Part shown: in pieces, positions 1 to 64,000 of the stretch
Layout of the letters: the number at the start of each line of letters is the position of its first letter
How positions within the stretch are numbered: position 1 is the stretch's first letter
Source: Cylindrodendrum hubeiense
Lineage: Eukaryota; Ascomycota; Sordariomycetes; Hypocreales; Nectriaceae
DNA length: 64,000 nt
Assembly: GCA_014621425.1 (NCBI GenBank)
Contig: JAANBB010000070.1
Location: 62,001 to 126,000, forward strand
Direction: 5' to 3'
The notes under the pieces: model-generated
Database searches by the model: none
The model's input: the letters and a program-made list of their open reading frames with translations, nothing else
What the model was told of the DNA's origin: nothing
Program-made: the position numbers and the translations under genes

Positions 1-1195
1 AGATAGGGTAGTTCTCCACTATCCGTGAGAGTGGTGTTCGACCGCTTTCATCTCTGTATTCGATACTTGGGCTTTTTTGAAGAAACAGTGAAGCTGCCTC
101 ATGGTTGTTGTTTTTTAGTGCCCATATCAGGAATTCGTGTGGAAGCGCGGCCCGCTTGTTGAGTAGCTCGAATAGTGTCCACTGTGGCAAATGAGCTTTT
201 GCAAGCATCGTTTGGCTCCCAAACAAGAAGAAAGACAGTGTTTCTTGAATCAAATCAGACTCCCTCTTTTCGTAATTTGGCTCGAAAATATCTTTGTTGC
301 AGGCATCTGATGATATACCCAGCAATGCGTATATTTTATCGCGTGGGTCACTCGCTTTGCTATAGCAAAATTTGGCGAGTAGTGTCAAAAGATCCTGGTT
401 GTGATTCCACCAGGTACTCTTCCTTAAGTACCCAGGCATGACATCGAAAACAGCTTGTGTATGTGCTTCTGGCGTGATCTGAAGTAGGGATGGAATTTGT
501 ATGAATGTCTGTGTTGGCACAGTCTTCCAACCACACACGACAGATGCTGCTCGTGCGCTCGCCACCTCTTGTATGACCCAGATCCTTTGAAACCAAGGCC
601 TCTTTAAGAGTTCTTGAAGAGCTTCGCCCATTTGGGTATCCAGATCGGTGTAGTGAATGCCACCTAGTTGATATTGCATCACTGGCCAGGCGACCTGCCA
701 ACACTCTGATGACAGTCTCCAATTCTTTGGTTTCGTTCTTGTGTTGGTGTGTACCTGGTTAATTGAGTCCATAAGGAGGTCAATCCTACTATTACTCTCG
801 CCCAACCATATTATGACTTCCTCGGCATTAGTATAAATATCCTTCATTTGGCCGACTTGATGGCCCTGTTCTTTCTTATTATCCTGGTCAATGCAGATAG
901 CATCTACCCAGAGTACTCGGTCTCGGCATCCCAATCGTAGGTGCTGTAATGCCAGGTGTAAGTTTTCTGTGACTTTTGCTGTACACCCATTGAGGATAAT
1001 TTCCGCAGGCTTCCGAGTGTCGCCCCAGGTGTACGATAAGGCCTCGTAAGGGACTCCCTCAACTTCATGAAGGAATGTCTCAAAAATCTCACAACGAATA
1101 GGATCACCGATGTAACCCTTGAAGAGATAGACAAGTCGAATGGCATCGGTAGCAAGATCGATAGGCTTGTAGCGATATTTTGGTAGAGTCATCAT
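1..1195 (-). CDS. HET-domain protein, C-terminus cut by window edge
   Basis: An uninterrupted minus-strand frame of 398 codons runs from tandem ATGs at 1195 to the left edge, so the gene continues outside the window. The translation carries the HET (PF06985) signature blocks in order: YEALSYTWGD (about residue 51), VLWVDAICIDQ (about 96), an IYxxAExVIIWLGE block, RPWFQRIWVIQEV, and DPRDKIYALLGI. The last residues before the edge (SGRTPLSRIV) look like the start of an ankyrin repeat, so a HET-ankyrin architecture is likely. HET proteins are known effectors of heterokaryon incompatibility cell death in Pezizomycotina. No intron is needed. It is divergent from a second HET gene starting at 2665. 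HET identity is confident; the ankyrin part is inferred from a few residues. Confidence 0.85.
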   Translation of the reverse strand, partial: MMTLPKYRYKPIDLATDAIRLVYLFKGYIGDPIRCEIFETFLHEVEGVPYEALSYTWGDTRKPAEIILNGCTAKVTENLHLALQHLRLGCRDRVLWVDAICIDQDNKKEQGHQVGQMKDIYTNAEEVIIWLGESNSRIDLLMDSINQVHTNTRTKPKNWRLSSECWQVAWPVMQYQLGGIHYTDLDTQMGEALQELLKRPWFQRIWVIQEVASARAASVVCGWKTVPTQTFIQIPSLLQITPEAHTQAVFDVMPGYLRKSTWWNHNQDLLTLLAKFCYSKASDPRDKIYALLGISSDACNKDIFEPNYEKRESDLIQETLSFFLFGSQTMLAKAHLPQWTLFELLNKRAALPHEFLIWALKNNNHEAASLFLQKSPSIEYRDESGRTPLSRIVENYPI

Positions 1196-2664
1196 TGTGA
1201 GATAATAATGCGGCTTGGCGCCCAGGCGCGAACTGAGTTCTCAGGTGATAAAAGCATGAAATTCGGTAAAGAGATTGATTAAAATCAGCAGGGCCATGCC
1301 TAAGTTTCTCCCAGCGTGTCTACCTTCTTAAATGTTCATTTCTGTGCTGGGCTGTGTGGCTGCAACATAGCCTCACGAGGCATCCGCAGGTTGCAGCACA
1401 GCCCCCACACAGCCCCGCCGCCTTACGGTCAGATGAAGCGCCAATTATTACAGATTCGATATTTTGTGATAAGCATACGAAGATATGCATGGAAATGAAC
1501 GCTTTAAAGGGCTTGGCGCATTTAACAAGAGGCAGAAAGCCCGTGAGATAGCCCAAGTTGATATGAACTGCAGCCCAGCCCACAAGGTTTTCGACATGGC
1601 AGGCCACAATTCCGCCTTGTTTCAGAGCTACATACCCTGAGTTGCCTCACAGTCGCAAATACCGTGATATAGTCAGTGAGAGATACATTTTGGCATATGC
1701 ATACCGCCGGGAGCAAGACAAGGCCGAAAAGTTTGAGAATATATTCTCGATCGTGGGCTGCGATGAGCACGGGAAATTTTCCAAATATGCGAACGAAGGG
1801 GCTGGTCGATACATGTTCCAAGGGGATGGTGCATCGCGACAGCGATAGCTACGGGGGTCGCCTCTCTTATTCTGGCGTGCTACCAAATAGTTGAGCATAG
1901 GCCAGTAAAGAAATCGAGCCCACAGGGCTTGGTAGACGTCTACTTCGCCAGGATGCCAGAAGAGGCCAGAAAGGGTAACGGGTAGGACCGGGCTAGAATG
2001 CTGATCAAGGTGAGCAAGCTATTCCCGGTTGGCAAGGATGATATAGGCGATGCCCGCGACTTTTAGAGTACATGCAGAAACTTTTCGAAGAGCTTTCTTA
2101 ATATTTATAATTTAGGGGGAGAAGGCTTCCGACGATGTGTAAGTTGTCATGGGGAAGTAGGGTCAGGGTTAGACTGGTGTTTCGGGAGATCTTGGTGATG
2201 TTGATCTAAGCAATACTCAAGGGACTAATACACTTTGCTGCTAAAACCAAGCTCTACATCTTTTATATCTAAAGCCATTGTTAAATTACCAAAATAGGGC
2301 TCTGAATATGGAATAAGGATGTAGCTTGCGTCATCTTGGGGCGTGGGAACACGACTTTACACCAGGGCTCCATCATCATGATCCTGTTCAGGCTGGTATC
2401 CCGGAGCATAAAGTGGGCCGATGTGGCTAATGCAACCCTGTCACACCACCATCAAGCCCTGCATAGATGCCTGGCTCTTCCCAGGTCACGCGATTGGCCG
2501 GAGCGCAGGAGCAAAATATAATCCTCATCCTATTCCCAGCGCTTAATTCTCAGCCTGATTCATTACAACTGCTGAGCTTCATCATACAGCGATTGTTTAT
2601 TCGCGTGTTACATACCCCCTCAATTGAAATTGGCTGTCGCTCAACAAATCGCTCAACAAACGAG
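1196..2664. other. Intergenic region between divergent HET genes
   Basis: This 1.47 kb holds the promoters of both HET genes. On the minus strand at about 1320-1950 there are hydrophobic stretches in two shifted frames (for example AVHINLGYLTGFLPL and ALWARFLYWPMLNYL) with stops between them. They may be the remains of a decayed membrane-protein gene, but I cannot identify a family and no intact frame exists. Confidence 0.3.
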
Positions 2665-4572
2665 ATGAAAACCCGCTCAAAGGCTACGGATCGTCTCTGG
2701 ACACCGCAGAGAAAGAAAACGAAGAAAGCCCCGCCATTCCAGCACCAACCTCTCGATCCTGAAAAGCGACAAATCCGACTCTTCGAGCTATCCCCGGGAA
2801 AACCAGGCAGTCGAATCAGCGGCAAGCTTATTCATGTCTCTCTCAATGATAATCCTCGTTTTGAGGCCTTGAGCTATACGTGGGGATTGCCACAACCAAC
2901 ATATATCGTATCCATCGACGAAGGTTCCCCATTTTCCGTGCGTCGCAATTTGAGAAAGGCTCTAGATGCACTTCGCCGGCCAGATAATCCTCGACTTCTC
3001 TGGGTAGATTGCATCTGCATCAACCAGCTAGACATTCCCGAGAAGGAAATTCAGATTCAGCTTATGCGAGCGATTTATGCTGGTGCGGAGACGGTCTGTA
3101 CATGGATCGACCACAACGTCCAGCCCATCGGGGGTGTCTTTGAGGATCTTGAGAATATTGGTCACGGAACCGAAATTGGGGATTTTATGGATCCGTCATA
3201 TTGGTACCCCGTTGCGGACATATTCCGAGACCCGTACTGGCGGCGGGTTTGGGTACAACAGGAGTTGATACTCGCTAGCAAGTTGGAGATTTACTGTCGG
3301 CACGATATGATTGACGGAAAGCAACTCCTGGAATTCCAGCACAGAGTCAATCTCGTCAAACACCAATTGATGAGTGTGCAGAGTCCTGAGTATCACATTT
3401 CCCGATACATCGCCAACGATCCAGTGGATCAAGCAGCTTCGACGCCCGACTTCTTATCCGGCGACATTCTGAGAGCCAGGGAGAACTTGGTCCTTGGACA
3501 GGAGGCACATGGCAAACAGGGCAACGAGCTGGACAACCTAAAGATAACAAGAAGGGCATTGGGATCATCCTTGCTCCAACTGTTCATCAAAACGGCTGGC
3601 CTTAACGTAACAGATTTGAAGGACCGAGTGTATGGGATTCTTGGACTTGCAGTCGATGTCGATGAAGGCGCCTTCAACGTCGATTACAGCTTGTCTATCA
3701 CCGGAGTATACACGAAGGTGTTCCAACAGTTTTTGGACAAGTACAAAAGCCTTAGCTTCTTATGCTTCAAAAGAGATGGGAAGTCGACCACATGCAGGGA
3801 CGGCTTTCCGACGTGGATGCCGCATGAAACTCTTCAATGGGGGCCTCTCAACGCTAACCGGGCCTGCGGCGCGCTTGAGGCCAATCACGTTTCGATTGAT
3901 CCAAATACCTGTGTACTCTCTGCTGAAGGGGTGTTGATAGACGAGGTATCGTTCATTGGCACTAAGGAGGACTTAACGGCATTGCCTATTGTGGACTTCC
4001 TGTCCCTAGTTGAGACGTACTGTGAAAGGCTCGGGATACAGGGTTCTAAACACTCACTGCACGAGAATGGGGATATAACTGCACTATTCTTCCCTTCCCT
4101 GGGGACGCATCGGTATAAACAGATGTGGAAGGTGGAACGGCCAAGCCCAGATGAGAGGGCCAATGTGATTCGCAGTGTTAAAAACGCAGCATCTGCAGTC
4201 GATGAGGAAGGACTCACTGTCCGTAGACTCCTTTCCGGAGCATACACTCCTGTGAATGTATTGTCAAGCGCAGAGAGGGAGGCGATTTTGCCACTCTATT
4301 CTGCATCAGGCAACATATTGCTGGTAGGGACGAAGGGAGGCCGACTTGGATCCATAGCATTGGAAAGCTCCATAAACTCTGGAGACCAGATCTGGATTTT
4401 GTTTGGGTGCCGCATGCCCATGGTTCTCCGACCAGAACCTGGCAACCCGGGATACTTTACAGTTATTGGGCACGTCATACTCCCAGGGAGGATGCGAGGA
4501 GAAGCACTTGTGGAACTGTCATCGTCAGGAGATGTAGCGACACTACAAGGCACTAGAATCAGGCTTAAATAG
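2665..4572 (+). CDS. HET-domain protein (635 aa)
   Basis: Single-exon gene. The frame is open from an ATG at 2467, but I prefer the ATG at 2665 because the preceding 66 residues look non-coding while MKTRSKATDR leads into a normal HET N-terminus (IRLFELSPGKPGSRISGKLI). HET blocks are clear: FEALSYTWGLP (about residue 67), LLWVDCICINQ (about 112), IYAGAETVCTWI, DPYWRRVWVQQELILA and DLKDRVYGILGLA. The C-terminal part ends with the WILFGCRMPMVLRP and YFTVIGHVILPG pattern common at the end of large HET proteins. No known death-effector or repeat domain is visible. The likely role is incompatibility or stress-triggered cell death; partner and trigger are unknown. Confidence 0.85.
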   Translation: MKTRSKATDRLWTPQRKKTKKAPPFQHQPLDPEKRQIRLFELSPGKPGSRISGKLIHVSLNDNPRFEALSYTWGLPQPTYIVSIDEGSPFSVRRNLRKALDALRRPDNPRLLWVDCICINQLDIPEKEIQIQLMRAIYAGAETVCTWIDHNVQPIGGVFEDLENIGHGTEIGDFMDPSYWYPVADIFRDPYWRRVWVQQELILASKLEIYCRHDMIDGKQLLEFQHRVNLVKHQLMSVQSPEYHISRYIANDPVDQAASTPDFLSGDILRARENLVLGQEAHGKQGNELDNLKITRRALGSSLLQLFIKTAGLNVTDLKDRVYGILGLAVDVDEGAFNVDYSLSITGVYTKVFQQFLDKYKSLSFLCFKRDGKSTTCRDGFPTWMPHETLQWGPLNANRACGALEANHVSIDPNTCVLSAEGVLIDEVSFIGTKEDLTALPIVDFLSLVETYCERLGIQGSKHSLHENGDITALFFPSLGTHRYKQMWKVERPSPDERANVIRSVKNAASAVDEEGLTVRRLLSGAYTPVNVLSSAEREAILPLYSASGNILLVGTKGGRLGSIALESSINSGDQIWILFGCRMPMVLRPEPGNPGYFTVIGHVILPGRMRGEALVELSSSGDVATLQGTRIRLK

Positions 4573-5054
4573 TGGGGGTGGTGATATACGACGGTATGGA
4601 GGGTGAGCTCTCGGGTGGCGGTTCTCAACGAATGTTTAGGAGAAGTCTGCCTCGATCAACTAATGAAACTGAACCAATTTCAAGTAGATGATTAATTTTT
4701 CTATACTCATTCATTCCCTACGCGAGGTAGCTTTAGTTAGACTGACATCAACCATTTTGCTCAGTCCATGTTAGCGACAGTAGGTTTACAATTGGCTAGA
4801 AAGGGCTATTCTCTTTTCTTCATTCTCCTCTTGAATGGGACCTCTCCACCTAATAACGAACATATTCCGGCTCTGGTACTGAATCTGACTATGACTTTAG
4901 CTCTGACACTCGCTCCGGCTCATTCTCAATTATGGACTCTTCTGCGACCTCCCAATCTGTCACTTGCATGCGAACGCCAAAATTCCACATTGCCGCTATC
5001 TCTTTCTTCGTTATGTGCTTCTGCTCAGGTGCTGGAAGTTGTGAGAAATTTTAA
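4573..5054. other. Intergenic tail-to-tail region
   Basis: This is the 3' region between the HET gene (plus) and the dynamin-like gene (minus). On the minus strand, 4889-5020 could encode KHITKKEIAAMWNFGV and an acidic tail ending at 4889. It can be joined in frame to the dynamin-like gene if an intron is taken from the GTAAAGCC after ILKSN. This alternative last exon is possible but not required. Confidence 0.3.
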
Positions 5055-7523
5055 TCAAAGCCATTTATTCATCCTCTTCTTCATCAAAGCAGTTTCTCTC
5101 TTTAATTCCGGCGAAATTGGTTCTGTGGTTGGTTCAACTTCAGAGTCTGGCTTTACGTTGGACTTCAGAATATTTCCAAAGAAATCGACGTCTCCGTGGC
5201 CGACGGTTTTTAGCTCATCCACTGTATCGTAGGGTCCGGTGAGATGTTTCTCATCACGGTTAGGAGGTTTTTCGTCTTCGTCCAGAAGTCTTTCGACTTC
5301 GTCCTCACTTATGTCTGTTTGGTCTAGTCAGGAAATGGGCCCGGCATGCTACTCGACAATCTAATCTCACCTAAGACCTGTGATCCCAAATGCCTTCTGC
5401 ATATTTCCAGTCCATTTTCCAAAGTGCTCAGTTGTCTTTTCGCCGTTTCACGAGCTGCGCGACTCTCATCCGTTTCACCGGCAATTTGATTTACCTTGGC
5501 CTCAGACATCATAGCGATAGTAAAAGGCTCAAGAATGTTACCGAGCTCAGAGATCAGGATGTTCTCAATCACTTCGATGGAGACATCGTCAATAAAACGC
5601 TTCAGAGCAATCTGTGATTGTTGTCTATGAGGCTTAAGTTCAACCAAAACCGTTTGAATGGGAACTCACATCATAATATGCCACTACATAATCAAGTGCT
5701 GAAGCAGCATTTTGGTGGCTCATGTCCGTTTCAATGAGTTTCAAGAGCTGGTTGTGTAGACTCCCAACATCCACAACTGTGGATACCGGTGTGCCAATCT
5801 TCCGAGGAGTATCGCCAAAGAAACTAATCATCATATGGTCTATAGATGATTTCTGTCTCTCCAATCGAACTCTATTGACTGTTTCAGTGAAGGAACCATT
5901 ATAGGTGATCGGATGGAATTCTTGATGCTGCTTGAGAAGTCCTGCCGTCTTTTCTTTGAGAGATACGTGGAAAGCGTCAAGCTTAGGCTCCACTACAATT
6001 TCCATCATCCTATTAACCACCGATGGGTCAGAGACGTGAGTGGTCAAATGTTTGAGAAACTCTCGAGCAGCACTCCAAACTTTGTTCACATGAATTCTTG
6101 TGATCTCTGCCCAAGGAGATGACTGCTCCTTGAACAAGTCAGACACAATCATGGGATTGAATAATCCAGGGAGCTCTCGGCCACGACTCCGTTCCATCAA
6201 CTTCATGATTTTGTCAACAAATTCTTCTCGGGTAAAAGGTTCGGCGCCTGTATTCTTGTTGACTTTCTTGGGGCTGAGTGCTATCTCGTAACGATGACCG
6301 CCACTACCAAGCTCTGTTGCGAACTCGTGAGAAAGATTTTGAACCACAGCACGAAGGCGTTTCTGATAGCCGGACGGAGACATGGCATCTCCAAAAAATG
6401 GATCGATGTACGTGCCATCAATGGCAGACTTGATCAAAGACTGCAAGGAATGGCTGACTTGAAACAAATACAGCTTCTGATCTTCCAATGAGGTTCGAGG
6501 TGGGCCCAGTTTGGCCAATTGCTCTCGGCAATGCTCAGACTTAGAGCGGATTTCTTCTATCAAAGTTGGCAGTGCAGCTGCAATTTGATTGAAAAGTAAT
6601 TTGCTCAGTCTCTCCCGCAAGGTCTTAACCCCCAACGTGGAGTGAGACAGGCTAGCCCACGCGCCATGGGAAAAGAACTGGGCCTCTTGCTCATCACGTT
6701 GCAGCAAGTTCAATGGATCATCCTCGGAGTCGGCGTTTCTTAGGACATGCCAGCCAATTCGGAACTCTATTTCGTGGTTTTCGGCCAAGGAAATATATGA
6801 GTCTTCACTCTTAGAACCTTGGCGAAGGGTATCGGGTTTAGTGATAACCCCGAGGGTACGGGAACCTTTTGGGTCGGATACCCGGGCTAGCTTCAAGACA
6901 ACTTGATTGGCAAACTCATACTTCGCAGAGACCACGGCCAGGATTATAGTCCTTGGGTTTTTCATGTAGCCTTGAACGACTTCCCTGATTAGATCAACAT
7001 CGAACTCAGACTGGTGTTTGTTCTCGGAATGGATGAGGCCAGGCAAGTCGACCATGGTAAGACGAGGACGGTTGGGCCCGCTAATCTCGATGCGAAGTAG
7101 ATCCCTCGAAAATTATTTTCCCGAGTTCATTATTCCCATCGCAGCTTTTGCTTTCTCAATCACAGTAGGCAGATCTTCGAAAGACTCTAATTCCTCGTTG
7201 AATTCGGTGAGAATTGCCTTCTCAGACTCGTTATGGGAGTGGTGTGGGGTGATTGAGACCTTGGCGCCAGAGACAGCTGCCTTGCGGAGAACGAGTTCCG
7301 TTGGGAAACGGGTGCCTAGAGTGCTTTTTACTGGAAAAGGCACCCCAGATATTGCAGCAAGGGCGGCGCTTTTTCCGGAGGATTGGTCACCGCAGACAAT
7401 GATTTGAGGAAGTGAGACGTGACGACTGATGCCGTGTGAACGGAGCGAGTCGACCGTATCACAAAGTTGAAGTTGCTCTGATGAGCAAAGGCCATCAAGG
7501 CGAGTATATTTGAGTTGCGTCAT
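5055..7523 (-). pseudogene. Dynamin-like GTPase with one in-frame stop
   Basis: All parts of a fungal dynamin-superfamily GTPase are present in order: P-loop CGDQSSGKS, switch region LGTRFPTE, VDLPGLIHSE, GVITKPD, the middle domain and a C-terminal GTPase effector domain (ALKRFIDDVSIEVIENIL). Such proteins form helical GTPase assemblies that remodel membranes or act as Mx-like factors. The start is ATG 7523. Introns fit at 5612-5669 and 5315-5370, giving an acidic tail ending at 5055. The frame is interrupted once: TAA at 7113-7115 sits between MGIMNSGK and FSRDLLRIEISGP, inside the conserved G domain. No GT..AG intron removes it and keeps frame. The gene is therefore a recent pseudogene, a nonsense allele or a sequencing error. 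A TATAAAAGG element lies about 90 bases upstream of the ATG. Confidence 0.75.
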
Positions 7524-7611
7524 GACAATGATGATTCATGGGAAGAATAAATGTGTATCATGAGGAGAATCCCAGTGATGACGAACGTCAGGGCTCTGAG
7601 AGCTGTAGCCA

Positions 7612-7620
7612 CCTTTTATA
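7612..7620 (-). promoter_or_regulatory. TATA box of the dynamin-like gene
   Basis: TATAAAAGG on the minus strand, about 90 bases upstream of the ATG at 7523. Spacing and sequence fit a TATA element. Confidence 0.45.
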
Positions 7621-8269
7621 CCGAGAGCCGCCTACAGTACTTATCCGAAATTACAACTATCATTGATGCCTAAACTCATGTTTCTTTTCTCCCATGCACC
7701 TAATTCCCCGCTAATAATCTCAGTCGCGTGGCTTGCTACTTACTGTACGTAACTATGCAGTCACCAGCGGGCGTATCTCAGCGCGGCAGTCGGAAAACCC
7801 AACGAGTGACTAGGGTTTGAACTGCCGAACGGAGGCCCCATGGGATCCAAGTCGATAATGATTGCTTTTTATGATCTAATTTGTGATACTGCAGTTTCGA
7901 CTCGGTGAAGAGCACAGTGTTCTGAAAGGCTACGCATGTCGTATGCAAAGACTGTTCATGTGCAATGAGGGGGCTGGAATTGTCACGCTTGGAGAAGTTC
8001 GTGTAAGTTGGTCAATTGTACATCTATTTCTTGCGATACGCCGCCCAGAGAGATTCACGCCTGGTTACAAGCCATATAGCCGAGTGAACAATGCGAAACA
8101 GGCAGCATGCAGATTCAGGCTCCGACTATTTGTCCCGCTGGCCAACGCTGTAGGCCAGCCAAATGCATGATGTATCGAAGTATGTGCAACGTCCAATAAA
8201 AAATAGAACAGAAACATGGACGGCCTCCCGCAGATGCTTGGTGTGCTTCTTGCAGGAGTTTGGTCATCG

Positions 8270-8340
8270 GTGGGCCTCCCACAGGTTCCCGGTGGGCCTC
8301 CCGCAGGATTCTGGTGGGCCTCCTGCAGCAGGTTGGTGTG
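8270..8340. repeat. Short imperfect tandem repeat, about 21-23 bp unit
   Basis: Three to four consecutive units begin GGTGGGCCTCC followed by a variable (C/T)(A/G)CAG-rich part. A related GGCCTCCCGCAGATGCTTGG copy sits just upstream at about 8221. The repeat is in intergenic DNA with no coding role seen. Confidence 0.5.
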
Positions 8341-8608
8341 CTGCCTCATCCCCAGATACCATGCACCCTCCATCTCTGATCTTCGGTAGATGCCTATTGT
8401 ATGTTTGGCTTAGAGACGACACTGTCGATGTGCATCACCAATAGTAAAAGGCAATAGATGCATTCATTGGAATATATACAATAAACTCATTGTGAAAATA
8501 TGGTCATCAATCGCTACCAGTCGTAAGTACTTGCATGTATCATTTTTCCTTCATATACATTTCGTCAAATCGGCAGAACGGTTGCTACCCACGGACCTGA
8601 GGCGGCCG

Positions 8609-9981
8609 TTACGTCTGAGGGGGTGTGGCTGACTTTTCCTTCTCGGCCGGCATTGAGTTTCCAGGTCTTCGTCCATAAACAACGTAACTATAGATAACGT
8701 CAGCTCTGCAACATGGTCAAATATGGCCAAGGCGCACTTACAATGGTACCCAGCTGTGCATATTTGGGTTGGAGACCTCTTTTCGAGCCCTGGCTAACAA
8801 GACCTGGAAGTATGTCGGATCGCCGCCCAGGATCTGCTCGTAGCCCCGCGCAAACACGTTGGCGATGCTCTCGCGGAAATGGTGCAGCTCAAAGGCGCCT
8901 ATCTTCTTCAGATACGGATCGCGGGGCCAGGGATTCGTGGGGATCTTGAGTATACGCTCAACGACGTCCTCGAAACCCGCCTCCTCCAGGTAGCGTTTCC
9001 ACTTCGTGGGCTCCAAGCCCGACAGATTGACACGCGCCGACATTTCCAAGTATATGCGCCCCATTTCCATATAAGCTGAATCTTGTGGGAGCGTGTCGTC
9101 ATCTGATCGGAAGTCGGGGACGGATCCGCCCAGCTGTAGGTAGGCGCCGGGTTTGAGGTGATCGTGCGCCTGGCGGATAAGGCGGGGCCAGTCTTGGATG
9201 GCCATGATAAGTTCGCGGCCGTGGATAAAGTCGAAGCTAGATTCTCCCCAGAGCCACTCGTCCTCGATATCGTCGAGCTAAGCATGATGTCAGCGGGTGT
9301 TGGGCTATCAGAGAGAGNAGAAGACGCAGCGACCACCTACCTCGAAGGTAAGGTTGCTAGGGATCATGGTTGGCTGGACCGGAGCCTTGTCGACTCCAAT
9401 AACCTTGGCCGATGGGTATTGGTCGGCAATATCCATGGCCCAGATGCCCGAGCCCGTCCCTAGATCCAAGATCTTCTGCGGGTGATCGATTATGGGAGCC
9501 AAATGAAGCTCGTCGTTCATGAGCATGGTGAACTTGCAATGCTGCAGGTCGTTTCTCTCCATCTGGTGGGCCGGATTTCTGATTAACACATCTCGATCGC
9601 ACTATCGTAATGAGAGAGTATACCCACTTCCAAGTCGTCGCTCGGGATCCAGGCTTTGGTGATGCCATACACGCCATAGGTCCGCCCATTCTCGATAACG
9701 CCGCGCCTGACGTCAGAGGCGATTGAAGACAGGTAGCTCGTATTTGTCGACCCGGAATATGCTTCGTCGTCGTCAGTCCAGGTATCAGGCTCGATATGGC
9801 TTGACGGCGCGGTCGAAGATGCCGCCGACGCGATGATGGGTTCCTCGGGCTCCGTGTTTTCGGGGTCGTGCGCGTCCCGGTCAGAGGTAACGCCACCAGA
9901 TTGTCCCTCAGCAGTCCCTGGGCCCGGGGCCGCCTGGTCATGTAACCCTGTGGGCTTCGGGGGTGAAGACGGCGCCGACAT
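8609..9981 (-). CDS. LaeA-like SAM-dependent methyltransferase (402 aa)
   Basis: Four exons: 9981-9628, 9562-9341, 9277-8742 and 8705-8609, all joining in frame. The protein has a disordered acidic N-terminus, then NGRTYGVYG, the SAM-binding motif ILDLGTGSGIWAMDIA, VIGVDKAP, a DDIEDEWLWGESSFDFIHGREL block, and a C-terminal YVVYGRRP supplied only by the last exon. This order is typical of the LaeA/methyltransferase-23 family in Pezizomycotina, whose best known member controls secondary metabolism. I chose ATG 9981 (MSAPSSPPKP); an in-frame ATG at 10074 would add 31 residues. The only ambiguous base in the window (9318) falls in the second intron. It shares a 490-base promoter with the O-methyltransferase. 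The exact substrate cannot be told. Confidence 0.85.
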
Positions 9982-10472
9982 GGAGGGCGAGGCAAGCAAA
10001 TATAGCGGTAGGAGTGGACGTGCAGGATTGAAGTCCCAGCCTGTCGGTATTCTAACGTAGCAATTAGAGTTCAATCGGACATTCCAAAGGCGAGAGGAGT
10101 GGGGGAGGCGGGCGACGGGCGCAGATCATGTTGACAGCTCCAAGCTTGGCAGTCCACCAAGGGATCGATGGGCCAACCGTAAGTGGCAGAGGCTGCGTAA
10201 CCCCCTCACGCTATCGCGGACAGTAGGCCGCAACAAGCATAGCCCGATATGGTCATGGCGTGTTCCGCGGGCCCTTGACCAGGGGCCGCAGAGCGCGGGA
10301 GAATTTCCGAGTACCAGCCCACGCCCAAAGGACGACGGCCCCCAAATCCCGTGCCACGGCGACGGGTCTCTCCCGCATTCTACCGCTGATTATACCGCTC
10401 TTTCGAGTCTCACTGCGCCTTGATACTCGACATTCGTCCAACGACACCTTCCCATACGCTTACATCTGAAAC
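9982..10472. promoter_or_regulatory. Bidirectional promoter of two methyltransferase genes
   Basis: A 491-base GC-rich region between divergent start codons of the LaeA-like gene and the O-methyltransferase gene. Shared regulation is inferred from the arrangement. I see no clear TATA box. Confidence 0.5.
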
Positions 10473-12047
10473 ATGGCGCTTCCTTCCAAGCAAGAGGTCC
10501 AAGACCTCGTCAGCAGCCTTAACCAGGCCGCACAGGCTTACTCCGATACCCCCGACTTGAATGGGTACATGTCGCGCGTCCAGATCCTCGCCAAGGCAAA
10601 GGAACTGACCCAAGCACTGATCACACCCGATCAGAAGCCCAATTATCATGGCCTCAATGTGAGCCATAACTCTCTTATCGCTGCTTCAAGATGGCATCGC
10701 CGAACCCAACTCTAGAATTATTCCCTTGCGGCTGAGCGCTTGCTTACACGATTTCTTACCGTAGATGGCGGAGCTTATTGCTGTTAGGACATTTATGAGG
10801 CTCAAGGTCCTCGACGCCATTCCAGCCACTGGATCCATATCGCTCGAGGACCTCTCGAAGGCCACCGGCGTTCAAGACTCCCTATTGGGTGCGCATTGCG
10901 CTCTGTCCATCTGCTAGTGCCAATCACAGCTAATATTTCATTTCCTAGAACGAATGGGACGTGTATTAGGTGAGTCAACCAATCTCACTTACTGATAATC
11001 GGGCCGTACTCATCGCATCACACACAGTTGCTTCCGGCTTTCTCGATCAGACCGAACCGGACGGCGGAGAGTACAGACACACCAAATTCTCTCTTGCCTA
11101 TATCCTGGATAAACCCGCCCCGGGTCATTTGTTCCTGGCCATGTAAGAGCGCCTCTGTGTGAAATCGCTGCGTTATCCCGTCTAAAACTTGATTCTTACC
11201 CCGCATAGGTACGATGAGTGGTTTAAGAATATGCACGACTTTGACGGGTATCTCGTTTCCAGCGGTAAGCTGACGGAGCCTGATGACCCGTTGAGGAACC
11301 CGTACACTGCGTACCACAAGCAGGAGGGAACACCTGTGTGGAGCATCATGATGCAGAACCCGGAAAAACTGCAGACATTCCAAACGGGCATGGCCGGTAT
11401 CGATGTTGCAATCCCAGTCACTGGCCATTTCGACTTTAGTACCCTGAAAAATAGCCCAGAAGACGACGAAAAAGGTGTCGTGGAGCTGGTGGATGTTGGT
11501 GGTGGCGAAGGCGTAGTCCTCAACAAGATCCTAGCAGCCCACCCAGAGCTCTCGCCCAAGAACTGCATCCTGCAGGAGAGGCCCGAGATGATCGAGCTCG
11601 CCAAATCGCAATCCCCTCAGTTCCAGCTCCTTGACCATGATTTTATGACCGAACAGCCCGTTAAAGGTACAATGTCGACAAATTTCCGCATTTCTAAAGC
11701 CAGGCGCTGACTTGATAACCCCAGGCGCCAAAGCGTACTTTATGCGCATGATTCTCCACGACTACGCCGACCCCGTCGGCATCCAGATTCTGACGCGTCT
11801 CGCCGAGGCCATGTCCCCTGATTCTCGCGTTCTCGTCTGCGAGATGGTCTTGGCCCCGCGTGTGGGCGAAGCTGACTTTGCATCCGCCGTTCTCGACCAG
11901 GCTGTCATGACCATGGGTGGCAAGGAACGTACCGAAGGAGGCTTCCAGAAGATGTTTGAGGCGGCGGGTCTTGAGCTGGTGCAGACATGGCGCGCCGTTG
12001 GCGTTCCGGGTGGATGCGTGGAGGCCAGGTTGAAGAGGGCATCCTGA
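10473..12047 (+). CDS. Plant-type O-methyltransferase (408 aa)
   Basis: Six exons: 10473-10658, 10765-10888, 10949-10969, 11028-11142, 11209-11666 and 11725-12047, total 1227 nt in frame. The third exon is only 21 nt. The N-terminal helical region (MAELIAVRTFMRLKVLDAIP, winged-helix type dimerisation domain) is followed by the SAM motif VELVDVGGGEGVVLNKIL, the HDFM block, and AYFMRMILHDYAD with the catalytic-type His. It ends with the ERTEGGFQKMFEAAGLELV pattern of Methyltransf_2 (PF00891) fungal enzymes, which methylate hydroxyls of polyketides or aromatics. Position next to a LaeA-like gene suggests a secondary-metabolite role, but no synthase gene is in the window. Confidence 0.88.
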
Positions 12048-12934
12048 GGTTGAAGCCAAATGGAGAAGGCCAGGTATCGTTACTATAGCGCTTCTGTTTT
12101 GAGCGAATTCGACAAATTTAATCCTCTGTAGCTAATACACCACGACCCAGGCCACTGGCTCACATCTCACGTGCTATCCGCCCAATGCCGTAGCCCATAT
12201 CTCACCCGAATGATTAGCAACCTCGACTGAATACAGAGTTGCTTCGACACAATGATTTTGCTTGAAGAGGTGAAGAAGGAATGTTTTCCTCAAACAATAA
12301 GACGCACCGCTTTAAACTAGAAAATGGAGCCCCTCCGAAAGTCTTTGCAATTGCCTTCACTCCCTCATTTAAGGACTGGGGGTTTCAATATCGCCCCCAA
12401 GATCTGAGCACGGCTACCCTATACAAGATGACACAGATGTTGGCGCAGAAGCCATTGCGTTACCGACCACAATCCACTCGAGGAAGGAAAGGAGAGACTG
12501 TTTGCGAATGCATGATAAAGTGCAACGACGAATATTAGCTAATTCAATTTCCATGCCTTGCAAATATTGAATTCGGAGCTGCGCAGAACTGCTCCGCTGT
12601 GCAAGATACCCATACCGAACCCATGAGCCGAAACAGAAAAGGGACGATGGGAGAAGACGACTAAGAGCCATTCAGAAAACAAATGAACAAGAAATTGAAG
12701 AAGTGTGAATTGTGATAATAAAGGTACATGGAATGAGCCCTGAAACCCATGAGGGCTTAGTGACTAAATCATCATAAAGAGGTTGATTCAGAAGAGGAGA
12801 TCTTGGGAAAATTGGAAAATCTCGCATTGACCAACCCTCTTGCTAAACGAGAGTCGCGTTTCAGTTTAGCAAAAAAAAATGAGCGGTTCACACAGTCCTC
12901 CAAGGAATTCGTTGATTCAAAGGATGAAAGGGAC
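12048..12934. other. Intergenic region without visible gene
   Basis: 3' flank of the O-methyltransferase, then about 0.8 kb of AT-rich sequence before the tRNA gene. Only short, unsupported frames are present. Confidence 0.5.
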
Positions 12935-12940
12935 AAAAAA
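12935..12940 (-). terminator. RNA polymerase III T-run terminator
   Basis: Six consecutive T on the minus strand, one base after the 3' end of the tRNA-Leu gene. Confidence 0.7.
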
Positions 12941-12941
12941 T

Positions 12942-13040
12942 TGATGAGACTGGGATTCGAACCCAGGAGGATTGCTCCACCAGGAATGGGTGTTAAGGTT
13001 AACCTTAACCTGGCGCCATAACCAACTCGGCCATCTCACC
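12942..13040 (-). tRNA. tRNA-Leu (anticodon AAG), with intron
   Basis: The minus strand folds as a type II tRNA. Acceptor stem GGTGAGA pairs with TCTCATC, followed by discriminator A. The D arm (GGCC...GGCGCC), anticodon stem CCAGG/CCTGG with loop TTAAGG, variable arm GGA-GCAA-TCC, and T arm CTGGG-TTCGAAT-CCCAG are all present. A 17-base intron follows the base 3' of the anticodon and contains CCTTAA, which can pair with the TTAAGG loop, as is usual for intron-containing pre-tRNAs. A T-run terminator follows. Confidence 0.93.
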
Positions 13041-13353
13041 GAATTGAATGAAAGCCGCTTCGATATTGAAATTGATAAGCTCCCCTAATGAAAAACAACT
13101 GTCGTGAAGAGCACCGAACTCTGCCTACAAAAAGTCGGTTCAGAACCATATACTTCTTCCTGTGTCGCTTTTGCCTTGTTTAGATAACCAATGGTGTACT
13201 TCACCTGCCCCGCCCGGGCTTAGGTTGAAGGACTCTTCGACGACATCGCCTAGGAAGAACCTATGAGAGGGTAGCGATTGGGTGTTTGCTATAGAACAGA
13301 CTTTCCACCCCAATAAAGAACTCGTGACCATATTTCTTTAGTTACTAAATGCT
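13041..13353. other. Intergenic region, tRNA to transporter
   Basis: About 310 bases of 3' flank of the transporter gene and 5' flank of the tRNA gene. Nothing recognisable. Confidence 0.5.
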
Positions 13354-15496
<2,143 letters not shown>

Positions 15497-17342
15497 GGCA
15501 ACTGACGTGCAATGAGAATGCAAAGAAACTTGTGAGTGAAGATGAAGTGATGGCGAAGAATTCTTTTTGAAATCTCTTTCAGGGCAATTTAAAAGCGAGA
15601 AGAATTGAGAGTGAATCAAAAGTCTGGAGAACAATGGACGCGGTGATAGAATGGAATATATATACATCCAAGACTTGAACACAAGCCTCTGGTTTATTAA
15701 AGCGGCTATCCCGCGTGCCCGGCAGCCTTTCATCGCCATGAAGCCAGTGAAGAACAACATGGCTGACACCCTGGCGCTGTGCTTAACTCCAAGCGCGATG
15801 TCGACGCCATAGAATCGTAGACATTAGCTTCAAACGGGAGGCATATTCGGAGACATGACCGATCGGTCTGATCAAACAAAAAGAAATTCACATGTTCACA
15901 AGTGAGAAAAACCTGGGCTCAAATTTGATCAACGGCTTGGAAGGAGGGGGGAGGCTGGAGAATCTTGCCAATCACGCCGGAGAAAGCTCAAAGACCTTGT
16001 ACTGACTAATGCAGACATATTAAAATGGTGTGTTAACTCGGATACCTGACCGATACATGGGTGATAAAATGGATTCTTGATACGCGGAAACCCGCAACCT
16101 TTACTACATGGGGAGGTAGTTAGTATCAATCAACCTTGTCATCTTACTGTCTCCAACCTCGTATGTTCTCTCAATCCTACCAGGGCCTTCCCCATGGGGA
16201 AAGGGCTGGGGTACGCTAATACTAATTGACACCAACCGTTGAGCCAAAGGTACAAGATCTCATTGTAGAGCGCTCACATTTATCACTATCATCAATACGT
16301 ACACAATACGCGTATCGGCGTATAGATGAAGCCTGTGATTGACGGGTAAACGAATTCAACTCCGGAGGGTAACCCCCCTTCCCCCTAGTAATAGTAATCC
16401 TCCCAAATTGAGGTTAGGGGCTGACTGAAAAATGTGCCGAGTGCGACAGTGTGTCATTCGATTTATCCTCGCCATCATGTGGTTAAATAACCCTTGGTTG
16501 TAGAAAGCCAGTCGCAAACAAGTCCGAGCAGAAGGTCGGATGAAAGGCCAGAGCAAAGTTTCATTATTACATCAACCAATAGTCATAATAGGTTGTCTTC
16601 CGGCGGTTTATTTGTTCTTGCTACTCTTTCCAGTGATACTACGTGTCTCGACAGTTGGAGGCCGTGGTGGTCGGCTCTAATTAATAAGCCGAGGGGACAA
16701 AGTAAGGGCCGGAGCTACAGATATATTGCGTAGAGCGTACCAGCATATCCCAAATTTCATCTATTACATTCTCAACCTTAGTACCGGACAGGTCTCCGAC
16801 TTGTCTCCCACATTCTTTGCGACCCAGGCTCATTCTGCCGCCTTACCTGTAGTTAGGGGCTACAATATTGATTTAGGCTATACGGAACCTTCGGCTTGGT
16901 GCGACTGCGGCGGTACTGCCCCTCCTTGTGTACGTCCAGACATTGTCTAGTATACCCCAGCTTGGAACTGAATTAGTGAACACCCAATGACTGGGGCAGA
17001 CTGGGGAAAATCCGGGGGAGGAAGTATAGGTGGGTGGAGAGATCAATGGTACGTTTGCGGGGAAAGTGCCCGTGTTAGCAAACTAGCGCCAACAGACATC
17101 ATTGCGTTGTGATTATTGTACAGTAGCAATTACAACCTGATCTTGTATGGCTCCCCACCCAATCAGTTGAGAACCTTCCTAGTTTGCATTGTGAGTTCTC
17201 GGAGAGAATTGCGCCAGGAGGTCTCTCTCTCAGCGCGATTCTCTCCGAGTCTGTTCATCCGCTCTATAAATCCAGCAAAGAACCTGTTTAACAAACCTTC
17301 TTTGCCACAATCACTTACAGTTCACGGCCACAGAAAATCAGA
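15497..17342. other. Intergenic region, transporter to GH79 gene
   Basis: 1.85 kb with divergent promoters. No convincing coding frame is present. A TATATATT stretch lies about 160 bases upstream of the transporter ATG. Confidence 0.5.
17265..17270 (+). promoter_or_regulatory. TATA box of the GH79 gene
   Basis: TATAAA 78 bases before the ATG at 17343, in a pyrimidine-rich promoter. Confidence 0.45.
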
Positions 17343-19099
17343 ATGCGCAACTATCTTATTCATGGGCTACTCGCCTTCGGCGCCGCTACCCAAGTTTACG
17401 CGGCTGGAAGTCAGTATGATTTCATATTGCAACTGCCAACGAAGAGACCAGAATGGGCAGAAAAGCTCTCCCCTCACCTCGCTGGCTTCAGTCTGGAGAT
17501 GGACCGTTGGCCAGACTGGGCTGGCAAAAAGCTTGGAAAGCCAAACAAATATTTTAACCAACTTCTACGTAACCTCGGGGAGCGAACTGGCCACATGCCA
17601 TTTCTTCGTGTTGGTGCCAATTCCCAGGATCGAAGCAGTGTTGATCTCAACGTCGAAGTTATGAATTCCACATTCCCCGAGCCTACTGAGAATGTCCCCA
17701 ACCCTGAAGCCAATCATGTTTTTATTGGGCGCGACTTTTACGCCCTGTCAGGCAACCTCCCCTCTGGCACTTCCTTTCTGTGGGGTCTAAACCTGAAGTC
17801 TCTAAATAAAACAGAGACGGTGGCTCAGGCTCATCTCTTGGCCGAGGCTTTTCAAGGGGACCGTTCTCATTTGACCAAGCATGTCAAGCTTGTTAACGTC
17901 GAAATCGGCAATGAGCCTGATTTCTATGGCCCGACTCGAACATCCCATTCTGGGCCGTACGGGAACGAATGGAATCCGCTTAACTACACAACAACCTGGG
18001 TAGAATTTGCGAAAGCCATCAGCAAAAAGATTGAATTTGGCCGGGCGGGTTCAGAAGAAAAGCCCACTCTGTCACCTGGTGCTCTTACTGGATTCAATGC
18101 ACCTGAATGGACTCCGGAAGGCCCACTCCAAGCTGGGATATTGGATGATCGGGACATACGACGCAAGACCTCCCAATTCACTGAGCACTCCTACTCCGGT
18201 GGTTTTAGCCCTTATCGTATCGTCCAGCCCGGAGAGTTGATGAACAAACTTGCCGTACGTGCGAACATGTCTGCGAAAGCGGGGGGGATTCGTGCGGTTC
18301 GGTCTGTGGGCTTGAAATACTCATTCGTAAGCACTACACTAAATTATGTTTCGTCAAGCAGTTTCTAACGCAGGCCTAGGGTGAGACAAACTCATATGCC
18401 AAGTACGTCGAGAATTGAGGTTATAGGTTTCATCAAGACTAATCAAATTTAGCCATGGTCAACCAGGTCTTAGCAACACAGTTGAAGGTGCAATCTGGAC
18501 GGTAGACTGGATGCTTCTTGGAGCTTCACTAGGCATCGAACGGATGCATTTTCACCAAGGTGTGGGCTACCGGTATAACGCTATTCAGCCAACGGATGAA
18601 TCTGATGATGGACTCAACATTACTCGTCCTCATATCTTACCGTCCTACCACGCCTTTTTGGTCGTTAATGAGGCTATCGGAAAATCCGGCAATGCTTATA
18701 TTTCTGAGATCCCGACATCCAACCTGACACTGACAGCATATGGGATTTGGGAGGAGAAACAACTCACGCGACTTGTGGTGCTAAACACCCAGGTGTATCT
18801 TGGTAATGGCGAGAAGCCGAGCATCAATGTTAATCTCGCTAGTCTAAGTGCAGACCGCCCAAAGACTGTGAAACTACTGCAATCGGAGACGACTACCGCT
18901 AATACTAATGTGTAAGTGGCTATCAAGCCTCATTCAATTATGATATTCTGACTGCTATAGAACCTGGGCTGGACAAAACTTTGAGACTCTTTCTGGTCAG
19001 CCTGAAGGTAAAGTAATGGTTCAGGAAGTGAAGGGAAGTTTGTTCAATGTGCCAGCATCATCAATTGCATTAGTTACTTTCAAGAAGGGAAGGTATTAA
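17343..19099 (+). CDS. Secreted GH79 beta-glucuronidase-like enzyme (534 aa)
   Basis: Four exons: 17343-18326, 18380-18402, 18453-18911 and 18961-19099. The second exon is just 23 nt and encodes GETNSYA. An N-terminal signal peptide (about residues 1-20, ending VYAAG) directs secretion. The TIM-barrel of family GH79 is shown by the acid/base region VEIGNEPD (Glu191) and the nucleophile region GETNSY (Glu330), followed by WTVDWMLLGASLGIERMHFHQG. The C-terminal beta domain (RLVVLNTQVYL) completes the usual fungal length. GH79 enzymes release glucuronic acid or 4-O-methyl-glucuronic acid from proteoglycans or arabinogalactan side chains. Several N-glycosylation sequons are present. Confidence 0.88.
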
Positions 19100-20763
19100 A
19101 TTACTATAAGGACTCTATTAACGGGTTGATATGCACAAGCGGTGGCACGTCTAATTTTCCAAATGATCCCACAGAGTGGCCCAGCTGTTCAGCCAAAATC
19201 ATTTACCAATTCACTGAGGCTGTGAACAGATCCCTCAAACATAATCGAATGAATTTGAAGATTATGCTCGAACCCATGATTAGGTGGAGAAAGTTGGCGA
19301 TTCCTGTCGACATACTTCGAATAGTTGTTTCTTGTTTAAAATGTAATCTCTGGATCCTTGCACGAGAAATCCTGTATATAATAGGGGGAAGATTCTCTCC
19401 CATGGTTGATGTTCGGTATTGCATCTTTTGTAAACTTCTATATTACTGTGCCATTTGATATTCTCCCACTTCAGGACAATCCGGCCATGGTGAATATTGC
19501 CCAGTTAGTAATGTAGCATGGGATTAGTTTGTGTTAAGTTTGGCATGGGATGAGCGGGTTTAACTTGTTATGTTCGCTGTTTACCTACCCTAGGTTTCAC
19601 CAGTGTTCAGAGTTTATTCGGACAGGCCTGTTGCTGCAAGGCTAGCAGGGCACTTGCTTAGACCAGGCCAGAATTCCAATATGGGCATTGCATTCTACAA
19701 CGAAAAGTTTTCCAATCAGTAGGTCACCGCACAGGTTCTATTCAAGCCCAGCTCATGTCTCCTCTCCAGATACAGCAATCCGGCCATAACAATCCAAAAC
19801 CCGTGTTAACGCAATTGATAGCAAAGGCCAGACACCACTTGACGTAGTTTGTGTATTAGGCTACCTTTTGGTGCGAATGTTATTCTAAATACTGTTACGA
19901 CATCCGCCGGTCTGTTTCTGTGGCATCTGAGAGGTAGGACGTATGAGACGAGAGGGATAAATGTTCTTGATTTCTATTGCCTGAGGACCACAGTGACCGT
20001 GGTAAGAGAGGAAGCTAACAATAGCTGATGGTTTGATGGAAACTGCCAGAATCTGTTTATGGATTGAAATGATGTAACTGGCTTCATAGCTGAAAGAGGC
20101 AAAAGCAATATGTGAATCATATCAAAACAACACATCTGTCTTTCACCGGCGACAGCTCCGTCTACTAGCGGCGGTACCTCAGATGGCAGGAGCCCGCTAG
20201 ATGTGACAGCTTCTATCGTGTGAGGTCGCAATCAAGAGGGCTAGGGAAGAAACATGGAGGTATTTTGTGGAGAAAACATCAATTGCGGGCGACTTTGGGA
20301 ACCCGCCTGTTCTGGCTACAGGGGCTGTTTTGTTAAAGCAGGCTGAGTCTTTTGGACGCATATATACAAAACGTCGATGGCCCTGCGCTTTGGTGAATTT
20401 AGTTCATTCATCAGACAAGCACTAAGCCCAATGTCTTTCCTATACGAATAGGGTTTCTTTTTGGTCTCAGAAATGAACCTGGTAGAAAAAGGAATTAAGG
20501 TTCATTAGAGGCAAATCACCACCAGGGCGCTAGCAATAAGAGAAATTCGGGACATCCGGGACACCGGCTAACCGGGACCCTAAGCCACCTTAGTCTGGTT
20601 GATGCCAAGATTATGATTCGGATGATGATGCGGTTGTGACGTGGTTATTATGCAGCACTTTGGATGCTCATCTCGGATCTAAGGGTCAGTGTTTCATCAA
20701 TGGATTTGATAAAAACATGGAGTTCCGTCAGGGACCGAGATTTGCACGGAACCTTAGAGCCTT
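19100..20763. other. Intergenic region without visible gene
   Basis: 1.66 kb downstream of the GH79 gene. Frames are short, and none shows a family pattern or a consistent exon series. Confidence 0.5.
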
Positions 20764-21111
20764 TCAAGCTTTACTTTTCCTGTGGTTGATGAAGACCTTG
20801 ATGACCTTGTGATGCAACACATTCCCTCCCTTATCGTAATGTACCCATTGCCGGCTCAGTGGTGGCACGTATACAATTACCTTATCATTAGGGTAGTGCG
20901 ACCGGCGCGCCCAGTAGACATGGAATAGAACCCGGTCGTCGAGCGGCAAGCTGTTATTGATGTTCATTAGTTGACGAACAGCAAGAACGGGTTCCACATC
21001 CACGTGCGTGACAGCCGAGAGTGTTCGTAGTGGATCGATATCGTATGTGCTAGTTCGAGGACGTTGTGGACCGATGCACGCAAGACGGCCCTGGAAAGTT
21101 GGTTTGGCCAT
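20764..21111 (-). CDS. Hypothetical small protein (115 aa), doubtful
   Basis: The frame is open upstream of ATG 21111 as far as 21198. The translation is not low complexity (for example DRVLFHVYWARRSHYPNDKVIVYVPP) and ends in a basic tail. I recognise no family, signal peptide or membrane segment. It could be one exon of a longer gene or chance. It lies head-to-head with the CCCH gene, 408 bases from its start. Confidence 0.25.
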   Translation of the reverse strand: MAKPTFQGRLACIGPQRPRTSTYDIDPLRTLSAVTHVDVEPVLAVRQLMNINNSLPLDDRVLFHVYWARRSHYPNDKVIVYVPPLSRQWVHYDKGGNVLHHKVIKVFINHRKSKA

Positions 21112-21519
21112 CAGAGCAACAGGACGACCTCGCTCTGAGATGCATAAATGCGAGCTTATAAAGCGTCTTGTGGTTACAACGCATTTCTGCACAGCCACTT
21201 GTGCGTCAGGGTTCTGTATCGCACTCTCTACCCGGGGATGCTTCCCTGTTGCCGCGGTAAGCTGGTACCGAGTAATTTAGCAGCTTAGCGTCCCCGCTCG
21301 AACACGAAACCATACCAAGCTTGAGGCCCCTTTTTTTTTCGCTCATCAAAACTCAGATCCCCTCATCATTGCTGACGTGTGTGGATTGGCATCTCGACCG
21401 GCTTCTGTGCTTCAAGTTCTCCTCGCTCGTCCATCAACCGGACTCGCCGGAACCGTCAATTTTGGCCGCGCAGCAGACTGCGATGTGGGGCCGGCCTCAC
21501 AGAGGCACGTGCTAGGAAA
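21112..21519. promoter_or_regulatory. Promoter region of the CCCH zinc-finger gene
   Basis: About 400 bases before ATG 21520. The frame is open upstream of that ATG but no earlier ATG exists in it. A poly-T tract at about 21330 may be a nucleosome-free element. Confidence 0.35.
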
Positions 21520-23091
21520 ATGGTTACACTGGGCGACGACGCACTCGAGCGGGCGGCCGAGAGGCTCGCTGGGTATCGCCGGAAGGATGACCTCGCGGAA
21601 ATCCTGGAGCAATACTCGACGCTGATCGAGGGCTACAAACGCCTGAAGAGCGATTACGAAGAGGAGCGAGAGGGACGAGAGCGGTATAAGCAGCTAGCTC
21701 GCGGGCACGAGCGCAATCCGTTCGCCCTCGTCGTCGTCGACGGAGACGGCTATGTCTTCGACGAAGCCTTTATCAGCGAGGGCGAAGAAGGCGGTATCAG
21801 AGCAGCCAAACAGCTCAACGATACCATCAAGGCGAGCCTGCGTCGCAAAGGCCTCGAAGGCTGCGAAGTCATGGTTCGCGTATACGCAAACCTCGTTGGC
21901 TTGTCCAAGATTCTTAACAAGAATGGCCTCTGCGGCGCCGAGAAGCGCTCGCTTGCGTCATTCACTGCGGGTTTTAACAGATCTTACGGTCTGACGGATT
22001 TCGTCGATGCCGGCGAGCTAAAAGAAAATGCCGACCACAAAATGAAAGCCATGTTGCGCCTGTACGCCGACAACGCGCAATGCAAGCACATTTATTTCGC
22101 AGCATGCCACGACGTGGGCTATGTCGCCGACCTTACTCCCTATAGGGGTAGCACCGACCTATTTACCTTGATCCGGACACCAAGTCTGCTATTCCATCAC
22201 GAGTTCAATAAACTCGGCATGAATATTGAAGAGCTTCCCGGCGTCTTCCGTACCACTGCTCTAACTACCTACAATTCTGTACCAGCCCAGACCTCGAAAA
22301 ATACGTCGCTGGCTATGAGAAACCACGCCGTCGAGTTACCCACCAACGCTTTGCAGCCCCTCTCTACGAACGACAGCAACGCACGTTGCACATTCTTCGC
22401 GGCTGGTAAATGCAAGTATGGTAACAGCTGCAAGTTCTCCCATGTCGATACCAAACGGCACACGGCAAAGACCACCTACAGTGGCCAGTCACCGTCGCAG
22501 ATGAGCGACAGCTGGAGGGTCAATGACAGGCCCCCAGACCATTACAGCGGCGACTCTAGTTCGCAGCGCTCAAAAAAAGATAACTCTATGCTGCCACGGC
22601 ACGAAGAAATTCCAGTTGGCTTCGTGGCAATTAACAGTAATGGAGACCGACTAGACCCCTATATCCCTTCGCCATCAATCGGCGCCCTTAAACGATTCAA
22701 GGCAATCTCCGGGCCTACAAAGCTTTGCAACAAAAAGCACCTGAGCGACTCTTGCTACGACGAGAACTGCGAATACGACCACACCCCCGTCCCCCCCGAT
22801 CTGATCCCGATCCTCGAGCTGCTGTCGCGCACTATGCCGTGCCCTAAGCGCGGCGCCTGCAGGAAGCCCAACTGCATCTACGGACACGTGTGCCAGAAGA
22901 TGGATTGCAGACGCCGGGGCGGGAAAGCCCCGTGTCGATTCCCGCTCAATATGTGTCTGGGGGATTTCGAAATGGAGACTGTCGTCCCTGTGGTCGGCGC
23001 GATCTGGGAAGACGCAAATAGTACCGGGAGCGGCGGACTTCAGATGGAGGAATCAGAGGACGGCGTGAGCATATTTAGTGGTGGAGTTTGA
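21520..23091 (+). CDS. CCCH zinc-finger protein with NYN/PIN-like domain (523 aa)
   Basis: Single exon from ATG 21520 (MVTLGDDALE). Residues 10-62 form a charged coiled coil. Residues 66-240 match the fungal DUF7923 type: FALVVVDGDGYVF, then MVRVYANLVGLSK, DAGELKENADHKMKAML and IYFAACHDVGYVADL. The acidic residues D74/D76, D172 and D198 fall where NYN/PIN-fold RNases keep theirs, so a nuclease-like fold is an inference. A CX7CX5CX3H finger lies at 290-308 (CTFFAAGKCKYGNSCKFSH), and further Cys/His clusters (CNKKH...CYDENCEYDH and CPKRGACRKPNCIYGH) follow, pointing to RNA binding. The C-terminus is acidic. A role in RNA metabolism is likely; the target is unknown. Confidence 0.82.
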   Translation: MVTLGDDALERAAERLAGYRRKDDLAEILEQYSTLIEGYKRLKSDYEEEREGRERYKQLARGHERNPFALVVVDGDGYVFDEAFISEGEEGGIRAAKQLNDTIKASLRRKGLEGCEVMVRVYANLVGLSKILNKNGLCGAEKRSLASFTAGFNRSYGLTDFVDAGELKENADHKMKAMLRLYADNAQCKHIYFAACHDVGYVADLTPYRGSTDLFTLIRTPSLLFHHEFNKLGMNIEELPGVFRTTALTTYNSVPAQTSKNTSLAMRNHAVELPTNALQPLSTNDSNARCTFFAAGKCKYGNSCKFSHVDTKRHTAKTTYSGQSPSQMSDSWRVNDRPPDHYSGDSSSQRSKKDNSMLPRHEEIPVGFVAINSNGDRLDPYIPSPSIGALKRFKAISGPTKLCNKKHLSDSCYDENCEYDHTPVPPDLIPILELLSRTMPCPKRGACRKPNCIYGHVCQKMDCRRRGGKAPCRFPLNMCLGDFEMETVVPVVGAIWEDANSTGSGGLQMEESEDGVSIFSGGV

Positions 23092-23742
23092 TCACTATGC
23101 ACCTTAGCTTACAAGATTGGAAGGAGTACTGCTCCATAAACGTATTAATACTAGAAAGCCCGTACTAGTATTTCAGATGGAGGCCCACGAAATATTATGA
23201 AAGGACCTCGGACTGATGGCGGCACATGAATAAATCTCAATAAATCTCCCTAGCTCATCGCAGTGTTCTTTCCATCCTATGGTTTTATTGGTAGTCCCCT
23301 TGCCTATGTCGACACGTGTACTAATTTTGTCCATAATATTGCAATAAATAACATCGCTCTGATTCCTCCCACTCGGCGTTGATGGATCATCGTAGCTTCC
23401 CCGCAGTTTCCACAAATGACGCTTACAGTCCGTGGTATCCCGACGGGGTGGAATCGATTGGCGGGCGCTAACAGCGCGCTCGGGGCTGTGGAGAGGCAGG
23501 TGTTAGACCGAACTAGAGACTACATCGGTAAGAGATGCCGACTGCTCCAAGCGCTTATCAGGGTTCCATTTCGAGTCGAGATATGGGCAAAGTACCCCGC
23601 GCCTTCAGGACCAAATGTGTGTCTATAAGTATCTGCATTCCTGAAAATCATTCTCTCAGGTGCTATCGACTGTACTTATTCGTATCATCATTGCGTCCGG
23701 TCACGAGCGAGAAAAGCAGAAGCTTTGGCGAGTCCCGGAACC
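23092..23742. other. Intergenic region, CCCH gene to aminotransferase
   Basis: 650 bases containing the 3' end of the CCCH gene and the aminotransferase promoter. No supported gene. Confidence 0.5.
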
Positions 23743-25230
23743 ATGGCCGACTCATTTGTTACAAACTCCAACATTCTTCATCGGTCTTTCAAAGCTCGAC
23801 CAGAAAGAGTCGTGAGAGCTTCAGGAGTTTCCCTCTTTCTCGAATCTGGAAAGGTGATCCTTGATGGATCCGCCGGACCTGCCGTCTCATGCATCGGACA
23901 AGGCAGACCCGAGATCGCCGAAGCAATCGCTCGCCAAGTCAACCAAATTGCGTACGTCTACTCTGGTGCGCGATTCACCTGTGATGCGGCTGAGGACTTG
24001 GCATCTCTTTTGCTGAAGGACCGCCCTGGTGGCCTATCCAAGGCAATTTTTGTCAATTCTGGAAGTGAAGCAACCGACGCCGCAATCAAACTCGCCACTC
24101 AATACTGGAGTGAAAAAGGCCAGGGGCAGAAAAAGTACATCATTGCCCGAAAGCAAAGCTACCATGGAAACACCATCGGCGCTCTCTGTGTCTCTGGTCA
24201 TGAGGAGCGACGTACTATTTATTCAGACTGGATGTCTAACAATGTCACATTTGTGGACCCCTGCTACAGCTACCGTCTCCAAGGGCGGAATGAGAGCACC
24301 GATGCATACGTGCAGCGTCTCGCTGATGAGCTAGAGAAGGAAATTCTTCGCCTTGGACCAGAGAATGTATCGTCATTTATCGCTGAGACGGTTAGCGGTA
24401 CGACAACGGGATGTGTTGCTGCAGAGCCTGGCTACTTCAAGGCTGTGCGAGAGCTCTGTGACAAATACGATATTTTGCTCATTCTGGATGAGGTAAGAAA
24501 ACCACTCGATATCTGACCGAGTGCGATGCTGATTCACTTCAAGATCATGTGTGGCATGGGAAAGACGGGTACGATGCATGCGTGGGAACAGGAGGGGATC
24601 TCGGGACCGGACATTCAGACCATCGGGAAAGCGTTGGGCGGTGGCTTTGTGCCCCTGTCGGGTGTTCTATTACGTGAACACATTTTTGAAGCTCTGGCCG
24701 CTGGATCGGGTGGACTGATTCATGGCCACACATTCCAGGTATGAGAAGAACGACGCCATTCGGCTTGACTTGATACTAACGGTACTCAGGCCCATCCGAC
24801 GGCATGTGCGGCAGCCATTGCAGTCCAGGAAATTATCAAGAAAGAAAAACTCTTGGAAAACGTGACAGCCATGGGTAAAAAGCTGGGAATCATGCTGGAG
24901 GAAGAGCTGGGCCCGCTGGACGTCGTCGGCGATGTCCGCGGCCGCGGCCTGTTCTGGTCCGTCGAGTTTATGCGGGACAAGCACGACAAAATGCCGTTTG
25001 AGCCGGGCAGCGGCTTCTGCAATAAGGTCGTCGCGCGCGCGCTAGAGCTCGGGCTGAACATCCTGGGAAACTTGGGCAGGACGGGTCAGGTCCACGTGGA
25101 GCACGTCATGGTGTGTCCGCCGTACATTGTGACTGAGGCGGAGCTGCACCAGATGGTCGCGCTGCTGAAACAGGCCGTCGAGGATGTCAGTGGGGATTTT
25201 GGTTATGGGGCAACTAAGAGCAAGATCTAG
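23743..25230 (+). CDS. Class III PLP-dependent aminotransferase (461 aa)
   Basis: Three exons: 23743-24492, 24544-24738 and 24790-25230, all phase 0. Class III (PF00202) features are clear: GPAVSCIGQGRPEI, FVNSGSEATDAAIKLA (cofactor phosphate contact), YHGNTIGAL, ILLILDE (Asp249 contacts the pyridine nitrogen), and TIGKALGGGFVPLS with the PLP-binding Lys279, then HGHTFQAHPTACAAA and RGRGLFWSVEF. The family transfers amino groups from omega-amino acids or amines to keto acids. The closest type is the group annotated as fungal class III/omega-aminotransferases; the substrate cannot be read from sequence. It is cytosolic by lack of a leader. Neighbours give no pathway clue. Confidence 0.9.
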
Positions 25231-25996
25231 TTGTGCGGTATTGACAACCCGATATATTCCGACTCTTTGCTCAGTGCACCCATACTGTATTAGACTTACC
25301 ATAATTATGGTCCGCAAAGAGACGCATGATGTCACCTCTTCGCCAGCGGCTCTGTTTGAGATGTGCATATGCCAAGCCAAGCCACCAACTGATCCAACGA
25401 ACCGCCGTAGCCAGTTGTGCCGTAAATTGAACGATTGTCTCAAATCTCGGCCCCATCCCGCCGGTAGCGCCGCCCCGCAATCGTGAGCACTTCTGTCTGT
25501 TGGTTAGCCGACCTCTTTTCGGTTTACCTCCTCTCTATTATTATTCTAAAACGTGGCGTTCAGTGCTGGAGCAATGAAGAAGCGGAAGGTCTCGGAGTAA
25601 TCCGTATCTGGCTGCGCTGTCCCACCACCCGCGGCCAAGAGTACACTGTTCCGCCCTTGTTGTCCCCACATTCAAACACGAGTTTAGCCTGTTCAACAGA
25701 AATAGATAGGAAAATAGTTCAATTATAAATACCCTATTTCAGATACAAACTACAATGAATGATCATCTACCTTTCTTCCCTGATTAACTGATTAAACTGT
25801 TGTATATTGAAGTTGCATTCATCGATGCAGAGGTGATACAGATATCTGCGCTAATGATACCTATTTTTAGGGGACATGGGGTTGGCATAAGCTGGAGGCT
25901 TAGTTAATCTAGTGGGTACCCCTCAATCCAGGCAGCATCCATATTTGCATTCTTTTCATTTTACGTCTACTCGATACTCCTCGGGGAAAATAGATC
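25231..25996. other. Intergenic region with dispersed repeat copy
   Basis: 766 bases. It holds copy 1 of a 23-bp GC-rich repeat (25457-25479) and a CTCTTTTCGG...TAAAACGT segment (about 25512-25553) that resembles one at about 26991-27042 beyond the next gene. Confidence 0.5.
25457..25479 (+). repeat. 23-bp dispersed repeat, copy 1
   Basis: Begins CCCGCCGGTAGCGCC and ends GCCCCGCA. It is identical over 23 bases to 36346-36368. Looser relatives (GCCGCC..TAGCGCC) occur at about 38512 and 38582. Confidence 0.7.
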
Positions 25997-26961
25997 ATGC
26001 CGCACTTGCATCTCAAGCTTGAAGATGAGGGTGCACCGAGCTACGGTGGGAAGGTGGTTGCAATCCTTAACTCAGCACTCGCGCCAAATCGTCCTAAATC
26101 GCCTAGTGATGCTGCAACAGATCTAGACTTACTCTTCAATCAGGATTATGCAGAGCACGGTACAGCGGACTCGTTCCTTTGGTGGTTCTGGGATCTCGTC
26201 CACGATCTAGCACGCCAAGTTCCTTACAATAGCCCAGAGCAAGACCGATTGGCAGCCATCGTCCATGAACTCCACAGGCTACCATCGAAGACGGTCAGGG
26301 TTGGAGAAGAATGGGGTAGTGGTGGCTTCATTCAACTGTGGACCAACTTGCCCATGTTTGGTAGTACATTCTACGAAAAACTAGATGGTAAGCTACGCCG
26401 AATATTCAATACGACACTATGCCATACCTCACCACCGCTAATTTACCACTACTAGCTGACCCGAGAGCTACTGGAGAAACACAAAAGAAAGAGCGAGCTG
26501 TCAATTTGCAAGCCTATGCGGCGAGGATCGGAGGCCTGGGCATCATCCCCTTCGAAATGTATGCAATCTGGGCCTTGGTTAGTGCGCTTGAAGGTACCAT
26601 GACTCCTATTCGAGGCGCCCCAGATGAGGTGAATTACGATGCCACTACGGTGGAGGATATAACATATAAAGTGAAGAGTGCTGCAACCTGGATGAAACAT
26701 GCTGGCCACCTCTTGTACGGACGCGACGAGACGGTGCATGGAGCCACAGCTGGTCCGCTATGGAGACTCAGCAAGAATGAAACCATCAAGTTGAAGCGCA
26801 GGCACAAAGGAACTGATGGACTGTGTCCACAACGATGGCAATTGTGGAAGGAGCGGTTTCGTGCTATTCGGGACACTGATGGGTTGGACGGAGATATTCG
26901 GAAGGAAGCGGGGGATGCGTACACTGCTATGAACAAGATTGAGGAGGGACAGAATCTATAG
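25997..26961 (+). CDS. DUF3632-family protein (298 aa)
   Basis: Two exons, 25997-26387 and 26456-26961, joined in phase 1. The translation follows the DUF3632 (PF12311) pattern: a DLDLLFNQDYAEHG start, FLWWFWDLVHDLARQVPYNSPEQDRL, then LWTNLPMFG and VNLQAYAARIGGLGIIPFEMYAIWALVSALE in the second exon. This family of fungal helical proteins has no established function. There is no signal peptide or membrane segment. Family assignment is by eye from the conserved Trp/Arg helix patterns. Confidence 0.75.
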
Positions 26962-27187
26962 ATTCAAGATAGGGCTGTGCGGCTACCTGGGATGCCCCTC
27001 TTTTCGGGGTTTTGCCTTATACTGTATTATTCCAAAACGTCGATTGATGCTCGGCTTACTCTGTACTCCAAAGGTGTGTTGTGGCCTCAGGTACCCAGCC
27101 CCCACACCTGTGTTATTTAAAGAAAGCGGGTCATTCTCACACTCTCCCGTCTCAGCAACCATTTTAACTTGAGCTTACAACGCCAAA
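26962..27187. promoter_or_regulatory. Promoter of the ABM-like gene
   Basis: 226 bases including a CCTCTTTTCGG...CAAAACGT stretch similar to about 25512-25553, then a TTATTTAAAG stretch about 70 bases before the ATG. Confidence 0.35.
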
Positions 27188-27895
27188 ATGGGCGTCCCAC
27201 GAATTTCTACATGGACTAGATTCCAGTTTCCAATCGCAAAGGAATTCGATGCATCCATTTTTAAGCCACTCCAGACAGTGAAGGCCGACTTCGATAATCC
27301 TGCCTACTACGGGGCGATTTCAGAGTCTCCAGGAGAATACATGCTTGTAATAGACTGGAACACACCCGAGGCCTACAGCGCATTCAAAACTTCGCCTCAG
27401 TATGAACAACTGCTGGCCAACTTCAGAGCCGAGTCTGCCACGGAACCGGAAACGCAGACAGTTGATTTTGGTACTGTCGCCTTTTCGTGGCGTTTTGGAT
27501 CCAATACTGAAATTCGAACTGTCTACTTCCCGATGTCAATCTCTCCACAAGAACGCGAGGCGGTAGGTAAAGTCAAAGGTCTCGTGCTTTCCATGACTCC
27601 TGGTGTCAATGCGAGCGGGCCACACCGAGCTCCCTATACAGGGGTCCCAGCGAAGGGCTGGGTGAACGGCACACAGTCTTGGAATGGGGACGATGCAGCG
27701 GCATGCGTGTGGTGCCATTATTGGAAAGACAAAGAGGCGGAGGAGCGATTCAAGAGAGAGGAGACGAGGCCGCCTCGGAATAAAGAGTCACCTCGTGCGT
27801 TGGCGGTCGAGGTCTTCGAGTTGGACTTGAAAAATTTGGGAGCGATAGGTTCGATAGAGTATCATGTGGATTTTAAGAAGGTACATTTGCAGTAG
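27188..27895 (+). CDS. ABM-like dimeric alpha-beta barrel protein (235 aa)
   Basis: Single exon. The N-terminal half (STWTRFQFP through YMLVIDWNTPEAYSAFKTSPQYEQLLANF) has the beta-alpha-beta pattern and the W-x-S/T-x-E-A-Y/H-x-x-F motif of dimeric alpha-beta barrel (ABM, ferredoxin-fold) domains. A second, weaker repeat of the fold follows, with WCHYWKDKEAEERFK. Such domains include small monooxygenases and EthD-like proteins, but many have no known activity. Cytosolic; no cofactor motif is seen. Confidence 0.65.
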   Translation: MGVPRISTWTRFQFPIAKEFDASIFKPLQTVKADFDNPAYYGAISESPGEYMLVIDWNTPEAYSAFKTSPQYEQLLANFRAESATEPETQTVDFGTVAFSWRFGSNTEIRTVYFPMSISPQEREAVGKVKGLVLSMTPGVNASGPHRAPYTGVPAKGWVNGTQSWNGDDAAACVWCHYWKDKEAEERFKREETRPPRNKESPRALAVEVFELDLKNLGAIGSIEYHVDFKKVHLQ

Positions 27896-28199
27896 TTGAT
27901 TGTGGAGAATGGGGATGTTGACGGAGTAGGTTAAATTCCAATACCGGTCTATCATAGCACCGAATCAGATGTTATACCTATGACAAGAATGTGGCTCACG
28001 AATGGATGATTTGAAAGTATTGTCATGTCTCCATTGATCTAGTGAGATCGGGCGTTGAAAGAAGTGAAAACCGAATAACCAGATTGCCATCTCTCTAAAA
28101 AGGGAAAAATGAAATAAGTCCATCTACCAAAGCTATTGACTAGATCTGCCTGGAATATTGTAGGAAAGTCTTTCGCAAGCAGAATTGGAAGCACCGAGT
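27896..28199. other. Intergenic tail-to-tail region
   Basis: 304 bases between the convergent ABM-like gene and metalloprotease gene; nothing recognised. Confidence 0.5.
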
Positions 28200-29374
28200 C
28201 TATCCTCTACCCCTTCTGTTTCTTGGCTTCACTGATTTCGCAGTAGCAAAGGTATACACAGGGTTTTGTTGTGCAAGATACAATGCCAACGCGTAGAAAC
28301 TATACGACTCGGGGTTTTGTACCGCCGTGTCTGTGTCAAAGTTGGTGATGTCGACCAATTTATCTGTAACAGCGTGTCAGCACTACTTCATAGGAGGTAT
28401 GTATCTTTGTCCAACTTACAACTATGGTCTGGTGTAATTGCGCTTCCAGAACTCAGATGGAACATTTCGTGGAAAAGGGTTAGAGAGTTGGCTTGGCGGT
28501 CTTTAATAGATACGCCAGTAGCGGCCACTGGAGCAATTTGGGCCAAACCGGAAGCCTGGGTGGGAGGGAAGTTATTCATGCAGAGCGTAACAGTGTTTGG
28601 CGCGATGAGATCCTGAGTAGCTCCTTGATTACCTCGCGTGCTGCAGTAATCTCCAGGCTCAAGGGATATGTATTGCGAAAGGTCAGAGGACCAAAACGGT
28701 CGAAATTCAGTCTCTAGACGGAAGTGTCAATACCAAGATGAAGAAAATAACTCGCAAAGAATAGGTAACATACTGTGCTCTTCCGTTTCTGGATACTTCT
28801 CTTCTACGGTCTGTCCGTCTTCCTGTGGGGTCCCATCCGCGTTCTTAACAACCGAATCCCATGCTTGCTCTAAAGTAACAAGTCAATACAGATAATCTTA
28901 GCAGAGTAAAACATAAGCGTAGTGTGCTAACCTTCGACCCATGTGCTGTCACAAAAGAGCCATGGTTTACCGGAAGGAAGGGTTCGCGAATTGTCTAGGA
29001 TCGCCTTGACTTGGCTCACATAACCTGAGACGCAAGTTTAGCAGTTGTTGGGATTTTCGTGGGTCATTTGTGTGGGAAATCTTACCCGCAGCCGTCGACG
29101 TGTCTTCGCCTGGTTTGATGTTGAAGAAGGTGTCCAGATACTCACGGGTTTTGTCATCCGTAGTCGCTATGCCCGCGGCTGCTATGTCGGCTAGTTTGAT
29201 TGAGTCCTCAAACGCCTGGGTGATCGCGTCTGCAAACGCATCGCAGCCGCCGTTTTCCGTGCCCTCCTTTACTATAAAAACATCGTTGATTGTCACTCCC
29301 AACACGAGTTGACTGAGTAGTCCGGTGACAAAAGCCAACCGTGTCAACCGTATGGAGGGCGACATTGAGAACAT
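28200..29374 (-). CDS. Secreted HExxH metalloprotease-like protein
   Basis: Five exons run from ATG 29374 (MFSMSPSIRL) to TAG 28200. Exon 1 is 29374-29086, exon 2 29024-28932; the later three join in frame as EEQAWDSVVKN..., KTEFRPFWSSD... and YKLVDITNFD.... An N-terminal signal peptide ends near LSQLVLG. The zinc motif HEMFH (28457-28471) sits in LTLFHEMFHLSSGS, followed by NPESYSFYALALYLAQ. This is the pattern of fungal M35-like (aspzincin/lysine-specific endopeptidase-like) proteins. I did not see the full GTxDxxYG motif of classical deuterolysin, so it may be a divergent or inactive member. The likely site is extracellular. Confidence 0.72.
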
Positions 29375-30892
29375 ACTGTTCGATGGAATCGTCTCAGTTT
29401 CGAAGTCGAATGCGATAAACTGATGTTGTGTGCAATGAAGGTGAGAAATGAAAGACTGTGATATGATCCAAAAGAGCATGCGTTGGATGTGTCTATATAC
29501 TCGTGTCGATTGTCTTCAGTGCCATTTCTCCTACGGTCCAGATGTCTGTGGCCTACAAATTGCCGAAAATTAGGTCAATGGTAGATTCAGGTACCAGTAT
29601 GTCTTTCCACAAAGTGATAGTACAGGCCTACTCTGCGCCTTAACTTTGTCGTATTCATCTATTTCAGGCATCATCCTGATTCCTTGCAGCACATAAACAG
29701 AAGGCGTAAATGGAATGAGAGGATTCTAGTACAGTAATCGCAGATGCGCAGGATGGTACATGTACATGCACACGGCTATTTCTAATCCGGTGAGATGCGT
29801 TTTGGGAGCTTTGGCCGTCGTAGCCAATAGCATGCTGGTATTAGACGCGGAGCGAGGCTCGTAATGCGCAGCGATGTTTCGGCGGGGAATGGGCAACCTC
29901 CAAGAGGAACGATTGCATGGGGGCTATCGTGGAGAATATGCACGGGAAGGATCTTTGCCGTGGCGACTGCAGTATGTAGGAACGTAATTTTTGAGTGATT
30001 TTCGGATTTGATTGGGAGCTGGGGGCCTCAACAAGGGTTGAGCTCAGAAGGTCCATCCCATTCTCCATTCAGAATGCGACGCAAGATCAGGCTGATTGAA
30101 GTGCACTCAGCTGAAAGAGGTAGAGTTTACCGCCCCTGTTTCACAATGGCTGAGTGTACCGCCCCCAACGATCAGCACTGGGATATCATTTGTCGCCCTA
30201 TTTTGCTTACATGCCATCGATGGTTAAAATAGATTTGACAGGATTATGCTGCATCGACGCTAATCTTTTGGCCCGGAGTCCCGCTTAAGCGGCATCGAAA
30301 AGTGAACTGCGGGGATGTCGCCGGGGTTCTGAACGATGCAGCTGGTTGGTTAGAAACGGGATCTCGGTACCATGTTCTAGATTTACATTCAACTCCGCCT
30401 CCACGATCTGCAGTGCCAAAACAAATCGCACGCTGACAAGGTTCACATCTGTATTCGGGCCATGAAAGTGCTTCCTTCCGTCTCTGCAGAGAGGCACGAC
30501 TTGGCTTAGCGTTGATTAACTTGTCTTACGAAACTGGCTGATCCTACATCCATTCTCGTTCCTGCATTGGGGTCTAAAATGCAGTAGGAGCTCATGGTTG
30601 TATTGATTGAGGCCGAGGCGGAAAATTGACCGAGTACTCTTTTGTTTTGTTACGTACCTCTTCTTGGATCGTGTTCTTGCATTTGTGTTACCTTTAACAA
30701 GGTGCTTTCCCTGAGGAGTGAATGAGCACATATACCAGTAGGAGTCATCCCATAGCAACTAAAAACTCAAGCCGATGTGTTTCTTCGATTTTATCCCACA
30801 CTCACTTGATCACACCTTTCATCCAATATTTCATTTGAACAGTAACACAATCTACCTTCTCTTTTTCATTGATCGAAAAGCAGGGTGTCAAG
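29375..30892. other. Intergenic region with kinase-like remnant
   Basis: 1.5 kb. Apart from the remnant at 29497-29665, no coding pattern is seen. The region holds the divergent promoters of two secreted-protein genes. Confidence 0.45.
29497..29665 (-). pseudogene. Possible Ser/Thr kinase gene fragment
   Basis: On the minus strand SRPVLSLCGKTYWYLN is followed by a stop-containing gap ending TTTGTAG, and then ATDIWTVGEMALKTID. This recalls the end of a kinase activation loop and subdomain IX (xDIWSxG). The catalytic lysine, HRD and DFG segments are not found upstream. If real, it is a decayed fragment of about 170 bases. Confidence 0.3.
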
Positions 30893-33115
30893 ATGCGGTT
30901 CTCTGCGACAACGCCACTGCTGTTGCTCTTTGGCACACACCTTACTGAGGCATTCCGACCTGAGCGGCATCGTGAGTGTGATTATGGGTCCTGCCGTTCT
31001 GGCCACTCGTGTCAGGCTCTCGAACAGAATGAAAATTGCTGTCCGCCCAGGAATGGACATGCCCAGCACATCTGCGGTCACGGTACGTTGCCATTTTGTC
31101 GCCCAGGCCTGATTGATCATATTCTAACATCATGATCATAGGAGAAGAGTGCTGCGGCAAGGGCTGCTGTCCAGAAGGCTGGCAGTGCGGAGCAAACGAA
31201 AAGTGCTATCCACCAAATGCTACTCCCTCTCAGCAGGACGATTGTTTGACGACCATCGTCACCGTAGTCAAACGCGGAGCTATGTACCCCAGGATTGACA
31301 TTGCGACGCCGATTACTTTAACGGATACGACAACGCCTGTTCAATTCCCCGTGTCTAGCACCTTGACCACTGAGACTCTATCGGCCATCGACTCTACGAC
31401 TGTAACCCAATCTACTGAGGCGACGACAACAACCCTTGAGCAGGTTATAGAGACCCCCACGTCTACTACGGCGCTACCGACCACAACTCTCGTTGCGGAG
31501 CCAGACACCACATCCACTGGTCCGGGGACCCCCACTGAATCCGAGACATTATCAACTACCACTGCAATCACCTCTGATTCGACCACTACTGCAATCACCA
31601 CTGAGACAGCATCGCAGACTATCACCACTGCCCAGCAGACAACCACATCGGCCAATAACCCCACTGGAACGGTGATTACGGAGCCAGATGGCCAGGTTAC
31701 CACTGTTCCCCCTACGACAACCACATCTTCCGATTATGCTGGTTTTCTTTTCCCCATTACTACTTCTATCAGTGATACTCAACCCACTGACGATGGCTTT
31801 GTGATCCCCTGTGGTTTCTGGTTCTTTAATGCCTGTATTGGCGGCATCTTTGGCTGGCACATTACCATTCCTCCCGGAATTCACCCACCGTAAGAAAAGA
31901 CACCCTCAGCCTCCATCAGCTTGGTGACAGTTTTACTAATATCACCACAGGGGACCCCCTCCTTCATTCAAAATTGACCCCGAGTTTCCTATCGTAATTG
32001 ATATTCACGGGAACCTTCCCAACTGGCCCGGATTCGTGTATGAAATCCCATATCATAGTAGTGTAACGACCAACATGCTAACGTGATGTTTAGTGTTGGA
32101 CCGGACCATGTTCCAACATTCTCCGAAGAACCCACCGAGTGCGAAACCGAGACAGCGGAAATGTGTGTCACTAGCACCTCTTACGGTGTTTCTGTCGGTA
32201 ACGGGGTTACTTCTACCACTGCAACTCAGGTCACATCCAGCTGTGGAACGGTCTATGGTTGTGATGTTGAAGACTCTGCTACCAGCGTGACCGACGCTAC
32301 CACCACCACGAACGCGCCAGAGGCTACCATGGTTATTGAAGATTGGGAGCAATGGGACACTGACGAGACCGATGCTGAGCTCGAAAAAGCATCAGAACAG
32401 GCAGAGTCTAGGCTTAACGCCGACTTTGGTGTTGAGATTACTTCTGATACCTTTTCTGCTACACCTACGCCTTTCACCAGCACGTTGACATCCGAGGTCG
32501 TTTCGACCACAACTGAGATTTCAACCACTGAAATCAATACACCGACGACGACTGAAATCACTACGTCGACAGCCGAGATCATTTCGACCACCTCGCTTAT
32601 AGTCGAACCCCCAACGACTACTACGGCGGAGGAGCTCCCTACCACCACAGCAGCTGCAGAACCGATCCCCAACGCGTCACTGGTGAGAGGACCAGTCAAC
32701 TGCCACCTGGAGTCCGACTTCCCAGGCCATGCAGATATCAATGGAGGCGATCAGGATGAGTTTTCTACACTGTTTAGTGGTAAGACGGGTGCTTTAGGCA
32801 CAACTATGTCCCCTGATTCGGGACCAATCGAGTGGAACACGCAGGACCACCATGGTATCAACTATCAGTATTCTGCCTCTTGGGTAGCTGGGTGCATAAC
32901 GACTGTGCCCACACAAGACTTCCAGTTGCCACTGGGAAATAGTGGCATAATAACTGCCTACTTGATGGTGAGGGAAGACTACACGAAATGTAAGTTCCCA
33001 ACTCTGCATTCTTTTGAAACGTGATGGCTGACTTTATAATTCAGGTGCCAACGGTGGCGTGGGTGGATCTACACAAGTTGGTTGCATATTGTACACGTTT
33101 ACTGGCGGAAAGTAG
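30893..33115 (+). CDS. Secreted chitinase C-terminal-module-like protein (663 aa)
   Basis: Five exons: 30893-31082, 31142-31889, 31951-32037, 32094-32989 and 33045-33115. A signal peptide (MRFSATTPLLLLFGTHLTEA) precedes a Cys-rich segment with GSCRSGHSC and ECCGKGCCPEGWQCG. Two long Thr/Ser/Pro-rich stretches (about 31370-31730 and 32450-32660) look like O-glycosylated spacers. Between them are FKIDPEFPIVIDIHG and ECETETAEMCVTSTSYGVS. The C-terminal domain (CHLESDFPGHAD, YQYSASWVAGC, CANGGVGGSTQVGCILYTF) resembles the C-terminal part of large subgroup C GH18 fungal chitinases. No GH18 catalytic motif (DxxDxDxE) is present. It is probably a cell-wall or secreted carbohydrate-binding protein; function unknown. 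Confidence 0.75.
31370..31730 (+). repeat. Thr/Ser-rich low-complexity coding tract
   Basis: ACC/ACT-rich codons encode runs such as TTTT and TTTAITSDSTTTAI in the secreted protein. The open minus-strand frames over this tract are artefacts of the biased composition. Confidence 0.6.
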
Positions 33116-33519
33116 AGCTCAGGAATTAGCTGCATGTTTGTTTTGGGAGACTTTGTGTATGGATAAGGATATCCCAGTGCTATTTCAAGATTTCATTGTA
33201 TGATCCAATATCTCGTTAGATAGACGGCAACAACGAAATATATGACATGCAAAAGACAGGCTGGGAGTGAAGCTGCTATGTGTGCACTGTTGGTGAATTT
33301 CAATGGGTCTCGGCCCTATTCAGCATGGCGAGGCAGACTGATTATTAATACAACAGACTTGGCTGCAGCCCGATGCAACCTTGCCGTGGGCTGTGCATAG
33401 CTTCAGCCGAAATCTCACTCCTTCTTCGCGACCGCTCTCATAAAATCTGTGAATGCTTTCCTCAACTTCAAGTCTCTTGAGAATTTTTATTCTGGGCCAA
33501 TCACGCCTCGATTGTCGTC
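33116..33519. other. Intergenic region before the LIM gene
   Basis: 404 bases, AT-rich on the left. Nothing recognised. Confidence 0.5.
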
Positions 33520-36088
33520 ATGGATCCTGTTTCTATCGCTTCCGCCGTCGTGAGTGCTTATCTATGGGACTTCCTTAACCCCGCTCTGCTGACTTTGTTC
33601 AGGTCAGCACTACAGTTGGCTGCCTCAAAACGACCAGGTATCTCTACGACCTACAGCAGAAGCACAGTAATGCGCCAGTTGTAGTCGCCTCAATATGCAG
33701 CGAGTCTACTGTCATTAGCGCCTCGCTGGCTCAAATACAGAATTTGCTGCTTCGGCGCCAGGATCTCTCCACAGCATGGCAGTCTCAATCTGGTCTTGCT
33801 GGCGCACTCGACACCACCCTGACAGGCTGCATGGTGCTCTATAGTTGCCTTGATGATGAGGTTCAGAACATTACTTCCGGTACCGCAGATGCGAGCCAGA
33901 TGCGATGGAAGGCTCGTGCTCGTGCCGTGTGGAACGAGGAAAAGCTCCAAGAGTTGCTCGTTGCGCTGCGCGGGCAGCAAACTGCCATAACTCTCCTCAT
34001 TCAACTACTTCAAATGTATAGTGCCTAGGGTTATCCAAGATTTATTGCTGACCCTGCATAGGGATACATTGGAAGACATTAGACAAATGCTCTCTAAGAA
34101 CCAAGCCACCATAACAACTTCGCTTCACGCTACCAGGTCCCTACGCGCAAGTAACCCTGGAGTTCGTGTACCCAGCTCAATCTACGAAGGGCGGGACGAT
34201 GAATCTTTGATTCATGGCAGTGAAACCGCTTCCATCGAAGCACAGTCGGAGCTTGACTTCGAGTTCGATGATTTAGTACTCAACAGCCAAGCATATCGCC
34301 GCGCCTTTTTCCAAGCCAAGGCCAAAATGAAGAATCATCCAGCCGAGGAACTGGGGGATCTCATAGACTTTTCGGATAACAGAACCCTCACACAGGCCGC
34401 AGCTGAAGACTCCTGGATGGGCGAGACACTCCAAGAATTATCAGAGTTGACGATTCAACAACCGCTGTCTCGACGGCAGACCGGCATACTTGTTGACCCA
34501 AAAGCCACGGGCGGAGACAATAGCTCCCAGATTTCTAGGAAACCCCTACATAAACCAGAACCGAAAAGCCCAGATAATTTGGCACCACTCCCATCGACAC
34601 CGTCACGATATACTTGTCCCACATGCAACGGAGGGATAACGGGCCAGTGTGTTAAACTCCCAGACAAACGGAGATTCCATATAGATTGTTTTACTTGCAA
34701 AGTAAGCTATTTTCATCCTAAGCACGCCTTCAAAAACTGACATGAGTGCACAGGACTGTGGCGAGGTTGTGGCATCTAAGTTCTTCCCACTTGAGGATGA
34801 TCCAACGACATTCCTTTGTGAACGCGATTACTTCCTGCGATTGGACCTAGTCTGTGCTAATTGCGACCAAGCGCTTCGTGGGTCCTACATCACTGCATTG
34901 GAGAAAAAATACCATGCGGAGCATTTTTGCTGTATGGAGCCAGACTGTGGAATCATTTTCGATGTTCAAGATTCATACTACGAGCACGAGGAAAAGGTCC
35001 TGTGTCTTCTACACTACGCAATGAATTATGCAATTCGATGTGTCGGTTGTCATATGCCCATACTCACACAGTATATTGAGATTGAGGGATCTTCCGGGAC
35101 GACTTCGGAAATGTGGCATCCCGAATGCTCTGAAATCAACAAGACGTGGAGTGTAAAGCCAGGAGACTTGATCGCTTATTCAGCTCACTTGTCGCCAGCT
35201 GGCTCTTGGATATCAGGCAACGGTACATATCTGGGAACCGTGACGCCTGAGGATGCAAAGAGCGCCTTTGAGACTGCGGAGGAGCACATTCGTCGAGTTT
35301 CGTCAGTACTATCCAACCACCTCATGAGCCTCTTCGAGCTTTACGAAGACCTGGCCAAAAAGTGGGACAAGAAGGACGTGAGTGGGGTTGTTGATTCCAT
35401 TGAGCTTCTTATACGCTTCGTGTGCGTGTTGTATGAAGCAATTGACAAGGCGAGAATCTCCACTCGGCTGTCAGCGGGGGATACCACTTTCAAAGACAAA
35501 GACGACAACTTCAACAAATTCGAATCGGTGCTCTCTGACTTTGCGAGAGAGCTTCGTGACATGACACATTCTAACCGCTCGGCCAGGGCTTTCAAGGTGT
35601 CTGTCAAGAAGGGCATAGCACTCGTGAGCAAATTAGTCGAATATGCCGAATCGATGATTCGTATCGGACTTCAGTTTTGTGCATCCATCAACACCTCCAA
35701 CTTGCTTGCGGGGGTATCAGAATATTTAGACACCCTCGAAAACTGGAAGAAGCTCACCACCGAACAACCTTGGGCTCTACAGAAGTACCGTTCCCAGCAA
35801 CTGAGCCGCTCTGCACGATGCGTCTGCAACCGCATCGTGGATGAGGCGTGCTTCATCAGTCAGGCATATGGGCGCACCCTTTACTGGCATCCACAATGTC
35901 CAAGGTGTACTACATGCGACTTGTCCGACTTAGGCCCCGTGGCTACTGATGGGAGTGCCTTGTCAGCCCCAGGTATCGCCTGCCAGAACTGTCACGAGGA
36001 GTTGGTGGGGCTGGAATTCTGCTCTCAGACGAAACTGGAGCTTCTCTCTGTGATTGTGTCGATAGGAGAATTGCAAATTGTTAAATAA
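33520..36088 (+). CDS. LIM-domain protein with STAND-type N-terminal domain (805 aa)
   Basis: Four exons: 33520-33549 (10 codons), 33603-34015, 34062-34701 and 34754-36088. The N-terminus MDPVSIASAV-VSTTVGCLKTTRYLYDLQQ is the pattern of the fungal N-terminal domain often placed before ankyrin or NLR-type proteins. A disordered middle follows. LIM domain 1 starts at residue 333 (CPTCNGGITGQC, HIDCFTCKDC), split by the last intron. LIM 2 starts at 395 (CANCDQAL, HFCCMEPDC) and a third, partial one at CVGCHMPI. The C-terminal half is a helical region like that of fungal LIM/Rga-like scaffold proteins, ending in another Cys-rich segment (CVCNRIVDEAC, CPRCTTC, CQNCHEEL). The likely role is scaffold or signalling. 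The fusion of domains is unusual. Confidence 0.78.
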
Positions 36089-36614
36089 TTAGATGGCAAT
36101 GTGGCAATGGAGCATTGGGAGCGAATATTAGACTAGAAAACGGTTAGATCGCCGTGTTCAGCTGTTGATGACATACTATCCCCACCATTTCTTTGCCATC
36201 TCCTCTAGGATACTTATCGTCATCACTCTTTCCCAATACCTCCATCTGCATTTGCCATCATGACCCCTCTCTGAAGCCGCCTAGCGTATCCCTCTAAATC
36301 GTGACCACTCACCTCGTCGCGATAATGTCGACTCTCCGGCTCCACCCCGCCGGTAGCGCCGCCCCGCATTTTATCAGTCAGTCCGAGTCAGACCAGTTAT
36401 ATACCCAAAGTCCGTTGAATGCTGGGGTAAGACCGTCTCCATCGCTTCTTTATCATCTTCCATCTCACCTTGGAGGCTACACAAGGGCTCGCACCGCCCA
36501 TAGCGCCTACGCTCCATCTCCTGCGGCTACGGCGAGCCTGTTCACATCCCAGTCTATCCTTCTCCTCATCTATGAGCCAACGGTAACTCCCACCGTTGGT
36601 ATTTTGTCCTGGAT
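36089..36614. other. Intergenic region with dispersed repeat copy
   Basis: 526 bases holding the 3' end of the LIM gene, copy 2 of the 23-bp repeat and the promoter of the Zn2Cys6 gene. Confidence 0.5.
36346..36368 (+). repeat. 23-bp dispersed repeat, copy 2
   Basis: Identical over 23 bases to 25457-25479, in the same orientation, in non-coding DNA. Confidence 0.7.
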
Positions 36615-38312
36615 ATGGACGGCCAGAACCTCGGTCTAACTGAGAGGCGCCCCGCTCGGGGCGGATACACTCGACAGAGGCGCGGATGTGCCACCTGTCG
36701 ACAAAGGTACGCATGTCTCGCTCCGCAGCTGGGGTTCGGAATCAGCCCCGCTGGAAGAGCCTAGAATCTCAATCAAGGCTGTTCAGCTTGTGAAACAAGA
36801 CGCTAACCGATCTCACTCCCCTAGGAAGAAGAAGTGTGATCAGGTCTATCCTATCTGCGGCCACTGCTCCCGTCTCAATCTCGTCTGCCAGAGGGAGATG
36901 CCGAGATCTCTCCAGTCTACCCCTCAAGCAAGTTCCGAGCTAGCCAACGCCAACGTGGGCCGGGACAGTCCTTGTTGTCGCCGGTCTTACCAAGTGCTGA
37001 TGCGACATGCCAATCTCGGACAGACAGGTCTCGCTGTGCAACCTTCTGATGGGGAAGCTGGCGACGGCGACCTTGTCGCGAGTAGGCGGGTTATGCTCCG
37101 GTACTACACGGCCACCCTTGCCATCATGCTCACCACCAATCTCGAGAACAACTGCTTTCTGTCAGGTTAGTCCTGCTGATTCTTCACAATAATCCCAATC
37201 GTTCTGCAGTCATGGCATCAGTATATATACTAACTGTCACTTTAGTCCTAATGCCCATGGCATTTGAGTGCCCAAGTCTCATGTACGCACTCTCAGCATG
37301 GTCTTCGGTCCACCTCGCATTGGGCGATGAGCGGTTCCAACAGGTGTCATTAAAACACCGAGGTCTAGCTCTGAGCCAGTTGAAGACATTAATCCGGGAA
37401 CAATCCCTGTCTACAGAAATGTCGCTCGCCGTCACAATGGTGCTATGCTCTATGGAGTCCATCGCTGACGGCACAGGGTCTTGGTATCACCATCTCGCTG
37501 GAGCAGCTGCAGTATTGGGATGCAAGTCTAAGTCAACCACATTCCCTCCTGGGTCTGCAGCTTCGTGTCACCAGTCATTGGAGGGGAGATGGCTGCTCCG
37601 AAATTTTGCATATCATGATATCCTTATGAGCGTCTCCATGGATCGGCGACCGTTCCTTGCTGGCGACTATTGGCTCTCGGAGGAAGACACTGCGGCCGAC
37701 CCATATTTCGGATTCGCATCAAGAGTCCTGCAGTTAATAGCTGAGACGAGCATTTTGAATGCCGACTTTTTCGCAGCAGACGCTAGTAATGAGGCATCCC
37801 CTCCGACATCAGGCACAGGAAGTTTGTCGAAGCGAGCCCATCGGATTGAGACCCAACTCAAAGACTGGGTTTGTCCTTCCGAAGGGCCGGATGATCCGCT
37901 GGCTCTGCTTGGAGAGGCGTACCGCATCGCTGCTCTCATCCATCTCTACCGAACCCTAAGTCGCCATGTAAATGCCTACAAGGAGGCGCTTCGGATCAAG
38001 ATCCGAAAGTGCGTAACATCTATGTGCGAACTTGCGGCGAGAATGCCTGAGGGAGCGCTGGCGGAATGCACATTTCTTTTTCCGCTATTTCTCGCGGGCG
38101 GCGAAGCTGAGGAAACTGAAGAAATCGAAATTATTCGCGAGAGGTTGAGCGTGATGAACAAGTGGCGTAGATTCCGGAATGTCGGTGCCAGTCTCGAGGT
38201 GCTAGACGAGGTTTGGAGGCTACGAGTGGAAGGGGCGCGTCGCGATGATCGAACAGCCATAGATTGGCTGGATGTTTTACGTCATCGGAACTGGAATTTA
38301 GCAATTACTTAG
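36615..38312 (+). CDS. Zn2Cys6 transcription factor (499 aa)
   Basis: Three exons: 36615-36706, 36825-37165 and 37246-38312. The first intron splits the DNA-binding domain after CATCRQ; joined, it reads CATCRQRKKKCD...ICGHCSRLNLVC, a complete C6 binuclear cluster at the N-terminus. The third exon holds the helical region of Fungal_trans_2 (PF11951): MPMAFECPSLMYALSAWSSVHLAL and LAVTMVLCSMESIADGTGSWYHHLAGA. The acceptor at 37245 (CTAAC branch then TTTAG) is preferred over the one at 37209 because it gives VLMPMAFECP directly. It is nuclear. Its nearest partner is the cupin gene 475 bases downstream on the same strand; targets are unknown. Confidence 0.82.
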
Positions 38313-38786
38313 GATGATTTTCGTCATAATACAAATAATGTTCAAGTTCGTTAATGGGACTATACTGCAGAGAAGACCTGGCGTCGCAAAGCAGAGTCGG
38401 CACACGGCAAGGGCGGGGATCAATCTTCGGCAGTCAATGCGAGACGTAAAGACCGACTCTACCCCGAGCAAATCATAGTATCGAAAGGATATTTTCAACG
38501 CAGCTCTTCCGACGCCGCCTGTAGCGCCATGCTGCGAAAGTCGTAGTCTGGCTGATGATTGTGATCCGGAGGAGTCCGGCGCCGCCAATAGCGCCGTTTC
38601 CACCCTTCCCCGCGCTGGTTCCAGCAGATGCTCCAGTCAGAAATAATTCATTTATTCTTAGCATTTAAGGCGAAGATGACCCCATTGCTAAATCCACCAA
38701 TTCCATCTCAACATCGAACACCACTTCTCCGTTCAACCTCTTGTCCTTCACACTCTTCTCCGCTTCATAACCCGATTAGCCAAGCA
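38313..38786. promoter_or_regulatory. Promoter region of the cupin gene
   Basis: 474 bases with two loose relatives of the GCCGCC..TAGCGCC repeat. An in-frame upstream ATG at about 38674 would give the cupin a Ser/Pro/Arg-rich leader. Confidence 0.4.
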
Positions 38787-39377
38787 ATGGCGACTGAGAC
38801 GAGCATCACACAGACTGAGCCAGTCACCAAATTGATCCCTCCCCAGAAAAACAACGCGCAGGAAGATGATTCCAAGGCCGCTTACAGAGGGCCTCCTCTC
38901 CCCAACGTGCCCGACGATGTCGTCGTTCCCGGCGCCTTGGACATTGAGTGTGATGAACGGCTCTGGGTCCCTCAAGCTCCCGACGTCTGGTTCAGACCAC
39001 TTCTTTTCTCCGTTTCGCAGGGTTATTTTGTGAACATCTTGCGTGTTCGCAAGTCGGGAATTCTATCTCGCCACAGACATGCAGGCCCCGTCCACGCGAC
39101 CGTGCTCCGCGGGCGATGGCACTACCTCGAGCACCCATGGTGGGCGACCGAGGGCGGCTACGCGTTTGAACCTCCAGGCGACATCCATACACTCGAAGTC
39201 CCTGAGGATGTTAAAGAGATGGTGACTCTCTTCCATGTCACTGGCGCGTACATCTATGTCGACCCTGATGGCAACCCTGTCGGAATTGAGGATGTGTTCA
39301 GCAAGCTTCAGAAGGCAAGGAAACACTATGAGGAAGTTGGACTCGGAGCGAGCTTTGCAGACCAGTTTATTCGATAA
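38787..39377 (+). CDS. Cupin-domain dioxygenase-like protein (196 aa)
   Basis: Single exon. The translation resembles ChrR-like/2,4'-dihydroxyacetophenone dioxygenase cupins: VWFRPLLFSVSQGYFVNILRVRKSG, then the metal-ligand motif SRHRHAGPVHATVLRG (H96, H98, H103) and PPGDIHTLEV supplying a further His. These enzymes bind Fe(II) and cleave C-C bonds in aryl ketones, though most fungal members are untested. I chose ATG 38787 (MATETSIT); a start near 38674 would add a possible mitochondrial-type leader. It follows the Zn2Cys6 gene on the same strand, so co-regulation is possible. Confidence 0.75.
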   Translation: MATETSITQTEPVTKLIPPQKNNAQEDDSKAAYRGPPLPNVPDDVVVPGALDIECDERLWVPQAPDVWFRPLLFSVSQGYFVNILRVRKSGILSRHRHAGPVHATVLRGRWHYLEHPWWATEGGYAFEPPGDIHTLEVPEDVKEMVTLFHVTGAYIYVDPDGNPVGIEDVFSKLQKARKHYEEVGLGASFADQFIR

Positions 39378-41400
39378 ATGGCAAGCAGGATACAGTAAAA
39401 TAATTTTTAGTCTAAGAATATTGCCGTGGGCTATGAATCCCTTCTCTGGACTGACTTCTCCTCGTCTCAAAAGTTGGTTTCGAATATGATCTTATATAAA
39501 CACGCATGCAAGAGGGTCATCTGAGAACCTAGTGACTTAGCCTGCTCAAGTTGTGTTATGACCTTTTGCCACTTTATATCTGACTCCTGGTGATTACACT
39601 TTCTACAATGGGTCAAAAGGACCTGGGCTTCACTGGAGAACGGCGGGGAGACAAAGGAGGAGGCTGCAAAGCATGCACGGGATTGCGTGCTGACCGAAAT
39701 GGGCTGAGGCTCTTTCTTTGGTAATTTTCGGGGGGTTCCAGCGAGGTCCCTGGATCGAATCGCGTTTCTGATTCACTCACCTCTCAGGCATCTCGTTCGG
39801 TTATTACTGCCACGTATTCACCTTTACTGTGTGGTTTGCGTTCAAGCTGTGGCCCGCTCCTCTGCGGTGGATCTCTGCAGTGGGCAATCCGGGGTGGATC
39901 GGCACGCTAGCGGGTCTAAAATCTGTCTTGCCACTGTTACGACTGTAAAAATGATGCATCTGATAGAATCGATAATGAGTGTACAGCAAGTTATCTTATC
40001 TGTCGGCGTGAGATGTGGGCAGCAGCGTCGTTGAATGACCTGGGCTTGTTGACTTGGGGAGTCCCCGCGGTGGCACTGTTACGTGTTACCGTTACGGCTT
40101 CGTCCTCCGTAAGCGACAGGCTTCATAAGGCGGCCGGTGCACCGACTTGATTGCTACTGTACAAGTACAATTGTGATCAAGACCCAATCTTTTGCCATGT
40201 GGCGTAATGGTCTAGGTACCCGCTCCACAACTGCCGCACGCTCACGTAGCTGAGCACACTGCCGCTGCGTCAGCCGTCTCCCGTGTCTCAGTCCAATCTC
40301 CTCTATCAGCTCAGCCACGAAATCCTCCAACCCCTGCGCGCGTTGTGGAGCTCCCTCCCCCGTGCCATGGCGGCCTGGAACCTCGGGGTGCCCATCTGTA
40401 CTGTATCTGCAATGAGCACCCGGTCAATTGTAGAGTATGCACTTACGCGCACCTCCTGGTGGTGCTCTGTGCTCGTTGAGTTCGTCGACTCCTCCTCGTG
40501 ATAGTTACCTCCGATTCGGTAACCTCCAGCCTAGTAGTCGCCGAATACGGCCTTGAACTCGTCGGAGCCTTGTCGGTATAGAATCTTGAATGCTTCCTCT
40601 GAGAACTGAGGCGGGTGGGAAAATGCAACTGAGCCGGCACGGTAACTCGTGAGGACAGATACTTTGGTTCAACTCTGTTTTCCATGACATCTTTATCATA
40701 GTGCACTGAGACACTAGCTTCAAGAAAGAACAAGTCAACGCCAACGCCGACGCCAACGCTGAGCCGCAGTTGCCATCGTATGCAGTGGAGACGATGAGCG
40801 ACGAGCTGAGGGAATCTAGATCGAAAGCTGACTGCTGGACAAACGGATTGTCACCACCCTTGGCCTTATCCGTGGCGGCTGACCGAAAGAATATGCCCAA
40901 CCGCAGAACACGGGCCTGCCAGGGAAGCCGGATCGGTGACTATGCCATGGCCTACTGGGCCACACAGGGGACAAGCGGGTCGAGGGTGTCGGCCGTCAGA
41001 AGGGCAAGCCGAATCACGTTGGCGATTCCAGATTTGGTTATTGTTGCTCATGCGTATAATAAATGCACTCGAGGGCTGGAGTCTAAGAGGGGCGGGAAGG
41101 ACCAGGATTCAAATGCATAGTGAAGGCGGAATCGCTCGGTCTAGAACGACACATGATCCAGAACTATTTGAGACTATTTGAGACTATTGATATGCAAGCC
41201 TACATCTCGTTTATGCACTCAGGACCCACTAAGGAAAATGATTTCAGCTCTGTACATGTCATCCACACATTCAAGCTTCCGTTGGGCGTTATAATAAAAG
41301 GGTGAGTGGCCAAGATTGCTCTATATATTAGCTTATCTGTCACTTGCTATCGTGTCTGTCTCGAACACACTGCCCCATCCCCACACTCAATCTTTCCATC
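39378..41400. other. 2-kb intergenic region without visible gene
   Basis: Short frames on both strands lack family patterns. The region has a hexamer run (ACGCC(A/G), about 40739-40760) and a GAGACTATTT tandem at about 41165-41190. A CTATATATTA stretch 70-80 bases before the RelA/SpoT ATG is a plausible TATA element. Confidence 0.5.
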
Positions 41401-42852
41401 ATGTCCAAAGCATCCGAAAGCAACCCCATCAAGGGAATCACTTCAGCCCTTGTCTCACAGAATTCCGCTGCGCACGGTAGTGATACCATTCCTTTCTCCA
41501 GACCCCAGCCAGACACAAACTCTTCTGCACTAGGGAATGATCCCATCAACGAGTTTATCGCCGAATATGAACGCGACTTTCGCCTTTACGATCAAATTGC
41601 CAAGATTGCCGAGGAAGAGTGCCGTCAAGCTCTTAACGAAAGTGGCATCCCCGCCGTCATCACATCACGCGCCAAGAATCCTGCGAGACTCCATGAAAAG
41701 GTTAAGGAGAGAAACAAAACAGAGAATTACACGAGCCCAGACGCCATTCGGACGGATTTGGCCGACCTTTCTGGCGTACGAATTGCATTGTACTTCCCGA
41801 GTCAAGCACCTCAAGTGATCGAGCTCATCGACAGTCTTTTCACTTGCCATCAGATCAAGGACCTCTCAGACAAGCCAGCAAAGGCCTCTTGGTTGCCCTT
41901 TACAAAGTCTCCAAAAAAAAGCGGATACTGTGCTACTCATTTGCGCGTTGTGCTTGGCACTGCAAGATTCCCACCCACGGACGCGTGGTGTGGGCACTCA
42001 ACGGTTGAAATCCAGGTGGCTTCACTTCTCATGCACTCCTGGTCGGAGGTCAACCACGATTTGGATTACAAGGCTCTCAGTGGAGACGTATCAGACAGTC
42101 AACGTCAGCTTCTCACTAGTCTCAATAAACTTGTGATAGATGGCGAGGGTATCCTTGAAAAGCTCAAAAAGTCACTGGAGGATAGGGTCGCAAAAGAGGA
42201 TAGGAGTTTCGTTACCCCCTTTGAGCTAAGCACGTTTTTGCAAAAGGACTGGAAATCCGAGTCCTTAAAACCTGTCGAGTACCGGATGGGTACAATCAAA
42301 ACGTTGTTTTACGTTATCAAACACCTCGGGATCAACAATCCAAAGTCCTTGACAGAAAGGCTGAAACCTCGCGTCCCGAACCCACAAACAGTCAGCCACG
42401 CACTCAAAAACTCCAGTGCTCAATCGATCCTCGACTATATCTTTCTCTATCAGGGGAAAGGTTACCAATTGGACGGTTCATTCGAGAATCCATTCCTCCG
42501 CGATGATTTGAATGCTAGACTCAAGGACTCGAAGCTGGACCCCATCGGAAAACTCGGGATCCTAGCAGATATTTTGGCATATGCCTACGAAGAACTCCCT
42601 CTCAAGAAATCTCAAAATTGTATCCCATATCCTCCCTTTCCAAAACGTACTGGTAAGAAGCTTCAAAAATCCGGTGTATTCATAAACGGGCGGCTAATAA
42701 TTCAACATCTAGATGATCTTCAGAGCGACATTAGAACCTCGTGGGAGTGGTTTGCAACAAGTGACGATGCTCGCCTTCGTATTGCACTTGGTATGGGACG
42801 GGCAAAGAAAGGTGAAGATTTTCGACAGGAACAGGAGAAAAAGTTTAAATAA
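41401..42852 (+). CDS. RelA/SpoT-domain protein (483 aa)
   Basis: Single exon from ATG 41401. Residues 90-225 form a RelA_SpoT (PF04607) nucleotidyltransferase domain: RAKNPARLHEKVKERN, DLADLSGVRIALY with the metal-binding Asp (D122) and R127, GYCATHLRV, and VEIQVASLLMHSWSEVNHDLDYK with E203, W214, E216, H219, Y223 and K224. These are the residues used by (p)ppGpp synthetases to move pyrophosphate from ATP to GDP/GTP. The usual GYR is GYC here. No HD hydrolase, TGS or ACT domain is present, so this is a small-alarmone-synthetase type with a fungal C-terminal helical extension (residues 240-483). Cytosolic by lack of a leader. Activity is inferred. Confidence 0.85.
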   Translation: MSKASESNPIKGITSALVSQNSAAHGSDTIPFSRPQPDTNSSALGNDPINEFIAEYERDFRLYDQIAKIAEEECRQALNESGIPAVITSRAKNPARLHEKVKERNKTENYTSPDAIRTDLADLSGVRIALYFPSQAPQVIELIDSLFTCHQIKDLSDKPAKASWLPFTKSPKKSGYCATHLRVVLGTARFPPTDAWCGHSTVEIQVASLLMHSWSEVNHDLDYKALSGDVSDSQRQLLTSLNKLVIDGEGILEKLKKSLEDRVAKEDRSFVTPFELSTFLQKDWKSESLKPVEYRMGTIKTLFYVIKHLGINNPKSLTERLKPRVPNPQTVSHALKNSSAQSILDYIFLYQGKGYQLDGSFENPFLRDDLNARLKDSKLDPIGKLGILADILAYAYEELPLKKSQNCIPYPPFPKRTGKKLQKSGVFINGRLIIQHLDDLQSDIRTSWEWFATSDDARLRIALGMGRAKKGEDFRQEQEKKFK

Positions 42853-43628
42853 ATAGGTGGATTATTATGTCGAGGCATTCATTCTAGCTGAGAAAGTCTC
42901 GATGGTAAGACCGTCAAAACACTGTCGCTTCAGCTGTACTTTTTGTTATCTTATTCTCCTTTGACGAAGTTAACTCGACGGTGACTTGAACTTCAACGCA
43001 TAATCTCCATAAGCTCTCTGCTCACTTCAAGTACCGGCCCTGAAGCCGCCGTCTGTTATTATCAAGCCCCTTAAAAGGGAGAGGATGACAAGATTTGCAT
43101 GCTGCGTAAAGAGTGAGGTTGAATGTAAAGTTGTTCATAATACACACATGTGTACAGTTTATAACGTCCGGTTACGTCTCGCCAATCCGGCACCATTACC
43201 GTCTTCCATGTCTGTTTCCCAAACTTGATATTGATCTGCTACAATTTATCGACAGTCTTGTTTCTGCTTTTGTCGTCCCATTTTCCATCTCTCTGCGGGA
43301 CCTCGCGGGCTTTATGTATTATTAGCAAGCTGGCTTGAAGACGACAGTCAGTATCCTAGTGGGAATACTCGAAGCAGTCCCGTGTCTTGATGGCTATATA
43401 TCCTTACAGCGACAAGAGTTTGAGTGACGACAGAATCGTGTCAATTACGATTTTGATCGAACTAGCTACCCTATAGTCGCTCCGCCTCAAATCTAACTGG
43501 GGTAGAGAGTGGCTCGGGTTGGCTGGTCACGAATTCTGACCCACTTTACATGGTTGTTAATCAAAACATGTCGTCAGCGGAATGCTCCCTCTATTTCCAG
43601 CTCATGCACAGCACTCCTCCGCGCGACC
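42853..43628. other. Intergenic region
   Basis: 776 bases. The hydrolase frame is open from 43509 but has no earlier ATG. A GCTATATATCC stretch at about 43393 may be its TATA element. No gene is seen. Confidence 0.5.
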
Positions 43629-45338
43629 ATGAGTGAAAAGGTCCCTTTCAGTCTGCCAGCTCCTGTGGCTCGTCCCAAGTCCAATCGGGTCTTGTGGTCT
43701 AGGCTCACAATCGCCGCGTTCGCTTTACTCAGCGGCGTCAATTTCTATCGACGGTTGTCAGGTGATTGTGGGCACACCGCGACGCGCAGCTATGTCGGCG
43801 AAACCGTGCAATGGAAGCCATGCGGCAGCATCATCGACCACGAGATCGAGTGTGCAGATATCCTCGTCCCTATGGATCAGTTTGATGCAGTCAACTCTGG
43901 CGACAAGACATTCCAGATCCCGCTCATCCGCCTTCGAGGCAGGAATGCCACGCAGAACCTCTTTGTGAATCCCGGAGGCCCCGGTGGCAGCGGCATCAAC
44001 TTCATGTACCGCAAGGGCGAGCTTCTGAATCGCATCGTTGGGGAGAATTTTCACATTCTATCTTTTGACCCCCGAGGCGTCAATTCCTCGTTGCCTCGTG
44101 CATCTTGCTATCCGACTTCGGACACGCGTGTGAAGCACTCTCTGGCGTTTGATAGCGACGCAGTTCGAGAGAGCCCGAGCCGCTATGCTTGGACCCAGAA
44201 CTATGTCACGGCCTGTCAAGAAAACCTGGGCGAGCACGGAAAATACATCAATACCCCTCAGACTGCGGCCGATATGAACACCATCCTAGATGCCATTGGC
44301 CAGCAGGACATGGTGTATTGGGGCTTCAGTTACGGCACCCTGCTTGGACAGACATACGCGTCGCTTTTCCCGGACCGTTCTAAGCGCGTCATCATCGACG
44401 GCGTCGTCGATCAGATCCAGTGGTACGAATCGCCTCTTCTAGATGCAGACTTTGTCGATACCCAAAATGTCCTCGACGGTTTCTTTGAAGAGTGCATCAA
44501 GTCTGCTGATAATTGCGCATTGTCAGATTTGGCAGACTCCAAAGAAGAGCTACAAGAAAAGGTGGTTAAGTTTATACAAGGCCTAGAGCAAGATCCAGTC
44601 TCTGTCTTCCTGAACACGACCAACTACGGCACAATTGACTACAAGACTATCTGGTTCGACGCCATATTTTCACACTTGTATAAACCGGCTACCTGGTTCG
44701 AGTTTGCCACCAGGCTTTCGGACCTTATCCGTGGGAATGCTACAGAAGCCTTTCTAGCATATGGTACCGAGGACCTTTCTGGTGTGACGGACGACGCTAT
44801 CGACGTAGTGCATCTCAACGACGGAGCATCGGGTCTAAAGTATTGGCCACACACTAGACTGGAACTGCTCGACATGCTTCTACCCTACTACAACTCGTCC
44901 TCGTTTGCTATTTCTGAGGGCCAGACGTACTATGCTAAGCAGCAATGGCTTATTCCTCGAACCCACGACTTCAAGGCCCGCCGCCGTATCGAGACCGCCC
45001 ACCCACTCCTAGTGCTTTCAACCACATACGATCCCATCTGCCCGTTAATATCGGCAAAGGGAGCGCAGGAGACGTTTGTCGGCTCGCGACTCGTCGAAGT
45101 CAAGGGTTACGGCCACTGTTCCCTCGCCGTCACGTCTGCGTGCGTTGCTCGACACGTCCGCGACTTCCTCGATTCGGGCAAGCTACCTGAGGAAAATGTG
45201 CAGTGTGAAGTGGATGAGCCGTACTTCCAGGCGCCCGAGCCAGAGGAGGTGCTGATTGCCAAGTTGACGACAGCCGAGACGGAAGGCGAGCGGATTCGTG
45301 CAGCTCAGATGTTGATGGCTGGACAATTGCGGTTGTGA
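43629..45338 (+). CDS. TAP-like alpha/beta hydrolase, membrane-anchored (569 aa)
   Basis: Single exon from ATG 43629 (MSEKVPFSLP). A hydrophobic segment at residues 25-40 (LTIAAFALLSGVNFY) acts as a signal anchor. The alpha/beta hydrolase fold shows the oxyanion segment NPGGPGGSG, FDPRGVNSS, the nucleophile elbow WGFSYGTLLGQTYAS, and the C-terminal TAP-like domain (PF08386) with LVLSTTYDPICPL (acid) and KGYGHCSLA (His). The pattern matches secreted tripeptidyl/prolyl aminopeptidase-like fungal proteins. It probably acts on peptides at the cell surface or in the secretory path; the substrate is not proven. Confidence 0.88.
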   Translation: MSEKVPFSLPAPVARPKSNRVLWSRLTIAAFALLSGVNFYRRLSGDCGHTATRSYVGETVQWKPCGSIIDHEIECADILVPMDQFDAVNSGDKTFQIPLIRLRGRNATQNLFVNPGGPGGSGINFMYRKGELLNRIVGENFHILSFDPRGVNSSLPRASCYPTSDTRVKHSLAFDSDAVRESPSRYAWTQNYVTACQENLGEHGKYINTPQTAADMNTILDAIGQQDMVYWGFSYGTLLGQTYASLFPDRSKRVIIDGVVDQIQWYESPLLDADFVDTQNVLDGFFEECIKSADNCALSDLADSKEELQEKVVKFIQGLEQDPVSVFLNTTNYGTIDYKTIWFDAIFSHLYKPATWFEFATRLSDLIRGNATEAFLAYGTEDLSGVTDDAIDVVHLNDGASGLKYWPHTRLELLDMLLPYYNSSSFAISEGQTYYAKQQWLIPRTHDFKARRRIETAHPLLVLSTTYDPICPLISAKGAQETFVGSRLVEVKGYGHCSLAVTSACVARHVRDFLDSGKLPEENVQCEVDEPYFQAPEPEEVLIAKLTTAETEGERIRAAQMLMAGQLRL

Positions 45339-45416
45339 AGTGCGGATAGCGAAAGCTGCCATTACTCAATGCGGGACCCTGTCATTGAGCCATGTATTAC
45401 TTTTTGGTTTAAACAT

Positions 45417-45890
45417 TTATTGATCTTCCTCAACTCTACGTTGCGTCACCCGACTTACGAGCCAACTGGTGAAGGCAGATGCCGACAAGCTCCCTTTACT
45501 CCGGGTGCCATGTTGTTGTTCTGTGAGTAACACCACAACACGTGTCATGCATGTATGGCGGGCAATTTCACGGAGTAGACCACTCAAGAATTTCAAATCA
45601 CAGAGGGTTAGGTCGCAAGGATAGACAAGATTCGTATAGTGGACATATACATAAACCAGGACATACCTGTTGAGGCCTGGCAGATTCTTTATCCTCTTTT
45701 CTCCCAAACATTTAATGCCCAGTAACTCCTCCTCGCACTCATCTTCTGAACTGACAGGGTCATCGGATTCGCACTCGATTTCATCTTCGCGCCACAGTAG
45801 CGAAACATTAAACACCTCGTCCTCGGAATCATTCTCGGCCGGCCCACCGCTGTCATGTATGCCGTCTCCCCCGAGTGTTGTAGTCATGTT
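45417..45890 (-). pseudogene. Truncated copy of the gasdermin-like gene 3' end
   Basis: The minus strand reads MTTTLGGDG, AENDSEDEVFN and ESDDPVSSEDE, nearly matching the C-terminal tail of the protein at 57276-58595 (ATLGGDG, ENDSEDDLFN, ESDDPVSSEDE). At DNA level similarity runs from about 45680 to 45897 against about 57232-57473. It stops abruptly after CAATCTC, so the rest of the gene is missing. The copy reads on in frame through GIKCLGEKRIKNL, which is out of frame in the other locus. It has no upstream coding region, so it is a fragment, not a working gene. Confidence 0.75.
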
Positions 45891-46319
45891 GCCCTCAATC
45901 TCTAGTATACTCTATACATAGTCTATTAGAGGCTGGGAAGGCCGGGGATTAGTATTAACGTCTTATATTAGTTCTAACTCCTTCCAATCCCAATATAGAT
46001 AGCTAGTTAGTTCTGAGTGAAGGATACATACTCGGAACGGTGTAACCGAATGGAACTTAGATCTGTCACAAGATTACATTCTACAGTCACGTGGAAAGGA
46101 ATCAACCATATTATTTGATGGGTGAATACTTGACTTATTCTACCTTAGAAACAGGGATTTGAATGATGTTGCGAGAGATGAAAACCTTCACCTTGTCATC
46201 CTCACTTACGGAGGGACGACATAAGAATCAGGGCAGAGACTGCAAACAAGAAGCCTCAAGATAACTTGCACGACCCCCCTCAATGAAGAGCAAAATTTGA
46301 TCCACGGAAACTCCCAGCT
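45891..46319. other. AT-rich intergenic region
   Basis: About 430 bases between the gene fragment and the 3' end of the monooxygenase gene. It is AT-rich, possibly decayed repeat DNA, with no recognisable element. Confidence 0.4.
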
Positions 46320-49080
46320 TTAAGACTCGTAGAATCTGGAATCCAGATTTTCCAGATTCAGATAAGGGGACCTATCAGCTTCTGGATTTGGGTCTAAGTC
46401 CAGCGCTGAATACCCGTAACCGAGGTATTGAAACCTGTTTTGCTGCAGTATTTGTTAGAACGTAAATTGAGTCTTGATATAGAGAGCGTGAGCTCCCTGG
46501 AGACTTACTGGGTTCTGGTATGCAATTTCCATGTCTTCCCAACGGGGGTCTTGCAGAGCCTCTCGAAAATGAAGGGCACTCCCAGGCCAAATAGCATCTA
46601 CTCGGCCCGTCTTGCGGTTCTTGTCTGCAGCGAAAGGTTGGTGTCAGTTCATGGCCTAGAAGATGACTTGAATTTGAGGATTATGGGACTGAAACATACA
46701 CCATGCATTACAGTTCTCTTCCCACACAGTTCCTTTGAACCAGCTCTGGGCGTGGTTGTTGAAATCATCAACCACCTGCTGTTTGGGCACAAAATATTTG
46801 ATGTTGTCAGCCTGCATCTTCTTGATGCACTTGAGACTATAGGAAACTATAGCCTCGAGCAATCCTGTGTTGATATACCAATTAGCTCTCACAGATATTC
46901 AGTCCAAAGATGATGTTCTACTACTACATACCCATGATGCTGCCACTCTCCACAGGACAGTTGGGACCCAGGTACACTGCCGATTATCACATTAGAACAG
47001 TTACGAAGACCGTGTCCCGGATTATGCGATCTTACTGAGATAGTTTGGAATACCAGGCGCCATCACCTGGATAAACTTGCAATTAGCAAATTGCATGATT
47101 GGGCATATTCACAAGGAGTGATGCCACTACTTACCCCAAAGTAACTGGCTGGAACATTCTCCCACTCCTTTCGGAGATCGACGCCTTTCAGTCCTATCAA
47201 AGGAAATGGAGGACGATAAGAGACATCTGGAGCAATTATTGTTAGCTAAAGACCCGGTCTCGATGGAAGCGTAGCCGTAGATGATCTTACCGAAGCCGGT
47301 TGCACAAACTATGGTGTCACACTTCACCAACTTTCCATCATCTCCAATGACTCCATCTTCAGTTATCTGGCTTACACCACAGAAGTGCAAGTTGACGTTC
47401 GGCTTCTGGACACTGATATCGGTCAATTTCAAGCTGCATTTAACCAGGGATTACCTAGCTATACTCACGCCAACATGTAGGAATCTCCAGGAGCGATTCG
47501 ACGGCAGCCGACGCTGAACCTTGGGAGCAGATGCTCGTAGAGATAATCATCTTTGATCCACTCACGAGTTCGCTTTGTAATGGCCTGTGGTGCGACCCAG
47601 CGTTAGCCTCGAGTACGAATATCGAATAACATTAGTACGTGCATGAATGAAGAATGACTTACCTCGCGTCCCTGAAAATGAAGAGGATTATGCTTGACCA
47701 TGAAATGATGAAGCTGTCCACAAGGTCACAGTTAGCAATGTCTTCTTGATCTTGGCCAACGTTTAAATAGGCGAGCAGAGCCATACCATCATGAAACTGT
47801 TCTCATTTGCTTTGGAATGCTTGAGTAGTTCCTTGCGATCACCGGCAAAGCGTGCCTTCTCCTTCTCCGTGTCTAAGAGTTGATATCTGGTGAGCACAAA
47901 AGCCTTTCCTCCCCGTTCCACCACGAGGCTGTGGATGAATGAGTAACTTACACTTGTAGCCCTGAGGCCTTTGCTCCTCCGCTAGATCGTCCGAAGCGAA
48001 GAACCATGCCGGCGTACGAACAAACACCTCGAGCTTTTTGGTGTGTGGCTGCATTCCAGGAACAGTCTGAATGCTGCTGGCTCCAGAACCGATGACCACC
48101 ACCGTCTCATTCGCCCATTTGTCCTGGGTGTACTCGCCCCATCTGGAATATTCAGCACAATACATCTTGGCGCTATTTGCAATGAAGCAAATAATAACGG
48201 AGTCAACTTACTGCTTCTTATCGGCTGTGTGAATCACTCGCCCTGTGAACTTTTGGAGACCAGGAATGTTGGGATACTCCCATCTGTCTAGAATCCCCAC
48301 TGCTCCAAGCAGGAGGTCGCAGTCGTCGTTGATGATTCGATGGGAACCATCAGGCAAAGTCTGCTCAATTTTCAATTCCCACACTCCTCGATCCTCGTCA
48401 AAACGTGCCTCGACCACCTTCGAGTTGAAAGTCATATACTTTCGCAAATCAAGCCGATCCACGACATTGGTGAGGTACTTGTGAAGGTATTCAGCGCCAG
48501 AGAAGTAGTCTTCCCAATCTAAGAGGTTCCAATCGCGTCAGTATAAGGCTTTTGCAGTGCCTTAGATGATTGAAAGCAGTTATGCTTGGATGCAGAGTTC
48601 TCATTTTTATCGGGCTTTGGATCGCAAAACTCACCGGATGCAAGAGCAAAGTTGAGCTGATAAGTGCAAGTCGGGGCGTCGCAGCCAGCCATTGGGTATC
48701 GATTTTGATACTGTATAATAACTTAATAAGTCAAGAGAGCTGCTGTAACACGAGATGCTGACACTCACCCAAGTCCCTCCAATGTCAGGATTCTTCTCGT
48801 AAATAACATGCTCAATGTTTGAAATCTGTTTCTCGATGTTGTACGCCAGCATGATTCCGGACACGCCGGCCCCGATTGTTATGACCTTCATCTTACGGTT
48901 CTCTGGCTGTCCAATGGGCACAAATGGGATATGATATCCCGTCTTGTTGTCATTGTGATACTCCTTGCTGAGCTTTTCGGTGAAGAGATTACCGGGGCGA
49001 GTCTTGGCCTTTGGGTCCGCGAAGAACTCCAAGCCGGGAATGAGGAATGGGGAAGGATTCGAATTAGGAAGGCTACCCAT
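46320..49080 (-). CDS. Baeyer-Villiger-type flavin monooxygenase (617 aa)
   Basis: Fourteen exons from ATG 49080 to TAA 46320 sum to 1854 nt with every junction in frame; exon 1 is 49080-48769 and the last 46442-46320. The FAD-binding motif [12 protein letters not shown] (G70-G75) precedes [15 protein letters not shown], which fits the long BVMO fingerprint with Met in the variable position. The short fingerprint region [15 protein letters not shown] and the NADPH motif [12 protein letters not shown] follow, then CATGF and [13 protein letters not shown]. Such enzymes insert oxygen next to a ketone to give an ester or lactone, using NADPH and O2. It is divergent from the esterase-like gene and close to a regulator and an alcohol dehydrogenase, which fits a ketone-degrading or tailoring cluster. 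Confidence 0.9.
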
Positions 49081-49290
49081 CTTGACAGTTTGTCTGGATT
49101 GAGGGTTTGTTTGTTTATTTTTTAATAAAATAAAAACAAGTCTGGGTGAAATTATTCTCAGTATTGTCTTAGTCCATTACTATCTAAATTGGGACGAAGA
49201 GTGATGCCTTTTTGAAGATGATCTGGATTCTCACTACTATGATTTCATGGACAACTTCACTATCGCTAAATCCGGATTACCCCCTTCCAA

Positions 49291-49303
49291 CGGACGCGGT
49301 CCG
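49291..49303. promoter_or_regulatory. CGG-N7-CCG candidate Zn2Cys6 operator
   Basis: CGGACGCGGTCCG. It is nearly palindromic, 211 bases upstream of the monooxygenase ATG. Confidence 0.35.
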
Positions 49304-49525
49304 AGTACCAGGATCTTCTGATACAGTGAACTCTGATCTCCGTGTCTCGTGACTGCCATTGATCAAAGCGAGTCAGAGAAGTCTTATTCATGACAGGGGT
49401 CACCCCACAACCCCGCAACGCCACGCATTGAAGGCGCTAGAACTTATGCCAATAGGAACACTTTGTTCATGCCGTGATCGGTAGAAATCTCAAAGTAGAG
49501 AAAATCATAATGCGCTTGGTGCCTC

Positions 49526-49557
49526 AGTGCCGAATGTGCCTAAGTGCCGAGTGTGCC
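49526..49557. repeat. 15-bp direct repeat in promoter
   Basis: AGTGCCGAATGTGCC and AGTGCCGAGTGTGCC, start-to-start 17 bases. A TGCCG/TGCC motif also recurs upstream of the alcohol dehydrogenase gene. Confidence 0.6.
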
Positions 49558-49909
49558 CCGGGACCCCGCACGGCAAGAGAGGACAAGACTGCTTGAATTC
49601 TTTGCACGGCTCGCACCGCGTCGGTGAACCCGGATGAGGCCGTGTCTGCATTCGGTGCGCGGGAAGCAGTTGGAGACCGAGGCTAGGGCTGTTCAGTTCT
49701 CCGCGTCCGTATTGTTGACGCTAAGGTGCCTTGACTGTTCAGTAATTGCCGAAGTCGTTTTGGCGCGGGTTGAACTGATGGACTCCTTCGCTACGTGCCG
49801 AAGCCTTGTATATCAGCCGGTCATCTGTCGCATACGTTTTAATGTCTAGGCTGCCCACTCCTTGCATCCTGAATGAGCTAAATTGTACTTTTGGTACTCG
49901 AAATTTATC

Positions 49910-51274
49910 ATGACTTCGACTTATCGTAAACCTGGCCTGGGCAAACTGAGCCCCGAATGGGAGCAGGTACACTACCCAAGTAATCCGCGACAGCACTCAT
50001 AAACTAATACAATTGCTTCGTTGCCTGTAGTTCGTCAAGGAGTTTCCGGTACCACCTCTCATCGGAACCCCTGAACAGCTGCGTGCAGGATTCGACAGGC
50101 CACCGGCGCCCCCTGAACCTGTCGGCTTTTCCATCACCCAACAATCCGTGCCTGGTTATGGCGGCTACATCAACCAACTCCGTATTTACAAGCCGGATGA
50201 CCCACCGAAGAATCTCGCCGCTGTTATTTAGTGAGATTCTGTCCTTCACTGCTTCAAGTCATTTTTACTCACCGCTATGCCAAGTATACATGGTGGAGGC
50301 TGGTCAATCGGTAGTTTGGACAGTGAAGATGCTATCTGTCGAACTATATGCCGCGAGAATGGCGTAGTCGTTGTCAGCATTGATTATAGAAAGTATGTCA
50401 GAAAACCCGAATTTTCTCTCTCATGGCTCTCCTGCATCACCAATGGTGTGGTATCTTAGGCTCAAGACTAGAACTAACATGCCAATCAACTCAGAGCCCC
50501 TGAGAATCCGTTTCCAACCGGGGTGGAGGATGTGTGGGAGGGGATTCTCTGGGTAATATTTCCGCGGTTCCCCTGGAGCCTGTCAAGTATGCCAAGAGCT
50601 AACAGTTCAACAGGTCTTTGATAACTTGACCTCTCTTGGAGGGGACTTCAACCATGTGCTACTCGGGGGTCTCAGCGCCGGGGCCAACTTCGTGAGTTTA
50701 ACCGTTGCGCAAAAATAATTGAAAGTCTGACACCCGGTATTCAACTTTTAGACAGCTGCCCTCACTCATCGTGCGAAGAATACCAAGAAAGTATCGTTTC
50801 GTGGTCAGATCCTCCGGGTGCCGCTGGTTGTGCATCCTGCAGTTCAGCCCGCAGATTTGGACTTTTCGAGCTACAAGGAAAACAAAGAGGCCCCCGTGCT
50901 TCCGACCGAGGCGGTGACACAGTTCCTGGGCTGGTACAACCCCGTGCCCGAAGATCTTCGCATGTCGCCTCTCTTGGCCGAAGACTTCACCAACCTGCCG
51001 CCTGCGTATGTTCAGATTGCCGGAGCGGACCCCCTCAGAGACGATGGGTTTGCTTACGTTGAGAAGTTGGAAAAAGCAGGGTAGGCTTACGTTGTGCTGT
51101 TTATAAATGAGAGTTGCTGAGGCTAACGATATTTCCATCACATCAAGGGTCCCTGTTCGAGTCAACGTGTATCCGGGATTGCCACATGGCTTTTCAATCG
51201 TACCTATCAAGACGTCAGAAGAGAGTGATCGACATTTGGTTGAGGCCGTTAATTGGCTGATTGGGAGACAATGA
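49910..51274 (+). CDS. HGGGW-type alpha/beta hydrolase/esterase (318 aa)
   Basis: Seven exons: 49910-49966, 50031-50230, 50285-50392, 50495-50552, 50614-50691, 50752-51080 and 51148-51274; total 957 nt. The oxyanion motif HGGGWSIGS (residues 88-96), VSIDYRKAPENPFP, the nucleophile motif GLSAG (Ser162), the acid in AGADPLRDDG and the His in PGLPHGFS place it in the alpha/beta hydrolase_3 (hormone-sensitive lipase-like, PF07859) family. These hydrolyse short esters and lactones. Divergence from a Baeyer-Villiger monooxygenase suggests it opens the lactone or ester that enzyme forms. Cytosolic; no leader is seen. Confidence 0.88.
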
Positions 51275-51962
51275 AGTCGGCATTTTATAACATATTTATT
51301 GGTTATGAATCATTCTCCTTCCTGATATTGACAAAGTTGTATTAATGAAGATGAGTCGCATCCAGTATTGGCAAATGGAAGATTTTCTTCATCATAGTAG
51401 GAGATGTAGCCCCGCATCTTATGTAAAAGTCTCGATAGCAAAGAAGTAAGCCGTATCATGTATCAGATAATTTCTGCTCCTATATTACATCTCCCACCAA
51501 AGAACGGATCCCGGGACATCAGTGCTGGTTCTTCGTACACGTCAATAAAGCTCATGCAGATATGCACCATGCGCAATAGCAGTCCGCCTTCACACTCTGC
51601 TCCACGGCCCGTCCAATGACCATCCTGGCCTAGCTCCTGGTTGGTAGGGCACTGGTCCATGAGACCGGGCGGCCACTCTGCATGAAGCTAGCTACACGAC
51701 GCTGTAATAAACTTCACGGCAGATGGATAGCGGGGATGTAAACACCGCATCCAACCTCGGCTTCATCCCATTACATCCACGCTACTGCATCAGGGGTCTA
51801 GCTACCCAGACACACTTGGCTTTCCCTGTCAACGGGTACCAAGCAGCATCCACATTCCGTCACACTTTTGCCTGCTCCACGCCCTCTGGACCTACGTCTT
51901 TATTTCATACTGGAGCAATTGGTTGGTACATTTTACCTTGTCGCCAACTGTCAAATACCACC
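51275..51962. other. Intergenic region before the cluster regulator
   Basis: 688 bases with the 3' end of the hydrolase gene and the promoter of the Zn2Cys6 gene; no coding pattern seen. Confidence 0.5.
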
Positions 51963-54547
51963 ATGAGTGAACGAGAAGCCAAGCGAGTCCGACAGGCTTG
52001 TCAAAATTGCAGGTAACCGCATCACACTCCACGACTCCTTCAGACATGCATAGTACTAACCTTGCAATGTCCATGAAGACGTAAAAAGACTCGGTGTTCT
52101 GGTGAGCGCCCAAATTGTGCATTTTGCACCCGACTACAGCAAGATTGTATCTATGATGACTTCTCATTCTGCTCTGTTTACGGAGCAAGTCAAAATTCGT
52201 CCCATACACAACCGAATTTAGATATCGCAAGCTCCATGCTCATGGAGTCTAGATCTGTCGTGTCGGTTCGTATTGACAGCCCGCACTCAAACTATTTAGT
52301 CGCATTGGAAAGCATCATACTGAAGGACCTGTGCATACCAGGATCCAACTTTAGCCGCCCGAGTCGCTATGATCGAGTCTCAGCTAAACTTGCTGAGCAA
52401 TACCGGGAAAGCGTATGTGTATTTAGGGATGCTAACTTGAAACGAAACCGTTGCCGCTTACTAACTTCATGATCTTTGAAGAAATCTTATTCTAGCTCTC
52501 GAAGACCCTGAGATGCAACAGGGTTCTAAACGGAGGCCGTCGTCATCGGCTTGGTCTCGGCCAAGTGCTTCTCCTCCTGGACCGTATTCTCCAAGCTCGA
52601 GGTAGGGATAGCCCACATTCATTTCTATGGATGTAAAATTAGTACATCTTATGGTTATTGTGCAGGTCTCGCTGATCCAAATCACTCCATGCTATAGCTT
52701 CACCTCGCTGCCAGCTCCCGCAGTGCTCGAGTCACTGACTGATACGTATTTTAAGTATTGTCACAGCCAGCCGTACGTATACTTCAGAGAGGACAGCTTT
52801 CGCCGACGCCTCTCGGAAAATTCCCTTCCAAGCTGGCTTCTGTTGGCATTTGCAGCCACAGCCTGTCGCTTTTCCGACGACTCCTTCTACCAGGGCCGGC
52901 AAGAAGCAGCTGTAGAGCGCTATGCAGAAAAGGCGTGGAGTGAAATACACAAAAAGATGTTCAGCCAGGACGATTTCATGACTGTTCATACAGTTCAGGC
53001 GGTCAATATGCTGGCCATCGTAGATTTCACCGGTGAGCTTTCCTTGGCTCGTCATTGGCTCTTCTACTTCCTGCAAGGGAGAACAGAGGCCACTATGCTA
53101 GCGATAAATGCCTGACCATGCAACTTTATGACACAGCGGGAAAGCATCAACGTGGTTGGGTCAAGATTGGTCTATCAGTCCGTTTTGCAGAAGCTTTGCA
53201 TCTCTCCTCAGACCCCGATCCTTCCCTACCAGCATGGTTACAAGAAGAACATCGCTGGACGTTCTGGTCTGTTTACATACTGGATCGTCTCGTGTCCTGC
53301 AGTCCCCAATACAAGCCGACTGTACAGGACGCCGATTGCACCTTGCATCTTCCGCGACAGCCCACGACATCGCGAGATGCTGGCGAACACCGTGAGGGGG
53401 TCACATTGGCAGCCTTATATAGTATGATTAACAGCGCTAGCGACATGGACCAAGCTGGACACTTGATTCTTGTGACATCTGCTTTAGGCCGGATCCAGAG
53501 GTATTGTTTGAGGCGAGCTACATACCCGCCTCCGTATCCGCCTTGGGACTCTCGCAGTGAGTTTGCTTCCATTCAGACTGCACTCATGACCTTTGAGTCA
53601 CATTCGCCACTTATCTGGACCAGATTCGATATTGTTTTGGATGAAGTGAGCCTATTGGCAACAAGGAACAATACGGCAGCCGAGACGATGGGTACTTTGT
53701 GCTTTTCCCATGCGCTTTACTTTCTCTGCCAATGCCTGTTGAATCATCCATTTCTGATACATCGCGCTCTGTCATCACAGAAAGCGGCGATTCCGTTTAC
53801 ATATGTTCGATCTGCACTGCTAGCAGGCCGTGAGAACGCCATCAAACTCACGCTCCTTTTGCAGTACTTGCTGAAGAAGCGAGCTTGCCTCACAAGCTTC
53901 CTCGGGTACTGCGCGGTATGCGCTGGCGTTATCCATCGCCTATTCCAGAGGGACCGTGACCCCGTCATACAAGAAACCTCCCGTAGGATGTACGACCTCA
54001 CAGTGAGGTTCCTTTCCCAGTCGCCCGCCCGCTGGCAAAATCTCCATTGCATGGTTAGTAATCCCTTAAATTAGTTGATTCCGAATTCTTTTTATACCAA
54101 CATGTTCTCACGCAACTACAGCAAGAAGCATTGTCGAGTTTCGACCCCGAGTCGGAACCTACAGCCGCCCTGGTAAATCCTGCCTTGATCGCAAAGATGA
54201 CATCTCACCCAAACGCAAGTGAAATGTGGAATCTACTCGATTATGCTTGGATGTCAGACCAAGCCAGACGCACGCCTAAAATCCCAAACCACACAACCCC
54301 ACTGCCGCCTCCGTCGCGAGACCATCAGTTACATGACTGGACGTCTGTCTGCGTTGCAGAAGCTTCGGACGATATTTTCACAGAGTTTGATCAATATTCG
54401 GATCTCGACATAGATGCCCTGCTCGCTGGTAGTCCGGTAATGGATGATTTGAGCGGGTTGATCAACATTGATGCAGATGGCTCAAATGGCTGGTCTCGGC
54501 TGCAACCCACCAGCTGGAAACGATTGGATAGCATACTGTTACTTTGA
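51963..54547 (+). CDS. Zn2Cys6 transcription factor, likely cluster regulator
   Basis: The start is ATG 51963 (MSEREAKRVRQ). The first intron (52013-52078) splits the C6 cluster; joined, it reads CQNCRRKKTRCSGERPNCAFCTRLQQDC, a complete binuclear zinc cluster. The middle homology region (Fungal_trans, PF04082) runs from FTSLPAPAVLESLTDTYF through SWLLLAFAATACRFSDD, GKHQRGWVKIGLSVRFAEALHL and HRWTFWSVYILDRLVSCSP. Later introns are clear at about 53032-53133 and 54054-54120. Junctions between about 52400 and 52710 are uncertain; a Pro/Ser-rich linker (RPSASPPGPYSP) is likely there. The C-terminus is acidic. It lies inside the monooxygenase-hydrolase-dehydrogenase group and is a natural candidate to control it. 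Confidence 0.82.
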
Positions 54548-55796
54548 GCAATATCACAATAGATATCACGGCATGGCATCACGAAGAGAGCTTGCTTAGT
54601 GAATGAAGATCCTGGCCGCCTCTTAAACAGCTGCAACATTGTCGTGATACTCTGTCGGAGGTTGTATGTCTCAATCTTATGCTGGAGCGACACGCCAGTA
54701 ATCATACCTCACTTCTAACGCCTACCGCAATGACTTTAAAACCTCCATTAACCGCTCAACGAACGTACTACCTCTGACTTGGCAGATCTCTAGTTTGCCA
54801 AAGATATGTTGTGTTCCGCAGTTCGAATAGGTCAAGTTGGCTCGCTTTTAGAAGCATGAGTGAGATATTATCAGAATGCAATGTGAGAGTAGATGTTACT
54901 CCGAATGAACTAGCAGAGCCAAACCAGTATAAGTAGTCTAAACGACCCAATGCTATTAATACGCTGCCCGCTCTTCGGAGCGGAACCGATGACCCACTTG
55001 CCGTGCCCACTCAGGTGCCCCAACTTTGCCGTGCCCACTCTACCTTTCACCCATTATCGGAAAGTCTGCTGTCATTCCGGATGCTTGAGAGAATGACGGT
55101 GGAGCCGAAAGATTGTGGTCCCCACAGATGTAGGGTTCTGTTGCTCTGTAGGGAAATCCGACATGGTTAATGAGGGCACTATGTTTTGCATTGCTATGAA
55201 TTGAGAGAGGTAGATACGTGCCAATGATAGAAGAATCTTGTGATCTTGCCTATGAAATTGGCCACCTTTCAACCTTCTCTAGCTATTCTACATGTGTTGA
55301 CATAGAGTGTCACCTCATTGCTTTGGGCTGACTCGTCCAACTCTAGTTTCTTGAACACACTGGTATTGCTGAGCATCGATACAGGTAGCTGTCGCAATCT
55401 TTCTGGGTCTAGTTACCTTGGCCGCATCATCTGACCGGACCCCTCTCGCGGCCCGTCTCCGTGTCACCTGCTCATCTTAGGCGGTACGTTTTCGGCAGAC
55501 TGCGCTTTCCTCTGGTGGGGTTCCGATGGGGAATTCATCTCGTCCGGAACAAGGATGAGATCGGCCAAGAAACAGAAATGTGGCAGTAACCAATTTCACG
55601 TTGAGACGTTTGAACCGGCTCGGAATCATGATTGTCGCCGAGGGACGTCATCATAGCAGAAGACGACGACCCATGTCATGACCAAGAAAGAAGGATAAAA
55701 GGCCCATCATGGATGCAGCATACAATGGCTCTTTTCATCCTCTCAATAACACTGTCACCTCATTACAAAGACTCGCATCCAAACCCCCACCACATC
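54548..55796. promoter_or_regulatory. Regulator 3' end and dehydrogenase promoter
   Basis: 1.25 kb without a gene. It has a 15-bp direct repeat (54998-55012 and 55026-55040) and several CGG triplets in the last 400 bases before the dehydrogenase. Confidence 0.4.
54998..55040. repeat. 15-bp direct repeat upstream of the dehydrogenase
   Basis: TTGCCGTGCCCACTC occurs twice, 28 bases apart start to start, with a TGCCCC between. The TGCCG-TGCC core is shared with the repeat at 49526-49557. Confidence 0.6.
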
Positions 55797-56777
55797 ATGA
55801 AGGCCTACCAGTATGAGAATGCGAAGGACGGCTTACTGTTGCAAGACATTCCAATCCCCGAACCTGCCGCAAATGAGGTTCAGATACGAGTAAAAGCGGC
55901 AGGGATGTGCCATTCTGACTGCCACATTGTTGGAGGCACGGGCGATGCATGGCTACTCAAGCGCCCAATCACCCTTGGTCATGAAGTGGCCGGCATCATC
56001 ACCAAGGTCGGCCCCAATATCACCGGCTACCAACCCGGAGATCGCGTCGCGGTGTCTCAAATCTGTCATCCGGTCGAGGAGCGCATATGGACTCTTGGCA
56101 TTGGGCTCGGTTTCGACGGCGGCTATGCAGAGTACGCAGTCGCTCCAATCTCACGACTGAGACACATCCCGGAGGGGGTGACGTTTGCCCAAGCCGCCGT
56201 AGCTACGGATGCACTTGCTACCTCGTACCATGCCGTTGTTGTCGAAGCTGAGGCAAAGAGCGGGCGGAGCATTGGTATTATTGGTCTTGGGGGCCTCGGA
56301 ATGTCAGGTCTTGCCTTTGCAGTCCTTCAGGGCGCTACAGTGTACGGAATCGACATCGCAAAGGCCAAGCTCGAAGAAGCCAAGGGTTTGGGCGCGTCCG
56401 AGTGCTTTGAGAGCCTAGAAGAGGCGAATGATGTGGTTTTCGATGTGATTGTGGACTTTGCTGGTACAGGGGCCACCACGGTAGCAGCACTTTCTAGTGT
56501 CAAAGAAGGCGGAAAAGTGGTTGTTGTTGGGTTGGCCTCGCCAACTATACCAGTACCCGCCAACATCTTGATTCTACGCACAGTTACCCTGGTCGGCTCA
56601 TTGGGAGCGAGTGCAGAGGATTTGGATCAAGTGCTGAAATATCTTCAGCGAGGTGCCATAGATCCTTCGCTGATAGAGGTTCCATTCCACGAAATTCCAG
56701 CTAGCATTGATATATTGGCTAAGGGGACAGATGCCAAAGGCAGGTTCTGGGCAGATCCGAGCAAGTTGTGTCTCTGA
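55797..56777 (+). CDS. Zinc-type alcohol dehydrogenase (326 aa)
   Basis: Single exon; the frame is open from 55632 but MKAYQYENAK at 55797 is the normal family start. The GroES-like domain has catalytic-zinc ligands C38 (GMCHSDCH) and H62-E63 (LGHEVAG). The Rossmann domain has GIIGLGGLGMSGLAFA and a VYGIDIAK segment, fitting NAD(P) binding. The structural-zinc loop with four Cys is missing: after VAVSQICHPVEER the chain goes straight to WTLGIGLGFDGGYAEY. MDR enzymes of this kind oxidise secondary or primary alcohols. Beside a BVMO and an esterase it could make the ketone substrate or oxidise the hydroxy acid product. Confidence 0.87.
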   Translation: MKAYQYENAKDGLLLQDIPIPEPAANEVQIRVKAAGMCHSDCHIVGGTGDAWLLKRPITLGHEVAGIITKVGPNITGYQPGDRVAVSQICHPVEERIWTLGIGLGFDGGYAEYAVAPISRLRHIPEGVTFAQAAVATDALATSYHAVVVEAEAKSGRSIGIIGLGGLGMSGLAFAVLQGATVYGIDIAKAKLEEAKGLGASECFESLEEANDVVFDVIVDFAGTGATTVAALSSVKEGGKVVVVGLASPTIPVPANILILRTVTLVGSLGASAEDLDQVLKYLQRGAIDPSLIEVPFHEIPASIDILAKGTDAKGRFWADPSKLCL

Positions 56778-57275
56778 TGAATTCTAAACAATATGAGACG
56801 GCAGAGAGCCCAATAGACAGTAAATTAAGCCAAATATTTGAGCGCAATCAAATATTATTATGACGCAAAAGCCACGATCCGTTGTGTGTCTATTGTTAAG
56901 GTAGTCATGTGCTGAATACAGGTGGTATGCCACGAGGAAACCCTGTCGAAGAAGTAAAGGCAAAGAGAGATCCGAGCTCAAAGCAATTGAGTTAATAATC
57001 ACAATAATATAATTGTTACTATCGTACAACTAAAACGGAAGCTGTTGTTGCACATACGGCGATCGCCACTAACTCTGATCTAGACAATTCAACCCAGTCA
57101 CTACACAGGATACAGGACTCAGCCCCAAACCTCATTCTACTCCATTCACTCCAGAACATAAAAGAAAAGTAGTATAGTTGTTATTTAGTTTCCTAATCAT
57201 TGAGGGATCGGCTTATATCCATAGTCTAATAGATTCCTTATTCTCTTTTCTCCTAAATATTTAATACCCAATATC
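56778..57275. other. Intergenic tail-to-tail region
   Basis: About 500 AT-rich bases. The right end (57232 onward) is similar to 45680 onward, part of the duplicated 3' end of the gasdermin-like gene. Confidence 0.5.
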
Positions 57276-58595
57276 TCATAATTCACTACCCTCTTCACTC
57301 TCATCTTCTGAACTGACAGGGTCATCAGATTCACGCTCGATTCCATCCTCACACCCCAGTAGCGAAATATTAAATAAATCGTCCTCGGAATCATTCTCGG
57401 AATCATTCTCGGCCGGCTCACCGCTGCTATCTGTGCCGTCTCCCCCCAGGGTTGCGGCCATGTTGCCCTCAATCTCCTCGTCTCCGATGCGCCACATCTC
57501 CTCCGGGCCGATGAATACCTGGGCGTCATCGCTTGCGTTGTTGTGGACGAGCTTGTAATTGGAAAACGGAATCTTGCGCCCGCCCTGCCTCGATTCGCTA
57601 TACAAGGGGAGATAGCTGCAGGCGATGAGGTACTCGCCCTCGTAGGCGCCCGACGTGCCGACATCGTGCGTGGCTGAGTAGGCAGCTCCGAGCTTTAACT
57701 CGACGTACGCGGAGAGGTCGGCAGGTCCGGTGCCGGCCTCGAGCTGTGCCGACGTGTACTTGGCCTTGTTCGTGTTCTTGGTCAAGTCGACACAGGTGAT
57801 GAAGCTGGTGATGATGCCCAGCTTACCGTCACTTTGTTTGCTCAGAAGCTCCAGAACTTGACTCCGGTACTTAACCTGGCATGCCTTCTGCAAAGCTTTT
57901 TGTTTGGCCTTTTGTTTGGCTTGTTCAGCGACAGGATCCGGAACCGACGCCGGGGCCGGGGCCGGAGCTGGAGCTGAGGGCCGCGAGCCGCCGGGGTTGA
58001 GATAGCCGAATAAGGAGGAGACGGTGGATAAAATTCCGCCCTGTCCGCTCTTGCTCTGGGGTGGCGGGGCTGCATCCGCTTGAGCTCCCTCCTCTCGCGG
58101 GCGATGAGCCTCGCCAGCGTCGTTACCGGGTCCGTCTTCAACATGCTGGATATTGTTCGGGGCAGGGCCGGCATTGCCATGAGCGACATGGTCGCCGTCG
58201 CCGTCGCCGTCCGTCTTGTCGCGCAGTAGGTCTTCAATCATGGTGCGGGCATTGTACATGCTGACACGACGGAACCCTGCCGCCGCCAAGTTTGCTGTCT
58301 GAGAGCCTCCTTTCTCGAGCGAGAGCGCCGTGAGCCTCTGGAACTTGGTGCTGGCCTTGCCGCTCTTTGACCTCTTTTCGACCCTGGAAAAGTCCTTGCA
58401 CACCACAAAAGTAGGCGGGTAGAGGTCATCGACGGCGTCTTGTGGCTTGATAGAGCGGCGGGGTCTATAGGCGCCGCGCAGAGGCCTGCGAGGATTCTCC
58501 ACGGCTAGCCCCAACAGCGTGTTGAATAGGTCATCGTCAACGGCTTCAGGCTCCTCGAGGAGGAAGTACGGCTTCTTCGTCACCTTCTGTTTCAT
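57276..58595 (-). CDS. Gasdermin-like pore-forming protein (439 aa)
   Basis: Single exon from ATG 58595 (MKQKVTKK). The N-terminal region (PYFLLEEPE at 9, then GAYRPRRSIKPQDAVDDLYPP and FSRVEKRSKSGKASTKFQRLTALSLEKG, to about 125) and residues 255-365 (LGIITSFITCVDL, DLSAYVELKLGAAYS, EYLIACSYLP) resemble the two halves of a fungal gasdermin pore-forming domain. Between them is a Pro/Ala-rich linker (205-222) and a Lys/Gln helix (225-240). The tail (385-439) is very acidic. Fungal gasdermins are activated by protease removal of a C-terminal inhibitory part and then pierce the plasma membrane. The divergent CHAT protease gene and nearby NB-ARC gene support this reading. The length exceeds the typical 250-280 aa because of the linker and tail. 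Similarity is by eye; a fold search is needed. Confidence 0.6.
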   Translation of the reverse strand: MKQKVTKKPYFLLEEPEAVDDDLFNTLLGLAVENPRRPLRGAYRPRRSIKPQDAVDDLYPPTFVVCKDFSRVEKRSKSGKASTKFQRLTALSLEKGGSQTANLAAAGFRRVSMYNARTMIEDLLRDKTDGDGDGDHVAHGNAGPAPNNIQHVEDGPGNDAGEAHRPREEGAQADAAPPPQSKSGQGGILSTVSSLFGYLNPGGSRPSAPAPAPAPASVPDPVAEQAKQKAKQKALQKACQVKYRSQVLELLSKQSDGKLGIITSFITCVDLTKNTNKAKYTSAQLEAGTGPADLSAYVELKLGAAYSATHDVGTSGAYEGEYLIACSYLPLYSESRQGGRKIPFSNYKLVHNNASDDAQVFIGPEEMWRIGDEEIEGNMAATLGGDGTDSSGEPAENDSENDSEDDLFNISLLGCEDGIERESDDPVSSEDESEEGSEL

Positions 58596-59054
58596 CTTTG
58601 CTCGCAAACGATTACGATTGCAATTTATCGGTACTACCGGAGCAGATCAAGAGTCGAGGGAGACCAGGCTCCGAGAGCCTTAAATGTGCCGGAGGCCACG
58701 GGTCGGCTGCCTCTGAATTCGCCGGGCCCCACGTCATGGACGCTGGAAATGGGCCGCAACGGGTCGCAAACTCGACTTGCAGGCCTAGAAGCGGCGAGGC
58801 TTTTCAGCTTCGGAGCCTCGTCTGCCTGTAAGTGGAGCAGACGGCGGCTGTGCCCTCCACGAACATGATCATGCGGTCCCTGGTACAGAGACAGCCCTGG
58901 CAGCTGAACAGCTGCACTGTTCTTGCATCCCCCCTGTAAATGACGAAACCAGGCTGGGGGCGTTGCTGTAATGTTCCAACCACGTTGATTCCGATGCTAC
59001 AAACTTCGACGTCGTGGTATATCGACTTGGAGTGCGCGGCCGCGACCAACAGTC
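58596..59054. promoter_or_regulatory. Bidirectional promoter, gasdermin-like and CHAT genes
   Basis: 459 bases between divergent ATGs. The short distance suggests co-expression of the effector and its presumed protease. No TATA box is obvious. Confidence 0.5.
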
Positions 59055-61542
59055 ATGCCGCCCGCCGTCATCAAGATCAACGTGCAGGCCAGAAGCAGCC
59101 TCCCTCCGAACGAGAACCGCCGCGGGTGGAACGTCGACATCAAGGAAACGCATGCGAACGAACCCTATGCGAACTTGCGCAAGGAAACCCAGCTCCACGA
59201 TCCCTTCCCCATTACCGAATACTTCCGATATGAGTCCGCGGTGCAGCGGTCGGGACTTCCGAGTCCCCAACGCGATAGGTCGCCTTCACCCGGCAATCTT
59301 CCGTCGTTGCGCGAGGCATCGATTCATTCAGCATCGGCCAGCGGCATTCTCCACGATGCAAACAGCAGTGCCGACATGCCGGCCGATATCGAACGAAGCG
59401 CATCGCACCAGGGCGGCGCTGTATCCTCCGTCGAGGAGTACCGGCAAACTATGCACCAGACCCTAGGCCTGGATACAGTGTCGCTGGACGACTCCATCGT
59501 CAAGATATCTATAAGCGAGGACCTGAACTCGAAGGAACATGAGAGCTCGCACTACTACAGCATCCACAGTCTGCTCTGGGAGCTTCTCGAGCACGACGAC
59601 AACGACGTCCATCTGGCCGCCGACGCTCCGCTGCGAGTGATGCGCCCAGGCGTCCAGGTCACGCGCTGGATCACCGGCATCCCCAACCCTAAGCATCTCC
59701 CCGCCAGCCTGCGCTGCGTCGAAAAGCCCATCCGCCTGCTGGTGGTGGTGGCTCGAAGCCTGCGGCGGCCTCACGACCAGCACTTCCGCGATGTCCAGAG
59801 CGTCGTGGTTGATACCCTGTTCACCGTGGCCAAGTACCTCCGTCAGCAGGGGCGACATGACCGGCTTTCCGTCGACGTCGTGCGGCCGGGGACGCTGGCC
59901 GAGTTCAAAGCGCACTTGCAGCGTGGAAAGATATATGACATGGTCCATTTTGATGTCCATGGCTGGGTACAGATGTAAGTAGGCCTGTCCGGTACCGTCA
60001 CCGTCTCGTCCATGATCCCAACACCATACAATAATCAATTGCTCAAGGAACAATGTGCTAACAATCCTTCCCTCTTCAAGGCCCGAAGGAATACCCAAAC
60101 TATTGTTTGCCCTCCCCAACGGGTACAAAGCACCAATGAGTGACATGCTGGAGCTTGATGATAAGACGCTTGACTTCGTCCCAGTCGACGAGGTAGCCAC
60201 GCTGCTGAAGCAACACAACATCACCGCGGTAACCCTCAGTGCCTGCCTGTCGTCCTACGCGCAAGGCAAGCCGCTCAGCAACATGTGTCGCGCCTTTGCC
60301 CGCTGCGGCGTCTCCGCAATCACAGGCATGAGCTTCACCGTCAAGTCGCACACAGCCAAGGTCTACTTTGCCGCCTTCTACCCGGCCCTGGTGCTCGCAA
60401 ACTGCAACTTCCGTACCGCCGCCGTCTACGGCCGGCGATGGGTCCAGGTGCAACACCAGAGAGAAGCGCTAAAGCGGAGGAAAGAGCGAGAGCGAGAGCG
60501 GGAGCAGCGTGAGCAGCGCCGGCAACGAAGGCAACGGCGGAGCGGCAGCGGCAGCAATGCTACAAGCAATGTACCTCGAATCATCATCCCCAACGACGAG
60601 GATCAAATCTGGCCGGCTGTGACGACTTACTTTGCTACGGATCACATTGATCGGACAAACAGCTTAAGGCTTGGAGCCGAAATCTTCGAGGGCGACCGGT
60701 TAGAGCAAAACATATTGAGGCTGATGGCCGTTGCCGTGGGTGCGCTAGCCGATCCCCGGTTTCTTTTCTTGGTCACGACAACTCTTTCTCTCCTCGTCAC
60801 TTTCTTCTTCGGCTGGACCTCTGGTATCTTGACATTCTTCGCCGTGATACTCTCTTGGAGGCAGCTTAGCAAGGTGGCCATATCAGCAAGGATGCCAGAC
60901 GCCGATTTGTCTGGGTTCGAAGCCTTCAGGGAGAAGCACGAGATGCCTGCTTCTCATGGTATCAAGCATTCTATTGGCCTGATGGTGCTCGAGGATCGCC
61001 TCAAAATTTGCAAGCAGCTCTTTATTCAGGTCCTCCCGCCTGGGAATAATGCGCGTCTGCTCGCCCTGAAGGACTTGTGGCTGACGACTAATTTTGCCGA
61101 CGCTGTTGAGATCGCACCCGCGGCGCTGTTCAAACGGCAATCGCTCCCCTTTTTCTATTTCCATCTAACACGACACATGCTGTCACGCTGGTACGTGACT
61201 TGGAAGTCATGGCGGAACAGTAATGACAAGGCGGCAGGGCGTGATCCAGAGGCCGCGTCCCCTGGAGACATCAATTCGCCGCCGCGCACCATATTGATCA
61301 TAGAAGGTTTCGAGTCCATCGTCAAGCATGGGAGGCCAATTTACCCAGACGCCCTTGCCCGCATGAACACCTATATCAAGGCCGTCGAAGCTCGTCACCC
61401 TGCAGGCCAGTACCTCATTATCATGAGTCGTGTTGAAGTTGGTTGGTGGACGCCTCAATGGAACGTCAATGAGTACCCGTGGACCGAAGCTGAGTTGTTC
61501 CTCGCCCGTCCGGGGTTCACCTTTATCAAAGCTCGAGATTAA
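59055..61542 (+). CDS. CHAT-domain (caspase-like) protease with membrane segments (793 aa)
   Basis: Two exons, 59055-59974 and 60081-61542, joined as VQ-MPEG. The N-terminal 150 residues are disordered. The CHAT (C14-like) core follows: IRLLVVVARSLRRP (about 226), a substrate-side helix, IYDMVHFDVHG with the catalytic-type His302, then after the intron LLFALPNGY and the strand ITAVTLSACLSSYA with Cys362. A GVSAITGMSFTV block completes the fold. After it come a strongly basic coiled region (437-460), two hydrophobic segments (about 534-566, FLFLVTTTLSLLVTFFFGW and GILTFFAVILSW) and a C-terminal domain without a known match (RTILIIEGFESIV). The divergent gasdermin-like gene is the probable substrate. 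Unlike many fungal CHAT proteins, no NB-ARC, NACHT or TPR region is fused. Confidence 0.8.
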
Positions 61543-61861
61543 TAGCCGCTTGGGAGGAGGCACAACATGTCTGGGTGCGTGCCTGCTTATTGAAGTGAAC
61601 ATCGCAGATACGGGTAAGATACAGATCATACTAGTGACATTTTCTTCTACGTATGAGGGGCATAGATACACTGTAATGTGCGGTCATTCCGCAGAATAGT
61701 TGTACATGTACAGCTATAGATTAGATAAGTGTTCAATAATGGTCCTCATGATACTCTCAGAAACGAAAATAAAATTAATACAAACTCAAACCTATCGTAC
61801 ATTCTCCTTTCTGTTCTATTCCAGTTTCACATACCCCATTACGAATTGTTGAGCAGCCTTC
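61543..61861. other. Intergenic tail-to-tail region
   Basis: 319 AT-rich bases between the convergent CHAT and NB-ARC/TPR genes. Nothing recognised. Confidence 0.5.
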
Positions 61862-64000
61862 TCACTCTTCCTCACACCAGGTATCATCGCTAGCATACTC
61901 ATCGTCGTAATCATCTTCATCGTCCTCGTCCTCGTCAGCATAAAAGCCTCCAACGCCGAGTGTGGTTCGCGTGACTAGCAGGGATTCCATGTCAAAGTCA
62001 TCGACGTCCCCATTTCCATCCAACAAGCGATTGATTCGTCGCGTCACCGCGTCCGGGTACAATCCAGGAAAGTCTTCAACCTCCTTCTTGAGTTTCTTCA
62101 GCTGTTGCTCAGCCTCATGTCGCTTTCCTAGCGTGAGCAGGCAGCGCACAAAGTCCTCGCGGATGCTAAAGACGGCAGGGTGGCGAGCGCCGAGACTCTC
62201 GGTGGCCGCTTCGAGACACTCGGAGTATTTGGCTTCAGCCTCCTCCGTCCGACCTTCCAGGTCCCACGTCGCCGCGATCTTGGAACCGCAGAGCACCGTG
62301 CTCGGATGCTTATCACCTAGTCGCTGCTTCTGGCAGTCGTACACAAAGTTAAGAAGTCGACGGGCGTCCCCCAGCTCACCCTCCTTCAGCTTGATGTTTG
62401 ACAGTGCCTCCATGATGCTTAGCGTTGCCGGGTGTGACGGTCCCCGGGTGTCTTCAAGTGAGACCAACATGCGTTGAAGAAGGGCACTAGCCGCAGACTG
62501 GTTACCGTCCTTGGCTAGATACGTGGCCAGCTCAGTAACAGACTCAGTGACCTGTCTCCGGCTCGCGTCGTCGCCAAATTTGTCCTCAATTGCCAGCACC
62601 GTTGACAGCTTATCTATAGCAGTGCTGAATTTACCTTGAGAGGCCTGCATCGATGCAAACTGGCGATAGGCCGCCAAGCGTCCGTCAAAAGACATGCCTT
62701 TGTACTCTGTAGAAAATATGTTCTCGTATGCGGCCTCGGCGTCAGGATAGTTCCCAGAGTGCTGGTAGGCTCGAGCACAGTCTAGCTGCAAGGAAAAGTC
62801 CTTTTCGGTCCCGGGAGTTTGTCTTTGTCTCTCAAGCTGGTAAAGGGTCCCCGCAGTCGCGTACTCGGCGTGGCCCTCACAGATGGATGCCAGGTCAGCC
62901 CACTTCTTATCGTCCTTGGACGAAAGCATTTTCGACACATCCTGGTCTTTGAATATACCCAGGCATCGTCGCAATGTTGCCTTGATGTTTTGTACGACTT
63001 GTGCCTGGGAATCCCAGGCAAATATCAAGTCAGATCGATTCTCAGTTGTGCCGATGCTATCTCCCAAAATTTCCCAGGCTCGCTCGGCGGCCCTTTTGGC
63101 CGTCACCTGGAACAGGTCTGGGCTCAAACGGGAAAGCAACTGAGGGCCGATATCAAGGAGAGAATTCGATGGGTAGAGGTGAGATTGTTCATGTTTGAGT
63201 CCTGGAATTGTCAATCTTGTAATTTCAACTCCCTCCAGTTCGGCTTCGAGCAGAGACAGAGGTATATGTGGACAGTTCTTGTCGGCAAGAAACTGAGTAA
63301 GAGCCAACACTCTCTGCTCCCAAGCAGGAGCCGTATTCCACCATATTTTAATGTGTTGTGTGAAATCCATTGATCCAGACGTTGGCTCAAATGGAATTCT
63401 CTGCTCTGTCACCACCTCTTGGGCTCCCGAAGTGGTAAAACGTATAACCTTTGATCCATAACTGGGAACTTTATCACTAGTTGATATAACGATGTGGCCG
63501 TGTCCGCTTGCAGTAGAAGGCAGAGTTCTCAAGAGCTCTCTCCAAGATTGGCGCCTCGACCTGCTTTGATCAAATTGGCCAGTCCAGGTTGTTGGAGCGG
63601 GATATCCTAATTCGGGTGACAGACCATCTAGAACCAAGAGCCACTTTCTTTCGTGGGGGCCAGTAAGCCATTCTGACACTGCTTGGACAACCGTGGAAAA
63701 GTCTTGGTCGTCGAGGTCCTTGTCAACATCCAAGCCAACTTCTTCGAGCCCAAGCAGACTCGCGGCGGACACAGGTGATTCGGAGCAGTGAGAGACGATT
63801 CGGCGAGCAATTCCCTGGAAGCTTAGCTCCAGGGACTTGCGGCTGGCTGCATTAACCCAAAGAATCGATCCATAGGTGTTCTGTTTCCGGGCGATGTACC
63901 GCAAGGCCAAGTCCGTTTTCCCACACCCAGGATGGCCTTGAAGAATAGCAACTGGCCAGGCGTACCTATCGTGTGTTTGTAAGGGTGTTTCCAGAATATC
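61862..64000 (-). CDS. NB-ARC/TPR STAND protein, N-terminus outside window
   Basis: The minus-strand frame is open without intron from the right edge to TGA 61862, 712 codons. Next to the edge is a Walker A motif, GHPGCGKTDLALRYIA (63914-63937 encodes GHPGCGKT), then GSILWVNAASRKSLELSFQGIA and Walker B KWLLVLDGLSPE, an NB-ARC type NTPase. A winged-helix-like stretch is followed by TPR repeats of the TPR_10/12 type in the last 350 residues (YQHSGNYPDAEAAYENIF, RQFASMQASQGKFSTAIDKL, LGARHPAVFSIREDFVRCLL). The C-terminus is acidic (DEDEDDEDDYDDEY). STAND proteins are signal-sensing switches in fungal innate immunity and incompatibility. The N-terminal effector domain is not visible. Position beside the CHAT/gasdermin-like pair suggests it is the sensor of that system. 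Confidence 0.88.
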   Translation of the reverse strand, partial: DILETPLQTHDRYAWPVAILQGHPGCGKTDLALRYIARKQNTYGSILWVNAASRKSLELSFQGIARRIVSHCSESPVSAASLLGLEEVGLDVDKDLDDQDFSTVVQAVSEWLTGPHERKWLLVLDGLSPELGYPAPTTWTGQFDQSRSRRQSWRELLRTLPSTASGHGHIVISTSDKVPSYGSKVIRFTTSGAQEVVTEQRIPFEPTSGSMDFTQHIKIWWNTAPAWEQRVLALTQFLADKNCPHIPLSLLEAELEGVEITRLTIPGLKHEQSHLYPSNSLLDIGPQLLSRLSPDLFQVTAKRAAERAWEILGDSIGTTENRSDLIFAWDSQAQVVQNIKATLRRCLGIFKDQDVSKMLSSKDDKKWADLASICEGHAEYATAGTLYQLERQRQTPGTEKDFSLQLDCARAYQHSGNYPDAEAAYENIFSTEYKGMSFDGRLAAYRQFASMQASQGKFSTAIDKLSTVLAIEDKFGDDASRRQVTESVTELATYLAKDGNQSAASALLQRMLVSLEDTRGPSHPATLSIMEALSNIKLKEGELGDARRLLNFVYDCQKQRLGDKHPSTVLCGSKIAATWDLEGRTEEAEAKYSECLEAATESLGARHPAVFSIREDFVRCLLTLGKRHEAEQQLKKLKKEVEDFPGLYPDAVTRRINRLLDGNGDVDDFDMESLLVTRTTLGVGGFYADEDEDDEDDYDDEYASDDTWCEEE

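Follow-up and report, generated by a model that had tools for sequence, protein, structure and literature searches.

Does a single locus of Cylindrodendrum hubeiense (Nectriaceae) encode a gasdermin-like pore former together with the protease and the receptor that might control it? In order to answer this, we analyzed a window of 64,000 nucleotides of its genome, the full stretch of DNA considered here, for which a first-pass annotation had proposed a three-gene cell-death module. The genes of the trio were present and correctly placed, i.e., gene A as an intact open reading frame, a CHAT gene and an NTPase-TPR gene, the latter two being convergent (plus versus minus strand). The features of the locus are as follows.

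57276..58595, minus strand: gene A, divergent gasdermin-like protein of 439 aa, single intact open frame
57870..58217, minus strand: variable linker insert in gene A (residues about 127-242)
57279..57494, minus strand: C-terminal tail of the gene A product (residues 368-439), acidic with a net charge of -24 and a candidate for autoinhibition
58596..59054, between the genes: 459 bp region that may serve as a shared promoter of gene A and the CHAT gene, which are divergently transcribed
59055..59974, plus strand: CHAT gene exon 1, with predicted catalytic His302 codon at 59958-59960
59975..60080, plus strand: CHAT gene intron (GTAAGT...AAG)
60081..61542, plus strand: CHAT gene exon 2, with predicted catalytic Cys362 codon at 60244-60246 and hydrophobic segments at about 60721-60849
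61862..64000, minus strand: NTPase and TPR part of the SesB-NB-ARC-TPR receptor, 712 aa in the window
45682..45902, minus strand: decayed copy of the gene A 3' end, 77% identical to 57231-57476

Gene A had no Pfam match above the cut-off, the Gasdermin family (PF04598) included, and PDB sequence searches with gene A and with three sets of its family (A1, A3 and A4) did not find a gasdermin. The missing Pfam match is uninformative, because the HET-Q1/RCD-1-type genes of this genome also escape Pfam: a whole-genome search with PF04598 gave 0 matches although such genes are present, and L067, one of these gasdermins, was without a Pfam family. Membership in the fungal gasdermin branch is not defined by PF04598. 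AlphaFold2 models of gene A built from 5 and 8 sequences were unusable (pLDDT 32.7 and 37.2, respectively), and the blank result of a Foldseek search with the second (0 matches at E<=0.001) therefore carries no meaning. Sub-threshold or single-member hits for gene A or its family from PDB, Pfam, NCBIfam and PADLOC were rejected as noise, namely Pox_M2 (0.0057), SATB1 (0.12), SMAD4 (0.8-1.4) and PDC-M38B (0.0046, in one of five members).

The gene A family comprised eight members plus one remote paralogue in the same genome, the C62 protein, which was the only gene A paralogue detectable there. The linker insert spanned 25-116 aa in the eight members and 4 aa in the C62 protein. All eight members possessed the acidic tail, with net charges of -7 to -25; the tail is a candidate autoinhibitory element.

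We compared this family with a 12-row gasdermin profile of HET-Q1/RCD-1 type, drawn mostly from the same genome, and with a smaller version of 8 rows. The gasdermin profile is tied to solved structures, with L065 matching RCD-1-1 (8jyz, E 2.6e-6) and L067 having HET-Q1 as its best match (9uv9, E 0.17). Both the gene A and gasdermin profiles are shallow, and their comparison may be circular: L067 was first spotted as a non-significant match of the gene A profile (4.8 and 5.7 bits, E >1), and the remaining rows were recruited through their similarity to L067, through a profile grown from L067, or from PDB matches. Against the 12-row profile, hhalign aligned the eight-member set A3 plus the C62 protein with a probability of 85% in local mode (P 5.9e-6, 206 columns) and 92% in global mode (P 9.3e-8). 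The corresponding local and global values were 53% (P 1.3e-4) and 66% for A3 without the C62 protein, and 56% and 82% for the C62 protein alone. The window gene A protein gave no signal against the gasdermin profile as a single sequence (P 0.53).

Several controls bear on this match. Reversed profiles of the three queries (A3 plus C62, A3, and C62) gave P values of 0.058-0.23 against the 12-row profile, and the CHAT family gave 0.82; with the 8-row profile, the reversed controls yielded 0.09, 0.03 and 0.26, the value of 0.03 belonging to the main query. When 247 real ORFs served as a null set, the C62 protein came seventh with a score of 30.0, directly below six gasdermins and above a next score of 20.4; the window gene A protein was absent from the top 20 listed. 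Column shuffling with the 8-row profile gave a naive count of 11/960 above the real score. These 11 had impossible scores, near 130 bits from just 3-29 columns at the end of the template, and were excluded as numerical artefacts; the remaining 949 reached at most 22.2, as compared with 39.7 for the real alignment. An earlier version of the shuffle showed the same artefact, in 5/360 in each of three tests.

The data thus lend statistical support, at the profile level only, to a remote homology of gene A with the N-terminal domain of fungal gasdermins (RCD-1/HET-Q1). To that extent the "gasdermin-like" label of the first-pass annotation stands on profile-profile comparison, with no confirmation from Pfam, PDB sequence search or AlphaFold2. 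Gene A might instead be an adaptor, an inhibitor or some other substrate of the CHAT protein with a different fold, the profile match then reflecting generic alpha/beta patterning. The lack of support from Pfam, PDB and structure, the negative single-sequence comparison and the one reversed control at P 0.03 are consistent with this; we nevertheless consider it unlikely, given that the collinear match outscored the reversed, CHAT and real-ORF controls as well as all non-artefact shuffles, and that Pfam is blind to the genome's other gasdermins too.

The neighbouring CHAT gene encodes a protein of 793 aa, and its splice model was identical to the deposited C. hubeiense protein G7Z17_g4730 (100% over 100%). 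As had been proposed, it appears to be a protease with membrane segments of its own: Pfam CHAT was matched at 3.6e-9, and two hydrophobic stretches occupy residues 521-539 and 545-563. H302 and C362, the predicted catalytic pair, were invariant in 12/12 aligned homologues; this alignment (A2) held 12 of 13 matches, P0018 (570 aa, 26% coverage) being excluded. The protein showed no TPR, ankyrin or WD40 repeats. Its C-terminal domain had no Pfam match, and no Pfam NTPase was detected in this region among the 12 members. The C-terminus was collinear with an NTPase ORF downstream of a CHAT-family paralogue on C690 (hhalign P 0.0065; hmmsearch rank 2/1002, with one shuffle above), which is no more than suggestive of a degenerate STAND module.

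Pairing of gene A with a protease extended beyond this species. Homologues of gene A and the CHAT gene occupied consecutive locus tags on contigs of matching length in two other genera, i.e., in Fusarium lateritium (ACHAPT_011934/_011933, 186,289 bp contig) and Echria macrotheca (QBC47DRAFT_395870/_395869, 155,889 bp contig), in agreement with the synteny expected for this part of the trio; pairing by contig and tag was feasible for only 2/7 other gene A homologues and 2/12 other CHAT homologues. No A-like neighbour was found in the stretches examined around the CHAT-family paralogues on C690 and C787.

The third gene extends past the window, its start lying about 1,086 bases beyond the window end on the same contig, and encodes a receptor of about 1,074 aa. 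The first-pass annotation had described a STAND NTPase with TPRs. The repeats were readily confirmed (Pfam TPR_12, 4.2e-15); the NTPase matched NPHP3_N and AAA_16 below their Pfam cut-offs only, yet was the best match of a Pfam-positive NB-ARC. The annotation had also allowed for a protease upstream within this protein. That idea was abandoned, as the N-terminus (L003:501-1587) carries no protease domain of the kind fused to Q2L NLRs and matches an alpha/beta-hydrolase (Abhydrolase_6 3e-7, PGAP1 1.9e-5) with a CHSLGG motif. We refer to it as a SesB-like NLR, a putative assignment by resemblance to the PGAP1/Abhydrolase N-termini described in excerpts of PMC9815663.

Is this receptor a partner of the other two genes, or a chance neighbour? 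Gene A and the CHAT gene could form a complete pair, with the SesB-NLR, and a TPR-CHAT gene found about 1.6 kb beyond it (L003:3174-6193), independent and in the same island by chance. We regard this as a serious possibility, somewhat short of an even chance. The two are adjacent in two other genera, the NLR bears an effector domain of its own, the genome is rich in CHAT (at least 25) and NB-ARC (17) matches, with a TPR-CHAT gene following the NLR, and the available parts of reviews describe mostly two-gene clusters (PMC10197012). What a chance neighbourhood does not lead one to expect is the C62 locus, where the sole detectable A-like paralogue adjoins the best NTPase/TPR paralogue of the window NLR, itself a SesB-NB-ARC-TPR receptor; the NTPase parts are reciprocal best matches. 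The genome thus has two loci at which an A-like gene and a SesB-NLR adjoin each other. At the C62 locus, the 8-10 kb examined on each side yielded no match to CHAT or S8.

The TPR-CHAT protein could itself be the activator of gene A in place of the 793-aa protein. It lies close by, and it would parallel a Podospora pair whose gasdermin, according to excerpts of PMC12881547, is switched on by a CHAT protease with TPRs. We consider this very improbable, since it is one among many CHAT genes of the genome and the adjacency in other genera involves the 793-aa family.

On balance, we favour a reading in which the CHAT neighbour activates gene A, a divergent gasdermin, and the SesB-NLR is an anciently linked partner. 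Gene A would be a pore former kept inactive by its acidic C-terminal tail, which the CHAT cysteine protease, as cognate activator, would remove upon a signal; the N-terminal part may then oligomerise in the plasma membrane, and cell death would result, for defence or allorecognition. The SesB-NB-ARC-TPR receptor may act as an upstream sensor or as a parallel effector on membrane lipids. A three-protein relay from NLR to CHAT to gasdermin is a hypothesis, and any signal passing from the NLR to either partner is hypothetical. The order of action may differ, because the NLR has a SesB-like effector domain and the stretch examined at the C62 locus shows no CHAT match. Alternatively, this gasdermin branch might operate under SesB-hydrolase NLRs rather than protease-NLRs, the CHAT gene having joined the window locus later or in a lineage-specific manner. 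The receptor hydrolase would then license the gasdermin, e.g., by lipid removal or membrane remodelling, an idea that derives from the pair of A-like gene and SesB-NLR at the C62 locus, with no protease seen nearby; we hold it to be doubtful.

The locus suggests that fungal gasdermins reach past what family models and direct searches catch, and that one or more of their divergent branches are linked with controllers of two types, namely a CHAT protease and an NLR with a SesB hydrolase. Should the NLR be what drives the system, fungi would have a natural counterpart of the animal NLR-caspase-gasdermin order, in which each of the three functions resides on a polypeptide of its own.

How does the locus compare with known systems? 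The first-pass annotation took the protease to be commonly fused to the NLR, which does not fit the reviews: in the part of PMC12881547 available, only a small subset of the proteases is fused to an NLR, and a protease encoded on its own is therefore nothing out of the ordinary. In excerpts of reviews, about 80% of fungal gasdermins cluster with a protease gene, as gene A does with a CHAT gene at 459 bp, and CHAT accounts for about 17-19% of protease partners (PMC10197012, PMC10989679). The Neurospora crassa RCD-1 shares profile-level homology with the gene A family, but has no inhibitory C-terminus and acts by heteroallelic pairing, with no proteolytic step observed in the portion of PMC11760362 available. 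SesB-like N-termini make up 13-14% of ascomycete NLRs in the excerpts of PMC9815663, and these NLRs share the N-terminal alpha/beta-hydrolase, NTPase and repeats of the window receptor; no gasdermin partner for them was found in the partial texts of the literature searched.

The HET-Q1/HET-Q2 and Q2-like two-gene clusters of Podospora anserina resemble the window locus in combining a gasdermin-like protein, a short C-terminal tail and an adjoining protease gene. They differ in that gene A has diverged too far to be picked up here by direct sequence comparison and its family carries the internal insert, and in that the window CHAT protein has a membrane-type segment and a Pfam-less C-terminal domain in place of recognizable repeats. 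PNT1/HELLP/SBP is a three-gene fungal cell-death cluster with a SesB-like lipase, an NLR and a HeLo-like pore former, in which signalling proceeds via amyloid motifs. The window locus brings together the same three functions (pore former, NLR and SesB-like hydrolase), but its pore former would be gasdermin-like, its NLR itself bears the hydrolase, and it has a CHAT protease in addition. The window locus seems to be related, in an unusual form, to the fungal pyroptosis-like systems already known.

The gasdermin-like candidate (gene A) and its neighbours map to a 47.5-Mb genome, in the window G000:C668:62001-126000, as follows (window positions unless prefixed):

57276-58595, minus strand: gene A
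59055-61542, plus strand: CHAT gene, with one intron
61862 to about 65086, minus strand: SesB-NB-ARC-TPR receptor (SesB-NLR) gene, extending past the window
L003:3174-6193 (C668:128673-131692), plus strand: TPR-CHAT gene, outside the window, after the receptor gene

Gene A and the CHAT gene are divergently transcribed and separated by 459 bp, and the CHAT and receptor genes are convergent, with a gap of about 320 bp. As the TPR-CHAT gene adjoins the SesB-NLR, the immune-type island extends past the window. A decayed copy of the gene A 3' end and downstream sequence (45682-45902, minus strand), 77% identical to 57231-57476 and 11.5 kb off, points to turnover of genes here. A RelA/SpoT-domain protein (Pfam, 7.5e-14) is encoded at 41344-42852 (plus strand); this domain is among the N-termini catalogued for fungal NLRs in PMC9815663.

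The CHAT protein is identical to the deposited G7Z17_g4730 of Cylindrodendrum hubeiense (Nectriaceae). Its His302 and Cys362 were invariant in all 12 aligned CHAT homologues, the alignment having taken in 12 of 13 matches. Two hydrophobic segments lie C-terminal to the protease domain, and at the same threshold at least one was present in 8 of the 11 other aligned homologues. The C-terminal domain (about 60967-61539) has no Pfam match. The closest in-genome paralogue, on contig C690, is followed directly downstream by a P-loop NTPase ORF (AAA_16, sub-cut-off), with which the window protein's C-terminal domain is collinear, lacking its Walker A motif. The domain may be a degenerate or vestigial version of that module (a STAND module), in a comparison that is not significant. 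Another CHAT-family paralogue, on contig C787, lies near a HET-domain gene (L036:2905-4896 and 6796-9075), with no gasdermin-like ORF in the stretch examined (L036).

Gene A had no Pfam match passing cut-off, no NCBIfam match and no PDB match. Two protein searches yielded a family of five and then eight members including gene A, from genera including Fusarium, Apiospora, Coniochaeta and Echria. In common they have a block at the N-terminus, an insert of variable length (25-116 aa), a C-terminal block whose end reads [ED]YL[IV]ACSY.P, and an acidic tail. AlphaFold2 gave no usable model of gene A from alignments of five or eight sequences. Consecutive locus tags pair the A and CHAT homologues in Fusarium lateritium (ACHAPT_011934/_011933, both records on a 186,289-bp contig) and Echria macrotheca (QBC47DRAFT_395870/_395869, 155,889-bp contig). 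Pairing was thereby established for 2/7 other A homologues and 2/12 other CHAT homologues, in a homologue search yielding mainly close relatives, without gene context.

The genome search gave a single remote gene A relative, a 295-aa ORF on contig C62 (54644-55531; BLAST E 0.19). It scored 37.1 bits against the family profile (2000 shuffles, at most 4.9) and 96% by hhalign. Neither a CHAT nor an S8 match fell within C62:44000-63999, and the ORFs of at least 140 aa there included no obvious protease. The 295-aa ORF adjoins a hydrolase-NB-ARC-TPR gene, whose hydrolase part was recognised from a motif and from its BLAST match to the window receptor rather than through Pfam. The window receptor itself begins with a hydrophobic stretch followed by a SesB-type alpha/beta-hydrolase. 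For the NTPase/TPR part, the C62 NLR was its best in-genome match, and a search started from the C62 NB-ARC ranked the window receptor first (53.1 vs 31.4 bits). For the hydrolase part, the C62 NLR was second to contig C83 among non-self matches (51.8 vs 72.9 bits). Since the C62 A-like ORF adjoins this related gene, the genome has two old paralogous loci at which a SesB-NLR and an A-like gene are linked.

To test the gasdermin reading of gene A, we searched the same genome for known-type fungal gasdermins. PF04598 gave no match genome-wide. Six of the 30 Peptidase_S8 loci examined (L039-L068, 1.5-kb flanks; 39 S8 matches in the genome) carried a gasdermin ORF of HET-Q1/RCD-1 type adjoining a subtilisin-like protease gene, i.e., L053, L056, L059, L063, L065 and L067. 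L065 matched RCD-1-1 (8jyz, E 2.6e-6); L067 belonged to no Pfam family, its best PDB match being the HET-Q1 pore (9uv9, E 0.17). Two further gasdermin loci, L069 and L070, were added; the gene at L070:1-809 (minus strand) runs across two overlapping frames, reflecting an intron or a broken gene.

When the gene A family plus the C62 protein was compared with the resulting gasdermin profile, whose rows come mostly from this genome, the match improved with added rows, from P 0.008 (3 rows) to 1.4e-4 (8 rows) and 5.9e-6 (12 rows; probability 85% over 206 columns, global probability 92%). Omitting the C62 protein gave 53% and P 1.3e-4 at 12 rows. Reversed profiles gave P 0.058-0.23 for gene A family/C62 queries (12 rows) and 0.03-0.26 (8 rows), and the CHAT family against 12 rows gave 0.82. 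Among 247 ORFs used as a real-protein null, the C62 protein ranked seventh, right under six gasdermins (30.0; next 20.4). Against 2,884 ORFs the gasdermin HMM recovered it at 12.3 bits (E 0.015), the only match at E < 1 outside the gasdermin genes. Gene A itself was absent from both lists, and its protein alone gave no signal against the profile (P 0.53). Taken together, these profile comparisons make homology of gene A to fungal gasdermins probable, with a gasdermin fold as the candidate structure.

Most likely, gene A would encode a gasdermin-like pore former held inactive by its tail, the CHAT protein would cut it, and the SesB-NLR, placed here by its linkage, would serve as sensor or second effector. 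The inhibition and cleavage steps are proposed by analogy with HET-Q1/HET-Q2 and the Podospora TPR-CHAT/gasdermin pair, as described in PMC12881547, PMC10197012 and PMC10989679. No gasdermin linked to a SesB-NLR was found in the open-licence literature searched. Gasdermin/CHAT pairs are already known; in contrast to these, the gene A branch escapes direct searches and carries an internal insert, the CHAT protein has a membrane segment, and the partner is a SesB-NLR.
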